From Streptacidiphilus sp. 4-A2 (GTDB lineage: Bacteria > Actinomycetota > Actinomycetes > Streptomycetales > Streptomycetaceae): DNA of 64,000 bases. Each line of letters starts with the position of its first letter. Position 1 is the stretch's first letter. The stretch is taken from the NCBI GenBank assembly GCA_014284505.1, contig JAAFYY010000001.1:434001-498000 (forward strand), given 5' to 3'. The position numbers and the translations under genes are program-made. The notes beneath the pieces were generated by a model. The model saw only the letters and a program-made list of their open reading frames with translations, did no database searches and had not been told where the DNA came from. Below are positions 1-64,000 of the stretch, one piece after another.

Positions 1-336
1 GCCGCGTCAAGAGCCCTGTGAATATTCATTCCAGCGCTCACTCCGACCACAGACCATCGCAGGTCCTTGAGCTGCAAACACCGTCTTTCCGGCCTCTCCG
101 CCGCATACGGCCGGACGGTCCGCCCATACCGCCGGACAAGGGGGATCCTTCAGACATTCACCGCTATTGTCCGGGAATCCCGACAAGTCCCTCAGCGGTA
201 ATCACCGGCCCGTTGGCCGCTTTTGCGCGGATGGCTTTCCGACGACGGAAAAGGGCAATAACGGACACCGTGCGCGCGGCGGCCGGCGTCATTCGCCGTC
301 CCGGTCCGGCGGGACACCGCGGCGGCGCGGCCCGTG
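1..336. other. No gene recognised at the left edge
   Basis: This stretch lies downstream of the leftward NRPS genes. Short open frames occur on both strands but none shows a recognisable domain, ribosome binding site or codon pattern. It may be a terminator and spacer region or the start of a neighbour outside the window. Confidence 0.5.
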
Positions 337-1973
337 TCAGGCGGAGGGCGGGGCCGAGCCCAGGGCGGACAGGGCTCGGCGGTCGGTCTTGCCGGAGGGG
401 TTGATCGGCAGCTCGGCGAGCCGGATGAACCGGGTGGGCACCATGTGTGCGGGCAGGACGGAGCGGGCGTGCCGGTGCAGCTCCCCCGGCTGTACACCGG
501 CGGGACCGGAGGCGGAAGCCGAGCCGGGGTCCGGGGCGGGGCCAGTGGCGGGGTCGGAGGCGGGGTGGGCGGACGGCGTGTAGAAGGCGGTCAGTTGCGC
601 CTCGGCGAGCCGGCTGAGGGTCCGGACGACCACCAGTTCGCCGATCCCGGGGGCGTCCCGCAAGCGGGCCTCGACTTCACCGAGCTCGATCCGGTAACCG
701 TTGATCTTCACCTGGTCGTCGGCCCGGCCCGCGTAGCAGTACCTGCCGTCGGGCAGCAGGGTGGCCAGGTCGCCGCTGCGGTAGTGGCGCCGGGTTCCGC
801 CGTCGGCGGTCGGCAGCCGGGGGAAGCGCTCGGCCGTCAGCTCCGGCCGGCCCAGGTATCCGGGGCGATGCCCGCTCCGGAGACCAGGATCTCCCCGGTC
901 CCGCCGGGCCGGATGTCCGCGCCCTCCTGGTCGACGACCCGCAGCTGCCAGCCGTCCAGCGGCTCGCCCAGCTCGGCGGCGAAGTCGGAGCCGCCCGGGG
1001 CGTCCGGGTCCCGGTCCAGTTCCTCGTCCGTGAGCGGGCGGGAGGTGACGAAGACGGTGGCCTCGGTGATGCCGTAGGTGTTGACGAACCGGGTGGTGCG
1101 GCCGAAGGCGGCCCGCCAGGCGCGGACGTCGCGGACATCGATGGACTCGCCGCCGAAGACCACACAGCGCAGCGCGGGCGGGACGGCGGTGCGCCGGGTG
1201 CGGGCGACCCGCGCAAGGTACCGGAAGACCGAGGGGACCACGCTGAAGACGGTGACCCCTCGCGTACCAGCAGGTCCAGGGTCGCCTGGGGCGAGGCCGC
1301 CACCTCCGGCGGCACCACCACCAGCGTCGCCCCGCTGAGCAGGGCGCCCCAGATCTCCCATACCGAGAAGTCGAACGAGTAGGAGTGGAAGAGCGTCCAC
1401 ACGTCGTCCTGGCGCAGTTCGTAGCGGCCCGCGCAGGCCCGGATCAGGGCGGCCACATTGCGGTGCGGAATCGGAACGCCCTTGGGGCGACCGGTCGAAC
1501 CGGAGGTGTATCACGTATGCCGGTGTGTCCGGGTCCACCACCGGCTCCGGCAGCGGGAGTTGGCGGCCAGGTTCCGGCAGCGTGTCCAGCCGCAGCACGG
1601 GCAGCGCGGCGAGTTCGGCGGGTACCGGCTGGTCGGAGAGCACCAGGTGCAGGCCGGCGTCCTGCGCGGTGAAGCGCAGCCGCTCCGCCGGGTAGGCCGG
1701 GTCCAGCGGCACATAGGTGTGGCCGCTGCCGAGCACCGCGAGCATCGCGACGATCACCTCGGCGCCGCGCTCCAGATGCAAGCCGATCCGGGCCCCCGGC
1801 TGCGGGCTGCGGTCGTGCAGCAGCGCGGCCAACTGCCCTGCGCGCTGCGCGAGTCGGGCATAGGTCAGCTCACCGCGCGGGTCGCGTACCGCGATCCGGT
1901 CGGGGTTGCGCGCGACCTGCTGGTCGAAGAGACGGTGGAGCAGCAGGCCGTCGTCTCGGGCGGGTGCTGTCAT
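337..1973 (-). CDS. Stand-alone NRPS adenylation (A) domain protein (frameshifted)
   Basis: Activates an amino acid as acyl-adenylate for loading onto a carrier domain encoded elsewhere. Visible A-domain motifs include the AYVI..TSGSTGR core, NTYGITE, the GYRIELGEVEA segment and C-terminal NPSGKTD with the catalytic Lys. The protein stops just after that Lys and has no carrier domain, so it must work in trans. Reading across the indels, the specificity positions look like D-F-W-S-V-G-T-V-F-K, closest to threonine-type codes; this is my alignment by eye. Frameshifts lie near 1508, 1262 and 855. ATG at 1973 begins MTAPARDD. It is the last of three leftward genes, about 70 bp after the amidotransferase, and probably charges the A-deficient module of the 3952-7301 gene. 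Confidence 0.8.
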
Positions 1974-2043
1974 CGTGGGGCGGCCTTTCCCGGGTGGTCG
2001 GCAGGTGTACGACTGGCGTGCGGTGTCGGCACGGTCGGCGGGG

Positions 2044-3872
2044 TCACAGGGCGGTGCGGATCCGGCGGGTGCGCAGCCAGCTGTCGAGTTGCAGCACCAT
2101 CTCGGTGTCGGCCCGGCCCAGCCAGCCGCCACGGTCCAGCCGCCGCGGGTCGTCGGCGATCTGCCGGGCCTTGGGCAGGTCGAGCAGCGGCCGCACGGGC
2201 GCGTCCCGGTCGTCCAGGACCACCCGCAGCCGGTCGGCGAGCGACTGCTTGTACCCGGCGTGGTAGGTGATCGGGAACGGCACCTTGGGCCGGTCCAGGA
2301 CCGAGGCGGGCAGCAGGTCCCTGGCGATCGTCCGCAGCAGGCTCTTGTCGCGGCCGTCGAAGGACTTCATCCGCCAGGGGACGTTGTACAGGTAGCCGTA
2401 GAGGCGGTGGTCCGAGAACGGGAAGCGGACCTGGAGCCCGGCCGCGGCGGCCAGCCGCTCGGAGTGGTTGACCGCCTGCTCGTAGAGCCGGGTCATGTGC
2501 AGGTGGTCGATCTCGCGGGCACGCCGGTCGTCGGCGGGGGCGCCGGGCAGGTGCGGCACCTCCTGCCGGGCCTCCTGGTAGCGCTCCGCGCAGAAGTCGG
2601 CGAAGCCGATGTCGCGCAGCAGGCCCTGGTCGAAGAGGTCGTTGCCGATGCCGTTGGCCAGCCCGAAGGCCTGGGCGCGTTCGATCCAGGGAAAGGTCCG
2701 GTGCTCGGTCGAGGCGCGTTCCTCCTCGCTGATCAGGCCGCCGAACACGGCGTCGGCGGCCTCGCCGCTGAGCGCCACCGGGGTGTGCGCGGCGACCTGG
2801 CGGTAGAACAGGTAGGGCGTCAGGTTCTTGTCGCCGAAGGGTGAGGGGAAGTCCTTGGCGGCCAGGACCGCGTCCAGGGTCCGCCGGTCGGTGAGCGTGG
2901 CCGGGTCGACCAGGATCTCCCGGTGGTCGCAGCCCAGCTGCTCCACCACTGCCTGGGCGAAGGGCCGGTCGGGGACGGAGGCGGCGGTGTCGCCGAAGGA
3001 GACGGTGAACGTCCTGGGCGCGGCCCCGGTGCGCTCGGCGACCAGACCGGTGAGCGCGCTGGAGTCCAGGCCGCCGGAGAGCAGCACGGCGGCCGGACGG
3101 GCGTCGGCCTCGCGCGCGATCGCCTCGTCCAGCAGTCCGCGGGCGGTGCTGATCGTGGCGGGCAGGCCCTCGGTGTGCGGGCGGGCCTGAAGTGCCCAGT
3201 ACCGGTGCTCGCTCACACCGTCCGGGCGCAGCCGGACTAGGTGGGCGGGCCGGACCTCGCGTACCGCGCGCAGTACGGAGTGGCCGGGGCGGCGTACCTG
3301 GGCGAGGGCCGAGCACAGTCCCTGGGCGTCGAGTTCGTTGTCGACCAGCGGGTGCGCGGCCAGCGCGAAGGTCTCGGAGGCGAAGAGGGCGCCGTCGGGC
3401 AGCGGCAGATAGCTGAGCGGTTTGACGCCGAAGCGGTCCCGGCAGAGCACGAGTTCACTGGCTTCCGGGTCCCACAGGGCGAAAGCGAACAGCCCCTCCA
3501 GGCGCTCGGCGACGGCGCAGCCCCAGCGCAGATAGCCGTGCAGCACCAGGTCGGCGTCCGTGTCGAGGGCACCGGCGCGGTGGTCCGCGGCGAGGGCGGA
3601 GCGCAGTTGCGCGGTGTTGTAGAGCACGCCGTCGAAGGTGATCGCGGCGATCACGCGGCCGTGTTCCCGGGCCACGGCGGGCTGCGCTCCCGGGGCTCCC
3701 GGCGCTCCCGCGGGGCCTGCGCGTCGGCGCTGTGGCCGAGCAGGGCGTGCGGGCTGTGCCACTGCCGGTCGCCGTGGCCGCCGCGGGTGAGCCGGGAGGT
3801 CATCGCGGCGGCGAGGTCGCTGTGCTGGGTGAGGTCACGGCCGCGGTCTACCCAGCCGGTGATCCCGGACAT
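2044..3872 (-). CDS. Asparagine-synthetase-like amidotransferase with Ser at the glutaminase position (frameshifted)
   Basis: The protein has the two-domain layout of AsnB: an N-terminal Ntn-type glutaminase fold (MSGITGWVD) and a C-terminal ATP-pyrophosphatase domain with the PPi-loop SGGLDSS. In glutamine-dependent AsnB enzymes residue 2 is the nucleophilic Cys; here it is clearly Ser (ATG TCC). Family members without this Cys, such as beta-lactam synthetase and CarA, use an amine within the substrate or free ammonia instead. One frameshift lies near 3705. The total of about 609 residues is normal for the family. An AGGAG site precedes ATG 3872. Position between two NRPS genes suggests it forms an amide or lactam on the peptide product. 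The exact reaction is unknown. Confidence 0.85.
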
Positions 3873-3951
3873 GGTGCTCCTAGCTCTCGGATCGGTGGTT
3901 GTCGGGGAGGGGACGGCCGGCCCGGCTGGGGACCGGCCGTGGCGGTGGGGG

Positions 3952-6900
3952 TCAGCGCGGCGGTTCCAGCTTCTCCAGTGGGGTGCCGAGGTGCCCGGCG
4001 AAGTCTCCGAGCAGGGTGGTGAGCCATCGGCCCAGGTGCTGGATGTCCGCCGCGTCGAAGCGGTCGCCGCGGTGGGAGAGCCCGGCCCGCAGTCGTCCGT
4101 GGTCCTCGACGAAGGTGAGGGTGAGCCCGAATTTGGCCTCGTAGCCGAAGCGTTCGTCGGAGGGCAGCGGGGTCATCAGGCTGTCGCCGATGGGGACCGG
4201 TTCGGTGGACCTGAGGTTCAGGTTGAGCATCACGTCGGCGAACGGGGTGGTGGTGGCGCTGCGGGGTGGCGCGAGCCGGACGACGACCTCCTCCAGCGGC
4301 GCCCCGGGTGGTCGCCGAGGAGCAGGACCGTCTCGCGCATCGCGTCCAGCAGGTCGCCGAGGGTCTGGCCGGGTTCGCGCCGGGAGCGCAGGATCGCGGT
4401 GCCCAGGCGGGGGCCGAGCAGCCGGGGGAAGGGGCCGCCGGCGGAGTCGGCCACCGGTACCGCGAAGGTGAGGTCGGACCGGCCGGTCAGCAGGTGCAGG
4501 GCGGCGGCGACGGCGGTCGCGGCGATCATGAACCAGGAGCTGCCACGCCGGGTCCCGGCCTGGCGCAGCCGCGGCAGCAGGTCGTCCGGCAGCGGCAGGA
4601 CGAACGCCCCGTCCGGCTGGGCCGGGGAGGGCGGGGCCAGCGGCAGGCGGGCCGGGGCTCCGGCGAGGCGGGCGGCCCAGAAGTCGGCGGCCGCGGTGGC
4701 GGCGGCCCGGGTGCGCGGGTGCCGGGTGGCGGCGGCATAGTCCCGGTACTGGTCCGGCGGCGGCAGTTCGGTCAGGCCGCCGCGGGCGGCGGCGTGGTAG
4801 GCGGCGCCCAGTTCGGCCGCCAGTACCTGGACCGATTCGCCGTCGAGCACCAGGTGGTGGGCGCAGACCAGCAGGGCCTGGGTGTCCGGATCCAGTTCCA
4901 CCAGGGCGAAGCGGGCCAGCCGTCCGGCGGCGGGGTCGAACGGGGTCCGGGCCGCCTCCCGCAGCCAGCGTTCGACCGCTTGCGACCGCTCGGGCCCGGG
5001 CAGGTGGGCGAGGTCGTGCTGTTCCAGTGCGGGCGACCAGGGGCCTTCGATCCGCTGGACGAGCCGGCCGTCGTCGTCCAGGAACCGGGTGCGCAGGATT
5101 TCGTGCTGCGCCACCAGGCCCGCCAGGGACTTCTCCAGGGTGCCCGGGTCCAGCCGGCCCTGGATCCGCCAGGCCAGCACGATGTTGTAGACGGCGTGGC
5201 CCGGGTCCAGCCGCTCGGCCAGCCAGATGCGTTCCTGGAAGCCGGAGGCGGGGGTCTGCGGGGCTTGCGGCACGGGGCCGCCGACGGTCCGGGGCGGCTC
5301 GGCGGTGCCCAGGCGTTCGTCGATGAGCGCGGCCAGTTCGCCGAGCCTGGGGTGGTCGAACACGTCGCGCAGGGAGATCTGCACGCCCAGTTCCTCCTGC
5401 ACCTGGGTGACGAGCTGCCCGACCAGCAGGGAGTGGCCGCCGAGTTCGAAGAAGGAGTCCTGTGCCTGCGGCGGGTCCATGACCAGGACCTCTCCCCAGA
5501 CCCCGGCCAGTGCGTCCAGGCAGCCGGCGGGGTTCGCGGCGGCCGGAGCGGGGGCGGGGACGGAGCCTGCGGCGGGCGGGGCAGCCGGGCCGAGGAGTTC
5601 CAGCCGGGCGCCGGGCAGGGTCCTGGCGCGCAGCGCGGTCCGCAGTGCGCTGCCGCTGCCCGCGGGCAGCGGCAGCCAGGCGGTGCCCGCGGGCTGCCCG
5701 GCGGCCGGGTCGCCGCCGGTCGCGGACGCGGCCGGGCCGGTGCCCAGCCACAGCCGTCCGGGGACGCCGACGGGGGCCGGGTTGCCGTCCTGGTCGAGGA
5801 CGAGCGCGGTCACGCCCGTGGGCACGGCGGCGATGGTCCGGGCCGGCGCCGACGGCCGGTCGGGGGCGGTCAGTTCGTCCCAGCCGAAGGCGGGCCCGTC
5901 GGCCCGGACGGCGTCCGGGCCGGGCGGGGTGCGCTGCTCCAGCACGGCGGCCACGTCGGAGAGGCGGCGGTCCGGGTGGGCGCAGAGGTCCTCCAGCAGG
6001 GCCAGGTAGTCCGCGCCATCGCGGCGAGCAGGGTCGGCCCGACGGTGGCGCCCGGGTCCTTCCACAGGATGGTGAGGCCGCCCTTGTCCCCGCGCAGCAT
6101 CAGCGTGGCCCGGTAGTCCGCGGTGCTCTCCAGCGGGCGCAGGCTGAGCACGGCCGAGGTGCCGTGCGGGTCGGTCAGCCGCATCGCGCGCACGTCGACG
6201 TGCTCGTGCCGGCCGGCGTCCCACCACTGGAAGACCACTTGGTGGGTGCGGGCGTGGGCGTCGGGGCCGGTGAGTCCCGCGGCACGCAGGATGGCCGGCA
6301 GCGGCAGGTCGCCGTGGCGGACGCAGGCGCGCATGTCCTGGTGCAGCCGGGTGGTCACGGTGGCGTAGCTGTCGGATCCGGTGACGGTCTGCGCCACCGG
6401 CAGGGCGTTGACGAAGTAGCCGACCGTGGCCCTGGGTGCCCGGCAGGGAGCGCCCGTGGAACGGGGCGTTGGCCAGCAGCCGGTCCTGTCCGCTGTAGCG
6501 GCGCAGCAGCACGAAGAAGGCGGCGAACATCACCGTGAACCGGCTGACGCGCAGCTGTTGGGCGGCCTCGCCGACGCGGTGCAGCAGTTCGGGGTCGAGC
6601 GGGCCGCCGAGGACCTGGTACCGCGGCGGTTCCAGGGGCGCGGGCAGTTCGAAGGCGGGCGGTTCGAAGGCGGGCGGTTCGCCGCCGAGGAAGCCGCGCC
6701 AGTATTCCCGGTGCGGCTCGCCCTCAGGGCCTTCGGCCAGTGTGTGCGAGTGCTCGGCCGATGCCCGCAGGGCGGTCGCCTCGTCAGGTGCGCCGAGATC
6801 CTCCCCGCGCCAGGCGCGGGTCAGGCCGTGCAGCAGCGCCAGTACTGACGCCCCGTCACATACCAGGTGGTGAATGGCGATCAGCAGCAGAGTGCCGTCG

Positions 6901-7301
6901 CCGTGGTGGATCACGTCGGCGCGGATCAGCGGCCCGCGCCGCAGATCGAAGGGGCGCTGCCAGGCGTCCCGCGCGGCCTGTTCGGCCGGCTCGGCGGTGG
7001 TGTGTTCGCGCACCGGGACCGGCGGCGGCTCGGACCAGTCCAGCACCGGGGCGCGGCTGCCGGGGTCCAGGACCCGGCCGAGCAGGTGCGGGTGCCGCTC
7101 GGCGACCGCGGCAAGTGCGGCGCGCAGCCGTTCGGTGTCCAGGTCGCCCTGGACGTCAAAGGCCAGCGGAATGATGTGCGTCCACTGCTCCGGGTCGATC
7201 TGCCAGGCGACCCACATCGCCTGCTGTCCCACGGACAGCGGGATCCGGCCGACGCCGTCGGTCCCGGCCTCGGCCTCGACCTCGGCCTGAATGTCTGTCA
7301 T
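3952..7301 (-). CDS. Non-ribosomal peptide synthetase, C - vestigial A - PCP - C (frameshifted)
   Basis: The first condensation domain carries HHLVCDG at residues 144-150. It is followed by about 150 residues that keep only a short A-domain-like piece (VLDQDGNPAPVGVPGRLWLG), then a carrier domain (FFELGGHSL, Ser near residue 617) and a second condensation domain with HHLVLDG near residue 815. A complete A domain (about 500 residues) is absent, so the carrier needs charging in trans, most simply by the 337-1973 protein. Breaks near 6440 and 6025 cancel each other; another lies near 4310. ATG 7301 has AGCAGGAG upstream. It is the first gene of the leftward operon. Loss of A by misassembly is possible, but both edges of the stub read in frame. 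Confidence 0.85.
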
Positions 7302-8149
7302 GTTCTGCTCCTGCTGGGGAGATCGGTCGTCGAATGGCCGCCGTCGGGCGGTTCACCGCGGGAGAGCGCGGGTTGCAGCGGCAGTGGGCGGCGGGGTGCG
7401 GAGGGGCGGCGGCAGGGTACGGAGGGCGGCGAACCGGCGGGTGCGCCGGGGCTCGCGGGTCGTGGCGGGCCGCCCCGGGTACCCGGAGGGCCGCCTGGAG
7501 GCTCGGCGGCGGGCGGACGCCCGGCCGGCCCGCCGGGGCACGGACGATCACCGCGCGGCCTGCCCCACCGACCGCAGGCAGGCGGTTCGGGCCATACCGC
7601 CAATTCCGGCCGGACTGCCGGCGGTCAGGTTTGTCAGCAGGCCGCCGCGGGAATGCCAGCCCCTTTCCTCCGGCACCGGAACAGGATGCCCTGCGTTCCG
7701 GCGTTCATACTGCGGAAATACTGGACCAATCACGGGAAGATCAAGGGAAGCGTCCGCGGATCAACATAACTTCTCGGCCAGCGCAGCGCCAGGCCCACTT
7801 TGAGATGCGACGCGACCATATTTTTGGCCTGATTTCACCCTGTTTCATGGGAATCATCCGCCACTGTCCTGCGGTCGGGCGCGGCGGCAGCGTGCCTACC
7901 ACCATGAATGTCGGATCGCCAGGAATGCGGAACCGGTGACCTGCGGGGGTTGACTTCGTCGGCACCCGATCTCTTATGATCGAACGAGAATCGGCGATGA
8001 TCCGCAGCCGGACCGGCGCCACATTATTTGTGCACCACCGTAATTTCTGCACATAAGGGCAGGCGCTTTGCCCACAAGGGCAGATCCCGCTGTCACCGCG
8101 AGCAACCGGCGCGCCCCGCAGCGAAACCGATCCGAAGGAGAGTCAGCGG
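7302..8149. other. Divergent promoter region between the two NRPS transcription units
   Basis: No coding sequence is supported here. The right half (about 7680-8060) is clearly more AT-rich than the surroundings and holds the likely promoters. On the minus strand a TTGATC near 7744 followed by a TATTTC-like -10 is a weak candidate for the leftward operon. The rightward candidate is listed separately. Confidence 0.55.
7950..7980 (+). promoter_or_regulatory. Candidate promoter for the rightward biosynthetic operon
   Basis: TTGACT (7950-7955) and TATGAT (7975-7980) resemble -35 and -10 hexamers of the main sigma factor, with a somewhat long 19-base spacer. It lies about 170 bases before the first rightward NRPS gene, in the AT-rich part of the divergent region. 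Confidence 0.45.
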
Positions 8150-11100
8150 ATGTACGCTGCGCAGCTTTCCATCCCCGAGGCGCTGGCCGATCAGGCCCGG
8201 CGCACTCCGGACGCGACCGCCCTCCGGGACGCCTCCGGCCGGCTGACCTACCGGGAGCTCCAGGAGTGCGTCGCCCGCTTGGCCGGAGCCCTGCACGACC
8301 GGGGTGTGCGCCCGTCGGACGTGGTCGCCCTGCGGGCGGCGCGCGGCACCCCGGTGGTGATCGCCCTGCTGGGAGTGCTCGCGGCCGGGGCGTCCTGCCT
8401 GCCGCTGGATCCGGGCGAGCCGCCCGCGCGGACGGAGCACCTGCTGGCCGACACCGGCGCCGCCCTGGCCGTGGTGGACGAGGCGGGCGCGCAGCGGATG
8501 CCGTCGGCTCCGGGCGTCCGCGTCGTCGCTCTGGCCGAACTGCTGTCCCCGGGAGCCGGATCGGCCGCCGCACCGGGACCGGCACCGGCACCGGGACCGG
8601 CCGACGCGGGGCAGACCGCCTTCGTGCTGTCCACCTCCGGCACCACCGGCCGCCCCAAGGCCGTGGCGGTGCCCCACCGCGGGGTGGTCCGCCTGGTACG
8701 CGACCAGGACTTCGCCCGTTTCGGCCCGGACAGCACGGTGCTGCTGCACTCCCCGCTGACCTTTGACGCCTCGGTCATGGAGATCTTCGCCGCGCTGCTC
8801 AACGGCGGCGAACTGGTGGTCGCCCCGCCCGGACGGCTCTCCCCCGCCGACCTCGGCAAAGTGCTGCACGGCTTCTCGGTCGACACCCTCTACCTCACCG
8901 CGTCGCTGCTGCACCTGGTCGTGGACGAGGAGTTGGAGGCCCTGAGCGGGGTACGGCTGCTGCTCACCGGCGGCGAGTCGGCCTCCACCGAACATCTGGA
9001 GCGGCTCCGGCTGGCGCTGCCGCAGTGCCGGGTCGTCGAGGTGTACGGCCCCACCGAGAGCACCGTCATCAGCACCGTGTTCCCGATCGACCCGGACCAT
9101 CCGGTGCCCTCGCCGGTGCCCATCGGCCGGCCGATCGCCGGTGCGGAGGTGCACCTGATCGGCGGGGACGGACAACCGGTTCCCGACGGGGAGCTGGGCG
9201 AGCTGTGGCTGGGCGGCGTCGGGCTGGCCCACGGCTACCCGGGCAACCCCGGGCTGACCGCGCGGAAGTTCGTCCCCCATCCGGACGGCACGCCCGGCCG
9301 CCGCCTCTACCGCAGCGGTGACCTGGGCCGCCGCCGGGCGGACGGCGTCATCGTCTTCGCCGGACGGATCGACGACCAGATCAAGATCGAGGGACACCGG
9401 ATCGAACCCGGCGAGATCGAGCACGCCCTGCGCCGCCACCCCGCGGTCGCCGACGCCTTCGTCCAGGCCGTCCGGGAGCCGGGCACCGACCCGCGCCTGG
9501 TCGCCTACCTGGCGCCCGCCACCGGGGGCGAGCCGCTGGACACCCGGCAGGCACGCGAATACCTCTCGGCGCTGCTGCCCGAGTACCTGGTGCCGGGCCA
9601 GTACGTGTGGCTGGACCGCCTGCCGCTCAAGGAGAACGGCAAGGTCGACCGGCTCCTGCTGCCGCCGCCCGGCGCAGCCGCCGCCGCCCGGGCGCAGGAC
9701 CGGTCCGGGGCGCGGGAGCTCTCCGCGACCGAGCGGCAGGTCGCGGAGATCTGGTGCGAGGTGCTGCGGCTGGACTCGGCCGGGCCCGAGGACGACTTCT
9801 TCGCCTGCGGCGGCACCTCCATCGGCGCGTCCCGGGTGGTCGCCCGGATCCGCGCCCGGCTCGGCGCCGCGCTGCCGCTCGCGGTCCTGTTCGAAACCCC
9901 GACCCTGGCCCAGGTCGCCCGGGCGGTGGACATCGCCCGGGCGGCGGCAACAGGCCTGCGGCCGGCCGACTCACCCACCGAAAGCCCCGCGCCCGCAGGG
10001 AGTTCAGCGCCCCGCTCTCGCTTCAGCAACGGGCCCGGCTGGACGCCTACCGCGCCGCGGCCGACGGCCGCACCCAGCCGGTGCTCATCGTCCACCGACT
10101 GCGCGGCCCACTGGAGGTGCCGGCCCTGCGCTCCGCCCTGGACGCACTGACGGTCCGTCATGACATTCTGGCCACCCGCTATCCCGCCGACCGGAACCAG
10201 GACGGGGCGGCGATCGGTGTGGTCTCCTCGACGGCCGGCCGGCGCTGGCCGTTGGAGGTGCGGACGCTGCCGGCCGAGCGGCAGGACGCCGAGATCGAGG
10301 CCACCCGCGGCGAGCTGGGATTCGGCCGACTGCCCTTCGACCTGGAGCAGGGCCCGCCGGTCCGGGCCCTGCTGGTGACCGACGGCGGCAGCGAACACGT
10401 CCTGGCGCTGGCCGTGGACCATCTGGCCTTCGACGAGGTGTCCGCCGAGATCCTGGCCACCGAACTCGCCGTGCTCTACGCCCGGGCCCGGGGTCTGGCC
10501 GCGCCCGCCCTGGGCCCGGTGACCCAGTACCAGGAGTACGCCCGGATGCAGACCGAGCAGTACCGCGCCCCCGAGGGGCGGGCGGCCGTCGCCCGGGCCG
10601 TCGGTCAGCTGTACGACCGAGGATTCCGGCCGCCGCTGCCCCTGCCCGCCCACCCCGGCCACGATCCGCTGGCGACCGGCCGCACCGCGGCGGTCGGGCG
10701 CGCGCTGCCCCCGCTGGGGCCCGCGGTCGAGGCCCGGCTGGCCGCCCTGGGGATCACCCCCGCCTGCTTCTTCCTCGGCGTGCTGGCCCGAGCCGTGTCC
10801 TCGGTCGCCGACGGCGAACGCTTCGGCTTCCAGATCTCCCAGTCCGGGCGGCACCTGCCGGGGACGGACACCACCGTGGGCTGCCTCACCGAGCTGGCGT
10901 TCGTCGAGTTCGAGCGCGCCCGCTGCGCCGACCCCGGGGAACTGCTGGAGGACGCCCGGCGGCAGCTGGTCCGGCTGGTCACCGATCCCCCACCGCTGGC
11001 GGCGGCGCTGGAGCAGCTGCGCGCCGAGGGCCGGCGCGCCGAGGTGGCACGGCTGCGCAACCGCCCCTATCTGCTGTACCACCACCGCCAGCACACCCCG

Positions 11101-11328
11101 GCCGTCCCCTTCGCCCCAGGACTGCGGCTGACCCCGCTGCACCCCACCCCCCGCCCCGGCATCAGCCGGGAGCCCCGTCTGAACGTCGCCACCCGCTCGG
11201 GACCCGACGGAGGAGAAGTCTTGCTCGAATACGTCGAGGACGCCTACCCGCGCGACCTGGTCACCTCGATCGCCGAGGCCGTGGCCGGCGCCGTGGCCGA
11301 GCTGGGCGCATGGGCCGGCTCCCGGTGA
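8150..11328 (+). CDS. Non-ribosomal peptide synthetase, A - PCP - C (one frameshift)
   Basis: The A domain shows STSGTTGRPK, VYGPTES, YRSGD and the ENGKVD Lys motif. By eye its specificity positions read D-A-M-Y-L-G-V-V-I-K, suggesting an aliphatic amino acid. A carrier domain follows (FFACGGTSI, Ser near residue 557), then a C-like domain. In that last domain the HHxxxDG motif reads DHLAFDE: the second His and the Asp are kept, the first His and the Gly are lost. A module starting with A and ending with C suggests an initiating amino acid passed to another protein or released by the terminal C. A frameshift lies near 9995. GAAGGAG precedes ATG 8150. It overlaps the next gene at GTGA. Confidence 0.85.
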
Positions 11329-12628
11329 GCCGCCCGCGGATCCGTCCGGCGCGGGCCGGTGGCGCCAGGGTCCTGGCCGAGCGGGCCGCCCTGGCCGCCG
11401 TGCTCGGCTACACCGTCGTCGGCGCGCGCAACACCGTCCGCGCGGCCCGCTGGAAGCAGCAGGCCCGGTCGGGCTTCGCCGCCCGGCGGCCCCGGCTCCG
11501 GCCCGGCGCGGCCTACATCTACCTCCTGGTGCCCGCGCTGCGCGAACAGCGGGTCATCGAGCGGACCCTGGCGCACCTGCGCTCCCTGGACTACCCCGCG
11601 GACCGGTTCGAGATCATCGTCGCCGTCGACCACAAGGAGACCGGCGAACGCACCACCGCCCAAGTGGTGGAGGAGTACGCCAAACACCACCCCGACGGCG
11701 CGCCGGTCAGCGTCGTCAGCCACCGGGGGCCCGGGCAGCGCCGGAGCCTTCAGCTCAACGCCGCACTCGACCGCATCCGCGAGCGCGTCGAGGAGCGACG
11801 GCCGGAGAGCCGGATCCTGGTCGGCGTCTACGACGCCGACTCCCGCCCCGAGGCGCAGACCCTCGCCTACATCGACGACCAGGCCCGCCGCGACCCGGAC
11901 GCGACCGCGTTCCAGCAGACCGTCACCTATCTGGCCAACGCCTCCGAACTGTCCGGGCGCGGCCTGCTGCACGCCATGGCGGTCTACCAGAGCCTACTCC
12001 TTCGAGATACCCCGGCTGCTCGCCTCCCGAGACCGCCGGACGCGCCCCCCCGGTTCCCGCCGCAGTCGGCCACGGCGAGTTCTTCACCTGAGGGCACTAC
12101 AGGCGTCGGCGGGTTTCCCCGCACCGGGCCCTGCGACGGCATCCAGATCGCTTCGCGCTGTCGCGGGCGGCATCGCCATCCACCCGGTGCCCTTCGACGA
12201 CTCCTGCGAATCCCCCGCCAGCCACCGGACCCTGGTCCGCCAGCACACCTTCTGGTACTCCGGCAACCTCCAGTTCTTCCGCTGGTACAGCCCGCGCCGG
12301 TTCGCCCGGACACCCTCCTGCGGTGCTGAACCACACGCGCAAGAACATCCAGTGGCTGCTGCGCCCGGCGGTGTTCGCCCTGGCCACCGCGGGCGCTCAC
12401 CGCGCGTACGGCCGGCCGGGAGCGGCGGCGCTGACGGGGCTGCTCTACGGCTACTACGCGCTGGGCACCCAGGCGCTGCGGCGCAGCAGCCCGCCGGAGA
12501 CCGCCGCCGCGGCCCGCAGCGCCGGGGCACGGATCCCGCTGGCGGTGGCCTTCAAGTCGCTCGGCGCGGCCAACGCCGTGGGCCGGATGCTGCTCGGCAA
12601 GTCGACCTTCAACAAAGTAGAGCGCTAG
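11325..12628 (+). CDS. Membrane-associated family 2 glycosyltransferase (frameshifted)
   Basis: The N-terminal GT-A fold has the usual opening (LVPALREQRVIERTL), a nucleotide-sugar region and a YDADSRPE acidic motif of the DxD kind. After several frameshifts between about 11990 and 12320, the C-terminal part contains hydrophobic helices, so it probably acts at the membrane. GTG 11325 overlaps the NRPS stop (GTGA), implying translational coupling; an in-frame ATG lies at 11310. It probably adds a sugar to the peptide or to a lipid carrier. The acceptor cannot be read from sequence. The middle of the protein is unreliable because of at least three breaks. Confidence 0.75.
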
Positions 12629-12639
12629 AGAGGCATCGC

Positions 12640-13389
12640 ATGGATGAGAACTGGGTTTCCGACTTCCTGTCCCACCAGGAGATGGAACCGAACCGCACCG
12701 GCCACGCGACGCTGCCGGCCGGGCCTCCCGGCTGGGGCGGCCGCGACGCACCCGCCGAGGTGCGGGAGGCGCACCGGCACAGCCTGGGTCTGGGCTGGCT
12801 CTACTACGGCCTGGCGCGGGCCCTGGAGCCGCGCACCGTACTCAGCATCGGCTCGGGCCGCGGTTTTGTGCCGATCCTGCTCGCCAAGGCGCAGCGCGAC
12901 CGTGACGCGCCCGCGATCACCTTTGTGGACCCCTCGTTCGACGACGACTTCTGGACCGACGCCGAGCGGGTCCGCAAGTGGTTCGCGTCCTTCGGCGTGG
13001 AGGAGCACATCGTCCACCACCTGATGACCACCGAGCAGTTCGCGGCCACCGACAGCTGCGCCCAGCTCCCGCCGATCGACCTGCTGTTCATCGACGGCGG
13101 ACACTTCTACGAGGCGGTGGAGGCCGACTTCCGGCTGATGTCGCCCCGTCTGGCGCCCGGCGGCACGATCGTCTTCCACGACACCGTCAGCCGCAGCGCC
13201 AACCCCAAGTGGTCCGGCCCGCGCCGCCTGCTGCTGGAGATCGAGGAGCGCCACCCGCAGTGGCAGCTGCTGGACCTGCCGTTCGGCGCCGGGGTGACCG
13301 TCATGCGGGAACGTGCGTCGCAGTCCCTGCCCGGCTACTTCCAGGGGCTGTGCGAGCAGTGGCCCGACCCGGACTCCACCCAATTCTGA
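12640..13389 (+). CDS. Class I SAM-dependent methyltransferase
   Basis: An intact 249-residue protein. The SAM-binding Rossmann start is VLSIGSGRGFVP, followed by an acidic strand end (TFVDPSFDDD) and LLFIDGGHFYEAV, an arrangement typical of Methyltransf_24-like enzymes. These often methylate sugars or small molecules. It lies between the glycosyltransferase and the aminotransferase, so O- or N-methylation of a sugar or of the peptide is likely. ATG 12640 is 11 bases after the preceding stop. No residue identifies the acceptor. Confidence 0.8.
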   Translation: MDENWVSDFLSHQEMEPNRTGHATLPAGPPGWGGRDAPAEVREAHRHSLGLGWLYYGLARALEPRTVLSIGSGRGFVPILLAKAQRDRDAPAITFVDPSFDDDFWTDAERVRKWFASFGVEEHIVHHLMTTEQFAATDSCAQLPPIDLLFIDGGHFYEAVEADFRLMSPRLAPGGTIVFHDTVSRSANPKWSGPRRLLLEIEERHPQWQLLDLPFGAGVTVMRERASQSLPGYFQGLCEQWPDPDSTQF

Positions 13390-13400
13390 GGAGGACCACC

Positions 13401-14557
13401 GTGGCGACGCCCCAACACCGGCTCCAACACCGGCTCCAGGAACGCATCGAGGCGCGGATCCGGGAGAACCTCCTGGGCCTGGTCGACAGCAAGCAGTGGA
13501 ACATCTACCGCGGACAGTTCGTCAACGCGGTCCAGGAGAGCGCCGGGAAGCTCCTCGGCGTGCCCTGTCTCACCACCAACGCGGGCAGCTCGGCCATCGA
13601 GCTGGCGCTGCGCGCGCACGGCATCGGACCGGGCGACGACGTGGTGCTGCCCAGCTCCACCTTTGTGGCGACCGCCCAGGCGGTGCTGCTCACCGGTGCC
13701 CGGCCGGTGCTGTGCGACGTCGACGACACCACCTTCAACCCGGAGCCGGAACATGTGCGGGCGGCGCTGACCCCGGCCACCAGGGCGGTGCTGTTCGTCC
13801 ACAGCTTCGGCAACCCCTCGGGCGCGGGCCGGGTCGCGGCGTTCTGCGCCGAACAGGGCCTGCTGCTGCTGGAGGACGCCGCCCAGGCGCTCGGCGGCCG
13901 CCTCGGCGGGCGCCCGGTCGGCTCGCTCGGCGACGGCGCCGCCTTCAGCTTCAACACCTCCAAGCCGATCAGCTGCGGTGACGGCGGCATGTTCGCCGCC
14001 GCCGACCCGCAGGTCTACGAGACAGCCAAGGCCATCCGCCACGCCGGGCTGCGCGAGGTACCCGACGGACGCTTCCTGGCCCATGAGATCGGCGGCAAAC
14101 TGCTGTTGACGGAGTTTCAGGCGGCGGTGCTGGAGCCGCAGTTCACCGCCTTCGAGGAGCTGGCGCAGGTGCGCACCGACACCGCACTGCGGCTGCGCGA
14201 GCGGCTCCCCTGGTCTCGCCGAACGCCCGGTTGCAGCACATCGACGACGACGCGGTCAGCGCCTGGCAGCGGGTCGCGATCACCCTGGACAGCCCCGCCC
14301 GCGCCGAGCAGGCCCTGGCCGAACACCCCTGGCTGGAGCGCTTCTACACAGCGGCGCTGGTCGACGAGCCCGTGATCGCCCGGCACGCCGTGTACACCGA
14401 GGAGATCGCCCGCCGCTGCCGCGACCTGTGGGGGCGCATGATCGGCGTCACCCTCTGGCCCTTCCAGGACTTCGGCGAACTGGTGAGCCGTACCGATGAA
14501 TTGACGGAGCGTCAATTCGGTGGCCCGGAACCGGAGGGCGGCCATGGCGACAGCTGA
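13401..14557 (+). CDS. DegT/DnrJ/EryC1-family PLP aminotransferase (one frameshift)
   Basis: Fold type I PLP enzyme of the sugar-aminotransferase family. Visible features are the glycine/serine-rich TTNAGSSAIELAL segment, LLLEDAAQALGG with the PLP-pyridine Asp, and FNTSKPISCGDGG containing the Schiff-base Lys. Family members usually aminate keto-sugars bound to a nucleotide. A frameshift lies near 14215; the C-terminal part then reads through to 14557. GTG 13401 follows GAGGAGGACC. The 3' end overlaps the SDR start by 14 bases. With the SDR, methyltransferase and glycosyltransferase it could form and attach an amino sugar, but an amino-ketone substrate is also possible. Confidence 0.82.
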
Positions 14558-15290
14558 CCTGCCCGGCCCGCGCTGGGCCGCCGGAGCCACGCTGCTGGTG
14601 ACCGGCGGCGGGGCGGGTATCGGTGCCGCGCTGTGCCGTGCCTTCACCGCGGCGGGCGGCGAGGTGATCAACCTGGGCCGCACCCCGGCCCAGGGCCCCG
14701 GGGTGCGCAACCACCTGGTCGACCTCGGCGACCGGGACGCGCTGGATTCCGTGCTGAACTCCGTGCTGGCGGAGCTGGAAGACACCGGCGCGCCGGTGCG
14801 GTACCTGGTCAACAACGCCTCGCTGCGCCGGGTCCAGCCGCTGGGCGGCGCGGACCGGGCGCACTGGCAGGAGACCTTCGAGGTCAACCTGTTCGCCCCG
14901 ATGGAACTGTGCCGCACGGTGGGCGACCGCCTGCCGTCCGGCGGGGCGATCGTCAACGTCAGCTCGGGCGCGGCCCGCCACCTGAGCGCCGGCACGGCCG
15001 CCTACGCCGCCTCGCAGGCCGCCCTGGAGGCGGCCTCCACGGTGCTGGCCCGGGAGCTGGCCGGGCGGCAGGTCCGGGTGAACACGGTCGCCCCCGGGCC
15101 CACCTCCACCCCGGGGCTGCGCCGCGCGGTGGAGCGCGGGCAGTCCCTGGACGAGGCGGGGCTGGCCGGGCGGATCCCGCTGGGCCGCCTCGGGGCCGCC
15201 GAGGAGATAGCCGCGGTGATCATGTTCCTGCTCTCCCCCGCGTCCGGTTTCGTCACCGGCCAGGTCCTCCCGGCGAACGGAGGCCTGTGA
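14544..15290 (+). CDS. Short-chain dehydrogenase/reductase with Lys-to-Gln change in the YxxxK motif
   Basis: Rossmann cofactor motif TGGGAGIG spans residues 20-27, the structural motif is NNAS, and the catalytic Ser region is NVSS. The active-site Tyr (about residue 154) is followed by AASQ, so the usual catalytic Lys is Gln. The gene is otherwise intact (248 residues) with a normal C-terminus. Activity is probably altered or lost, or the protein may have a different chemistry or a structural role. ATG 14544 lies inside the end of the aminotransferase gene, and its TGA overlaps the next ATG (TGATG). Tight coupling places it in the biosynthetic operon, probably in sugar or side-chain tailoring. 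Confidence 0.85.
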   Translation: MATADLPGPRWAAGATLLVTGGGAGIGAALCRAFTAAGGEVINLGRTPAQGPGVRNHLVDLGDRDALDSVLNSVLAELEDTGAPVRYLVNNASLRRVQPLGGADRAHWQETFEVNLFAPMELCRTVGDRLPSGGAIVNVSSGAARHLSAGTAAYAASQAALEAASTVLARELAGRQVRVNTVAPGPTSTPGLRRAVERGQSLDEAGLAGRIPLGRLGAAEEIAAVIMFLLSPASGFVTGQVLPANGGL

Positions 15291-16374
15291 TGTCCGGTAT
15301 CGCGCTGCGGGCCCGCCGGGACGGCCCGGCCGGGCAGCCGCGCCCGCTGGACCAGGCGGCGGCCGGCTCGTTCGCGGCCGGGCTGGACCACTGGCGCGAG
15401 CAGGCCGCACGCGACTGGCGCGCACTGTGCGGACCGCCGGACGCCTCGCCGGTGCCCGCGCAGGTGCCCGGCTACCTGCTGGACCGGTACGCCTTCCGCG
15501 CGTACATGCTGGCCGGGTTCGGGGTCCGCGTCGCGGACCGCTTCTCACGCCCGCCGGCGCCGCAGGCGGCCGGCTGGCTGGAGCTGACCCGCTCGCGGCT
15601 GCGCGGGGCCCCCAGCGTGGGCCTGGAACCGGTGCGCCTGGAGCACCCGGTCACCGACACCCCGCTGGTGGCCGACCTGCTCGGCCGCTGGCGCGACTAC
15701 CTGGCCGGGCTGGGGATCACCCCCGACCCGTCGCTGTTCCAGCCGCCCACCGGACGTACCTGGCTGGAGCTGTACCGCGACTCCGTCCTCTACCCCTTCT
15801 ACCCGCCCGCGATCCTGGGCCCCTCGTTCATCGAGCGGCTCGGCGCCCGGCAGCGCGACGCGATCCTCGCCAGGCACGGCCGCCCCGGCATCATGAGCCT
15901 GTATGTCTTCCTGCTGGAGTCGCACGAGGACACCCACCGGGCCCAGCTCGGCGAACCGCTGGTGTGCGAGTACGTGCTGGCCATGCTCTGGTGCCGGTTC
16001 CTGGACGAGCACGACCTGTGGTACTGGGAACGCAACGAGGAGACCGGCGTCTCGCTCAACGTCGAGGAACCGTACCTGCGCCGGCTCCGCTTCGGCGACC
16101 AGGCCCTGAGCGCCCTCTTCCACGACACCGCGTCGGGCGCCCAACAGCTCCCCGGCCCTGGGGCCTACGACGAACTGTGCCTGGCCGGCTGGCTGTTCGA
16201 CGCCCGCGCCATCGACTACCGGGACTACCTGGAGCTGGTCACCCTGCGTCTGGGCGGCACCGGGCTGCACGGCCGACTGACTGTCCTGCTGCGGGAGCTC
16301 GACGCCCGCCTGTCCATATCCCCTGGCCCGGCGCGGGCGACCGCGCCGGGCCCTCCGAAGGGAAGGCCCGTTGA
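15290..16374 (+). CDS. Unrecognised cluster protein with an HEDTH (HExxH) motif
   Basis: I do not recognise the family. The protein of about 360 residues is rich in Trp, Tyr and charged helices. His212-Glu-Asp-Thr-His216 matches HExxH zinc-binding sites, with Glu222 and Glu227 nearby. The segment could also act as an ExxH metal ligand in a ferritin-like di-iron helix bundle. No signal peptide or membrane helix is visible. ATG 15290 overlaps the SDR stop. The frame stays open into the next gene; a single indel near the end would create a TTGA overlap with the radical SAM start, which I take as the true end (16374). Position implies a tailoring role with the radical SAM enzyme. Confidence 0.65.
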
Positions 16375-17336
16375 CCCGCATCGACCCGGCAGGACAGGAA
16401 GGCACCGCCTACCTCTCGCTGCAGAACCCGTGCAACGCCAGCTGCCCGATGTGCCTGAGCTGGCGCGACGACAGCGTCCTGCCGGCCGCGACCGTACGCG
16501 ACACCCTGCGCGCGCTGGCCGGCCAGGGCTGGCGGCGGGTGATCTTCACCGGCGGCGAGTTCGTCACCCACCCGGACTTCGACGCCCTGCTGGAGCTGAC
16601 CGCACAACTGGGCCTGGACTTCGGCTTCATCACCAACGGCACCGTCCTGGACCCGGCCTATGACGCGCTCCTCGACTCCCCGCGGCTGACCAAGGCCGTG
16701 CTCTCCCGGGACTTCGCCGACCCGCAGCGGCACGCCAACTGGCGCAAACTGCCTGCCTTCAGCGACCAGGTCATCGCGGAGGTCTTCGCCCGGCTGTCCG
16801 CCCGCGGCGTCTTCTGCCAGGTCAACACGGTGCTCATGCCGTCCAACGCGGACGACCTCCCGGGCTTCCCCGGCCTGCCGTTCTGGCCGGCCCTGGACCT
16901 GTGGCACCTGATCCCGGTCAAGGGGGCGATGGCCAAGGGCTGGACCGAGGAGTCCCGCGGGCGTTTCGCGGCGACGGCCGCCGAACTGGGCGGCGCACCG
17001 GGCCCGGGCCCCACCCTGATCAGTCCGCTGCCGTCCGGTTTCGCCGAGCTGCCCCTGGCCGAGATCCGCGGGTCGCGCCCGACCGAGGCCGCCGTCCGCG
17101 GCCGCTCCTGCACGGTGGAGCTCGCCCAGCTCTACATCGACGCCTCGGGGCATGTCCTGCCCTGCAACTCCATCGCCTGGGAGCAGCGCCGCACCATCGG
17201 CTTCGGAAATCTGCACGAGGAACCGGCCGAGGCGATCCTCGCCCGCCGCAGCCGTGCCCTGGAGTCCAGTCACAACAGCGCCCGGCTCGGCTGCCACGCC
17301 TGCGACCCGCTCAACTTCGCCGCCAACTCGAACTGA
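16371..17336 (+). CDS. Radical SAM enzyme with C-terminal auxiliary cysteines
   Basis: An intact 321-residue protein. CNASCPMC (Cys21, Cys25, Cys28) is the CxxxCxxC motif for the SAM-binding 4Fe-4S cluster, and FTGGEF supplies the glycine-rich SAM contact. The C-terminal part holds four more Cys (RGRSC, LPCNS, GCHAC) spaced like a SPASM or Twitch domain, so a second cluster is likely. Such enzymes modify peptides or small molecules by radical chemistry, for example epimerisation, methylene shift or C-C bond formation. The start is a rare TTG preceded by GAAGGGAAGG. It is the last gene of the rightward operon and ends 8 bases before the convergent esterase gene. Confidence 0.88.
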   Translation: MTRIDPAGQEGTAYLSLQNPCNASCPMCLSWRDDSVLPAATVRDTLRALAGQGWRRVIFTGGEFVTHPDFDALLELTAQLGLDFGFITNGTVLDPAYDALLDSPRLTKAVLSRDFADPQRHANWRKLPAFSDQVIAEVFARLSARGVFCQVNTVLMPSNADDLPGFPGLPFWPALDLWHLIPVKGAMAKGWTEESRGRFAATAAELGGAPGPGPTLISPLPSGFAELPLAEIRGSRPTEAAVRGRSCTVELAQLYIDASGHVLPCNSIAWEQRRTIGFGNLHEEPAEAILARRSRALESSHNSARLGCHACDPLNFAANSN

Positions 17337-17344
17337 CCCACGGA

Positions 17345-18584
17345 TCAGGAGGAGGGGGTCGGCCCCTCCAGCTGGTTGCTGATCCACTGCATCGGGCCGG
17401 TGCCCATCGCCGGGACATAGGTGTAGGCGTTGTGCCGACCGTCGTGGATCAGGTTGAGGGTGGTGTGGACCGGACCCTTGTTGCCGTAGGTCGCGATGAA
17501 GCCGTTGATCGCGTTGATCGTCGAGCGGCTCTCCTTGGTGCCGACCTGGAAGGCGAGGTAGACGTCCGGCCCCTTGCGGGCGATCAGCTGACTGGCCAGC
17601 ACCTGCGGGTTGTTCTCCTGCTGCTCCTTCTCATGCCCCTTCCAGAAGGGCGAGTCGGGCACGATGTCCGGCCCGGAGGCAAGCACTGCCTTGAAGCGGT
17701 CCGGGTACTGGAGCACGGTCTTGAGGCCGGCGAAGCCGCCGCTCGACGAGCCCATGAACGCCCAGCCGTCGCGTGACTTGAGCGTACGGAAGTTCTGCTT
17801 CATCAGGTCGGGGATGTCGTCGGCCAGCCAGGTGCCCATCTTGGGCTGGCCGGGGATGTCACTGCCGTCCCAGTAGTGGTCGTGGTCGTCGGGTCCGGGG
17901 TTGAGCACCGGCATGGCCAGCAGGAACGGCTTGCTCGTGCCCGCCTGGTACCAGGAGCTGATGCTCTGCTCCAGCTTGAGGCCGGGGTCGGCCCAGTAGT
18001 TGTCGTTGTAGCCGGGCCCCCGGCAGCGCGATCAGCACCGGGAAGCCGCTGTGCGCGTACTTCGGGTCGCTGTACTCCTTGGGGGCCCACACCCAGACCT
18101 TGCCGGTGTAGCCGGACTTCTTTCCGGTGATGGTGGCCACGGCGATGTGCGTGCCGTCGTCCAGGGTGTGCGCGATCCGCCAGGGGGTCTCCGGGCCGGT
18201 CGGCAGCACGGTGTCGCTGGAGGTCTTCGCGGCCGTGCCGCCACCTGTGCCCGGGCTGGTGGCGACGCCCGTGTCGAAGGCGATCGGCTCGCCCTTCTGG
18301 CTGAACGGCGGGATCTCGTAGTGCTTCATCATCGGGATGCCCACACCGACGACGACCCCCAGGCAGGCCGCGAGTGCGACGAAGACCGCCGCCCGGCGCC
18401 GGCGCCGGCCACGGGAGCGCAGCTTGCGGGCCGCGGCCCGCTGACCGCCGGGGACGTCGGAGCCGCCATGGGACTGCCCGGGTATCGCAGGCTGGCCGGT
18501 CACGGTGGGCTGGTCGGTCAAGGTGGGCTCCGCTGGTGCAGGTGGTGGTGATTTTCGCCTTCTCTTACTTCCAGGACGGAAACT
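17345..18584 (-). CDS. Membrane-anchored or secreted alpha/beta-hydrolase esterase (frameshifted)
   Basis: Similar in layout to esterase-D-type hydrolases. The nucleophile elbow is GSSSGG and a C-terminal His lies in HDGRHNAY. The N-terminus has a basic cytoplasmic tail (RRRRR) followed by one hydrophobic segment (AVFVALAACLGVVVGVG), a signal anchor, so the enzyme faces outside. A frameshift near 18020 separates the two halves. GTG 18584 is chosen because the longer upstream frame overlaps another gene. It is convergent with the radical SAM gene. A role in processing the cluster product is possible but not supported beyond location. Confidence 0.75.
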
Positions 18585-18858
18585 CACACCATGTGGTTCC
18601 TGCCTGCACGAACCTTTTTCCGGTGCTCGCATGCCTGTTTCCAGGCCCGGCCGGTGGCAGGCGTGGCAGCCGGCAGCCGGCAGCCGGCAGCCGGGCGGGA
18701 ACCGGCACTGCCGGTCGCCGGTGATCGCACCAGGCAGCGCCCGGCGCGGTTCGACACCGGACGACGGCATCTGCTGAGAATGGCAGGCGCCGGGCAGGCG
18801 CCCACCGAGCCCCCGCCGGGGCGGCACCGCCCCGGCCCAGCCCCGACGGAGGAACCCC

Positions 18859-19203
18859 GTGTCCCGCAGCGACATCGACCCGTGGCCGACGATCACCGCC
18901 CTCACGGCCTGGCTGGACGGGAGCAACGGCGGGAGCGAGCACGAGACCGCGATGCGACTGATGAAACTGGCCGAGGAGACCGGCGAGGTCATGCAGGCAT
19001 ATATCGGCATGACCGGACAGAACCCGCGCAAGGGCGTCACCCATACGGCCACGGATGTCGCGGACGAACTGTGCGATGTGATCGTCACGGCGATGGTGGC
19101 CCTCTGCCGGTTCACCGACGACCCGAACGCCCACTTCGCCGGGAAGCTGCGGCGGATCGCGGATCGAGTGAACCTGACAGACGTCGAAAACGCCTCGGGC
19201 TGA
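18859..19203 (+). CDS. MazG-like nucleotide pyrophosphohydrolase
   Basis: A 114-residue protein with the MazG-type metal-binding pattern: EExxE at residues 39-43 (EETGE) and ExxD at 70-73 (ELCD). Such enzymes cleave nucleoside triphosphates to monophosphate and pyrophosphate, often for house-cleaning. Small MazG-like proteins of this length are common in Streptomyces. GTG 18859 follows GGAGGAAC with good spacing. It is divergent from the esterase; the 274-base gap contains four copies of GCAGCCG around 18668-18697 and no clear promoter. Confidence 0.8.
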   Translation: MSRSDIDPWPTITALTAWLDGSNGGSEHETAMRLMKLAEETGEVMQAYIGMTGQNPRKGVTHTATDVADELCDVIVTAMVALCRFTDDPNAHFAGKLRRIADRVNLTDVENASG

Positions 19204-19258
19204 ACATTTCTGATGCTGGGTCAGATCACGTCGCAGGCCGGCCCGCAGCCCGGCCGCA

Positions 19259-19384
19259 CTGACCCGGCAGACGGCCGACCAGTTGCGTGCGCAGCGGGAG
19301 CGGTACGGATTCAGCTATATCACTGTCATGGAGCCCGCGACGGAGACCTTCACCCCGGTCATCGAGGCGCTGCACGGCGAGTGA
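19259..19384 (+). pseudogene. 3' remnant of an F420-dependent LLM-class (luciferase-like) oxidoreductase
   Basis: About 41 codons read LTRQTADQLRAQRERYGFSY and continue to a TGA at 19382. This matches the C-terminal end typical of luciferase-like monooxygenases, where a RYGFSY..V segment precedes the last helix. The rest of the gene (about 250 codons) is absent upstream. It ends exactly where the MFS fragment opens, suggesting that deletion joined two truncated genes or that a once coupled pair decayed. Confidence 0.6.
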
Positions 19385-19890
19385 GCACGGCCCGGCGCCG
19401 TCCGGGCCCGGCGGTCAGGGGCGTCGCCCTGGCGCTGCGGCGGGCGACCGGCGCCCGCACCGTGCCCGCGCTCGGCGGCGCGCTGCTCGCGGCCGGCTAT
19501 GCCGCGCTGGTCCTCGCCCACCACGCGATATGGCAGCTGGTCCTGCTCAACGCCGTGCTCGGCCTCGGGACCGGACTGGTCCTCAGCTCACTGCCCGGCC
19601 TGATCCTGGACGTCAGCCCGGCCGACCGCACCGGCATCGCTACCGGCGTCTACAGCACCGCCAAAACCCTCGGCGGCAGCATCGGCAGCGCCGCCTTCGC
19701 CGCGATCCTGAGCAGCCTGACCATCAGGAACACGGCCGTGCCCACCCAGTCCGCCTACACCACCGTGTGGTGGCTCTGCGCCGCGGCCTCCCTCGGCGTC
19801 ACGCTCGCGGCCTGCGTACTGCTGCGCCACGACGCCGCGCCGCTGCCGGTCGAACCGGCGCCCGCGCCCGCGTCGGCGCCGACTGTCTGA
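19381..19890 (+). pseudogene. C-terminal fragment of an MFS drug-efflux-type transporter
   Basis: From a GTG overlapping the preceding TGA, about 169 codons encode the last four or so transmembrane helices of a major facilitator protein, including GIATGVYSTAKTLGGSIGSA, typical of the TM11 region in the 14-helix drug:H+ antiporter group. The N-terminal helices and the signature motifs of TM2-TM5 are missing. It is therefore unlikely to transport anything. It converges with the hypothetical gene at 19905. Confidence 0.65.
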
Positions 19891-19904
19891 CCAGCACCGC
19901 CCGC

Positions 19905-20270
19905 TCAGTGCAGCGGCTGCTCCACGTCGGCGTCGCTGACCAGGCCGAGCCAGCGCTCGTCCAGATACAGGCGCTCGCAGAGCACCTCCGCCGCGTACTC
20001 CCGGGGCACCGACCGCAGCCCGAAGTCCCGGTGGGCGCGGCGTTGCACGTCCAGCACGGTCACCAGCGCCGGCAGGTCCGGCGAGTGCGCGGCGCTGCGC
20101 CGGGCGGTGGCGATCGCCCGGTCGGCGGCCCTGACCAGGTCCTGGCGGTAGCGCTGGGCGGAGATCCGGCAGTAGTCCTGTCCACGGCGCCGGCTGCCGT
20201 GCTTCTCCACGACGCCTGTCCTCGGCAGTACGACCACAGCGAGGAGAGCGGTCAGGAAGTGATTGGGCAT
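19905..20270 (-). CDS. Hypothetical protein, 121 residues
   Basis: Not recognised. The N-terminus (MPNHFLTALLAVVVLPRTG) is mildly hydrophobic, followed by a basic, Arg- and Ala-rich helical segment with several His and Tyr. No domain motif is evident. ATG 20270 has GAAGG five bases upstream, which supports translation. The preceding open frame upstream of the ATG has no features. It converges with the MFS remnant and lies downstream of the sensor kinase gene on the same strand. Confidence 0.5.
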   Translation of the reverse strand: MPNHFLTALLAVVVLPRTGVVEKHGSRRRGQDYCRISAQRYRQDLVRAADRAIATARRSAAHSPDLPALVTVLDVQRRAHRDFGLRSVPREYAAEVLCERLYLDERWLGLVSDADVEQPLH

Positions 20271-20483
20271 AACGGCCTTCGGATCAGGTTCAGCCGGTCT
20301 GAACGGTGGAGCAGGGCTTGGGCAGCGCGGGCCCGGGGGTCCCGGGCGCGGGGGCGCGGGTGTGCCGCGTCGCTGCCGATGGCGTGCAGGGGGCGGTTCA
20401 CCGGTGCCGAGCAGCCGGGCAGGGAGCAGTCTGTCCGTAAAGGTCCTAAGAACTGGTTCAGGCCGCTTCGCGCCCACAGCGTC

Positions 20484-21889
20484 TCACAGGCGGGTCCCCG
20501 GGTCGCCAGGCGGCTGCTGACCATGGGCCCGGCCCTGGCCGCGCGGCCGGCGCGGGAGTTCCAGGACCACGGTCAGTCCGCCGCCAGGACTGTCCTCCAG
20601 CCGGGCGGTGCCGCCGTTCGCGGTGACCAGGCGGTGCACGCCATCCCAGCCCGGTACCGCCCGCCTCCGGATTGCCGAACCGGCGGAAGGCCGACTCCCG
20701 GGCCCGGGACGTCATCCCCGGGCCGTCGTCGACCACCCGCAGCTCCACCGCCGGCTGCCCGGCCAGCCCCGAGGTCGGCGCGGTCCCGATCCGCACCCGG
20801 CCCCCGACCGGGACCGCGTCGAGCGCGTTGGCCAGCAGATTGTCCAGCACCTGCTCCAGGTCGCCGGCGCCCAGCAGCACGGTCGGCCCCTCCTCGCCGC
20901 GCGCGGACAGCGACACCCGCGCTCGGCGGCCACCGGCTCCCAGGCGGCCAGCCGCTCGGCCACCACCTGCCGCACCGGCACCGCGACCGGGCGCGGAACC
21001 GCGCTCTCCGCCCTGGCCACCGCCAGCAGGCCGTCCACCAGCCGGGAGAGCCGGGCGATCTCCTCCTGCGCTCCCGCCAGTTCCTGCGCCGCGTCGCCGT
21101 CGACGTCGGCGGCCAGCAGGTCCAGCCGCAGCCGCAGCGCGGCCAGCGGGGTCCGCAGCTGGTGCGAAACGTCCGCGATGACCGTGCGGTGCGTGCACCA
21201 GGGCCTCGGTGCGCGCCCGGCCATGGTGTTGAAGGTCGCCGCCAGCCGGCGCACCTCCTGCGGCCCCTGTCCGGCGGGGGCCCGGACCTCCAGCGCGCCC
21301 TCGCCCAGGCGCTGCGCGGCCTGGTCCACCGCGCTCAGCGGACTGCCGACCCAGCGGGCCAGGCGGACGGAGACAAAAGTCCCCGCGATCAGCCCGACCA
21401 CGCCGGTCAGCGCGAGCCATCCCACACCGCCCAGACCCGGTCGTTCAGCGGTTCGGCGGACCGCACCAGCACGGTCACCCCGGAGATCTCCTGGATGTCC
21501 CCGACGGGTGTGGCGACGGTGATCCGGCCGTCCGCCTGTCCGGTGCCGGTGTCCGGGTGCGCCAGTGTGGCGGTGACCAGGGCCGGGACTCCGCCGCCGG
21601 TGGCGTCCGGGCACGGGGTCCGGGCGACCACGCGCCCGGCGGAGTCGTAGACCGCCGCGCAGTCGCCCCTGGCCTGCGCCACCGCCAGGAGCTGGAGCAT
21701 GGAGGTGTCGGACCGGTGGTCGGACAGGGTCTCCTCGGCGGCGGCGGACAGCTGCTGGGCGTCCGCCTGCGCGGAGGCCCGGAACGAGGTCTGCTCACGG
21801 TCGGTAAGCAGCACCCCGAGCGGCACCACGGCCAGCGTCAGCAGCACGGTGACCAGGGCCAGCACGGTCAGCGCGATCCTCCGGGTCAC
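20484..21889 (-). CDS. Two-component sensor histidine kinase (heavily frameshifted)
   Basis: The order is: N-terminal membrane helix (VLALVTVLLTLAVVPLGVLL), an extracytoplasmic segment of about 120 residues, a second helix, a HAMP linker, the phosphoacceptor H-box DVSHQLRTPL, the N-box NLLANALDAVP and the G-boxes DDGPGM and GGTGLG. At least four frameshifts are needed (about 21410, 21225, 20920 and 20645). The stop at 20484 comes from the frame that continues the ATPase fold. Its ATG overlaps the stop of the response regulator, so the pair is co-transcribed. The sensed signal is unknown. Confidence 0.82.
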
Positions 21890-22577
21890 GGGTGCCCGCC
21901 CGGCTCGGCGAGCCGGAAGCCGCGGCCGTACACCGTCTCCACCAGCCCGGGGACGCCCAGCTTGCGGCGCAGCGCCGCCATGTGGACGTCCAGGACTTTG
22001 GTCGGGCCGTACCAGTGGGCGTCCCAGGCGCGCTCCAGGATCTCCTGCGGGTCACCACCCGCCCCGGATCCACGGCCAGGCACTCCAGGATGTCGAACTC
22101 CTTGGGGGTAAGCACCACCTCCTGCCCGCCGACGGTGACCTTGCGGGTGCGCGGGTCCACCGCCAGCGGCCCGTGCTGCATCAGCTCGGAGACCTGCGGC
22201 CGGGTGCGCCGCAGCACGGCGCGCACCCGGGCCAGGAGTTCGGCCAGGCCGAAGGGCTTGACCAGGTAGTCGTCGGCGCCCTCGTCCAGCGCCGAGACCC
22301 GGTCGCTCTCCTCGCCGCGGGCGGTGACCACTATCACCGCCGCGTCCGAGCGGCGGCGCAGCAGGCGGCAGACCTCGATCCCGTCCAGGTCGGGCAGGCC
22401 CAGGTCGAGCAGCAGCAGGTCGGGGGCCGGATCGACCAGCAGGCGGCCCGGCCGGTCCCCACGCTCCGTGCCGCGTACCCGCCCGCTCCAGCCCGCGCAC
22501 CAGCGAGCGGGCGATCCCGGGGTCGTCCTCGACCACCAGCACCCGGAATCTCACGGCGTCCGCACCTGTCTCCTGCA
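21886..22577 (-). CDS. OmpR/PhoB-family response regulator (frameshifted)
   Basis: The receiver domain starts FRVLVVEDD with the acidic pocket, keeps the phosphorylated Asp region DLLLLDLGLPDLDG and the conserved Lys in VKPFG. The C-terminal winged-helix DNA-binding domain includes LTPKEFDILE and the wing end VYGRGFRL. Frameshifts lie near 22480 and 22055. ATG 22577 gives a short extension; GTG 22554 directly before FRVLVVEDD is equally likely. It overlaps the kinase gene by four bases. The partner kinase and the adjacent DoxX gene may be targets or co-transcribed. Confidence 0.82.
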
Positions 22578-22645
22578 TGGCGCCAGGGTAGGCGACCTGT
22601 CGTGGGGCCCCGACGCGGGACAGTACGGGCAGCGGACCGCGTGGG

Positions 22646-23270
22646 TCAGGCCGCCGGTGCGGGGGGGGGCGGGCGCCGCGCTGCCTGATCTGCTCGGCGG
22701 TGGGCGCGGCCAGCAGGGCGAGCCTGCCGAGCCGGGGCCGCAGGCGGCTGTCCAGGCTCCAGGTGGAGCCCGCGTAGGCGTGCATGAGCGCCAGCGACGC
22801 GAATATGTAGGCGACCGAGGGGCCCACGTCGGTGATGCCCGGGGTGTTCCAGGGCAGTCCGAACGCTTCGGCGGAGGACCAGATGCCGAGCGAGTAGAGG
22901 GCGCTGCCGACAAACACCAGGTTGCTGAACACCCCGAGGAGCAGGCCCAGCGCGATCAGGGTCTCGATCACCGCCGTACCGACGGCGAAACTGCCTGGCG
23001 AGGAGGCGGCGATGCCGTGCCACAGCTGGATCCACTGATGGATCACCGGGGTGCGGACCGTGCTGCCGCTGCCCAGTTCCTGGGAGAGGGTCCGGCCGTG
23101 GAGGAAGCCCGGCAGCCACTTGAAGGACGCGTCGATCGCCCAGACCAGCCGAAGCCGATCCGCAGCGCCGCCGCCCGGTGCAGCCCGCCGGTCCCGGTGC
23201 CGGTGCCGGTTCGGGCCAGGACGGTACCTGTGCCCCTGGCCAGGGGCCCTGGCTCCGCTTGTGTCGCCAT
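22646..23270 (-). CDS. DoxX-family membrane protein (frameshifted)
   Basis: About 205 residues with four likely membrane helices, including AVIETLIALGLLLGVFSNLVFVGSA and a helix around AYIFASLALM; the pattern matches DoxX/thiosulfate-quinone-oxidoreductase-like proteins. The N-terminus has a Thr-Gly run encoded by a GGTGCC-like repeat near 23190-23210. Breaks occur near 23160 and at a nine-G run near 22663; the stop at 22646 assumes the latter. AGGAG precedes ATG 23270. It lies just upstream of the response regulator on the same strand and may be co-transcribed. Its redox substrate is not predictable. Confidence 0.65.
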
Positions 23271-23856
23271 GCTGTGCTCCTCGCGTGTGTGGGGGTGACG
23301 CGTTCGGTTCTCGACGGATTCTCCAGCAGCTCCCGGAAAGGCTCCTTTATGTCTGTCGGAGACATTTTCCGGCCTCGCCGGAATGTTTTCTCCTGCCGCC
23401 TTCCGTCCTTATGCGCGACGGTCGGCCGACTCCGGGCAGCCCGATATTCAAGGGCGGATCCGCATACACCTGCCGACCCCCGGGATCCGGACGCCGGGCA
23501 AGCGGGCCGGGGTCTGCCAGGACGAGCAAAGCAGATCTGGCATGCGCGGGTCAATATCTTCCCAAGCCGGTAAACAGCGCGGGAATTACTAAGAACCAGT
23601 TAATTCACCAGGTCGCCGCACACGAAGGACCAGGGGCTGCGGCGAAGAATCTTGTTTTTCCGTCCGGCCGGCGCGCAATTGGCCGGGATCAGCAATCCGG
23701 TCCCCGCCGACGCGCCCCGGTCGCAGCGGGCCGGTCGCAGCGGGCCGGTCGCAGCGGGCCGGTCGGCCCCGGAGCGGAGCCCGCTGCACCGGTGCGTGGT
23801 GTCGCGTGAGCCGGGCGAGCCGGCCACCGCAGGCGGTGGCCGGCGCCCGTCGGGGG
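23271..23856. other. Intergenic region with a dyad and a tandem repeat
   Basis: No gene is supported. A perfect dyad, TTCCGGC-CTC-GCCGGAA (23367-23383), sits about 100 bases before the DoxX start and is followed by TGTTTT on the plus strand, so it could be an operator or a small terminator. A 14-base tandem repeat further right is listed separately. The region is relatively AT-rich around 23530-23660. Confidence 0.5.
23717..23758. repeat. Three tandem copies of a 14-bp unit
   Basis: The unit CCGGTCGCAGCGGG occurs three times without interruption, with a partial fourth copy (CCGGTCGG). It lies in the gap downstream of the SDR stop codon. No function is evident; it may be a replication-slippage tract. 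Confidence 0.75.
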
Positions 23857-24625
23857 TCACTGGGCGAGGTAGCCGCCGTCGACAGGAGGACGGCGCCGGT
23901 GATGAAGGAGGCCTCGTCCGAGGCGAGGAAGAGGATCGCCCTGGCCACCTCTTCGGGTTCGCCCAGGCGCGCCATCGGGTGCAGTTTCTCGATCGCCCCC
24001 AGGTACTCGGGCCGCCCGGCTCGTGCGCGAGCTCGCGTACCCGGTCGGTGCGGATGGTCCCCGGAGCGACGGCATTGACCCTGATGCCCTGGGCGGCCCA
24101 CTCCACGGCCAGGTGCTTGGTCAGCCCGGTGGCCACGAACTTGGCCGGGCCGTACACGGCCTGCCCGGACTGTCCGGCCATCCCCGAGATCGAGGACAGG
24201 CAGACGATCGAACCGCCGCCGCTGCCGGACATCGCCTCGATGGCGTACTTGCAGGTGAGGAACATGCCGCGGCCGTCCACCGCCATCACCCGGTCCCAGT
24301 CCTCGGGCGTGGCGTCGAGGACGTTCTGGAGCGGGAGGATCCCGGCGTTGGCAACCAGCACGTCGATCCGCCCGTACGCCTCGACCGCGGTGCGGATCAT
24401 CCGGCGGGCGTCCCCGGCATCCGCGACATCGCCCACGGCCGTCCACACCTCGCCCGGGCCCGCCGCCAGTTGGGCGCGGAGCCGTTCCAGTGCCCCGCCG
24501 TCGATGTCGGTGAGCACCAGCCGCGCGCCCTCGGCCGCGAAGAGTTCGGCGGTGGCCCGCCCGATTCCCCGGGCCGCTCCGGTCACCACCGCCGACTTCC
24601 CCGCCAGCCGTCCGCCGCTCTCCAC
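23857..24625 (-). CDS. Short-chain dehydrogenase/reductase (frameshifted)
   Basis: A classical SDR of about 255 residues. The cofactor motif is TGAARGIG, the structural motif ANAG, the catalytic Ser lies in SSISG and the Tyr-Lys pair in YGPAK. LTDIDGG at the end of the second strand has an Asp, suggesting NAD(H) preference. Two frameshifts near 24025 and 23885 separate the C-terminal helix and the final VDGGYLAQ. GTG 24625 follows AAAGGACAGG. It is divergent from the DinB-type gene. The substrate is unknown; 3-oxoacyl reductase-like and alcohol dehydrogenase-like roles are both possible. Confidence 0.8.
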
Positions 24626-24746
24626 GCCTGTCCTTTCCCGTTCCGCCGATGGAGGGTCACTTCCAGCACCAGGGTGCCGTATCGCAGGCCGCACGGCCGG
24701 GAAACCCGGGCGACCGGTGTCGGGGGTTGATGCGAGACTCGGCTCC

Positions 24747-25351
24747 ATGACACTCAATGCCCCAAGGACGACCTGCACCGTTACCTCAAGACGGCCCGCG
24801 AGGCCGTCGTCTGGAAGCTGAACGGACTGTCGGAGTACGACAGCCGCCGCCCGCTGACGCCGACCGGCACCAACCTCCTCGGCCTGGTCAAGCACCTCGC
24901 CATCGTCGAGTTCGGTTACTTCGGCCCGGCCTTCGGCCGCCCGCACAACGAATACATCCCCTGGGACGACGCGGACGCCGAGCCCAACGCGGACATGTGG
25001 GCGACCGCCGACGAGTCGCGCGAGGACATCCTCGGTCTCTACCAGCGCGCCTGGGCCCACGCGGACACGACGATCGAGACCCTGCCCTCGCTCGACGCCA
25101 TGGGCCACGTCTCGTGGTGGGGCGACAGCGGCGACGCGACCCTCCAGCGCATCATGCTGCACGTGACGGCCGAGACGAACCGGCACGCCGGCCATGCCGA
25201 CATCGTCCGCGAGCTGGTCGACGGCAGGGTCGGCATGCGGGAGAGCAACAGCAACATGGACGGCGGCGACAAGGCCTGGTACCGGGAGTACTGGAACAAG
25301 CTGGAGGCATCCGCCAAGGAGGCCCAGGCCAAAGCGGGCGGCCCGTCCTGA
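24747..25351 (+). CDS. DinB/DUF664-family protein (one frameshift)
   Basis: A four-helix-bundle protein of the DinB-like family. It has the early LLGLVKHLAIVE segment and TLQRIMLHVTAETNRHAGHADI, with His residues at the positions used for a metal site in this superfamily. Family members often act as mycothiol- or bacillithiol-dependent transferases, which would suit an actinomycete, but the function of this subgroup is not established. A one-base loss near 24765 separates the start MTLNAP from the main frame. The total of about 201 residues is normal. Confidence 0.78.
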
Positions 25352-25722
25352 ACGGTCGGCGCTCCCGGATCGACGCTCTCCTCGCCCGGGCCGTCGCGGA
25401 GGTCCGGGCCCGTTCCGGCGCCCGGCCGCGCCCGGGCCTGACCTCAGCGCGCGACGGCGTGCGGCACGGCGGGCAACAGCCCTTCCGCCGCGCCTCGTTG
25501 CTCGGTCTCCGGAAGCGCGGGGAACGGCCGCGTCAGCTGTTCAGCGCAGGATCCGGCGGGCCATTGGTGGTGAACAGGTCGAGCAGTTCGCCACCGCGGC
25601 CGGACATGACCGGGCGGATCGCATAGATTGCGGCAAGGTCCGGGCACACCTTGCGGGGCCCCTCCGCGCGGGCCGCCCGGCCTGGATAACATCCGCAGGT
25701 ACCGTCCACGACCGGGGAGTCA
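25352..25722. other. Intergenic region, nothing recognised
   Basis: No protein with recognisable features is encoded on either strand. The last 100 bases, including TAGATTGCGG near 25625, are the probable promoter area of the winged-helix gene that starts at 25723. No repeat or clear hairpin was found. Confidence 0.4.
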
Positions 25723-26304
25723 ATGCCTGTGACCAGCCAATCAGCCGGAACGCTTCGATCGCGGTATGTCGAGCAGGCGGCGACGGACCTGCGGGAGAAC
25801 CTCCAGCGCAGCAGGAGCTGGCCGAGCAGCTCGACGTCCTCAGGCAGGAGCAGACGCTCCTGGAGGACATCCTGGCCCTCGCCGGGCGCCACGAGCCCCC
25901 CGCCGCCCCCTCGCCGCCCCGCACGAACCGATACCGGACGACGCCCGCCCGCAGGACCGGCCCGACCGGAACAGGAACCGGAGCAGGAACTGGAGCAGCA
26001 GCCCGACGGCCCCGCGGTCGCCCGGGCGACGGCCGCAGCCGCGGAGGAGCCGCACCGCCCGCTGCTGAGCGACCTGCTCACCGAACTGCTGGCCGCCCAG
26101 CAGCAGCCGCGGCTGGCCAAGCAGCTGCGCGAGGAGCTGGTGGCAAGGTTCCCGGGGTGGACCCCGACGGCGCAGGTGGTGCGGAACACCCTGGAGTCGC
26201 TGGTGTCCAAGGGACTCGTGAACCGCCACAACCAGCACCGTTCGGTGGCCTACGCCCTGGTGGGACCCGTCGCGCAGGAGGCACCGGCGGCCGAGGCCGG
26301 CTGA
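25723..26304 (+). CDS. Coiled-coil, winged-helix putative regulator (frameshifted)
   Basis: The N-terminal third, restored across two or three indels (about 25805-25960), is a heptad-like helix (QQELAEQLDVLRQEQTLLED), then an acidic Gln/Glu/Pro-rich linker. The C-terminal 75 residues (RPLLSDLLTELLAAQQQPRL onward, then VVRNTLESLVSKGLVNR) form a winged helix-turn-helix like those in many Streptomyces regulators of unknown target. No ligand-binding domain is visible. ATG 25723 lacks a strong ribosome binding site. It stands alone between DinB and the decayed HD gene. Confidence 0.6.
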   Translation: MPVTSQSAGTLRSRYVEQAATDLRENLQRSRSWPSSSTSSGRSRRSWRTSWPSPGATSPPPPPRRPARTDTGRRPPAGPARPEQEPEQELEQQPDGPAVARATAAAAEEPHRPLLSDLLTELLAAQQQPRLAKQLREELVARFPGWTPTAQVVRNTLESLVSKGLVNRHNQHRSVAYALVGPVAQEAPAAEAG

Positions 26305-26530
26305 GCCACAAGAGGCTGTCAGCCACCCCCGGCCCGCTCACCGGGGGTCCTGGCCCACACGCATGCCGGGTGCGCCGCCCAGGAGCAGGGCCGCGCCGAC
26401 AGCAGTCCGGCGAACCCGGCAGCACTCACCAGGACGACGGCCAGGTTGTGCAGGCGCTGGTCCTGCCGCCCACCGCCGACTCCCTCCCCGCCCAGCAGCA
26501 GTAGTCAGTAGTCCCCTGCGGTTGGGGACT

Positions 26531-26900
26531 TCAGCGGGGCAACGGGTAGGACATCTGATAGGTCAGCCGCTCGTCGGCGTGGTCGCCGATGCGGGTGAGC
26601 AGTTCGTCCAGATCCATGAATTCCTCCCACACGGTCCGGCCGCCGGCCGCGGCGAGCTCGGCCACGACAAGATCCTCCAGGCCGGGCACCCGCTTGTCTT
26701 CCAGATCTTGTCGGCCAGGCTCACCAGCAGGTCCTCCACGCCGAGGCCCGGGGTGCCCCAGGTTGCAGCGCGACCTCATGCACTGCCCTGAGGTGGGCCA
26801 CAAGGCGGGCCGGGGCTGACAGCGACCGCAGCAGCTCGGCCGTCCTCACCGGCAGGGGCCGAAGTCGCGGCTCCCGGGTGTCGCCCAGAGCAATGGACAT
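26531..26900 (-). pseudogene. Internally deleted HD-type phosphohydrolase gene
   Basis: The ends match a small actinobacterial HD-domain family: the start has ELLRSLSAPARLVAHLRAVH and the end has a VEDLLVSLADKIW segment and TVWEEFMDLDELLTRIGDHA. The middle, which should carry the metal-binding HDxGK helix, is missing, and a frameshift near 26745 joins the pieces. Without the HD pair it cannot be catalytic. Whether this is true decay or an assembly collapse cannot be told here. ATG 26900 begins MSIALGDT. Confidence 0.5.
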
Positions 26901-27050
26901 CACGCTGGTGGTTGCCACCACGTCAGGGTAGCCGCCTCGGCCCGGGCCGGGCCGGGCGGAGCCACAAGGGCCTTGGCGGGTACGGGGCCGCGCGCCGTCA
27001 GGCGGTAGTGCGGCGGCACCGGATTCCTGGCTGCACGTAAGATCCACTCC

Positions 27051-28319
27051 ATGTCCTGGATACGACGGCGCACGCACGCCGAGCCGCCGGCGGGTCGTCT
27101 GCCCGACCTTGAGTTCCTCGCGCTGGTGCAGGCGAGCCTGGAGGAGTATGCGCCCGGGGTGACCCAGGGCACCGAACTCAAGGGCAATTCCCTGAGCAGT
27201 CCGCACGGTTGGGTGGTCGCCGTGGCACCGCCCCAGCACGGCGGCGACCAGCACTACGACGTGGTGGCGCTGCCGGATGTGAGCGTGCCCACGGATGTGC
27301 CCTGCTTCGTGGACTGTGTCGTGGCGATGGCCGAGGACCCCAGGCGGGCGGCCGACGCGTGGGTGCACACGGCCGGCGCCTGCATGCTGGAACTCCTGGA
27401 CCGGCACGGGCGCTTCGCGGACCACGCGGGCCCCGGGGACGCGCGTGGCATCCCCGGCTGGTACGCGATCGCCTCCGGCGCCGTCGGTATCGGCCTCGAC
27501 TCCGCCGAGAACCGTCGGCTGCAGTCGGCGGTGGTCGACGCGAACATCCTGCACCGCATCGCGGATTCCTTCACCGCGGACCTGGAACCGCTGTCCTTCA
27601 ACGGGATCAAGGTCTTCTACGGCGGGCAGCCCGGCGCGATGGTGGCCGAGGTCCGGATCAACGGGGAGCGCCACGAGGCGGCCTCGGCCGCGATGGCGGC
27701 ACTGGGCCTGCCCGGGCCCACGGCGTTCACGACAGTCCGCTACTACGCCCTGCTGCTGCCGGTCCCGGCTGACGGCGGGGAACCGGAGTTCCCGTCGACC
27801 CGCCTCGGCCTGGCTCACCACCACGACGCGGCCCACGGCCACGCCGGGCAGTCGGACCCGGAGCACCTCGGCGTGGACCTGGCCCTGCCCCACCTGATCG
27901 CCGAACTCTCCGCCGAGGAACGCAAGCAGCGCGTACGGGTCGACACCGGATCCCTCATGATTGCCGACGGGGTCGGCAACTTCCTCAAGGCCCGTCTGCC
28001 GATCCAGCTGACGGACGGACGAACTGTCGTCCACCGCGCCTGGTTCTACCTCTCCGCCCAGGTGATCGACGAGTTCACCGCCAGGCTCCGCAACGGAACC
28101 CTGACCGGATACCGCTTCACGGGCCTGCTGTGCAACGCCGTCGGCCCCTGGGGCGAGGAGCTGCTGCGCGCGCCGGTCGTCCTCGGCGGCCAGCAGGTCG
28201 ACGAGAACGGGTGCATCAGCTCCCCCGAGGTGATCGAGTCCGGCCACCCGCTCCTGAGCAAGGTGCTGCACGAGCGCTGGCCGGCACCGTTCGTCCTCGG
28301 CGAAGGCCGGTCCGAATAG
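27051..28319 (+). CDS. DUF6348-like protein of unknown function
   Basis: An intact 422-residue protein without signal peptide or membrane helix. The N-terminal half (from LALVQASLEEYAP, with TELKGNSL and GPGDARGIPGWYAIAS) resembles the DUF6348 family often found in Streptomyces; the C-terminal half repeats a similar alpha/beta pattern. The assignment is from memory of the family and is tentative. There is no clear ribosome binding site, but TAAGAT ends 7 bases before ATG 27051, so a leaderless transcript is plausible. It converges with the NRAMP-type gene. Confidence 0.6.
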   Translation: MSWIRRRTHAEPPAGRLPDLEFLALVQASLEEYAPGVTQGTELKGNSLSSPHGWVVAVAPPQHGGDQHYDVVALPDVSVPTDVPCFVDCVVAMAEDPRRAADAWVHTAGACMLELLDRHGRFADHAGPGDARGIPGWYAIASGAVGIGLDSAENRRLQSAVVDANILHRIADSFTADLEPLSFNGIKVFYGGQPGAMVAEVRINGERHEAASAAMAALGLPGPTAFTTVRYYALLLPVPADGGEPEFPSTRLGLAHHHDAAHGHAGQSDPEHLGVDLALPHLIAELSAEERKQRVRVDTGSLMIADGVGNFLKARLPIQLTDGRTVVHRAWFYLSAQVIDEFTARLRNGTLTGYRFTGLLCNAVGPWGEELLRAPVVLGGQQVDENGCISSPEVIESGHPLLSKVLHERWPAPFVLGEGRSE

Positions 28320-28347
28320 CCCCCGGCGTCCGGTCACGGGCCCGGGT

Positions 28348-29658
28348 TCAGAATCCGAGCGTCTGGGGGACCATGTACAGCCGAAGGCCATCACGACCAC
28401 GCACAGGGTGGTGACGGTCCAGCGGTAGGCCCCGCGCATCCGGTGCTCGTCCGGCAGGCACTTCGCCTCCAGCGCCAGCAGGAACCGAGCACGATCGGCA
28501 GCAGCAGCGAGTTCATGACCTCGCAGTCGACGGCCAGGCTGACCAGGTCGACGCTGGCCAGCACCAGCACCGCGCCGATGATGTGGAGAACGCGTAGGTG
28601 ACGTAGAACTTGAGGTTGCGTCGGCTGATCCGCTCGTCGAGGCTGTGCTTCCAGCCCAGGACCTCGGCGATCCCCCAGGAGCCGGCCAGGGAGACGACCA
28701 GCGCGGCAACCAGGGCTCCGCCCAGGATGGAGGCGCCGACCAGGATCCTGGACGTCCCCGAGCCCAGGAAGGGGTCAAGTGCGCCCGCGATCTGGCCCAC
28801 GTTGTCGAGGGCCGCGCCGGTGTCCTTGCGTCCGACGGTGGCAGCCAGGGTGATCACCACCACGATCATGATGCCCTGGGTCAGCACCGTGCCCACGGCC
28901 GTGTCCCAGCGGGCCTGACGCATCGCGGTGACGGCGAGCTTGCGCTGGACCACGGCACTCTGCTGGTAGAAGATCATCCACGGCATGATCACCGCGCCGA
29001 TGTTCGCGGCGAGCAGGTACACGTACTGGGTGTTGTGGAACGGGAACGTGGCGAAGCCGTGCAGCAGGTCGCCGACTTTGGGGTGGGCCAGCACCATGGC
29101 CGCGACGAAGGCCAGTTCGGCCAGGCCGATGGCGATCCCGATCCGCTCGGCGCGCCGGTAGCTGCCGGTGAAGGCCAGACCGACCAGGAACGCGGTGGTC
29201 GTCGGCACGGTCACCCACTTGGAGATCCCGAACAGCTCCCCGACGCCGGCCACCCGGCGAACTCGGTCAGCAGCGCGCCGACCGCCGACAGCAGCAGGGT
29301 GGCGGCGGAGACCAGACCCCATGTGAAGCCGAACCGCTCCCGGATCAGCGTCCCGTGCCCCTTGCCGGTGACGATCCCCAGCCGGACGGTTATCTCCTGC
29401 ACCGCGAACAGCACCGGCATCAGCACGACCTGCGGGAGCACCATGGCGGTAGCCGAACTGGTCACCGGACTGGGCGGCGGTGATGATGCAGCCGGCGTCG
29501 GTGTCGGCCAGCATCACGATCAGGCCCGGCCCCCACACGGCCAGCATTCCGGCAATCATCCACTGACGCCTGCTCAGAGAGAAACGGCGGCGCGGCCCCC
29601 CTGGTCTGTCCGGCGCCGGGGCCGACGTCGACGTGGGCGCGGAGAGTTCAGCGGACAC
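28348..29658 (-). CDS. NRAMP-related divalent metal transporter (frameshifted)
   Basis: A polytopic membrane protein of about 436 residues in the NRAMP superfamily, recognised by DTDAG..ITAAQSG in TM1 and the QEITVRLGIVTGKGHG loop. The DPGN metal-binding motif of classical Mn/Fe NRAMPs is replaced by DTDAG (residues 52-56), and the TM6 motif usually written MPH reads IMPWMIFYQQ. Its metal therefore cannot be assumed to be Mn or Fe. Frameshifts lie near 29470, 29260, 28590, 28485 and 28380; after the last the protein ends VPQTLGF. GTG 29658 is preceded by GAGGAGG. A cobalamin-type riboswitch and an iron-box-like site lie in the leader, suggesting cobalt or iron-linked control. Confidence 0.82.
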
Positions 29659-29756
29659 TGGGCATCCTCCTCGGGATGCTCACAGGTTCGGGGCCCTGGA
29701 CGCACCCGGCCGCAGCCCGCGTCCGGGCCGCCTTCCTGCGAGGCGAGCTCGGCGGA

Positions 29757-29860
29757 TGCGACGCCAGGCGGCCGGACTCGTCCCGTACAGGGGCTTCACC
29801 GTTGCGGGACAGAGCCGGATTCCCACCGGACTTCGCTGACGCGGCACCGTCTCCGCAGGG
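29757..29860 (-). promoter_or_regulatory. Cobalamin-type riboswitch in the leader of the NRAMP-related gene
   Basis: Read on the minus strand, the segment contains a core typical of B12 riboswitches: GCGAAGTCCGGTGGGAATCC (29836-29817), then CTGTCCCGCAACGGTGA, and later CGAGTCCGGCCGCCTGGC, which corresponds to the 3' element usually written GAGTCAGGA-ACCTGCC. GGTGCC at about 29849 resembles the opening strand. The middle is short, as in compact actinobacterial variants. It lies 100 bases upstream of the GTG, so it could block translation or terminate transcription when cobalamin is plentiful. I identified it by consensus only; a covariance-model search would settle it. Confidence 0.7.
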
Positions 29861-29878
29861 GCGAAGACCGAGCCAGAC

Positions 29879-29897
29879 TAAGGTTAGGCGTACCTTC
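29879..29897 (-). promoter_or_regulatory. Iron-box-like DtxR-family operator
   Basis: The 19-mer TAAGGTTAGGCGTACCTTC agrees at 14 of 19 positions with the iron box TTAGGTTAGGCTCACCTAA bound by DtxR/IdeR/DmdR1 repressors. It lies just upstream of the riboswitch and overlaps the likely -10 region of the leftward promoter (TTGCAG about 20 bases further out). Repression of the metal transporter by Fe or Mn is the natural reading. Confidence 0.55.
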
Positions 29898-30036
29898 TCT
29901 GCAATACTGCGCAGCTGAACAGGTATCGAGGCCTCTGCGAATCCCGTCACACCGACCCCGCGCCTGCCGAACCACCCCACCGACCATCCGTCGTCCGCGC
30001 GCTCCACCGGTGCCGTCCGAGCCGGCAACCCGCGCG

Positions 30037-30612
30037 TTACCGCCTCGGGCCCGCCGCGCCGTACCACGCGGTGCCGGTCACCAGCAGGGCCAGCGCGGTC
30101 CCGGTGGACGGCGCGGTGTCCGCCGGAAAGATCATCCAGCTGGCCACCTCCCCTGCGGTGCCGCTCATGGGCGGGACGAGAACGGTGAACGCGAGCCAGC
30201 CGGTCGGCAGGGTCCAGGCGAACGGTGCCCCGCAGAGCACCGCCCCGAGCGCGGCCAGGCCCGCCAGGCCCACGCCGTCCCTGACTACGACCTCGACCGG
30301 GGCGAGCTCCGCCCCCATCGCCTGGGCCGCCAGCAGAGCCGCTCCGGTGACCGCACCGATCAGCAGCACATGCGCTGCCCGGCGGGGCATCCAGCGGATC
30401 GCGGCCGTCCGCTCCAGCACGGCATCCCGCCCGTCGAGCCCGACCGAACCGGCCGCCACCATCGCGGTGAGCACCAGAGCCGTCGTCCCCAGGTCCGTCG
30501 CGCCCTGGCCGCCGCCCTGGTTGCAGACCCATGCCGCCAGTGCGACGGCCAGGACCGCGACGGCCGAGGCGGGCACCTGCCGTGACCGCGTGTACAGAAT
30601 CAGCCACCTCAT
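30037..30612 (-). CDS. Small ABC-exporter-associated membrane protein
   Basis: An intact 191-residue protein with about five hydrophobic helices (for example SAVAVLAVALAAWVC and TTALVLTAMVAAGSVGL). It has no ATPase or enzyme motif. Its start overlaps the stop of the large permease gene by four bases, so it is the last gene of the sigma/anti-sigma/ABC operon and probably a second membrane subunit of that transporter. No closer family is recognised. Confidence 0.65.
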   Translation of the reverse strand: MRWLILYTRSRQVPASAVAVLAVALAAWVCNQGGGQGATDLGTTALVLTAMVAAGSVGLDGRDAVLERTAAIRWMPRRAAHVLLIGAVTGAALLAAQAMGAELAPVEVVVRDGVGLAGLAALGAVLCGAPFAWTLPTGWLAFTVLVPPMSGTAGEVASWMIFPADTAPSTGTALALLVTGTAWYGAAGPRR

Positions 30613-32012
30613 CGCGACGCCTCCCCCGCCAGCACCGGGAGCTCGTCCGTCCCCAGCCGCGCACAGGAGAGGGAAGCGGCGTACAACGCGGCGATCCGCG
30701 AGCGCTGTTCGGCCGCTGGCAGCGCCGTCAGCCGCTTCCAGGCAGCTTCGGCGGCCGCCCAGGTGTCCTGCATGTACGGGACGTCGTTCAGCTTTTCCAG
30801 CGGTTGCAGCCGGGAGTCATGCAGCGCCCAGCTCGCGGCGATGCTCTGGACGGCGACGTAGCTCTCGCCTCCGCCCTCCTGGTCATTGTTCGCATAGCAG
30901 CTCGGTGCCATGCCCTGGGCGATCAGCGCGCGGGTCAGTTCCTCGCCCGTCGCACCGGCGAACAGCCGGTCGTCGAAGTCGACCTGCACCACGCCGCCGG
31001 TCAGTTCGCGCTCGCCGCCGACCGCGCGCAGCTCGGTGTCCTCCCGTAGCAGGCGCGGCGCCCTGGCGCCCAGGGCGTCGTGCAGCACACGCAGCACCTC
31101 CTGGCTGCGCAGCGCGAGCCCGGGCAGGCGTGAGCGGTCGGCCTGCGTCACGCACACCGGTCCGTCGCAGACCAGGGCGGCAGCGGCCGGGTCGACGACA
31201 TAGGTGTCACGCGGGGCGGCCGGCAGCACCAGCAGGGCCAGAGCCGCGCCGGCCAGGACGGGGGTCACCGCGAGCAGCCGGGCCCGGCGGGTCATGGCAG
31301 ACAGCAGCGCGAAGCCGGTGCCGAGCAGGCCGAGCAGCCAGAGCGTCTGGCCGAGGTGTACCGAGCCGGACAGGGTCAGCAGCATCTCCCGCGGGGCGAC
31401 GGTCGCCGGGGACAGCTGGGCGATCCGGTTCGGCGCGGCGCTGGACGGCAGTACCCCGTCACTGTCCTGCCCCAGGAAGGCCGTCAGCACGAGGGAGAGC
31501 ACCGTCAGGGCCGGCGGGGTGAGCACCGAGGGCAGGGCCCGCGCGACGCCCATGCCGAACACGGCTCCCGCGATGAGGGCCAGCGCCGCCACGAGCGAGA
31601 TCGGCAGCCAGCCCGACGGCAGGTAGGTGGTGGTGCCGAAGGCCACCTGGGCTCCGCCCACGAGGACGAGGAGGCCGAAGCCCGACGCCAGCGCGAGCGC
31701 GGTCCCACCGGCCGGCAGCGCCGCCCGGCGCCAGGCCGGCAGCGGCGTGGTCGTCAGCAGTTCGGTCATCCGCGAGCGGGAGTCACGCAGCCCGTACACC
31801 GCCCCCATGCCCACCACCAGCGGCCACCAGAAGGACAGCAGGGACCGGGTCCACAGGGCCATGGTGGTCCACTGGGCGGTCCATCCCGCGGTGCCGTGCC
31901 ACCAGCTCCCGTGGATCAGGAAGAGGACCGCCAGGCTGCCGCCCAGAACGACGACGCCGGTCCACGGGGCGAGGGAACGCCTCAGCTCGATGCGCAGCAC
32001 ACGTCCGTTCAC
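30609..32012 (-). CDS. ABC-2-type transporter membrane subunit
   Basis: An intact 467-residue protein. About six N-terminal membrane helices (including GVVVLGGSLAVLFLI and FWWPLVVGMGAVYGL) are followed, after a helix near residue 270, by a large hydrophilic domain of about 180 residues with paired Cys (CDGPVC), probably outside the cell. The RSRMTELLTTTPLP loop is typical of ABC-2 permeases. It overlaps its ATPase gene by four bases. The cargo is unknown; an antibiotic-resistance or envelope-stress export role is suggested by the sigma factor in the operon. Confidence 0.75.
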   Translation of the reverse strand: MNGRVLRIELRRSLAPWTGVVVLGGSLAVLFLIHGSWWHGTAGWTAQWTTMALWTRSLLSFWWPLVVGMGAVYGLRDSRSRMTELLTTTPLPAWRRAALPAGGTALALASGFGLLVLVGGAQVAFGTTTYLPSGWLPISLVAALALIAGAVFGMGVARALPSVLTPPALTVLSLVLTAFLGQDSDGVLPSSAAPNRIAQLSPATVAPREMLLTLSGSVHLGQTLWLLGLLGTGFALLSAMTRRARLLAVTPVLAGAALALLVLPAAPRDTYVVDPAAAALVCDGPVCVTQADRSRLPGLALRSQEVLRVLHDALGARAPRLLREDTELRAVGGERELTGGVVQVDFDDRLFAGATGEELTRALIAQGMAPSCYANNDQEGGGESYVAVQSIAASWALHDSRLQPLEKLNDVPYMQDTWAAAEAAWKRLTALPAAEQRSRIAALYAASLSCARLGTDELPVLAGEASR

Positions 32013-32818
32013 CAGGTGCCGCCCGGCTGCTCGGAGTTGTGGAGCAGCGCGGAGTAGCCGCGCTCCAGGGGGCTGTCGCCCGGGTGTCCGGAGCCGCCCG
32101 CAGCGGCGAGCTCGTCCGGCGTGCCCTGGAAGACGAGGCGGCCGTCGGCGAAGAGCACCACGTCGGAGCAGGCGGCCGCGACGTCCTCGACCAGGTGGGT
32201 GGAGACGACCACGCAGGTGTCGCGGCCCAGTTCCAGCAGCAGCTCGCGAAAGCGCAGCCGCTGCGCCGGGTCCAGGCCCGCGGTCGGTTCGTCCAGCAGC
32301 AGCAGGGCGGGGTCGTTGACGATGGCCTGGGCGATGCCGGCGCGCCGCACCATGCCTCCGGACAGGGTCTTCATCCGGTGGTCGGCGCGGTCCGCCAGAC
32401 CCACCCGTTCCACGGCCCGTTGGACGGCCGCGGGGATGTCCGTCTTCGGGACCTCCTTCAGCCAGGCCATGTACTCGACGAACTCGCGCACGGTGAAACG
32501 CTTGTAGTAGCCGAACTCCTGCGGCAGGTAGCCGATCCGGCGGCGCAGCGCCCGGTGGTCACCCACCCCGCTCACGGAGGCGCCGAGCAGCTCCAGTTGG
32601 CCCTCGGCGGGGCTCAGCACGGTGGCCAGTGCCCGGATCAGAGTGGTCTTTCCCGCTCCGTTGGGCCCCAGGAGGCCGTGGGTGCCGGTGCCCAGGGACA
32701 GGTCGAGGCCGTCGACGGCCATTTTCTTGCGCCCGGCCCGCACTTTCAGGCCGGTGGCCCGGATCTCCCAGGCGTAGGTCTTCGGGGCGGTCCCGGCCGC
32801 GCTCATCGCGGATGTCAT
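32009..32818 (-). CDS. ABC transporter ATPase, exporter type
   Basis: An intact 269-residue nucleotide-binding subunit: Walker A GPNGAGKT, Q-loop PQEFGYY, signature LSGGM, Walker B LLLLDEP followed by TAGLDP, and the switch His in STHLVED. The order and the DRRI-type motifs resemble BcrA/DrrA-like export ATPases. ATG 32818 or the internal ATG at codon 5 could be used. It overlaps the permease gene and follows the anti-sigma gene by about 30 bases, so it should be expressed under the ECF sigma factor. Confidence 0.9.
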   Translation of the reverse strand: MTSAMSAAGTAPKTYAWEIRATGLKVRAGRKKMAVDGLDLSLGTGTHGLLGPNGAGKTTLIRALATVLSPAEGQLELLGASVSGVGDHRALRRRIGYLPQEFGYYKRFTVREFVEYMAWLKEVPKTDIPAAVQRAVERVGLADRADHRMKTLSGGMVRRAGIAQAIVNDPALLLLDEPTAGLDPAQRLRFRELLLELGRDTCVVVSTHLVEDVAAACSDVVLFADGRLVFQGTPDELAAAGGSGHPGDSPLERGYSALLHNSEQPGGTW

Positions 32819-32849
32819 GCAGTGCTCCCCTTTCCAGGGTCTGATGGTT

Positions 32850-33665
32850 TCAGGGCGCGCGGTACGCGCGTCTGCGGGCGATCACGGCGCCGGTGCCGAG
32901 CACGAGGAGCCCTCCCCACATGGGCAGTTGGCCCGGTTGCAGGACGACGGGTACGCGGCTGGTGTCCCACGCGGGTGCCACCACCACGGCGCCCCACGCG
33001 ACCACCAGTCCGGCGGCGGCGCGGGTCACCCCGACCAGGCTGCCCAGCGCCAGGGCGGTGGAGGTGAAGGCCAGCGAGGGCAGCAGCCACTGAGCGGCCG
33101 TCATGGCCCCGGTCAGCCATCCCTCCACCAGCACCGCGGGCAGCACCACGGTGAGTACCGCGAGGGTGCGCCGGCACAGCAGCGGCAGACCGGCCCGGGG
33201 GGTGGAGGCCGTCAGTTCGTACGCGGGGTCGAGGCCGCGCGACCACGCCGCGGCGACACCGCACATCGGCAGCACGGGCGCGATCAGCAGCATGGGCGAA
33301 CCCGTGCCGAAGCGCACCGGCGTCCCGGCCGCCGCCATCAGCAGCGCCAGCAGGGTCACTGTGACGGTCATGGCCAGCCACGGGACCATGACCGGTGTCA
33401 TCCAGGCCGACGCCCACCTCGGACGGTACCGCCGCGCGGGCGCTCTGACGGCCGTGTCCAGCTGCGGTGCCAGACCGGCCCGGACCGTGTCGAGGAGCGC
33501 GGCGACGCCTGGCTCCCCGGTGGCCACGGAGGCCGCCAGGCGGCTCCGGCACGGCGCGCACGCCTCCAGATGGGCCTCCAGCGCCCATACCGTGTCCGCG
33601 GCGAGCTCCGTGTCACCATGTGCGTAGTCGTCGATCAACCGCCTCGACGCGTGTTCCCCGCTCAT
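32850..33665 (-). CDS. Zinc-finger anti-sigma factor fused to a multi-helix membrane domain
   Basis: An intact 271-residue protein. The N-terminal 60 residues contain HLEACAPC, the HxxxCxxC zinc-binding motif of zf-HC2 anti-sigma domains. The remaining 170 residues form about six membrane helices, far more than the single helix of classical anti-sigmas, and look like an ABC-2 permease-type domain. ATG 33665 overlaps the sigma gene stop (ATGA), the usual pairing. It probably holds the ECF sigma factor inactive at the membrane, perhaps sensing the transporter state. Confidence 0.8.
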   Translation of the reverse strand: MSGEHASRRLIDDYAHGDTELAADTVWALEAHLEACAPCRSRLAASVATGEPGVAALLDTVRAGLAPQLDTAVRAPARRYRPRWASAWMTPVMVPWLAMTVTVTLLALLMAAAGTPVRFGTGSPMLLIAPVLPMCGVAAAWSRGLDPAYELTASTPRAGLPLLCRRTLAVLTVVLPAVLVEGWLTGAMTAAQWLLPSLAFTSTALALGSLVGVTRAAAGLVVAWGAVVVAPAWDTSRVPVVLQPGQLPMWGGLLVLGTGAVIARRRAYRAP

Positions 33666-34222
33666 GCCAGCGCCTCCCGCATCGCGATCCTGGCCCGGCG
33701 GGCGCGGGTCTTGACCGTGCCTTCGGGCAGTCTGAGCAGGACCGCGGTCTCCCGGACGGAGAGCCCATCGAGCACCGTGGCCTGTAGTACCTGTTGGAGT
33801 TCCGGTGCCAGTCGGCGCAGGGCGTCGCCCACGTCGCCGCCGACGGTCCCGGCGAGTGCCTCCTCCTCGGCCGCGGGCACCACCGCCCGCTCGGCGGCGG
33901 CGACCGGCGGTTCGGCATGGTGGGCGCGGCGCCGGAACGCGTCGACGAGGCGGCGGGCCGCGATCGTCCACAGCCACCCGACGGCCGTTCCGCCGACCGC
34001 GCTCCCGGCGAACGCGCCGGCCGCGCGCCACACCGCCAGATAGGTCTCCTGCATGACCTCGGCGACGATCTGCTCGTCCGCGCAGCGGCGGCGCAACCGC
34101 ACCGCCAGCCAGGGCGACGTGCGACGGTACAACTCGTCGAACGCCCCACGGTCACCCCTGGCCACCAGCCGGAGGAGGCGTTCCTCGTCCAGCTCGTCCA
34201 GTGCTCTCCTACGTGATCTCAC
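33662..34222 (-). CDS. ECF-type RNA polymerase sigma factor
   Basis: About 186 residues with sigma region 2 (FDELYRRTSPWLAVRL to MQETYLAVWR) and region 4 (LAPELQQVLQATVLDGLS, then VRETAVLLRLPEGTVKTRARR). There is no region 3, as expected for ECF sigmas. GTG 34222 is preferred because the upstream extension is Arg-rich and featureless. It is the first gene of a five-gene overlapping operon with its anti-sigma factor and an ABC exporter, an arrangement known for envelope-stress and resistance regulons. Autoregulation from the 34223-34345 region is likely but no promoter was fixed. Confidence 0.88.
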   Translation of the reverse strand: MRSRRRALDELDEERLLRLVARGDRGAFDELYRRTSPWLAVRLRRRCADEQIVAEVMQETYLAVWRAAGAFAGSAVGGTAVGWLWTIAARRLVDAFRRRAHHAEPPVAAAERAVVPAAEEEALAGTVGGDVGDALRRLAPELQQVLQATVLDGLSVRETAVLLRLPEGTVKTRARRARIAMREALA

Positions 34223-34348
34223 ACCAGCCAGACGGCGACAGCGGCGCACCGGTTCTGCGCCAGCCGTGATCTGCGTCACAGGACAATCCGCAGAGGTCCT
34301 GTCCCCTCGCCCCGTGCGCCGTCTGTTCCGCATCCGGGCGTGGGGCCG

Positions 34349-35154
34349 TCACCTACGGCGTTGCCCGCCGAGGAACGCGAGCAGGTGGGCGCTGGTCAGA
34401 TCAGGGCGCTCCAGCGGGGCCAGGTGCGAGGTGTCCGGTACGACATGCAGCTGCGCGCCGCGGATGGCGTCGCGCAGTTCCCGGGCCGCCGTCACCGGCG
34501 TGCTCGGATCGTCGGCCCCGACCAGGACCAGGGTCGGGCAGGCGATCCGCTCCAGCCGGGGCGCCAGGTCCAGGTCGGCCACCATGTCCCACAGGGCGGC
34601 GTGCACCTCGGCGTCGTCGGCGAGCAGGGTCGTGGTCACCCGGTCGATCAGGTCCGGCCTGCGCACCGCGGTCTGCGGGGTGAACCAGCGTGCGATCGTG
34701 GCCGGGACCAGAGCCGGCATGCCCAGTGTCCGCGCCACCCGCGCGCGGTCCCGGATCGCGGCGCGCGCGTCCGGCGGGAACGACGCGGCGGTGCCCATCA
34801 GCGCAAGCGAGCGGACCACGGCGGGCTCGTTCAGCGCGAGGGACTGCGCGAGCATGCCCCCCACGGACAGACCGACCAGGTGGGCCTCCGGGATGTCCAG
34901 AGCGTGCAGGAAGGCCGCGAGAATCCCGGTGGCCCGTTGCAGCGTCCAGTCCTGCGGGCCGCCAGAGGAGGCGCCGTGTCCGGGCAGATCGAGCGCGATC
35001 ACGTCGTGGTCCTCCCGCAGCACCGCGAGATGACGGTCCCAGTAACCCAGATCCAGGGCGGCCGGATGGAGGAGGACGACCGGAATCCCCCCGCGCGGTC
35101 CGGTCCGGACGTAGTGGAGCGTTCGGGCGGGGAACTGATCTCAACCGTACTCAT
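34349..35154 (-). CDS. Alpha/beta-hydrolase (frameshifted near the start)
   Basis: About 265 residues. The HG region reads LHPAALDLGYWD, then DLPGHG, the nucleophile elbow GLSVGGM, the acidic residue in VGADDPSTP and the catalytic His in TSHLAPLE. This matches 3-oxoadipate enol-lactonase-like hydrolases, although many substrates are possible. Frameshifts lie near 35090-35115. ATG 35154 has GAGGAAC upstream. It is divergent from a LysR regulator, which is the usual arrangement for a regulator and its target. Confidence 0.8.
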
Positions 35155-35297
35155 GGACGTGTTCCTCTGAGGTGGTGGCCCGCCGGGGTGGGTGCAACGC
35201 CCGGCGCACCCAGCCTGACCCCGGTTCACTTATGCTGTCCAACGAAGGATCACGATGGGATTCTTCGCTCCGATGCATGAATGACGGCGGGAGAATC

Positions 35298-36182
35298 GTG
35301 GAGCTACGGCATCTGGAGCACTTTCTGGCCGTCGCGGAGACCGGAAGCTTCACCCGCGCCGCAGCCCGGGTCCATGTGGTGCAGTCAGCCCTCTCCGTCT
35401 CGGTCCGGTCGCTGGAAGCGGACCTGGGGGCAAAGCTGTTCGACCGCTCCACCCGCCGCGTGGAGCTGACCGAGGCGGGCGCGGCGCTGGTGACCGAGGC
35501 CCGCACCACCCTGGCCGCGGCGCGGGCGGCACGCGACGCCGTGGCCGCCGTGAGCGACGGCACCCGCGGCACGGTCCGCATCGGCATCATGCAGGCGCTC
35601 CCCGCCATCGACCTGGCGGCGCTGCTCACCCGCTTCCACGCGGAACGCCCGCGGGTGCGAATCGAGCCAAGCACCCATCCTGACGGCTCCCGGGGGCTGG
35701 TCCAGGCGGTCGCCGACAACCACCTCGACCTCGCGCTGGCGGCGCTGCCCGGCCCTCATCCGGCCGGGGTCGACGCGGTCGCGCTGCACCACGAGCCGAT
35801 CCTGCTCGCCGCCCCGCCCGGCCATCCGCTCGCCGACCGGCCGCCGGTGCGTCTGGCCGATCTGGCGGACCAGGCATTCCTGGACCTTCCCGACGGCTGG
35901 GGCAGCCGGATGAGCGTCGACCTGCTGTTCGCCGCCCACCACCTGTCCCGCAGGATCGTGGTCGAGGTGGCCGATGTGGCCGCCGTGTGCCAACTCACCC
36001 AGGCCGGCCTGGGCGTGGCCCTGCTGGCCCCCTCGACCGTCCCGGCAGACCAGCGGCCCCGGCTCGTACCGGTCCGGCCGCACGCCACCTTCACCGTCTC
36101 CCTGGTCCTGCCCCGCCACCGACGGCTCTCCGCCGCGGCCCAGGCCTTCGCCGACCAGGTCCGCGCCACCCACGGTGCCTGA
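35298..36182 (+). CDS. LysR-family transcriptional regulator
   Basis: An intact protein of about 294 residues. The N-terminal winged helix is typical (ELRHLEHFLAVAETGSFTRA, then ARVHVVQSALSVSVRSLE). The substrate-binding domain follows a linker helix and includes VRIGIMQALPAIDL. GTG 35298 with GGGAG upstream fits family length; an in-frame ATG lies at 35277. It is divergent from the hydrolase, and the 140-base gap should hold the LysR box, although I could not single out one T-N11-A site. It probably activates the hydrolase in response to an aromatic or related ligand. Confidence 0.88.
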   Translation: MELRHLEHFLAVAETGSFTRAAARVHVVQSALSVSVRSLEADLGAKLFDRSTRRVELTEAGAALVTEARTTLAAARAARDAVAAVSDGTRGTVRIGIMQALPAIDLAALLTRFHAERPRVRIEPSTHPDGSRGLVQAVADNHLDLALAALPGPHPAGVDAVALHHEPILLAAPPGHPLADRPPVRLADLADQAFLDLPDGWGSRMSVDLLFAAHHLSRRIVVEVADVAAVCQLTQAGLGVALLAPSTVPADQRPRLVPVRPHATFTVSLVLPRHRRLSAAAQAFADQVRATHGA

Positions 36183-36260
36183 AGGGCCGGCAGGGCCATC
36201 GCCGCAGCCCAGGTGCGGGTGAAGGTGGGGGCAGGAGCGGGAACGTGTTAGAAAACCCTG

Positions 36261-36844
36261 GTGACCGATCATCCCCAGCCCTCGACCGTACGCATGTTCG
36301 TTGCTCTCGCCCCGCCCGACGACGCGAAGGAAGAGCTGGCGGGTGCCCTGCAGTCCGCCTACGAACAGCACCCCCAGCTGCGGTGGAACCGCATCGAGGA
36401 CTGGCACATCACCCTGGCGTTTCTCGGCGAGCTCCCGGTGACGGTCGTCCCGGTCCTGCGGCCGCTGCTCGCCCAGCTGGCCGCGTCCCGCCCAGCCCTG
36501 CGGCTGGGCCTGAACGGCGGCGGCCACTTCGACGAACGGCTGCTGTGGAGCGGGATCGAGGGTGAACTCGAAGGACTCGGCAGGCTCGCCGATGAGGTCC
36601 GGGACCTGGCACGGGGCTGCGATGTCGCCTTCCGGGAGCGCCCGCTACGCCCCCATCTGACATTGGCCCGGGCACGCGGGGTGAACAGGCCGGCATTCTG
36701 TCGGTGGCCGCGGGCCTGGCCGGCTTCGTCGGCCGCCCGTGGCAGGCCGAGCGCCTCCACCTGGTGGGGAGCAACATCGGCCGCGGCCCGGGGGTGATCC
36801 GCTACCGCGATATCGAGGCGTGGCGGTTCGGCGACGGGATCTGA
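36261..36844 (+). CDS. thpR: 2'-5' RNA ligase / RNA 2',3'-cyclic phosphodiesterase (one frameshift)
   Basis: A member of the 2H phosphoesterase superfamily. Two HxTx motifs are present, HITL in DWHITLAFLGE and HLTL in RPHLTLARAR, which form the catalytic pair. The protein starts FVALAPPDDAKEEL, typical of ThpR. A one-base indel near 36695 shifts the frame; the corrected C-terminus reads IRYRDIEAWRFGDGI and ends at 36844. The total of about 194 residues is normal. GTG 36261 is used. It hydrolyses 2',3'-cyclic phosphate ends of RNA in characterised members. Confidence 0.85.
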
Positions 36845-37017
36845 CCGGGCGGTCCCGACCCGAGAGGCCCATGAGGCCCTCGCCGCGGACGGGGCCGCCT
36901 CCGGCGGTCCTGCGGACCTGTGAAGCGTCCATGGCCGCAAGGCCGTTGGCTCGGTCCGGCCGGACTTCACGTTCCGTTATGGGAGTCTTGGCCGTCCTGT
37001 CCGCCGCACCTCTCGAT

Positions 37018-37029
37018 TGGTCTGCACCA
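37018..37029. promoter_or_regulatory. DasR-type operator (dre), distal copy
   Basis: TGGTCTGCACCA matches the dre core TGGTCTAGACCA at 10 of 12 positions and lies within the longer near-palindrome ATTGGTCTGCACCAAT. DasR is the GntR-family repressor of chitin and N-acetylglucosamine genes in Streptomyces. Its position upstream of a chitinase supports the assignment. Confidence 0.7.
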
Positions 37030-37040
37030 ATCCCTGCGAA

Positions 37041-37052
37041 TGGTCTTGACCA
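37041..37052. promoter_or_regulatory. DasR-type operator (dre), proximal copy
   Basis: TGGTCTTGACCA matches the dre core at 11 of 12 positions and is embedded in AATGGTCTTGACCAAT. It lies 23 bases after the first copy, about two helical turns, so two DasR dimers could bind on one face. Such paired direct repeats are described for chitinase promoters of Streptomyces. Confidence 0.75.
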
Positions 37053-37147
37053 ATCCGTTCACCGCGCATACAAAGTGGTCACCCTGCCGGTCCACCGGCC
37101 CGGCCAGGTGCGCGCAGTCGCCACAGCTCCTCTCCCTTGGAGGGTTC

Positions 37148-38442
37148 ATGCGGATCGGAAGACGGATACTTCACACAGCACTCACAGCCGGCTCGGCCTT
37201 CGGGCTGGCAGTCGGCGGATCGGTCCTCGCGGTGGCCTCGGCTCCCGCCGCACAGGCGGCCACCACCTGCGCCGCGGCGTGGGGTTCCACCACCGTCTAC
37301 ACCGCCGGCCAGCAGGCCAGCGAGAACGGGATCAACTACACCGCCAACTACTGGACCGAGGGCAACGACCCGGCGACCAGCAACGGCGGAAGCGGTTCCG
37401 GACAGCCGTGGACCTCCGACGGCGCATGTACCGGCGGAACATCGGGCGGAGGCGGCGGCAGCGGGGGGGGGGGGGACCGGTACCGGAACGGGTTCGGTGA
37501 ACGGCCTGCTCTTCAGCCCGTACAAAGACGTCACCATCAACATGAACTGGAACACCTACCAGATGCAGTCGGCCGCGACCGGGTCCGACCTGCCGGTCGT
37601 GGGTTCCGGGAGCCTGGTCTCGCAGTACCTCCCGAAGCTGCCCGCGCTCACCCTCGCGTTCGCCACCGGCTCCTGTGGCAGCGAGACCTGGGGAGGTGTC
37701 TCGGGCGCCGACTGGGCCGCGGAGAACGTGCCCCAGCTCCACGCCGCCAACCTGAACTACGTGGTGTCGACCGGCGGTGCGGCCGGAACCTTCACCTGCG
37801 ACTCGACGGCCGGCATGGAATCCTTCATCGCCCGCTACGCCAGCCCGAACCTGGTCGGCATCGACTTCGACATCGAAGGCGGCCAGAGCGAGTCGGACAT
37901 TCAGAGCCTGGTCGCCGCAGCGGCGGGAGCACAGGCGGAGTACCCGAATCTGCAGTTCTCCTTCACGCTCGCCACGCTGGGTGCGTCCGACGGCAGCTAC
38001 GGCGGAGTGAACTCACTCGGCAACGAGGTCGTCCAGGCGGTGCTCGGCTCCAGCGTGAAGAACTACGTCATCAACCTGATGACCATGGACTTCGCAACGC
38101 TCCAGCAGTGGGTGTGCGTCTCCTCCGGCGCTGCGAGATGGCGCAGTCGGCGATCCAGGCAGTGAAGAACCTTGAGCACACCTACGGAGTCCCGGCGAGT
38201 AAGATCGCCGTCACGCCGCGATGATCGGCATGAACGACGCCACCACCGAGACCTTCACCACCGCGGACGTGGACACGCTGACCTCGTACGCGGTCAGCAA
38301 CGGCCTGGCCGGGCTGCACTACTGGTCGCTGGACCGGGACACGCCCTGCTCCGACACCTACGCGTCCCCCACCTGCAACTCTCTCTCCAGCACGACACCG
38401 CTGGAGTACACCAACAAGTTCCTGAGCGACCTCGGGGACTGA
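37148..38442 (+). CDS. Secreted GH18 chitinase with N-terminal chitin-binding module (frameshifted)
   Basis: The signal peptide has Arg residues, a hydrophobic core and an AQA cleavage region near residue 37. A CBM5/12-type module follows (WGSTTVYTAGQQASENGINY, then a YWTEGNDP segment), then a Gly-rich linker, then the GH18 domain. The catalytic motif reads GIDFDIEGG, with the acid/base Glu near residue 243. The linker contains a 12-G run at about 37465 that breaks the frame; further breaks lie near 38110 and 38220. GGAGGG precedes ATG 37148. It should degrade chitin outside the cell and be induced when DasR leaves the two upstream sites. Confidence 0.88.
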
Positions 38443-38455
38443 CGAAGAAGCCGGA

Positions 38456-38489
38456 GCGGGCCGCGCACGAGCCACCGTGCGCGGCCCGC
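38456..38489 (+). terminator. Transcription terminator after the chitinase
   Basis: A perfect 13-base stem, GCGGGCCGCGCAC with its complement, closes an 8-base loop 13 bases after the stop codon. There is no U-tract, which is common for actinomycete terminators. Confidence 0.7.
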
Positions 38490-38634
38490 CTGTTCCTGGC
38501 CGCCACACCGGTGCCGACTTCATGGCCGCAACGATGGCCATAAAGGGACTGCCCCCTTTGTGCCGTATCGGTTCAGACTGACGGCCTGTGGTACAGCGCC
38601 GTCGGAAGCCGTCAAGAATGGGGGATATTCGGCC

Positions 38635-39807
38635 ATGGACGTAGCACAAGCCAAGCAGGCCGTCAGCGACCTGAAGGCCGCACAGCCGTCCTTCGCCGGG
38701 CCGGACGTAGCCCGGGCGAACACGCTCATCGACCAGCCGGACGCCATGAACCAGGGCTTCTACGGCACTTGCGGCATGGCCGCCGTGGTCCGCAGCTTCC
38801 TCCAGTACGACCGGGCCCGGTTCGTGGAACTGCTGCGGGCGGTCTACGCGGGCACGGACTTCAACGGGATCGCCACCGGCCCGGGCGTGCTGCTGGACGG
38901 GCGCCTGAAGCAGCGTGACGCGAAGGCGGTGCAGTTCGACACGGCGTACGTCCCGCTGTTCGACCTGGACTTCGTGCTGACCCGGAGCCTGGGCAAGCTG
39001 CTGAAGATCCGCTCGCCGGAGATGTTACGACGCGCAGGTGCTGTTCTCGGAGGAGATCGCCCGGCTGTTCAACGCGAAGGAGCCCTTCCTGGACGCGTTC
39101 ACGCTCGACCCGAGCACATCGCCACCCTGGACGCGGCCAGGCTCGACGCCGAGCTCAGCGGCGACCTGAAGCTCAAGGGCTGGCGGCTGGGAGAGGTCGC
39201 GGGCTTCACCGTCGACCTGTCCACCGTGAACATCGAGGCGAAGGTACCGGGAGACCAGTGGCAGCTCAGGTTCTCCGCCGGCGGCCGGGACCGGGTGCTC
39301 AGGATCCTGCGGACCGCGGCCGGACCACTGCAGGTGGCCGTCGACGTGCGCGCCAGCGAGTCGGCCTTCCGCGACCAGGGCGATCTCGGGCTCGACGCCG
39401 ACGGGCTCAGGGCTCTCCTGCTCGATGTCGCCGGTGCCCCCACCGCCACCATCACGCACCTCACCCCGGCCACCCCGCAAGCGGCGGTCGACACGGTGAA
39501 CGCCCAACTGGCCGGCCCCAATCCGTACGTCTACGCCTTCATCCGCAGCTTCGACGACTGGACGGCGGCGAACGTCTCCGCCGCCGCGCGCACCTTCCCG
39601 AACCCGCCGACCCCGCCCGCCCCCATCTGGGGCCGGGTGGAGCCCGAGGGCGAGCACATCATCGCCGTCAACGGCCCGATCAGGAAGGAGGCCACCGCCT
39701 ACGTCCTGCCGGTCTGGACGTGGAGGAACGCGTTCGAGGTGCGGATCGAAGCCACCCACCTGGCCGGCTACGTACCGGTCCTGGTGCACGGAAGCATCAG
39801 CAACTAG
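38635..39807 (+). CDS. Putative papain-fold cysteine-peptidase-like protein (two compensating frameshifts)
   Basis: I do not recognise a named family. Near the N-terminus NQGFYGTCGMAAVV (Gln40, Cys46) resembles the oxyanion-Gln plus nucleophile-Cys motif of papain-like enzymes. Near the C-terminus, GEHIIAVNG offers a His and PVWTWRNAFEVRI a following Asn or Trp in the expected order. No signal peptide is visible, so a cytosolic or otherwise exported role is possible. The segment between about 39030 and 39110 is out of frame; corrected, it reads VLFSEEIARLFNAKEPFLDA. ATG 38635 lacks a strong ribosome binding site. The gene stands alone between the chitinase terminator and an LRR gene. Confidence 0.6.
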   Translation: MDVAQAKQAVSDLKAAQPSFAGPDVARANTLIDQPDAMNQGFYGTCGMAAVVRSFLQYDRARFVELLRAVYAGTDFNGIATGPGVLLDGRLKQRDAKAVQFDTAYVPLFDLDFVLTRSLGKLLKIRSPEMLRRAGAVLGGDRPAVQREGALPGRVHARPEHIATLDAARLDAELSGDLKLKGWRLGEVAGFTVDLSTVNIEAKVPGDQWQLRFSAGGRDRVLRILRTAAGPLQVAVDVRASESAFRDQGDLGLDADGLRALLLDVAGAPTATITHLTPATPQAAVDTVNAQLAGPNPYVYAFIRSFDDWTAANVSAAARTFPNPPTPPAPIWGRVEPEGEHIIAVNGPIRKEATAYVLPVWTWRNAFEVRIEATHLAGYVPVLVHGSISN

Positions 39808-39920
39808 CGGGTCAGTAAACGGACTTGGGCCTGCGATGTACGCCCGGCCGAGCTTGCTGAGCCGGGACTCCGGGGCCGGAACGACGGAGCGTGGCGGCGG
39901 TTCCGGGGCGGGGCGCCGGG

Positions 39921-40639
39921 TCACTTCAGGACAACGCACCCGCGCCGGGCCAGATCGTCGAGGAGGCGCGGGGCGGGCTCGGTGTCGTTCCAGCGCAGAT
40001 CCAGCTTCTCCAGCGAGGGCATCCGGGCGAGCCAGCCGGGCAACTTCCTGACGCGGTTCGCGCGCAGATCGAGGTGGCGGAGCAGCGGAAGCTCGACCAG
40101 GAACTCGGGGATCTCGGCCAACTCGTTCTCGCGGAGGTCCAGATGACGCAGTTGCGTCATTCCGGCGGCGGATTCCGGCAGCCGCCGCAGGGCGTTTCCG
40201 CGGAGCCACAGCTCTCGCAACTGCGACAGCCCGCCGATCGTGTCGGGGAGCCCGGCCAACTGGTTGTGCTGCGATCGCAACTCGACCAGGTGGCGCATGT
40301 CGCCGATGGCTTCCGGCAGTTGGGTGAGGCTGTTCTCTCCGACGTTGAGATAGCGCAGCCGCGTCAGCCGTCCCAGCGTCTCGGGGAGCCTTGTCAAGCG
40401 GTTGTCGTGCAGGTAGAGGAAGTCGGTGAGCGCTGGCAGCTCACCGACTTCCTCGGTACCGCGGTGAGCGCGTTGTGCCCCAGATCCAGCGTGTGCAGCC
40501 GGTGCAGGGCCCCGACCTCGGGTGAGAGCGTCGTCAGTCTGTTGTCCGCGAGGATCAGGACCTCCAGGTCGGTCCGCAGCCAGACCGACTCCGGCACCTC
40601 TCCGAGGCCGTGCCGCCACAGATTCAACGCCTGTGCCAC
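39921..40639 (-). CDS. Leucine-rich-repeat protein (one frameshift)
   Basis: About 239 residues made almost wholly of LRRs with a period of about 23 (for example LRYLNVGENSLTQLPEAIG and LRHLDLRENELAEIPEFL). At least eight repeats are visible, of the plant-like/bacterial LxxLPxxL type. There is no signal peptide, membrane helix or catalytic domain. A frameshift lies near 40460. GTG 40639 with GGGAG upstream is preferred. Such short cytosolic LRR proteins probably mediate protein binding; no partner can be named. It is divergent from the Rrf2 regulator. Confidence 0.8.
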
Positions 40640-40749
40640 GTCATTGCTCCCAACTGCGCCGGTCTTGCAGAACGTCACGGTCCACGCGTTCGCGAAGGTA
40701 CCCAACAGTGGAGGACAGCGGCCACCCGAGGCCCGATTGCCGGGAACCG

Positions 40750-40770
40750 TCGTAACTGTTACGGTTACGA
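40750..40770. promoter_or_regulatory. Palindromic operator upstream of the Rrf2 gene
   Basis: TCGTAAC-TGTTACG-GTTACGA is a perfect 7-base dyad, with an inner GTAAC-T-GTTAC dyad, 20 bases before the regulator start. It shares the GTAAC/GTTAC half-sites with the palindrome before the downstream SDR gene, so it is probably the autoregulatory site of this regulator. Confidence 0.65.
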
Positions 40771-40790
40771 CATAGGAGGTGACGGGGTTC

Positions 40791-41222
40791 ATGAGTGCCA
40801 ACAGCAGGCTGACCGTCGCGGCGCACGCCCTGGTCTGGATCGGGCTGTACCAGCGCCGCGGCCACGAGGTCGCCACGTCCGAGCAGATAGCGACGAGCGT
40901 CAACACGAATCCCGTGGTGATCCGCCGCCTGCTCGCCGAACTGCGCAAGGCCGGTTTGGCCGACTCGCGCCGGGGCGCCGGGGCCGGCTGGACGCTGTCG
41001 CGGGATCTGTCGGCGATCACCCTGCTTGACGTCTACCAGGCGGTCGAGCCGGGGCCCGTCTTCGCCCTGCACAGCTCCACGCCAGACCCCGAATGCGTCG
41101 TGGGCCACGGCATCGCACCGGCGCTGACCGCCGTCTACAACGGGATCGAGACCACCCTCCGCCGGGAACTCGCGCGCACCAACCTCGAAGACATACTGCG
41201 GGACGTGCTGAAATCCGCCTGA
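40791..41222 (+). CDS. Rrf2-family transcriptional regulator
   Basis: An intact 143-residue protein. The winged helix includes [20 protein letters not shown] and [20 protein letters not shown], the recognition region of the family, followed by the dimerisation helix ([16 protein letters not shown]). Only one Cys lies in the region where IscR and NsrR have three, so an Fe-S cluster is unlikely. It resembles YwnA-type members. ATG 40791 follows GGAGGT. A shared palindrome before this gene and before the SDR 90 bases downstream suggests it represses both. Confidence 0.88.
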
Positions 41223-41273
41223 GCTCCGCCCGCGGCGTTCCGTCGCCACGGGCAGTGCTTTCTGGGGCCGTAA

Positions 41274-41294
41274 ATGTAACCAAACTGGTTACAT
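41274..41294. promoter_or_regulatory. Palindromic operator upstream of the SDR gene
   Basis: ATGTAACCA-AAC-TGGTTACAT is a perfect 9-base dyad lying 20 bases before the SDR start. Its GTAAC/GTTAC half-sites match the site before the Rrf2 gene, supporting control by that regulator. Confidence 0.7.
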
Positions 41295-41313
41295 CAAAGA
41301 TCAGGAGAAGGTC

Positions 41314-42067
41314 ATGGGACAGCTGGACAACAAGACCGCCCTGGTGACCGGGGCCTCCACCGGCATCGGTCTGGCCGTGGCCCGCCGGTTCGCCGCCGAG
41401 GGGGCGACCGTCTACCTGACCGGCCGCCGCAAGGCCGAGCTGGAGGACGCCATCGGGCAGGTCGGCAATGGCACCATCGGCATCCGGAGCGATGTGTCGA
41501 GCCTCGACGACCTCGACCGGCTCTTCGCCGAGATCACCGCACGCAGCGGCCGCCTCGACATCCTCGTGGCCAACGCCGGCGTCGGTGAGCTCGCCCCGCT
41601 CGGCAGGATCACTGAGGAGGAGTACGACCGCACCACCTCCATCAACCTCAAGGGCACCGTCTTCACCGTCCAAAAGGCACTCCCCTGCTGTCGGCCGGCG
41701 CCTCGGTGATCCTGCTCTCCTCCAGCGCCGCGCTGCGCGGCGTCCCGGGTCTGGGTATCTACGCCGCCACCAAGGCCGCGATCCGCAGCCTCGCCCGTAC
41801 CTGGGCCGCCGAACTCGCCCCCAGGGCATCCGGGTCAACGCCCTCACCCCCGGCCCTGTGACGACCCCCGGCGGCGACGAACTGCGGGCCGCGATCCCAC
41901 AGGACGATCAGGGCACCGCGGTCGGCGAGTCCGCCGCACCGACCCCGCTCGGCCGCCTCGGTCACCCCGAGGAGGTCGCCGCCACCGCCCTCTACCTCGC
42001 CGGGGACCAGAGCTCCTTCACCACCGGGGCGGAACTCCTCGTCGACGGCGGCGCCACCCAGCTCTAG
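41314..42067 (+). CDS. Short-chain dehydrogenase/reductase under Rrf2 control (frameshifted)
   Basis: A classical SDR of about 250 residues. The motifs are TGASTGIG, VANAG, catalytic Ser in LLSSSAA, and YAATK with Tyr and Lys intact. LTGRRKAE after the second strand has Arg residues and suggests NADP(H). Frameshifts lie near 41685 and 41825; the end reads VDGGATQL. ATG 41314 follows AGGAGAAGG. Transcriptional link to an Rrf2 regulator is typical of YwnA-type loci, where an oxidoreductase is induced by reactive small molecules. The substrate is unknown. Confidence 0.82.
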
Positions 42068-42090
42068 GCCGGGCCAGGCCAGGCCCGGCC
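42067..42090. terminator. Terminator hairpin between convergent SDR and RidA genes
   Basis: GGCCGGGCC and GGCCCGGCC form a perfect 9-base stem with a 6-base loop starting at the last base of the SDR stop codon. Lying between convergent genes, it could work in both directions. The surrounding GGCC-rich run makes alternative pairings possible. Confidence 0.5.
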
Positions 42091-42139
42091 CGGCCCCGGC
42101 TCCAGCCCCGGCGCGGCCTCCGGCCGCCAGGAGCGCGAC

Positions 42140-42563
42140 CTATCGGGATGCGTCGGGGCAGGCGGCGATCGCGCGGATTTCGACGAGGAGTCCCGGGCTG
42201 GCGAGACCATCGACACCCGATGATCGTCCAGGTCGGGTAGGGCTCCTTCACAAGGCGCTGCTTGGCCTCGCTGAACCCCTTCAGGTGCCGGCGGATGTCG
42301 ACGTGATAGCTGGTGACGTCGACCAGTGCGGACAGGTCGAGGTGCTCCAGCCGAAGGATCTCTTCGATCTTGCGGATGGCGATCCCGGTCTGCTCCTCGA
42401 TGGTGTCCGGGATGGTTCCGTCGGCGCGGCGACCGATCGTTCCGGCGATGAACAGGAGGCCGTTCGCACGGACCGCGGCTGAGTAGCCGAAGCTCGCGAA
42501 GGCGCTGGTGGTCTGCCCGAAGACGGCGTTGTCCTCGGGGATCTCGACAGTGCGGGTGGTCAT
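42140..42563 (-). CDS. RidA/YjgF/YER057c/UK114-family protein (one frameshift)
   Basis: About 141 residues with the RidA fold: an N-terminal strand ending FGYSAAVRANGLLFIAGTIG, then the IEEILRLEHLDLSALVDVTSYHVDI helix-strand unit. A break near 42220 hides the C-terminal strand, which reads VEIRAIAACPDASR when corrected. Family members with a conserved Arg here deaminate reactive enamines; the corrected Arg in VEIRAIA is at the right place. ATG 42563 has AAGGAACTC upstream. It is followed upstream by an HD protein and a GlxA-type regulator on the same strand. Confidence 0.82.
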
Positions 42564-42627
42564 GGCGATGAGTTCCTTTTTTCGTTGACTGGTTCTGTTG
42601 TCCGGCGCGGTCGTGGGACCGGAGGGC

Positions 42628-43301
42628 TCAGTTGCCCCACCGGGAGGAACGGCAGGCATGCTCCAGCCGGGTCCGGCCGAAGGTCTCGCGTTCACGAAGG
42701 AGTTCCCCCGGAATCGCGTACCTGGGCGCGTTCTTCGGATCCTTTGCTGCCTGCGCGACGATCGCGTCGGTCAGCGAACGGACCATGTCCAGCCGTGGGA
42801 AGGCGGCGTGGACGGCGTCGGCCATCTCGTCGGTGACGGCGTCGAGGTGACTGGCTGCCAGCGGGCCGCCGAAGTCGAGCCCGACGCCCTCGCGGACGAG
42901 TACGCACAGCGTGCCGCGGCGTTCCGCGATGCCGGGCGAGGTGTGCAGCGCGATGGCCTGCCAGACCTGGTCGGCGTCGGCCGTGGACGTCCCGTGCCGG
43001 ATGAGGAATTCGGCGGCCCGGTCGGCGCCTTCGACCGAAGCGCTGGCGGTGCGGGCCGTCGGAGGCGACACCGAGGTCGTGCATCGCGCAGGCGGCGAAC
43101 AGCAGGTCGTCGTCGTAGTCCCGGCCGGCGGCCAGGTCGAGGCGGCGGCTACCAGTCTGGCGAACAGGTAGCTGCGGGCGCTGTGGTTGAACACGGAGGC
43201 GTGTGCACCGGCCGGATGAGATTCACGACAGCGTCGGCAAGCGGTGTGCCGGGCAGGGTGATCAGGTCGGTGGCCGCCTCGTGCAGAGGAGGTCCGGTCA
43301 T
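42628..43301 (-). CDS. HD-domain hydrolase, cyanamide-hydratase-like (frameshifted)
   Basis: About 224 residues. The first His region is FNHSARSYLFA, the HD pair lies in AMHDLG, and a later His in ALHTSPGIA completes a metal site. This combination resembles the cyanamide hydratase subgroup of HD proteins, though the substrate is not proven. Frameshifts lie near 43135, 43080 and 43200. GAGGATG precedes ATG 43301. The gene lies between RidA and a GlxA-type regulator, a grouping that suggests a small nitrogen-compound pathway. Confidence 0.72.
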
Positions 43302-43374
43302 GACTTCATCCTCGCCGCGTCCGCACCCGCCCGGCGAGTGGCAAAAATAACCAACTCCGTCAGGATTTTGCCAC

Positions 43375-43421
43375 GCCCTGGCCCTCTGACGCCCTGGCCC
43401 TCTGACGCCCTGCCCTCTGAC
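43375..43421. repeat. Three tandem copies of a 15-16-bp unit
   Basis: GCCCTGGCCCTCTGAC occurs twice in full and a third time lacking one G, directly beside the hairpin at the end of the regulator gene. It lies in the gap between the regulator and the HD gene. Confidence 0.75.
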
Positions 43422-43428
43422 GCCCCGG

Positions 43429-43454
43429 CTCCCTGACGACGGGGCGTCAGGGAG
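43429..43454 (-). terminator. Hairpin overlapping the stop codon of the GlxA-type regulator
   Basis: CTCCCTGACG and CGTCAGGGAG form a perfect 10-base stem with a 6-base loop. One arm contains the TGA of the regulator gene. It probably ends its transcript, although no U-tract follows. Confidence 0.6.
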
Positions 43455-44405
43455 TCGGCTGCCGCGTTCCGTTCGAGTGCCAGAAGGTGCGCCGGTAGGC
43501 AGTGGGCGTGGTGTCGAGTGCGCGGCGGAAGTGCAGCCGCAGGTTGGCGGCCGTGCCCAGCCCGCAGTCGCTCGCCACCCGGTCCACCGGATGGTCCGTG
43601 GTCTCCAGCAGTTCCCGGGCCCGGCCGAGCCGGGCGTTGAGCAGCCACCTCAGCGGGGTCGTGCCGGTCTCCTCGGTGAACCGGCGGATGAAGGTGCGCT
43701 GCGACAGGCCGGCGTGGCGGGCGAGCACCGGCAGCGCGAGTGGCTCCTCAAGGTGCTGCAGGGCCCATCCCCGCGTGGCGGAGAGCGAGGCTTCGCCGGC
43801 CACCGGAACCGGGGCGGGCACGTACTGGGCCTGTCCGCCGTCCCGGTGCGGGGCGGCGACCAGGCCGCGGGCGATCTCGTTGGCGACCCCCGCTCCAGGT
43901 CACGGCGCACGATGTGCAGGCAGAGGTCGATGCCGCAGCACACCCCGGCCGAGGTGAGGACGTCCCCCTCGTCCACGTACAAGACGTCGCGGTCGACCGT
44001 GACAGCCGGGAAGTCCCGTTCGAGTTCCTCGATGTACTTCCAGTGGGTCGTGGCGTGCAGGCCGTCCAGGAGGCCCGCCGCGGCCAGCGCGAAGGCTCCC
44101 GTACAGATCGACACCACCCGCCGACCACGACCGCGGGCCTCGGCCAGCGCGGCGAGTACGGCCTCCGGAGGCCGGGTGACCGGCTCGAATCCCGGCACGA
44201 CGACGGTGTCCGCGGCGCGCACCTGCTCCAGGCCCCCACCGGCGACCAGGGCGAACCCCGCGGTGGTGTTCACCTGCGCGTCGAGCGCGCACAGGGTCAT
44301 CTCGTAGGGCGTTTCCGGCCGGGCGTTGAAGATCTGCGTCGGGATGGCCAGATCGAGCGGGGTGACCCCGTCCAGCGCCAGCACCGCCACTCGATGCACT
44401 GTCAT
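43447..44405 (-). CDS. GlxA-family AraC-type regulator with DJ-1/PfpI domain (one frameshift)
   Basis: The N-terminal DJ-1/PfpI domain starts VHRVAVLALDGVTPLDLAIP and has SICTGAFALAAAGLLDG at the nucleophile-elbow position with its Cys. The C-terminal AraC-type DNA-binding domain has two helix-turn-helices (LALPVLARHAGLSQRTFIRR and DRVASDCGLGTAANLRLHFR). A break near 43890 separates the domains. The total of about 319 residues is normal. Regulators of this type often control catabolism of nitrogen compounds. It is the most upstream gene of the GlxA/HD/RidA group. Confidence 0.85.
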
Positions 44406-44548
44406 GGCAAAATCCTATCGCTCCAGGGCATCCTTGCCATGCTCGCCTTTGCCATGCACCCGCGTTCAGCCAGGAAGCAGCCTCAGCCCCGCTTGGCGGC
44501 AGCACCGGCACCCCGCACACGCCGCGCGGCCTGAGCCGCGCGCTCTGG

Positions 44549-45037
44549 TCACCCTTGCACCTTGGTGAACGTGCAGGCCGGAGTTGTCTTGCGGCGTCGC
44601 AGATCAGGGTCGGCGACGACGGCTGCCCTGCGAGCAGGAAGGCCCTCGTCGGGAATTCTGCTGCCACTCGCTGTAGCTGAAGGTGATGACCAACCCGTCT
44701 GGGAGAACCTGATGCTGCCCGGCTTCCACACCCGGTACCGGACTTGGGCGGCGTGCCCGATCCGTAGGTGAAGAAGTCCGGAACGTTCCTGAAGGTAACG
44801 CGGCCCTGCCCGGCGTTGCTGCCCGAAGGGGCGTCGGAGAAGGTGATCTCAGCTCCGTCGGGTTCTCCAGGTGCCGGACAGGTGGAGCGAGTTGAGCTGA
44901 CTGGAACTCAGCAGGTCCGATGTGTCACCCATTCTGGGATACACGACTCCGACGAGCACACCGACAACGGCGCCGAGGACCATGATCATCAGGATCACGA
45001 ACAGGCACCCGGAGCAGGATATGGGCTTCTCGACCAA
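44549..45037 (-). CDS. Single-pass membrane or secreted protein of unknown function (frameshifted)
   Basis: Not recognised. A short N-terminal tail with CSGC is followed by one long hydrophobic helix (LFVILMIMVLGAVVGVLVGVVY), then an extracytoplasmic beta-rich region. Corrected pieces include AEITFSDAPSG, GRVTFRNVPDFFTYGSGT and VITFSYSEWQQNSR. Frameshifts lie near 44870, 44735 and 44660. The apparent start is TTG 45037 with a weak ribosome binding site, so the start is uncertain. It follows the TPR gene on the same strand. Confidence 0.5.
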
Positions 45038-45234
45038 GCTCGAATCGTATGGGTTTGTTCTTCCTCACGACCTACCCCAACTAGTTCTGTGTCGACAGGC
45101 GTTGCGAGGCTGCCCGCTCAGGTCGGCCGAGCGCAGCCATCGCCTTGTCGTCACCTCTCCACGATCACCTCGTCTGCCCGCCGACTATGGCAGCGCCACA
45201 AAGGCGGCGACGTCAGTAGAACTACGCAGGTCGA

Positions 45235-45754
45235 CTACGCAATGTGCCTCGGCTCTTCCCGTCGCGGCTTCGCCCGGTCGACCAGCCGCAGCGCTCTCTC
45301 GGTCGAAGCGACAAACCGGGACCCCCAGGGCACGCCGCTGCCGCAGGGCCCGCTCCACAGGTCCCGGCCTCCTCGGTGCGTCCCTGGTCCAGCCGTTGCC
45401 TGCCCAGGTGCTGGAGGCAGAAGTGGCCCCTTTCCGGGCGTAGGCCCGGCTCAGCCACAGGGCCGACCGGTAGTGCGGCTCCGCGTCCTCCAGCTCACCG
45501 CCGTAGCGGTGGGCGTCGCCCAGGTTGATATGGACGACGACGGCGAGCCGGGCATCGGCGAGCGCCAGCGCCCGCTCCAGCAGACCGATGGCCTCGCTGC
45601 GGCGGCCCAGTACCAGCAGTCCTACACCTGCCCGGCGCAGCAGCACCGGCTGGTCGAGCGGGCCGTCGAGCAGTTCGGCCACCACTCGGGCCAGTTCCTC
45701 ACGATCGCTGGGGACCATCCGGCCGGACTCGTCGTGGGTGATCAGATTCTCCAT
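45235..45754 (-). CDS. Tetratricopeptide-repeat protein (frameshifted)
   Basis: About 173 residues with TPR-like helical repeats: GLLVLGRRSEAIGLLERALA, then INLGDAHRYGGELEDAEPHY and, in the restored frame, a third repeat starting LQHLGRQRLDQGRTEEA. The corrected end reads RALRLVDRAKPRREEPRHIA, stopping at 45235. Breaks lie near 45430 and 45330. There is no signal peptide. ATG 45754 (MENLITHDESG) is the best start. A scaffold role is likely but no partner is evident. Confidence 0.6.
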
Positions 45755-45943
45755 CCACCGCCCCAGCCATCCGCACAGGCAGAGGCGGACGAGGTCGCAC
45801 CCACCCGCAGAGCGATGGTCATCAGGTCCCCCTGGACGGTCCGGCCGATCCTCGCCCATTCCATCACGGGGGTTGCCGGGTTGGGCTGCCGGGCTCCCGG
45901 GAGGGAGGCGGCGCAGCGCCGTCGGCGTCAGCGGGCGTCGGCG

Positions 45944-46645
45944 TCAGTAGGCGTCGGGCGCGCGGCGGTCGGGCGCGGTGTGCGGGCCGGGTTCGCCCGG
46001 CTCGCCGGCGAAGGTCACCGAACCCCGGTGCAGGACATAGACCAGGTCCACGGCCGGACCGCGCGGCAGCTCCTGCTCGGCCAGGACCACCGACCGGCCC
46101 GCCGCCACCGCCTCCGCCAGTGCCGCGTGCACCCGGGCCACCACTGGTGCGGCCAGCCCGCGCTCCATCTCGTCGAGCAGCAGCAGTCGGGACGGCCCCG
46201 CCACGGCCACCGCCAGCGCCACCATCCGCTGCTCGCCGCCGGACAGGGTTCCGGTCCTGCGGTCCAGCAGCGGCCGCAGTTCGGGGAAGAGCACGAGCGC
46301 GGCTTCGCGGGCCGGCTCCCGGAGCCGGGCGAGGTGTTCGGCCACCGAGAGCGAGGGGAAGACGGCCTGTTCGGCGGGCACCAGGGTGAGTCCCAGCCGG
46401 GCCCGGCGGTAGGTGTCCATCCGGGTGATGTCCCGGCCGACGGCCTGGCCCCCGAACCAGGTCACCCGGCCGGCCGAGAGCGCCCGCGTTCCGGCCAGGG
46501 CGTGCAGGGCGGTGCTGCGCCCCGCACCGTTGCGGCCCAGCAGCACGGTGAGCCCGGCCGTGGGAATCCGCAGGTCCACCCCGTGCAGGGCCTCCAGCGG
46601 GCCGTACCGCACCCGGGCCCGGAGCAGCGCGATCTCAAGCGTCAT
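45944..46645 (-). CDS. LivF-type ABC transporter ATPase with Arg in place of the Walker A Lys
   Basis: An intact 233-residue ATPase of the branched-chain amino acid (HAAT) group: signature LSGGEQRM, Walker B LLLLDE and a final helix rich in Pro. Walker A reads GRNGAGRST, so the invariant Lys is Arg43, and the usual DEPSEGLAP becomes DEMERGLAA. ATP hydrolysis at this site may be impaired, leaving LivG as the active site of an asymmetric dimer. It overlaps livG by 11 bases. Normal length and reading frame argue against a pseudogene. Confidence 0.85.
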   Translation of the reverse strand: MTLEIALLRARVRYGPLEALHGVDLRIPTAGLTVLLGRNGAGRSTALHALAGTRALSAGRVTWFGGQAVGRDITRMDTYRRARLGLTLVPAEQAVFPSLSVAEHLARLREPAREAALVLFPELRPLLDRRTGTLSGGEQRMVALAVAVAGPSRLLLLDEMERGLAAPVVARVHAALAEAVAAGRSVVLAEQELPRGPAVDLVYVLHRGSVTFAGEPGEPGPHTAPDRRAPDAY

Positions 46646-47312
46646 CGGTGCTGATCCTTCCGGCGGCCATGCCGAGCACCCGGTCGGCGATGCCGTTGAC
46701 CAGCTCCCGGTCGTGTTCGATCAGCAGCACCGCGAGGCCGGTCCCGGCGAGCGCGGAGAGCAGGACGGCCAGGCGTTCCGTCTCCTCCCGGTCCAGGCCG
46801 GCCGCGGGTTCGTCGAGCAGCAGCACTGCGGGGTCCGCCGCGAGGGCGCGGCCGAGCTCCACCATCCGCAGGGTGCCGGTGGGCAGCGAGCCGGCGGAGT
46901 GCTCCGCCAGCCCGGCCAGGCCGAGCAGGCGCAGCGTCCGGGCGACGGCGGCGTCCGCCTGCCCGGGCGGTCGGCGCCCCGCCTGCTCGGCGCCCACCCG
47001 CAGGTTGTCCGCCACGGAGAGGCCGGGGAAGACGGCGATCTGCTGGAAGGTGCGGGCCAGTCCCAGCCGGGCGCGGGCGTACTCGGGGACGCGGGTGACG
47101 TCGCGTCCGTCGAGCAGGACCCGGCCCGCGTCCGGGCGGTCGGTACCGCTCAGGCAGCGGAAGAGCGTGCTCTTGCCCGCGCCGTTGGGCCCGGTCAGCG
47201 CGGTGATCCGGCCGGGCGGGACCTCGATGGAGACGCCGTCCAGCGCGGTCACCCCACCGAAGCGGCGGACCAGCCCGGTCGCGGACAGCCTGGCGCCGGG
47301 GGCGTCGCTCAC
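46635..47312 (-). CDS. LivG-type ABC transporter ATPase
   Basis: An intact 225-residue ATPase. Walker A GPNGAGKST (residues 41-49), the LARTFQQ Q-loop, the LivG-type signature LPTGTLRMVELGRAL, Walker B VLLLDEPAAGLD and the switch His in LLIEHD are all present. GTG 47312 is used. It lies between the fused permease and the LivF-type gene. With these it forms a branched-chain-amino-acid or amide/urea-type importer; the actual ligand depends on the divergent binding protein. Confidence 0.9.
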   Translation of the reverse strand: MSDAPGARLSATGLVRRFGGVTALDGVSIEVPPGRITALTGPNGAGKSTLFRCLSGTDRPDAGRVLLDGRDVTRVPEYARARLGLARTFQQIAVFPGLSVADNLRVGAEQAGRRPPGQADAAVARTLRLLGLAGLAEHSAGSLPTGTLRMVELGRALAADPAVLLLDEPAAGLDREETERLAVLLSALAGTGLAVLLIEHDRELVNGIADRVLGMAAGRISTDDA

Positions 47313-47399
47313 CGGACGCCGCCGGAGCGCTGCGCCCGGGCGGCGAGGCGGCTGCCAGCGGGCTGAGCCGGACCTGCGGGATCAGGCGGTCCTGCGGGA

Positions 47400-49223
47400 T
47401 CAGCCGGCCGGCGGGATCAGGTCCACCGGTGGCGCGGCCGCGGCCGGGCGCCGACCCGCCGTCCGTCCGCGCAGCAGGGCGAGCACGCCGACGGCGGCGG
47501 CGGACACCCCGCTCATGGTGGCCGCGTCGACCATGGTCAGCACCGCTGCCGCCAGCACCGCGCCGGACGCGCTGCCCGCGCCGAAGACGACCACAGCCGC
47601 GAACCACACCAGGCCGAGGACCGGGTCGAAGGCGCTCGGGTCGAACGCCTGGGAGCCGAGCCCGAGCAGCCCGCCGCCGAGCGCGGCCAGCGCCGCGCCC
47701 GCGGTGAACGCCAGCAGTTTCAGCCGGGGGACGTTCACGCCGCCGGCGTAGGCGGCGGGCTCGTGGTCGCGCATCGCGCCCAGCGCCGGCCGGTCCTGCT
47801 CCGGTGCACCGCTCGCACCAGCAGCAGGGCGGCGGCGAGCAGCACCAGCTCCACGGTGTAGAAGACCCGGTCGTCCGCCCAGGCGCCGGCCCGGTCCAGC
47901 GAGAGACCGCTGGCGAGAAAGGGCTGCTGGAAGACGAACCTGCTCATCGCGGTGCCGACCGCGAAGGTGGTCAGCGCCAGCGCGAGCCCGCGCCGACGGA
48001 TCGCGGGCCAGCCGACCGCAGGCCGCAGGCGCGGCGACCAGAGTGGCCAGCGGCAGGGCGCGCCGTCGGCAGCGCCGGCAGGCCCGGGATCGCGCCGCCC
48101 GCGAGCACCCCGAGCAGCGCGCCGAGCCCGGCGTACCCGGCTGGCCGAGGGAGATCTGGCCGCCGTAGCCGGTGACCACGACCAGGGACAGCAGGATCAG
48201 GGCCAGCGCCGGACCGGGCAGCAGCGCATGCAGGTCGGCACCGCGCAGCGCGAGCGGCCCGACCAGCAGCACGCGGCGCCCGCCGACAGCAGGCCCGGAC
48301 GGCCGGGGCGCGGCCGTCCCCCTCCGGACGCAGTTCCGCCGCCTCGGCCCCGGCGCGGGCAGCAGCCCGGGAGCAGCACGGCCAGCAGCAGGGCGAGCAC
48401 CAGCAGGTTCGCGCTGACCGACTGCAACAGCGCTTCGGGCCCGCCGGAGAGGTGGACGGCGGTCAGCTCGCTCTGCCCGATCCCCAGGGCCAGGGCGGCG
48501 ACGACGGCCAGCGGCAGGCTGCGCAGCCCGGCGATCACCGCGACCGCCATGGTCTCCATGACCAGCAACGGCAGACCGTAGGGGTCGAGCATCAGGCTCG
48601 CGCCAGCAGGACACCGGTGAGCCCGGCGTGAAGGCGCTGAAGGGCCCAGCCGACGAGGAGACGGCGTCCGCGTCCAGGCCGGAGAGCTCGCAGGCGGCGG
48701 TTGTCGACCACGGCGCGCAGCGTCCTGCCGAAGGGCGTCACCGGTTCACCGCGCCCACGCCCGCGGTCACCACCAGTACGTGGCCAGGTCGGTGACCGGT
48801 TCAGGGAGCCGCAGCCACCGGGGCAACCAGCAACGACTGCGGCACGACCACCGACCGTTCCGAGCGGGTCAGCCCCAGAGCAGTGCCGCGACGCCGACCA
48901 GCAGGACGAACACGGCGATCCCGGCCACCAGGGTCTCGGCTGTCCCGACGTTCCGCCGCTGGAGCCGGCGGAAGACCGCAGTGTCCATCAGCACGCCCAG
49001 CCCAGGTGCGAACACCAGCAGGCAGCAGGCGATCGCCGGGATCCGGCCAGTGCCAGACGACCACCGTCTGCCGTACCGCGTAGGCCGTGATCATGGCGAC
49101 GGCGCCCTGGCGAGTTCAGACACCGGTGGCGCGGTAGCAGAGCACCAGGCCGACGCCGGAGAGCGCGGCGGCGCTGCCCACGGTGATCCCGGCGACGGCG
49201 AGTCGAGTGCGAGCGGCACGCAT
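47400..49223 (-). CDS. Fused LivH-LivM-type ABC transporter permease (heavily frameshifted)
   Basis: The N-terminal half resembles LivH (VAGITVGSAAALSGVGLVLC, then MITAYAVRQTVVVWHWP and the helix VVAALALGIGQSELT). The C-terminal half resembles LivM (VVTGYGGQISLGQ, then VPRLKLLAFTAGAALAALGG). No stop or start separates them in the corrected reading, so I infer one protein of about 605 residues; two adjacent genes cannot be excluded. At least eight indels are needed, with the densest around 48000-48350 and 48600-48900. ATG 49223 starts MRAARTRL. Confidence 0.65.
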
Positions 49224-49227
49224 GGGC

Positions 49228-49709
49228 TCAGGCTTCCGCTTCCGGCGGGTCGCACAGCGGGCAGGGCGCAGTCCGCAGGGCTGCCTCGCGCGGGGCGATC
49301 GGCCGCACGTCCCGGCGGGCTTCGAGCAGCGGGCAGCGCGGGCCGGTGATAGGTGTGCCGCCGGGCACCGTCACCGCCGGCCCCTCGCCCGCCGGGCCCA
49401 TCATTCGCAGCCCCCGTTCCCGCTTCGGTCCCCGCCTCAGCGTCGGTCTCCGCCTCCGCTTCTTCGGCCTCCGCCGCTGTCTGTTCAGCAGCTGGTAACA
49501 GCGTCGCGACTGGAGCTGTGTCCGCCGCTCCCGGGCCGTGGCGTCGACCGCCCGGCGCGGCGCGGCGAGCAGCACCAGTCCCCCGGCGATCAGGCGACGC
49601 CGGAGCGGTCGCGGACGCCAGGTAGGGGATCTGCCGGGCGGTAGCGCTCGCCGGACACGCCGTACCACCCGATCGCGCACAGCACCGGCCGACCACGCAG
49701 GACATCCAC
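49228..49709 (-). CDS. Membrane protein with C-terminal CPxC motif beside the Liv transporter (frameshifted)
   Basis: Two short hydrophobic segments (RPVLCAIGWYGVSGER and IAGGLVLLAAP) are joined by ARQIPYLASAT, a pattern seen in uncharacterised actinobacterial proteins next to LivHMGF-type transporters. An acidic Ala/Glu-rich linker and a C-terminal unit with GGT, CPLL and CPLC follow, which looks like a small zinc-binding or surface-type module. Frameshifts occur near 49650, 49590, 49500 and 49350. GTG 49709 fits the family start. Function is unknown; a link to the transporter is inferred from adjacency. Confidence 0.5.
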
Positions 49710-50104
49710 CCGAGTGCGGGCAGAGCGCCCGCGCCAGGCGCGCGATCCGGTCCGCCGCCTCCCGCGATCCCGCCTCGAACGGTCGTATTTCGCACCCCTT
49801 TTTCGATACAGATCAATACTCTTGGTGATGAAGTGATGACAACAGGTTAGCGTTTCCGGCAGGATACCGAGTGGTGGCGGTGAGGGTTTCATGTTCTACA
49901 GCTCCGCGGGTGCGCGCAGATCCGTCCCGTCCTCGGCGCCGGCCTGCTGGCGCGGCGCGTGCAGTAGCAGCAGTCCGAAGGCGACCCCAGCACCTCTCGG
50001 CGATGCCCGCCACCTCCCCGGCAAGCGCCGCCGCCTCCGGCAGTGCCATGCGCAGGCGTGCGCCAGCACCGGCGCTCCGACGGTGAGCGGCAGCGGCCCG
50101 GCCG

Positions 50105-50457
50105 ACACAGCGCGGCCGCCACCCAGGTCGCGGACAACTACCGGAAGTTCTTCGCCCCGACGACATCCACCGCGGCCAGGTCGACCTGCTGCAGAACGGC
50201 ACGTCGCTGACGCCGGTGCTGGCGGCCTTCGCCGGCAACCCGCTCGCGGCCAAGGCCAGTGTCAATGTGCTGGCGGTGGACTTCACCAGCGCCACCACCG
50301 CCTCGGTAACCTTCAACCTGTGCGAGAGCGGCGCCCCGGCCCTGTCCGGCTCCGCCGGGCAGTCGGTACTCCAGGCCGCCGTCTGGAAGGTCGCCGAGTC
50401 ACCGTGCGACCTGGTCAAGCTGAACAGCGGCGGATCAGCCGTGCCCGCTGCTCCTGA
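50105..50457 (+). CDS. MTB12-like (low-molecular-weight antigen) domain protein, start unclear
   Basis: The corrected frame contains VADNYRKFFAPTTSTAA, LLQNGTSLTPVLAAFAGNPL and VNVLAVDFTSATTASVTFNL, ending with a Cys-containing tail at 50457. This pattern matches the C-terminal domain of mycobacterial MTB12-like secreted antigens, a cystatin-like fold found in various actinobacteria. The N-terminus is obscured by indels; a secretion signal may begin near 49890-49990 but I could not fix it. It lies directly before the Liv-type binding protein and may be co-transcribed. Confidence 0.5.
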
Positions 50458-50462
50458 GCGCT

Positions 50463-51758
50463 GTGGCCGATTCCGGGCGCACCACCGGCGGCGGGCTGTG
50501 CCGCTCGGCGCGGTCGCGCTGCTGCTGGCGGCGTTGCCGCTGGCGGCCTGCGGCAGCAGGCTTCCGGAGCGTGACTTCACCGGGGCGCCCCGGCATCCGC
50601 CACCAACGGCGCGACACCGATCACCGTCGGCGTGGTCGCGTCGCTGAGCAGCATCCTGGTGGCAACACCTTCAGCGGCCGCCCTACGGCGCGCAGGCGTT
50701 CTTCCGCGCGCTCGACGCCTCCGGCGGCATCGGCGGCCGCCAGGTGCAGGTCATCACTGCGACGACGGCGGGGACGGCAGCGGCAACCAGACCTGCGTGC
50801 ACAAGCTCATCGACCAGGACCATGTGGGGCGCTGGTCGCGACCACCGCGTTCGACTACGCCGGCGCCTCCTATGTCAGCGCCCAGCGGGTCCCGACATCG
50901 GGCGGCCAGCCGATCGGCACGGCCTACGACCAGTACCCGTACCTCTATCAGATCTACGGCAGCTCCGAGCCGCGCGACAGGTCGGTCGGCTGGAACGGCA
51001 CCGAGTACCAGACCACCGAGGTCTACCGGTATTTCAAGCAGAAGATCGGCCTGCACAATGCCGCGGTTGTCGCGTACAACCAGGCCGACTCCACCCGCTA
51101 CGCCGCGCAGCTGGTCCAGGGGCTCACCGCGGAGGGTACCAGTGCCAACGAGACGGTGACTTCGCCCTGCCGAACTTCGAGCGCCGTCGCCACGGGGATG
51201 AAGAGCGCCGGCACGCAGCTGCTGATGGACGCCATGGACACCACAGGCCAATGTGGGCTTGCAGTCCATGCGTCGGCGGGGTGTCGGTGGCGGCGAAGGT
51301 ACCAATGTGCAGAACTGGTCGCGCAGGCCGGCAGTGACTACAGCGGCGTGCCCGGCTGCCTGAACGCCCTGTGGGCCACCGCCGACAGCCGCTCGTACAC
51401 GGCACCGGCTACCCGGCCGTCGCCGCCTTCAGCGCATGCAGCGCTACTACCCGAGCGGCAGCCACTGCTGTCGCAGTGGGAAGGAGGGGTGGGCAGCGGC
51501 GCAGTGGTTCACCGACGCGGCCGGCTCCTTGCGGCGCCCAGGTCGACCGGGCCTGCCTGAACCGCTTCATGCGCGCCCGCAGCTCTACGACGCCCACGGG
51601 CTGCTGATCCCCACCGGCTTCGTCCCCCGCCCGGCGCCACCGGCCTCCAGCACGCCTGCCTGAATGTGGGCCGCTGGCAACGGGGCACCTGGGTGACCCA
51701 GGTGCCCGACATGGACACCAACTGCTTCGAGGTCCCGGCCCTGCCCATCCGCCCCTGA
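50463..51758 (+). CDS. Branched-chain-amino-acid-type ABC transporter substrate-binding lipoprotein (frameshifted)
   Basis: The N-terminus has a signal sequence ending in the lipobox LAAC (GAVALLLAALPLAACGS), so the mature protein is a lipoprotein. Corrected pieces match the Peripla_BP_6 fold: TPITVGVVASLS, FFRALDASGGIGGRQVQVI, YQIYGSSEPRD and VVAYNQADSTRYAAQLVQGL. Six or more frameshifts interrupt the gene between 50500 and 51650. The C-terminus ends VPALPIRP at 51758. It is transcribed away from the LivHM/G/F-type genes and should deliver substrate to them. The ligand cannot be predicted. Confidence 0.7.
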
Positions 51759-51816
51759 GGCGGCCGGGCGGCTGTCGGCCGGGTGGTGCGACCGGGCCGG
51801 GGTGCGGCGGCGGACG

Positions 51817-52196
51817 CTAGAAGCTGAGCAGGCCGACGGCGTGGCCGTCGTGGTCCACCACCGGCCATACCTCCAGGTCACGCAGGCGCATGGCGGCGGC
51901 CGCGGTGGCGGCGGGCATGTCGGCGGTGGCGAACGGGGCGCGCTCGAAGACGATGTCGCGCACCGGGGTGCGTTCGGTGTACCAGGATCTGGCCTGGAAC
52001 GGCGCGAGGTGCAGCCGGGTGAGCAGCCCGGTGCAGCGGCCGTCGTCGTCGCGGACCGAGGGTGGTCGGCGCCGGAGCTCTGCAGGACGTCCATTGCCGT
52101 GTCGACCATGATGTCGTCGCTGATCTGCAGCTCGGGGCGGCGCATGAGGTCGCCGACAGCGGCGTCGGCCAGTGGGTGTCCGAGGGTGATGGTCAT
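51817..52196 (-). CDS. CBS-domain protein (frameshifted)
   Basis: About 127 residues with two CBS repeats. The first starts VGDLMRRPELQISDDIMVDT and continues to CTGLLTRLHLA in the corrected frame; the second has PVRDIVFERAPFATADMPAA and VWPVVDHDGHAVGLLSF. CBS pairs usually bind adenine nucleotides and regulate a partner. Frameshifts lie near 52055. AAGGAG precedes ATG 52196. It stands alone downstream of cspA on the same strand. Confidence 0.78.
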
Positions 52197-52401
52197 GGGC
52201 GGACTCCTTCGTCACGGCAGGCCGCTGATCCGCACGCGGCGCTTCGCGTCCGTACGGGGCAGCCGCCGATGGCGGGAGCAGCGGGCCCGAGCGGCCCGGG
52301 GTATGTCCGGGTGTGTGTCGTGGCGCTATGCCGAAAGGCCGTACCGGGCATGTGCACGGTACGGGCCCCTCGTTGCCAGGCGGATGCCCTGGCTGGAACA
52401 A

Positions 52402-52604
52402 CTACAGCGGACGAATGTTCTCCGCCTGCGGGCCCTTCTGGCCCTGCGTGACGTCGAACTCGACCTTCTGGCCCTCAAGCAGCTCGCGGAAACCCTGAGC
52501 GTTGATGTTCGAGTAGTGGCGAAGACGTCCGGGCCGCCACCCTCCTGCTCGATGAAGCCGAAGCCCTTTTCCGCGTTGAACCACTTCACGGTGCCATTAG
52601 CCAT
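52402..52604 (-). CDS. cspA: Cold-shock protein (one frameshift)
   Basis: A 67-residue CspA-type RNA chaperone. [16 protein letters not shown] contains the RNP1 KGFGFI motif, and RNP2 appears as DVFAHYS once a single C is restored near 52525 (GCCACTAC should be GCCCACTAC). The remainder reads [19 protein letters not shown] and ends NIRPL. Such a conserved small gene is very unlikely to be truly broken, so this indel is good evidence for sequence error. AAGGAG precedes ATG 52604. The leader contains a terminator-like hairpin about 100 bases upstream. Confidence 0.92.
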
Positions 52605-53123
52605 AAAAACAATCTCCTTCGGAGGCTGACCGAAGCCGCACGGTGCGAACTTCGAGTCGCCGCGATGAGCACCCGCCCGGCAAGAAGCCGGGGAAACAAA
52701 AATGCGCCTGCGATACATCAGCAGGCGCACACAAAGTTCATGGGAACCACTACTGCAACTAAGACGACTGTAGCAGGCCCGGGACCGCAACGGTGGAAAT
52801 CCCGGCCGGATTCCTCGGGGGCCACCGCCGGGAGCGTCGCAGCCGACCCATGGCGACCCCAACGCACCTCGGGGACAGGCCTGTTCAGGAGGTCCGTCGC
52901 CGCGCGAGCAACTTCCGCCGACTTCCGCCGACAACGTCCGACAGAGGGGGACCGGCGTGTCCGCGGCGCCCGGCCGACTGCGACCGCCCCGTACGGGAGC
53001 CCGCCGCACCCCTTGACTCCGCCCTGCGCATGCGGTAGGAGCGCACGTCGGGTGCGGGACCCGCCCGAACTCTAATGCTTCAGGAAGTCCCGCTGCCGTG
53101 CCTTTCAGCGCATACTGGAGGCA
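52605..53123. other. Long upstream region of cspA
   Basis: No gene is supported on either strand. Reading leftward, it contains an AT-rich promoter-like area around 52730-52790, then an intrinsic-terminator-like hairpin (listed separately), then about 100 bases of leader before cspA. The right end holds the promoter of the small KOW-like gene at 53124. Confidence 0.5.
52703..52729 (-). terminator. Intrinsic terminator in the cspA leader
   Basis: On the minus strand TGCGCCTGC pairs perfectly with GCAGGCGCA across a 9-base loop, followed directly by TTTTTGTTT. A U-tract this clear is rare in high-GC DNA. No gene ends upstream of it on this strand, so it probably acts as an attenuator between the cspA promoter and coding region. 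Confidence 0.65.
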
Positions 53124-53350
53124 ATGACGAAATCTGCAGCAGTCCGCCATCCCCCCACCAGCCCCTTCAAGGACCGGATTGAAGCACCGCGGAAGTTCTT
53201 CGCCGTAGGCGACCGCGTCACCACGACAGGTACGGCCTCGGCCGGACCGTCGGCGTCGAGGGCGACGACGGAGACATCGCGGTACTCGTCGACTTCGGTT
53301 CGCGCCAACTACGCATCACCCAGCCGTACACCGAGATGCACAAACTCTGA
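53124..53350 (+). CDS. Small conserved KOW/SH3-like protein (one frameshift)
   Basis: About 75 residues. After one base is restored near 53222, it reads [20 protein letters not shown], then [20 protein letters not shown], ending KL. The GDRVxHxxYGxG pattern with a short beta barrel resembles the KOW/CarD-like SH3 modules of small Streptomyces proteins. Function is unknown; binding to RNA polymerase or RNA is possible for such folds. It is divergent from cspA. Confidence 0.65.
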
Positions 53351-53597
53351 CCCGGACGCCCTCGCTTCCCGGCCGGTTGTGCTGCCCAGTCACGGGCAGA
53401 GCTGCCGCTCGGGAGGGTGGACCTTCACATCCACGCACCATCAGGGGCACTCCACGCTGTCCGGGCCTGCTCTGCGGAGCCGTTGCCCTGCCTGCCGGGA
53501 GTGCGCCTGGTGACTGACGCCCTCCGGCGACCGGTGGGGTACCGCGTGATGGGGTACCGCGTCGCGCAGAGCCGCCGCGGGTCAGCCAGTGCCGCGT

Positions 53598-55181
53598 TCA
53601 GCGGTGCGTGGGAATCACGATGACCGTCGGGCCGTCGGCGCTCAGCCCCCGCTCGACCTCGCGCGCCATCTCCTCGACGGTTTCGACGTCGACGGCGTTG
53701 CAGCCGAAGCCCCGGCCACCGAGGCGATGTCCAGACCGGGCAGGTCGAGTCCGGGCACACCGGGCGTCCGCTCCAGCCGGGGCGAACGCTTCAGCACCGA
53801 GTACTCGTGGTTCCGCATGACCACATAGACGATCGGCAGCTTGTGGGGCCGCGGTCCACAGGGCCTGGACCGAGTACTGGTCGAACCGTCGCGATGAGTC
53901 GATGACGGTCGGCTGACCCCGGTCGCGATCGCCGAGCGCGATACCGACCGCGGCGGGCACACCCCAGCCGAGGCCGCCGCTGGGACTGAAGAACCAGGAG
54001 TCGGGCCGGACCGTCGGAAGCCACTCCAGCTGCTGCTCCATCGTCGAGGTCGACTCGGAGACGATCACGGCGTCGCTGGGCTTGACCTTGCTCAGCGTGG
54101 CGTAGACCTCCGGCGGGGTGGCCGGTCGGCTGGCCGCGTCCGGGAGCTGCCCGCTCCGCACGAACGTCTTGGGGGCGGTGCGCGCGGAGCCCTCGGCGAC
54201 CAGTTCGACCAGCCGGTCGATGGCCAGCTTGCTGTCGCTGATCAGGCTGTCACCCATCCGCGCGGCCCCCGCGGTCTCGGGGCTCGCGGTGATCTGGAGC
54301 AGTTCGGTCCCCTCGGGCAGGTACTCGCCGGGAACGTAGGGGTAGTACCGGAACACCTCGCCGCCGATCATGACGACCACGTCGTGTCCGGCCATCGAGT
54401 CGCTGATGCCCTTGATCGAGTTCCCGAGCGGGCCGACGAACAGCGGATGGTTCTCCGGGAAGGACGCGCGGTCGGCCAGCGGGGCCTGGTAGACCGCCGC
54501 ATTCAGCCTCTCGGCCAGGGCGACGGCGGAGTCCCAGCCGCCGCTGCGGTCGACCTCCGGGCCGAAGATCAGGGCGGGGCGGCTGCTGGCGGAGATCCGG
54601 CGGGCGAAGGCACGGATGCGCTGCTCGTCCGGGGCCACCCGCTCGGCCACGCTCCGCACCCGCACCGGACCGCTCATGGGCTGGTACCAGTCGTCGAGCG
54701 GGATCGACAGAAAGACCGGGCCGGCCGGCGGCTGGAGGGCCATGGCGTAGGCCCGCATAAAGGCGTCCGGCACCTCTTCGGGGCGCGTGGTCTCGTAGGA
54801 CCACTTCACCCACGGCTTCGGCATGGTGGTCGCGTCGTGGTTGCACAGGTAGGGATCACCGATGACCATCTCGCGGTGCTGCTGCCCGGCGGTGATGATC
54901 AGCGGGGTGTTCGCGTGGTACGCGTTCACGATGTTGCCCATGGCGTTGCCCAGGCCCGCCGAGGAGTGGACGTTGACCAGCACCGGCCGTCGGACGGTCT
55001 GCGCGAAGCCGTCGGCCATGCCGATGACGGTCGCCTCCTGGAGTCCCAGGACATAGCTGAAATCGTCGGGGAAGTCGGCCAGGAAGGGCTCCTCGGTCGA
55101 GCCCGGATTGCCGAAGATGGTGGTCAGTCGAAGCGTACGCAGAAGGTCGTACGTCACGGAACGAACCGTGGACGAGCCCAT
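53598..55181 (-). CDS. mdlC: Thiamine-diphosphate enzyme, benzoylformate decarboxylase-like
   Basis: About 527 residues with the three-domain ThDP layout. Ser28 in GNPGSTEEPFL, Glu49 in LGLQEATVIGMADG (activates the cofactor) and His72 in NVHSSAGLGNAMGN match the catalytic residues of benzoylformate decarboxylase. SPSGGLGWGVPAAVGIALGD begins the ThDP/Mg site, and RNHEYSVL completes it in the restored frame. A pair of compensating indels lies between about 53855 and 53700. It would convert benzoylformate to benzaldehyde in mandelate catabolism, but other 2-oxo acids are possible. No other mandelate gene is nearby. A nested dyad lies 125 bases upstream. Confidence 0.85.
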   Translation of the reverse strand: MGSSTVRSVTYDLLRTLRLTTIFGNPGSTEEPFLADFPDDFSYVLGLQEATVIGMADGFAQTVRRPVLVNVHSSAGLGNAMGNIVNAYHANTPLIITAGQQHREMVIGDPYLCNHDATTMPKPWVKWSYETTRPEEVPDAFMRAYAMALQPPAGPVFLSIPLDDWYQPMSGPVRVRSVAERVAPDEQRIRAFARRISASSRPALIFGPEVDRSGGWDSAVALAERLNAAVYQAPLADRASFPENHPLFVGPLGNSIKGISDSMAGHDVVVMIGGEVFRYYPYVPGEYLPEGTELLQITASPETAGAARMGDSLISDSKLAIDRLVELVAEGSARTAPKTFVRSGQLPDAASRPATPPEVYATLSKVKPSDAVIVSESTSTMEQQLEWLPTVRPDSWFFSPSGGLGWGVPAAVGIALGDRDRGQPTVIDSSRRFDQYSVQALWTAAPQAADRLCGHAEPRVLGAEAFAPAGADARCARTRPARSGHRLGGRGFGCNAVDVETVEEMAREVERGLSADGPTVIVIPTHR

Positions 55182-55304
55182 TGAGCACCGCCAGTCGGGA
55201 GATAGTCTTAATGTCCTCTGGTAGGACGACGGATCGAATGTGAGAGCCGTACGCGCGCGACGTGGGCGGCGCCCCCGGGCGAGCTCGGCCTCCTCGTCCA
55301 CTAT

Positions 55305-55337
55305 AGGCCTGATGCCGCATCAGTTAATAGCAGGCCT
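55305..55337. promoter_or_regulatory. Nested palindrome upstream of the ThDP enzyme
   Basis: CTGATG-CCG-CATCAG (55309-55323) is a perfect dyad nested inside a second one with arms AGGCCTG (55305-55311) and CAGGCCT (55331-55337). It lies in an AT-richer patch between the ThDP gene and the acyltransferase, where a regulator of the decarboxylase could bind. No regulator gene is adjacent. Confidence 0.5.
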
Positions 55338-55444
55338 CGCGGGCGCCACTTTCAGGAGTGCTGCCCGAAACCGGGATTTCGACCGGCCTCCGGCCGTGCG
55401 CGGCGGGGCCGCCGAGGGAAAACCGGTGGTGCACGGTCAGCTGT

Positions 55445-56563
55445 TCACGGCGATACCCACGGGGGCGTTTGTTTCCGGTGCGGATCCGGCGCCTCCCGGT
55501 CCCGGCCGGCGTCGGGCCTTCTGGTCAATCGGCGGCCCAGCCCGATCATCGGCTGCTCCACCCGGCGGTGCGTCAGGTCGGCCACCGCCAGGGCGGCCAG
55601 CGCCACCAGCGTCGCGGCGAGTACGCCGGGCTCGCCCCGGACGCCGGGCACCAGCGCGAACAGCATGGCCCCGGCCAGGAACTGGAAGAGGTACAGGCCG
55701 TAGGAACGCTCGCCGACGAACACCAGCGGCCGCAGCGAGAAGAGCCACCTGCCGATCCCCGGGCCCAGCAGACTGGGGAGCAGCAGGGCGACGGCCAGAC
55801 CGTAGAGGAAGATCACCGGCGGCTCGCCGCCCAAGCGGCCGACCAGGCCGGGGATGCTCATGTGCAGACACAGGAAGCCGACCAGCAGTCCGGCCCCGGC
55901 GAGCGGGTGGGTGAGCGGGCTGAGCAGGGCGAATCCGCGCGGGTGGTGCAGGACCAGAGCCAGCAGCGCGCCGAGCAGCAGGACCGAGTAGTGGATGCCG
56001 CAGGCGGCCAGGTAGGAGGTCCAGGGGATCAGTACGGCGACGGTCGCGACGACGGCGAACGGGATGCGCAACCGACTGGACAGCAGGCCGGCCAGCACCA
56101 GGCCCAGCGGCCAGACCAGGTAGAACTTCTGCTCGATACCGATGGTCCAGGTGTGCAGGAAGGGCGTGGCCGGGTTGAGGTGGTACTCGTTCATAAATCC
56201 GAGGTACTCGGGCAGGTGACCCCTGAGGATCGGCCAGGCTCTGCCCTGGCGATATGAATTGGCCACGGTCGCGGCCAGCGCCAGATAGTAGAGCGGCATG
56301 ATCCGGAACACCCTGCGCACATAGAAGTTCCGCAGTGATATTCGCCCGGTCCGGTCCTTCTCGCGCAGCATCAGCGTCGTTATCAGGAATCCGGACAGCA
56401 CAAAGAAGATATGGACACCGATCCATCCCGAGAGCGCCCTGCAGGCGGGCCCGCCGAAATGGAAGAAGACCACGATGACAGCGGCGACGGCACGCAGGCC
56501 GTCGAGTGCCTCGAATCGCCGAAGGCCCAGGAATTCGGCGTGCGTCATCCTCTTCAATTTCAT
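55445..56563 (-). CDS. OafA/YrhL-type membrane acyltransferase (acyltransferase family 3)
   Basis: An intact 372-residue protein with about ten membrane helices. Family signatures are present: the early FEALDGLRAVAAVIVVFFHF with its His, HIFFVLSGFLITTLML, and RRVFRIMPLYY. Such enzymes transfer acetyl or other acyl groups to sugars of envelope glycans or antibiotics. No SGNH domain is fused. The start is ATG 56563. No glycan genes adjoin, so the acceptor is unknown; a role in modifying the product of the distant NRPS locus is only a possibility. Confidence 0.88.
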   Translation of the reverse strand: MKLKRMTHAEFLGLRRFEALDGLRAVAAVIVVFFHFGGPACRALSGWIGVHIFFVLSGFLITTLMLREKDRTGRISLRNFYVRRVFRIMPLYYLALAATVANSYRQGRAWPILRGHLPEYLGFMNEYHLNPATPFLHTWTIGIEQKFYLVWPLGLVLAGLLSSRLRIPFAVVATVAVLIPWTSYLAACGIHYSVLLLGALLALVLHHPRGFALLSPLTHPLAGAGLLVGFLCLHMSIPGLVGRLGGEPPVIFLYGLAVALLLPSLLGPGIGRWLFSLRPLVFVGERSYGLYLFQFLAGAMLFALVPGVRGEPGVLAATLVALAALAVADLTHRRVEQPMIGLGRRLTRRPDAGRDREAPDPHRKQTPPWVSP

Positions 56564-56901
56564 GAGGGAGGTCTCTCCGGTGTCTTTCCGGGACGGTCCT
56601 TCCAGGATATGGAGGACAGCATTCGGTCAGGGCTGCGAAAGGGGCAGCATATACCCGCCCTGTGTGATCCCTGTGACTCCGCCTGCCTGGGGCTCTCCCT
56701 GAGCCGTGTGCTGGACCCCGCCCGCCGCGACTCCCGGGAATTCGACGAAATCTGCACTCGGCAACGCCCCGGCTCCGAGCCGCCGCCGGGCGGCGGAGCG
56801 GGGAACCGGACCGATCATCTAGGCTGTGGGCTCGGACCGATTGGCTATCGTGCGGTGCTGCGGGCGCTCCTGCAGGCTAGGAAACACGGCAGGACACGAC
56901 G
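56564..56901. other. Divergent promoter region of acyltransferase and protein kinase
   Basis: No gene is recognised. The part near the acyltransferase start (56565-56620) contains GAGGG and other purine runs; no clear -35/-10 pair, dyad or repeat stood out. The kinase start is preceded by CAGGACACGACG. Confidence 0.4.
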
Positions 56902-58686
56902 ATGGAGAGTACAGAGAGCACAGGTCGCGCCCTCGCGGGCAGGTACCTGCTGGGCGACCGGCTGGGCCGCGGCGGCATGGGCACCGTGTGGCGTGCCCAG
57001 GACCAGATGCTGGGCCGTGTGGTCGCCGTCAAGGAACTCTCCGTGGGTCACCTCGCCGAGGAGGACCTGCTGGTCCTCCAGTCCCGGATGAAGCAGGAGG
57101 CCCGGGCCGCCGCGCGGATCAAGCACCCCGGTGTGATCACCGTTCACGACGTCCTGGAGCAGGACGGCAAGCCGTGGATCGTGATGGAGCTGGTCAACGG
57201 CCGGTCACTGGCCGAGGGATCGAGCAGGACGGGGTACTGAGCCCGGCCGAGGCGGCCGGAGTCGGCTCGCAAGGTGCTCGCCGCGTTGCAGCAGGGCCAC
57301 CGGGCCGGCGTGATCCACCGGGATGTGAAGCCTGCCAACGTCCTGCTTGAGCACCAGACCGGCCGGGTGGTGCTGACCGACTTCGGCATCGCCACCTTCG
57401 AGGGCGACTCCGCCCTCACCCGCCCGGGCGACGTGATCGGCTCCCCGGACTACCTCGCGCCCGAGCAGCTCCAGAGCGCCCGTCCCGGCCCCGCCTCCGA
57501 CCTGTGGGGCCTGGGCGCCACCCTGTACACCGCGGTCGAGGGCGAGTCCCCGTTCCGCCGTGACTCGCCGCTGTCCACGCTGGCCGCCGTCGTGTCCGAG
57601 CCGCTGCCCGAGCCGGCCCACGCGGGGCCGCTCGCCCCGCTGCTGCGGGCCCTGCTCTCCAAGCGGCCGGAGGACCGTCCGGAGACCGCCGAGGCGATAC
57701 GCATCCTGGAGGCGGTCGCCGCAGGCGATGCCCCCGCCGCCGCGCCGTTCGGGCAGCCGGGCCCCGGCGGCTCCGAATCGACGTTCAGCGGGCCCTCGTC
57801 CAGCAACCCCTCACCCGGTGAACCCTCCCTCGCGGGTCTTCGCTCGGCGGGTCTTCGCTCGGCGGATCTTCGCTGGGCGGCCGGATACCCGACGCTCCCG
57901 GCCGGGACACGGCCGTGGACGGCCCAGGCGCCGCACGGCAACGAGCTGCCCACCGAGGCCGGGCTGCCGCCCACCCAGCACCTCACCCCCGCAGGCGGCA
58001 CCACCACCCAGCGCGCCACGGCTTCCGCCTCCGCCCCGCCGCCCGCCTCGCACCGGCGGCAGCGCCGCCGCCGTTCCCGCGCCTGGCCGGTCGCCTGGGG
58101 GCTGGCCGTGGTACTGGCCGCCTGCGGCATCGCCTTCGAGGTCGGCCACCAGGACTCCGGACACCCTGCGGCCTCCGGAACACCGACCACGCACCGGACC
58201 GGGACGCCCACGCCGGTCGCCCCCACCGCTCCCGCGGGCTACACCCTGCGACAGGACCCGGCGGGCTTCTCCTTCCCGCTGCCGACCACCGGCCGCCCCT
58301 GGGTGCGGGCGGCCACCGGCCTGAGCGCGATCGACTACACCCCGGACGGCCAGGCCCACCTGCTGACCTTCGGCGTCACCCCCGGGTCGGGGATAACGCC
58401 GATCCAGCACGCCGAGCAGATGGCCAAGGAGGTCACCGCGACCTCCCGCACCTACCAGCTGGTGAGCCTGGACCCGGACAGGATCAAGGGCTACCCGGGT
58501 GCACGCTGGGAGTTCACCTTCAGCCAGAACATCAACGGCACGCTGCAACAGCGTCACGCGATCGAGCAGTTCTACAAGGACAGCACGGGCACCGAATACG
58601 CCATCTACCTGGCCTGCCCCGAGTCCGACTGGAGCACGGGCTACAGCTGGTTCCTGCAGATCGTCCAGGGATTCACGGTTCCCTGA
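56902..58686 (+). CDS. PknB-type serine/threonine protein kinase with extracytoplasmic domain (one frameshift)
   Basis: The N-terminal kinase domain has GRGGMGTVW (ATP loop), VAVKE (Lys), HRDVKPANVLL (catalytic loop), TDFGIA and SPDYLAPEQ. A frameshift between about 57222 and 57275 interrupts it after VMELVNGRSLAE. A Pro/Ser-rich juxtamembrane region with GLRSAGLRSADLR repeats leads to one membrane helix (VAWGLAVVLAACGIAFEVG) and an outer domain of about 170 residues starting YTLRQDPAGFSFPLP, a sensor-like fold common in Streptomyces kinases. There are no PASTA repeats. The ATG is at 56902. The gene is monocistronic and ends in a tandem repeat. Confidence 0.87.
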
Positions 58687-58740
58687 GGCCGGCCCTGAGG
58701 CCCTCCCTGAGGCCGGCCCTGAGGCCCTCCCTGAGGCCGG
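58681..58740. repeat. Five tandem copies of a 12-bp unit at the kinase stop codon
   Basis: CCCTGAGGCCGG and CCCTGAGGCCCT alternate in five uninterrupted copies. The first copy contains the kinase TGA. In the kinase frame each copy brings another TGA, so slippage cannot extend the protein. The copies are partly self-complementary (GGCC) and may form a hairpin that ends the transcript. Confidence 0.85.
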
Positions 58741-58764
58741 CCCGGACACGGGCTCCGGCCGGGG

Positions 58765-59637
58765 TCAGGCGGTGCGCAGGCCCCGCAGCGCGGCGGCGAC
58801 GGCCTCCTCCAGCCGGGTGGTGGGCCGCCCGGTCAGCCGTGCCAGGTCGCCACTGCCGGTGTACAGCTCCCCGCGGCGCAGGCCCTGGTCCGCGTCGGCG
58901 AGGATGTCGGCGACCAGCTGCGGCAGGCCCGCCGCAGCGAGCGCCTCGGCATGCTCGGCCTCCGGCAGATCGGTGTAGCCGACCTGGGTACCGGACTGGG
59001 CGGTGATCTCGGCGGCCAGCTGAGCGAGGGTGAACGGCTCGTCGCCGCCGAGCTCGTACGCCCGGCCCTCGTGCCCGTCCCCGGTGAGCACCGCGGCCGC
59101 GGCGGCGGCGTAGTCGGCGCGCGCGGCCCCGCTGACCCGGCCCTCGCCCGCGCTGCCGAACACCGCTCCGTGTCCGAGGAAGTCGGCCAGACGGGCGGTG
59201 TAGTTCTCGAAGTACCAGCTGTTGCGCAGGAGGGTGAACGGCACGCCGCTGTTCCGCAGCAGTTCCTCGGTCGCCCGGTGGTCCTCCGCGAGGCGCATGG
59301 TGGTGGTGTCGGCGTTGACGATGCTGGTGTACGCCACCAGGTCGGCGCCCGCGGCACGGGCCGCCTCGATCGCGTTGCGGTGCTGCCGCACCCGGGCGGC
59401 CGGCTCACTGCCGGAGACCAGCAGCACGCGGTCCGCGCCCTGGAACGCGGCGCGCAGGGACGCCGGGTCGGCGTAGTCCGCGGCACGCACCTGCACACCC
59501 CGGTCCGCCAGCTCCTTCAGCTGGTCGGGGCGGCGTCCGGTGGCGACGATGTCGCCGGCCGGCACACCCCGCTCCAGCAGGCTCTCAACGGTCAGGCGTC
59601 CGAGCTGGCCGGTGGCACCGGTGACGATCAGGGACAT
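58765..59637 (-). CDS. NmrA/QorB-like NAD(P)-binding reductase
   Basis: An intact 290-residue atypical SDR. The nucleotide motif is VTGATGQLG; there is no YxxxK site, and LLRNSWYFENY plus the LGGDEPFTLAQLA segment match NAD(P)H:quinone oxidoreductase 2 (QorB)-like proteins. ATG 59637 follows GAAGGAGCC. It is divergent from an HxlR regulator, an arrangement widespread in bacteria where the regulator senses quinones or other electrophiles and controls the reductase. Confidence 0.85.
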   Translation of the reverse strand: MSLIVTGATGQLGRLTVESLLERGVPAGDIVATGRRPDQLKELADRGVQVRAADYADPASLRAAFQGADRVLLVSGSEPAARVRQHRNAIEAARAAGADLVAYTSIVNADTTTMRLAEDHRATEELLRNSGVPFTLLRNSWYFENYTARLADFLGHGAVFGSAGEGRVSGAARADYAAAAAAVLTGDGHEGRAYELGGDEPFTLAQLAAEITAQSGTQVGYTDLPEAEHAEALAAAGLPQLVADILADADQGLRRGELYTGSGDLARLTGRPTTRLEEAVAAALRGLRTA

Positions 59638-59742
59638 GGAAGGGCTCCTTCGGTTTACGGTCGTACGGCTGCACCGGGGTCAACGGCCCGCATCCGACCC
59701 CATTCCATATCGCTGGTACACACTATTGCGTAAGGTACTGGC

Positions 59743-60122
59743 ATGAAGGAAAGCATCCAGGTAGCAGGCATCTCCCGAGGGAATCTTTCCGGCGACGTCT
59801 TCGATCCGCACTGCCCCAGCCGGGCTCTGCTGGACCACGTCACCAGCCGCTGGGGCGTGCTGGTGCTGGTCGCCTTTCGAGCGGGACGCTGCCGCTGGGG
59901 CGAGTACGCCGCTGGGTGAAGGGCATCACCGACAAGATGCTCGCCCACACCCTGCGCACCCTGGAGGCCGACGGGCTGGTCCTGCGTGAGGCCCACCCGG
60001 TGGTCCCGCCCCACGTCGACTACAGCCTCACCGACCGCGGACGCGAGCTGGTCGCCCTGCTCCTGCCCCTGGTCGGGTGGGTCACCGCCAACGCCGCGCC
60101 CACCACCGAGGAGCCCTCGTGA
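59743..60122 (+). CDS. HxlR-family transcriptional regulator (frameshifted)
   Basis: About 126 residues. The start [20 protein letters not shown] has the single conserved Cys near the N-terminus that serves as a redox or electrophile sensor in many HxlR proteins. The winged helix continues in the restored frame as [20 protein letters not shown] and ends with [18 protein letters not shown]. Breaks lie near 59875-59910. ATG 59743 is preceded by two GGTAC direct repeats within 35 bases, a possible operator. It overlaps the P450 gene by GTGA and is divergent from the reductase. Confidence 0.8.
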
Positions 60123-61297
60123 GCTTCGCCGATCCCGCCTTCCACCGCGACCGGTACCCGTTCTGCGCCTCCCTGCGGGAACGCTCCCGGGTCCTGCTCA
60201 TGCCGATGGACGGCGGCGGCGGGACGACGGCGGCCGTGGTCACCGGCTACGACCAGGCCAGGGCGGCGCTCGCCGACCCGGCGCTGTCCAAGGACGCCAC
60301 CCGCTTCTTCGCCGAGCGCCCGTCAGGACGTTCCCTGCACCCGGCGCTGGCAAGCACCATGCTCAACAGCGACCCGCCCGACCACACCCGGCTGCGCCGC
60401 CTGGTCACCCGGGCGTTCACCCCGGCCGCGGTCGACGCGCTCGGCCCTTACATCGGCACGCTCGCCGAGCGGTTGGTCGCGGGCTGGTCGCCCGGACAGC
60501 GGGTGGACCTGGTCGAGGAACTGGCCGTGCCCCTGCCGGTGACCGTGATCTGCCAGCTGCTCGGCGTCCCGCCCGCCGACCGGGACAGCGTCCGGCGCTG
60601 GTCGACGGATCTGTTCGCCACCGGCGACCACCAGCGGACCGACGCGGCCTCCCACGCGCTGGCCGACTACCTGGCCGGGCTGGTCGCGGACAAGCGCGAC
60701 CGCCCGGACGAGGCACTGCTGTCGGCACTGGTCGCGGTCCGCGACAGCGACGACGACCGGCTCGGCGAGCAGGAGCTGATCTCGCTCGCGGTACTGCTGC
60801 TGGTCGCCGGGCACGAGACGACCACTGCGGCGATCGGCAACGCCGTCCTCGCGCTGCTCCGGCATCCCGACCAGCTGGCTCTGCTGCGGGCGGATCCGCA
60901 GCGGATCACCGGCGCCGTCGACGAGCTGCTGCGCTACGACTCGCCGGTCAGCATCGCCACCTGGCGCTGGGCACCCGGGCCGGTCCGGATCGGGGACACG
61001 GAAGTACCGGCCGGCAGCCCGGTGTTCGTCAGCCCGGGCGCGGCCAACCGCGACCCGGACCGGTTCGCCGATCCGGACCGGCTCGACCTGGAGCGGGACG
61101 CGCGCTCCCAGCTCGCCTTCGGCCACGGCATCCACCGCTGCCTGGGCGCGCCGCTGGCGCGGGCGGAGCTGCGGGTCACGCTGCGCGTGCTGCTGGAGCG
61201 CTTCCCGGGCCTGCGCCTGGCCGAGCCCGCCGACCAGCTGCGCCGACGGCGCTCCCGGCTGGTCCACAGCCTGGAGTCACTGCCGGTCCTGTTGTAG
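60119..61297 (+). CDS. Cytochrome P450
   Basis: An intact 392-residue bacterial P450. AGHETTT (I-helix oxygen-activation motif) lies near residue 230, ELLR gives the ExxR pair, and the haem loop [10 protein letters not shown] has the axial Cys near residue 340. GTG 60119 overlaps the regulator stop, so the two are translationally coupled and the P450 is probably under HxlR control. Substrate is unknown. No ferredoxin gene adjoins. It could be a detoxification enzyme induced with the quinone reductase. Confidence 0.92.
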
Positions 61298-61509
61298 CCG
61301 CCGGTGAGGTGGATTGGGGTCTCCTCGTACGGCGTGGTCAACTCGGCTGTCCGGAGGAATCCCGGGCGTCGACCGGCGTCCGGGACGCGTGTGCTGCTGC
61401 TCCCGGCTACCATGATGCCGGTCGGTCGCCGGTTGCCTCTTCCTTCAGGCACGTGGTGACCGCCCCGGTCGTCATCACCCCCGTACCCGCGCGCATCTGC
61501 GGAGCCGCC

Positions 61510-62243
61510 GTGCACTCCCCGGACATCCAGGCACCGTCGGCGTCCGGTCTCGGCGAGCTCGACCGGTGGCTGAGTGACTGCCGGGCCTGCCCACGCCTGG
61601 TCGCCTGGCGGGAGGAGGTCGCCCGCACCAAGCGGCGGGCGTTCGCGGAATCGGAGTACTGGGCCCGTCCGGTGCCCGGCTTCGGCCCCGCCGACGCGTC
61701 ACTTCTCGTCGTCGGGCTGGCCCCGGCCGCGCACGGCGGAAACCGCACCGGGCGCATGTTCACCGGTGACCGGTCCGGCGACGTCCTGATCGAAGCACTG
61801 CACGCGCTGGGGCTGGCGTCCCAGCCGACATCGGAGCGGCGCGACGACGGACTGGAGCTGCGCGGGTGCGGTTCACCTCCCCGGTGCACTGCGCGCCGCC
61901 GGAGAACAAACCCACTCCCGGGGAACGCGACACCTGCCGCCCCTGGCTGGTCCGTGAGCTGGAGCTGATGCGTCCCACACTGGGCGCGGTGGTCGCGCTG
62001 GGGGCCTTCGCCTGGCAGGCCCTGCTGCCCGCGCTCGCCCGGACCGGCTGGCAGGTGCCCAGGCCCAGGCCGAAGTTCGGGCACGGCACCCGGATCACGC
62101 TGCCGTCCGGTGACGGCAGCAGCCGTGGGCTGACGCTGTTCGGCTGCTACCACGTCAGCCAGCAGAACACCTTCACCGGGCGGCTCACCCCCGCCATGCT
62201 CCGCGATGTCCTCGGCCAGGCCGAGCGCGCGGCCGTCGGCTGA
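61510..62243 (+). CDS. Family 5 uracil-DNA glycosylase (UdgB-type; one frameshift)
   Basis: About 244 residues. Motif 1 reads [19 protein letters not shown] and motif 2 lies in [16 protein letters not shown], both typical of family 5. The Cys residues in CRACPRL and, in the restored frame, [21 protein letters not shown] supply the 4Fe-4S ligands. A break lies near 61865. GTG 61510 has GGAG upstream. The enzyme removes uracil, hypoxanthine and related bases from DNA, which suits a high-GC genome prone to cytosine deamination. Confidence 0.88.
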
Positions 62244-62309
62244 CCCGGGCCCGGACCCCGACCCCGACCCGGACCCCGACCGCACCGGGTGTCCGGGGGG
62301 GGCGGCGGG

Positions 62310-62561
62310 TCAGTGGATGGAGGCGAGGGCGGCGAGCAGGATCAGCAGCCCCACCACGACGAGGCAGCCGGTGGCGCAACCCGACGTCACCTTGCCGGCG
62401 GCAACCGCCGCCCCGCTGTTGACCTCGACCATCCCACCGGCGGGGAGTCCGGGGTGGCGCTGCTGGTAGTGCACGACGATGGACCCGCTGCCCGTGTATT
62501 CGGTGCCCCACGGCGTTTTGTAGCCGCACTCTCCGCACCTGTACCGGTATGTGTCAGCCAT
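62310..62561 (-). CDS. Small zinc-ribbon membrane protein
   Basis: An intact 83-residue protein. The N-terminal YRCGECGYKTPW, with a His at VVHYQQRHPG, looks like a zinc-binding ribbon or C2H2-like finger facing the cytoplasm. The C-terminal GCLVVVGLLILLAALA is one membrane helix. ATG 62561 lacks a strong ribosome binding site. No family name is known to me; similar small proteins occur in Streptomyces. Confidence 0.65.
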   Translation of the reverse strand: MADTYRYRCGECGYKTPWGTEYTGSGSIVVHYQQRHPGLPAGGMVEVNSGAAVAAGKVTSGCATGCLVVVGLLILLAALASIH

Positions 62562-62895
62562 GGCCGCCCCCTTGGACACTGTCCGCCCCGGGACCCGCGA
62601 AGGTGTTGTGCCAGAGACCGGATCCTTCGGGTACGCATACTCCTGTGGGATAAATTGACTATCCGTCAGGAAGATAGCTCCTTTCCCGCACCGTCGAGGC
62701 ATACCGCACCAACCGAACCTCGGGCACAGCCCGTTGCGACCGGCCGGGTCGGACCGGAGCGGCGGCATGACCGGCGGTTCGGTGCATAAACGGCTTCGGG
62801 GAGACACGCCGCCTACAGAGCAATCGGCAGATTGAACGACCGGGCGGGCGAGGGTGGGCGTCCGACCCGTGCCGGCACACGTCTGGAGCCTCCCT

Positions 62896-63973
62896 TTGCG
62901 CACCTCAGCCCGCCGCCCGCTGCTGCTCGCCTGCGCCATGACCGCCGCCCTGTCGCTCTGGACGGCGAGCCCCGCCTGGGCCGAGCCCGGACACTGGGGC
63001 GACTGGTCGATGGACGGGACCTCCGGCACCCTCGACATCCCGGCCCAGAACTTCCCCCGGCCACGGTCACCACGACCAGCAGCAGCGCCCCCGTCGGGTC
63101 GGGGAAGTCCGCCTTCCTCAACAGCGGCACGCCGGTCGGGGCCCGCTACGGCAGCTCCCAGGACAGGCCGTATCTGGGGCTGCGCACGGCCAGGGGCGGG
63201 AACACCTCGCTGACCACGCTGGATTTCCAGGCCCCCACACCGGCGGACACGTGGATGTTCGCCCTGGGCGACGTCGACGCCGACCGGATCACCGTCACCG
63301 CCTACGGCGCCGACGGCCGGAAGCTGACTGCCGATCAGCTCGGCTGGCAGGGGTCGTTCAACTACTGCCAGGGCTCGCCCAGGCCCTCCAGCTGCTCCGG
63401 CCACGGCCCCTTCACCGACGAACCGGTCTGGCATCCCTCCAGCAGCACCCTGGTCGGCAACGGCGGCGACACCAGCGGGGCTTCGGGATGGTTCCAGCCC
63501 ACCGTTCCGGTCACCAGGCTGGAGCTGGAGTTCAGCCTGCAGAGCGGCATCCCGGCGTACCAGCTCTGGACCGCCGCCCTGGACCGGCCCTCCGGCCCGG
63601 TCGTCACCGAGCCGCCACCACCGCCTACACCCCGCCGGGCACGCCGCTCGTGATCACTCTCCCGTCCGGCCCGGGCCCCACCGGCAACAGCCATCCCACC
63701 GTGACCCGCGAGCCGGATCACGGCACCGTCGACGTCGGGGACAACACCCTGACCTACACCCCGTACCGGGGCTTCGTCGGCCGGGACTGCTTCCGGTACA
63801 GCCGGGTCGACCGCGAGGACCGTACCCTCAGCCAGAAGCTGTGCGTGAAGGTCCACCGGACGCTTGCCGCCACCGGCACCGACGACCTTCCGCTGGTGCC
63901 GGTCAGCATGGGCCTGGTCGGCGCCGGCGCGGCCACCTGGACGCTGTCCCGGCGGATCGGGCGCCGCTACTGA
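62896..63973 (+). CDS. Secreted LAxTG surface protein, sortase E substrate (frameshifted)
   Basis: The signal peptide runs from TTG 62896 through LLLACAMTAALSLWTASPAWA. The first domain, in the restored frame, includes KSAFLNSGTPVGARYGSSQD and ADTWMFALGDVDADRITVTA, an unrecognised beta-rich fold. A second Ig-like (Big_9-type) domain has HGTVDVGDNTLTYTPYRGFV. The C-terminus LAATG, a hydrophobic helix and RRIGRRY form a cell-wall sorting signal of the LAxTG kind used by class E sortases. Breaks lie near 63058 and 63625. It should be covalently attached to the cell wall. Confidence 0.78.
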
Positions 63974-64000
63974 CCCGCACACGCCGCGCCCGTCGGCCGG

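Follow-up and report, generated by a model that had tools for sequence, protein, structure and literature searches.

Which metal does an NRAMP-related transporter import when its gene lies behind both an iron-type operator and a cobalamin-type riboswitch, and under which conditions is such a gene made? A locus of Streptacidiphilus sp. 4-A2 raises this question. It lies in a 64,000-nucleotide stretch of DNA that spans positions 434001-498000 of its contig and was analyzed as a whole (here called the window). The initial annotation had placed a minus-strand B12-type core between a DtxR-type operator and a GTG start, and both this anatomy and its coordinates proved correct (29722-29850, 29879-29897, and 29658, respectively; Table 1).

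Table 1. Control elements and gene of the NRAMP locus, in window coordinates
Feature	Position	Strand	Remarks
-35-like hexamer TTGCAG	29899..29904	-	18 bases upstream of the -10-like hexamer; aligned with the TTG..-type sequence in NiCoT leaders
Iron box (DtxR/IdeR/DmdR-type operator)	29879..29897		17/19 to TWAGGTWAGSCTWACCTWA; in the promoter spacer, touching the -10
-10-like hexamer TAGTCT	29875..29880	-	position of the TAGGCT/TACGCT-type sequence in NiCoT leaders
Cobalamin (AdoCbl-type) riboswitch aptamer, P3 to L13	29722..29850	-	RF01482, window-free covariance model, pair counts
Expression platform GAGCATCCCGAGGAGGATGCCCAGTGTC	29654..29681	-	6-bp hairpin GCATCC/GGATGC over part of the ribosome site, plus GTG start
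GTG start codon	29656..29658	-	same place as the GTG of NiCoT leaders
NRAMP-family transporter gene, several frame changes	28347..29658	-	frames -2, -1, and -3; 3′ end approximate

The cobalamin models of Rfam bore out the riboswitch. In a permissive scan of 29500-30050, RF01482 gave a significant match to the aptamer at 29722-29848 on the minus strand (E, 6.7e-7), though its score of 44.2 bits lies below the curated cutoff of 50. RF00174 was likewise below its cutoff at the aptamer (25.9 versus 31.5 bits), and no family reached its curated Rfam cutoff anywhere in the 64-kb window. RF01482 matches with an E value of at most 5e-4 were found in 37 of 41 genomes (own included), and only 3 of the 41 exceeded the cutoff, so a subthreshold score is normal for this lineage. 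The element therefore matches clan CL00101 (RF01482/RF00174) significantly in sequence and structure, at a score under the curated cutoff. The related leader of a NiCoT permease gene in genome G176 exceeds the RF00174 cutoff, at 35.1 bits. Two further covariance models were built, R1 from 16 riboswitches with the window among them and R2 from 15 with the window excluded. Input was chosen by a core pattern, which three riboswitches (L005, L147, and L151) missed, and L124 was omitted as a copy of L113; R1 recovered all four of these at 72.6 to 120.3 bits. R2 scored the window riboswitch at 92.6 bits (E, 9e-23 under a rough calibration) and the runner-up position in the 64 kb at 9.5 bits. The scores below the curated Rfam cutoffs would suit a chance resemblance with no riboswitch at all, but 92.6 bits from a model that does not contain the window sequence makes this exceedingly improbable.

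The structure was assessed over ten leaders, for which 26 pairs (P3, P4, P5, P6, and the platform hairpin) were written by hand. Of the 260 cells, 99.2% were paired, against 35 to 57% when the structure was slid by 1 to 3 columns, a control in which it is favored because it was drawn from the same ten sequences. Double-sided changes were present in 4 pairs (shuffled mean, 1.5), a number equaled in 4 of 500 shuffles, and the percentage paired and covariation score were equaled in none of the 500. The number of pair types in the ten leaders was not above that in shuffles (200/500). The ten leaders thus have the conserved helices with compensatory changes of a cobalamin riboswitch, and the window retains 25 of the 26 named pairs.

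The platform hairpin GCATCC/GGATGC is present in all ten leaders, with A-U replaced by G-U in two, and is seen in the local minimum-energy fold of 29654-29740 (z, -2.98). This hairpin encloses GAGGA, part of the ribosome site, and by eye it is not followed by a T run, which makes translation control the likely mode of the window riboswitch. L13 (CGCAGG) is complementary to CCUGUG just 5′ of the hairpin, imperfectly so in 3 of the 10 leaders as read from the alignment, and CCUGUG is a possible switching partner of L13. Folding of the whole leader was rejected as proof of the B12 fold; its minimum-energy fold differs, and z is only -1.83.

Upstream of the aptamer, TTGCAG and TAGTCT would form the promoter, and the iron box, TAAGGTTAGGCGTACCTTC, stands in their spacer, so that the riboswitch lies between the box and the gene. 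The published iron-box consensus is TTAGGTTAGSCTAACCTAA (PMC8464063). As a 19-bp palindrome near the putative promoter, the window site is a candidate DtxR/IdeR operator by sequence. With 17 of 19 positions matching TWAGGTWAGSCTWACCTWA, it is the sole match with at most 3 mismatches in the 64 kb (expected, 0.00) and one of 5 sites with at most 2 mismatches in the 9.05-Mb genome, where the reversed control gave 0. One of the other four boxes precedes an FTR1 iron permease gene, and another lies between a DAHP synthase gene and the gene of a BFD-like ferredoxin, the latter being the one that it precedes; the remaining two had no telling neighbor by Pfam. Under a stricter, nondegenerate consensus, the window site scores 14/19, which was equaled in 1 of 100 shuffles. 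The genome has one match to the DtxR-type C-terminal domain. This match and the same 19-bp box recall the IdeR/DmdR1 iron regulon of actinobacteria (PMC8464063, PMC12161575), for which no NRAMP gene with a B12 riboswitch was found in the literature searched. Since Co(II) served as an Fe(II) mimic for IdeR (PMC8464063), the iron repressor itself might sense cobalt. Taken singly, the riboswitch and the iron box are each very likely real as control elements.

Iron boxes are common before relatives of the gene. The NRAMP subfamily occurs in actinobacteria, mycobacteria included, and in lactobacilli. Boxes were sought 5′ of the gene in 77 of 87 NRAMP sequences; the other ten (L027, L030, L038, L040, L043, L049, L084, L085, L086, and L120) were dropped because no in-frame GPG motif was read or there was too little sequence. 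Two genomes were probably counted twice, as L119 and L120 are probably the genomes of L054 and L038, and L094 is L007 again. A box of at least 15/19 was found in 28 of the 56 nonlactobacillar members (window included) and in none of the 21 lactobacillar ones; for boxes of at least 14/19 that were unequaled in 40 shuffles, the counts were 35 of 56 and 0 of 21. Of the 28 boxes of at least 15/19, 26 were 91 to 272 bases upstream of the GPG motif; the L007 box was 315 bases upstream, and the window box was 365. The iron box is thus widespread in the subfamily and, judging from this distribution, probably the older element there. L020 and the other lactobacillar loci (21 scanned) belong to the same subfamily and have the DTDAGC metal site without an iron box.

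The gene product belongs to the SLC11/NRAMP family. Its longest clean piece matched PF01566 (E, 9.5e-41), the only Pfam family in the piece scanned, where none of the CbiMNQO, NiCoT, HupE, or CbtAB type was found. The canonical NRAMP metal site in TM1 is DPGN. The window protein has DTDAGC instead, and [DN]TD[AV]G[CS] was read in 78 of the 87 sequences (DTDAGC in 35, DTDAGS in 25, DTDVGS in 15, and NTDAGC in 3), with 9 not readable. The selectivity methionine of TM6 is retained (MPWM in the window; Met in 86 of 87 sequences). The solved structure closest to the L007 protein is that of EleNRMT, 7qia (E, 1.6e-43; runner-up, 2.5e-10), which has Ala at this position, and the window protein is in this respect no NRMT magnesium transporter. 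NRMTs swap the TM6 methionine for alanine, and methionine favors transition metals (PMC8806188). Because this methionine is retained, unlike in NRMTs, the window transporter is more likely a transition-metal importer than a magnesium importer. A precedent for reading substrate from an RNA element exists in the M-box riboswitches before Nramp-related genes, which predicted magnesium transport (PMC4072509). Those NrmT/NRMT genes are, like the window gene, NRAMP relatives under a metal-hinting riboswitch, with magnesium as ligand and alanine in the site, whereas the window combines a cobalamin-class riboswitch with the selectivity methionine.

The gene is frameshifted in the assembly. Protein matches fall into frames -2, -1, and -3 and break near 28585 and 28484; around 29445-29245, the residues read in frame -2 are unrelated. 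At least three frames are thus needed to cover the protein, and no subfamily member was found in the 13 other genomes of the genus (E ≤ 1e-60). Both facts would be expected of a decaying pseudogene whose leader was acquired by chance recombination. However, two frames are likewise needed for the NiCoT gene of this genome (a third short match falls in its leader), and completeness is 76.5% for this genome against 98 to 100% for the 13 congeners, so assembly indel errors are the likelier cause. The retained riboswitch pairs and the identity of 66 to 91% between the protein pieces and L007 also speak against decay, which we regard as rather unlikely. A gene for a DUF6348 protein (PF19875) lies at 27051-28319 on the plus strand, convergent with the NRAMP gene.

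The origin of the leader was apparent from its relatives. From the promoter-like hexamers through the aptamer and the ribosome-site hairpin to the start codon, the sequence is a single block with homology to the leaders of NiCoT (NicO) nickel/cobalt permease genes. The genome carries further cobalamin-type riboswitches, one of them, at 3.64 Mb, upstream of its own NiCoT (NicO) gene. Local alignment to the window leader scored 227 for the leader of this gene and 267 for the G176 NiCoT leader, against shuffle maxima of 76 and 75 (500 shuffles each). The 28-base leader end GAGCATCCCGAGGAGGATGCNCAGTGTC was searched with at most 2 mismatches in 394 family genomes, sampled evenly out of a larger group; it had 10 sites in 9 genomes and none when read backwards. 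By tblastn, a NiCoT gene stands behind nine of these sites and the window NRAMP gene behind the tenth. PF03824 (NicO) was checked for two of the nine, those of G176 and G019 (E, about 1e-85). Identity between the window leader and the nine NiCoT leaders ranges from 75 to 79%. A quick tree placed the window leader on a long branch as sister (support, 0.88) to a group with the leaders of the genome's own NiCoT gene and three congeners, and the acquisition of a NiCoT-type leader is therefore probably an old event. That the leader was recently copied from the NiCoT gene of this genome was unsupported, the identity of 76% to that leader being no closer than that to all nine.

The window locus thus has the promoter region, aptamer, platform hairpin, ribosome site, and GTG of NiCoT genes (HoxN/NhlF type, PF03824) under adenosylcobalamin riboswitches; it differs in that its gene is an NRAMP relative and its promoter spacer holds an iron box, at 17/19. 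The best 19-mer in the nine NiCoT leaders matched the iron box at 9 to 13 of 19 positions; NiCoT promoters thus do not usually include it. One of the NiCoT leaders (L157, in G176) has a 13/19 iron-box-like site in its promoter region, 221 bases before the platform; the same genome also holds an iron-boxed NRAMP gene.

The nearest NRAMP relative, L007 of genome G028 from the same family, has both CCCGAGGAGGATGCC and an AGTG start in common with the NiCoT platform (L007:2568-2587). Within 853 kb of sequence, the 13-mer CCCGAGGAGGATG was found only in NiCoT leaders and in two NRAMP leaders, those of the window and L007. Since this 13-mer and the start are common to all three, the data hint that the capture predates the split of the window and L007 lines and that L007 then lost the aptamer. 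Beyond the ribosome site, the likeness of the L007 leader was within shuffles (54 versus a 95% point of 56). We tentatively suggest, as possible rather than probable, that a NiCoT promoter-riboswitch-ribosome-site cassette was captured and now precedes the gene of an unrelated transporter that carries the same metal. The NRAMP would then represent an unrecognized class of cobalt importers under B12-riboswitch control, with an iron operator formed or kept inside the promoter, and the gene would compute low iron AND low B12.

Among relatives, the iron box and the riboswitch were distributed differently. Of 394 family genomes, 4 contained a member of the NRAMP subfamily (E ≤ 1e-50), as did 5 of 394 genomes of the class (E ≤ 1e-55); both counts include the genome of the window. 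In named genomes (the best 80 of 477 relatives), the best match was in Streptomyces sp. ICBB 8177, with 84% identity over query residues 1-219; L007 is also 84% identical. Model R1 was searched at an E value of up to 1 against 90 sources (the window, L007-L086, L094-L098, and L119-L122), including loci with scant upstream sequence (almost none in L030 and little in L085), and a riboswitch adjoining an NRAMP gene was found only in the window. The second-best match (E, 4.7e-5) was the cob operon of G176 in L097, and eight weaker ones had E values of 0.011 to 0.71; the one in L079 was discarded, being located beyond the gene and lacking a cobalamin core. All Rfam models at an E value of at most 0.01 gave no cobalamin match in nine loci including L007-L011, and in the L007 leader no aptamer was found even with Infernal filters off (best, 2.3 bits). 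Conservation in related genomes, which the initial annotation had looked to for support, thus held for the iron box (28 of 56 nonlactobacillar members) and failed for the riboswitch (window only among the 90 sources). L011:1-71 holds a cut-off c-di-GMP-I-GGC riboswitch-like match, at 34.8 bits against a cutoff of 59.

One relative is linked to B12 synthesis by position. In G176, the NRAMP gene (61% identical) is on the same strand directly after genes for CbiB, CobQ, a chelatase subunit, CobO, and CobB (Pfam checked), in locus L097 (G176:C1:5722500-5736500), 3464-11742, minus strand. This cob operon stands behind an RF00174 riboswitch (69.8 bits), and the NRAMP gene has its own iron box between it and cobB. 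Tblastn with the five G176 proteins against 99 sequences (E ≤ 1e-8; flanks of at most 3 kb; L119-L122 left out) found no cob genes beside other NRAMP relatives; the only matches were in G176 (L095/L097) and in L001, the cob locus of the window's own genome. Many cobalt importers have been identified via B12 operons or AdoCbl riboswitches, and Table 1 of the 2021 review that describes this has no NRAMP among cobalt uptake systems (PMC7689651). Cobalt transport by mammalian Nramp1/2 is the title of a reference cited in PMC4072509.

Other genes behind cobalamin riboswitches were also seen. In mycobacterial L105 and L106, these riboswitches precede genes for FhuF-type 2Fe-2S proteins (PF11575 in L105; L106 is 70% alike), another point where iron and B12 meet. 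In L099, L111, L115, L116, and L127, they precede genes for alpha-alpha barrel proteins resembling prenyltransferases and squalene cyclases (Pfam for L099 and L111; the other three resemble L111). These proteins appear secreted and might be corrinoid binding, with a transcobalamin fold.

The explanation that we favor, and hold with moderate confidence, is that the transporter imports cobalt and iron and that its gene is expressed only at low iron and low B12. An NRAMP gene from an often iron-repressed subfamily would carry the NiCoT promoter-riboswitch-ribosome-site block. A DtxR/IdeR-type repressor, when loaded with iron, would act at the promoter to block transcription, and with adenosylcobalamin (or another corrinoid) the leader would adopt a fold in which the ribosome-site hairpin stays closed, stopping translation. 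The gene would then be made only when both iron and B12 are low, and the transporter would most likely supply cobalamin synthesis with Co(II) while also importing Fe(II), an ion that NRAMPs handle. From the sequence, we infer the direction of control, the ligand, cobalt as a substrate, and a working gene. Dual control in a working gene is quite probable; on cobalt as a main substrate, the evidence appears evenly balanced. The initial annotation had derived cobalt uptake from dual control. Its pairing of operator and riboswitch stood (17/19 and E of 6.7e-7, respectively), and both the homology between this leader and NiCoT leaders and the cob-operon neighbor in one relative raise the likelihood of cobalt uptake, an iron or manganese role being possible as well. 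Several observations count against this explanation: no other NRAMP locus among the 90 sources has an adjoining riboswitch, the nearest relative has no aptamer, cob genes flank NRAMP in G176 alone among the loci searched, and the gene is frameshifted in the assembly. The iron box speaks for iron and against the cobalt reading. In addition, cobalt import by an NRAMP would be redundant in a genome that already encodes a NiCoT behind a riboswitch of its own.

B12 control could also be read without cobalt uptake. An iron or manganese importer might be made at B12 shortage to supply metal to B12-independent stand-in enzymes such as class I ribonucleotide reductase. A ribonucleotide reductase large chain does stand behind cobalamin riboswitches in the family (Pfam for L102), and we take this enzyme to be the B12-independent class I. 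The wide occurrence of the iron box in the subfamily and the fact that NRAMPs are mostly iron and manganese importers (PMC8806188) would suit such a role. The leader, however, belongs to the cobalt/nickel permease type and one relative (G176) sits behind a cob operon, which leaves this reading unlikely. Alternatively, the riboswitch may guard against leakage of cobalt through a promiscuous iron importer when B12 is plentiful. NRAMPs are promiscuous transporters, and in this subfamily the iron box is common and the riboswitch present in one member only. This candidate reading, which we consider rather unlikely, makes the same regulatory prediction as cobalt and iron import under dual control.

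MntR, the regulator of Salmonella mntH, is presumably a DtxR-family repressor. Salmonella mntH, controlled by MntR, OxyR, and a manganese riboswitch, is thus likewise an NRAMP gene under a DtxR-family repressor and a riboswitch (PMC9315381); there, repressor and riboswitch both sense manganese, whereas the window would combine iron and a cobalt cofactor. The initial annotation had known of no described case of the combination proposed for the window locus, and in the open-licence papers searched we found no description of a B12 riboswitch and DtxR-type operator before an NRAMP gene. Nramp and MntH are also absent from the main text of an RNA-regulon survey (PMC3766115).

The substrates of NRAMP relatives are hard to infer from sequence, and a leader homologous to those of NiCoT genes gives a testable prediction of cobalt import for this subfamily. 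If true, the locus would clearly exemplify how a riboswitch can pass from one gene to an unrelated one as a ready-made control cassette, with iron and B12 status meeting at a single gene.
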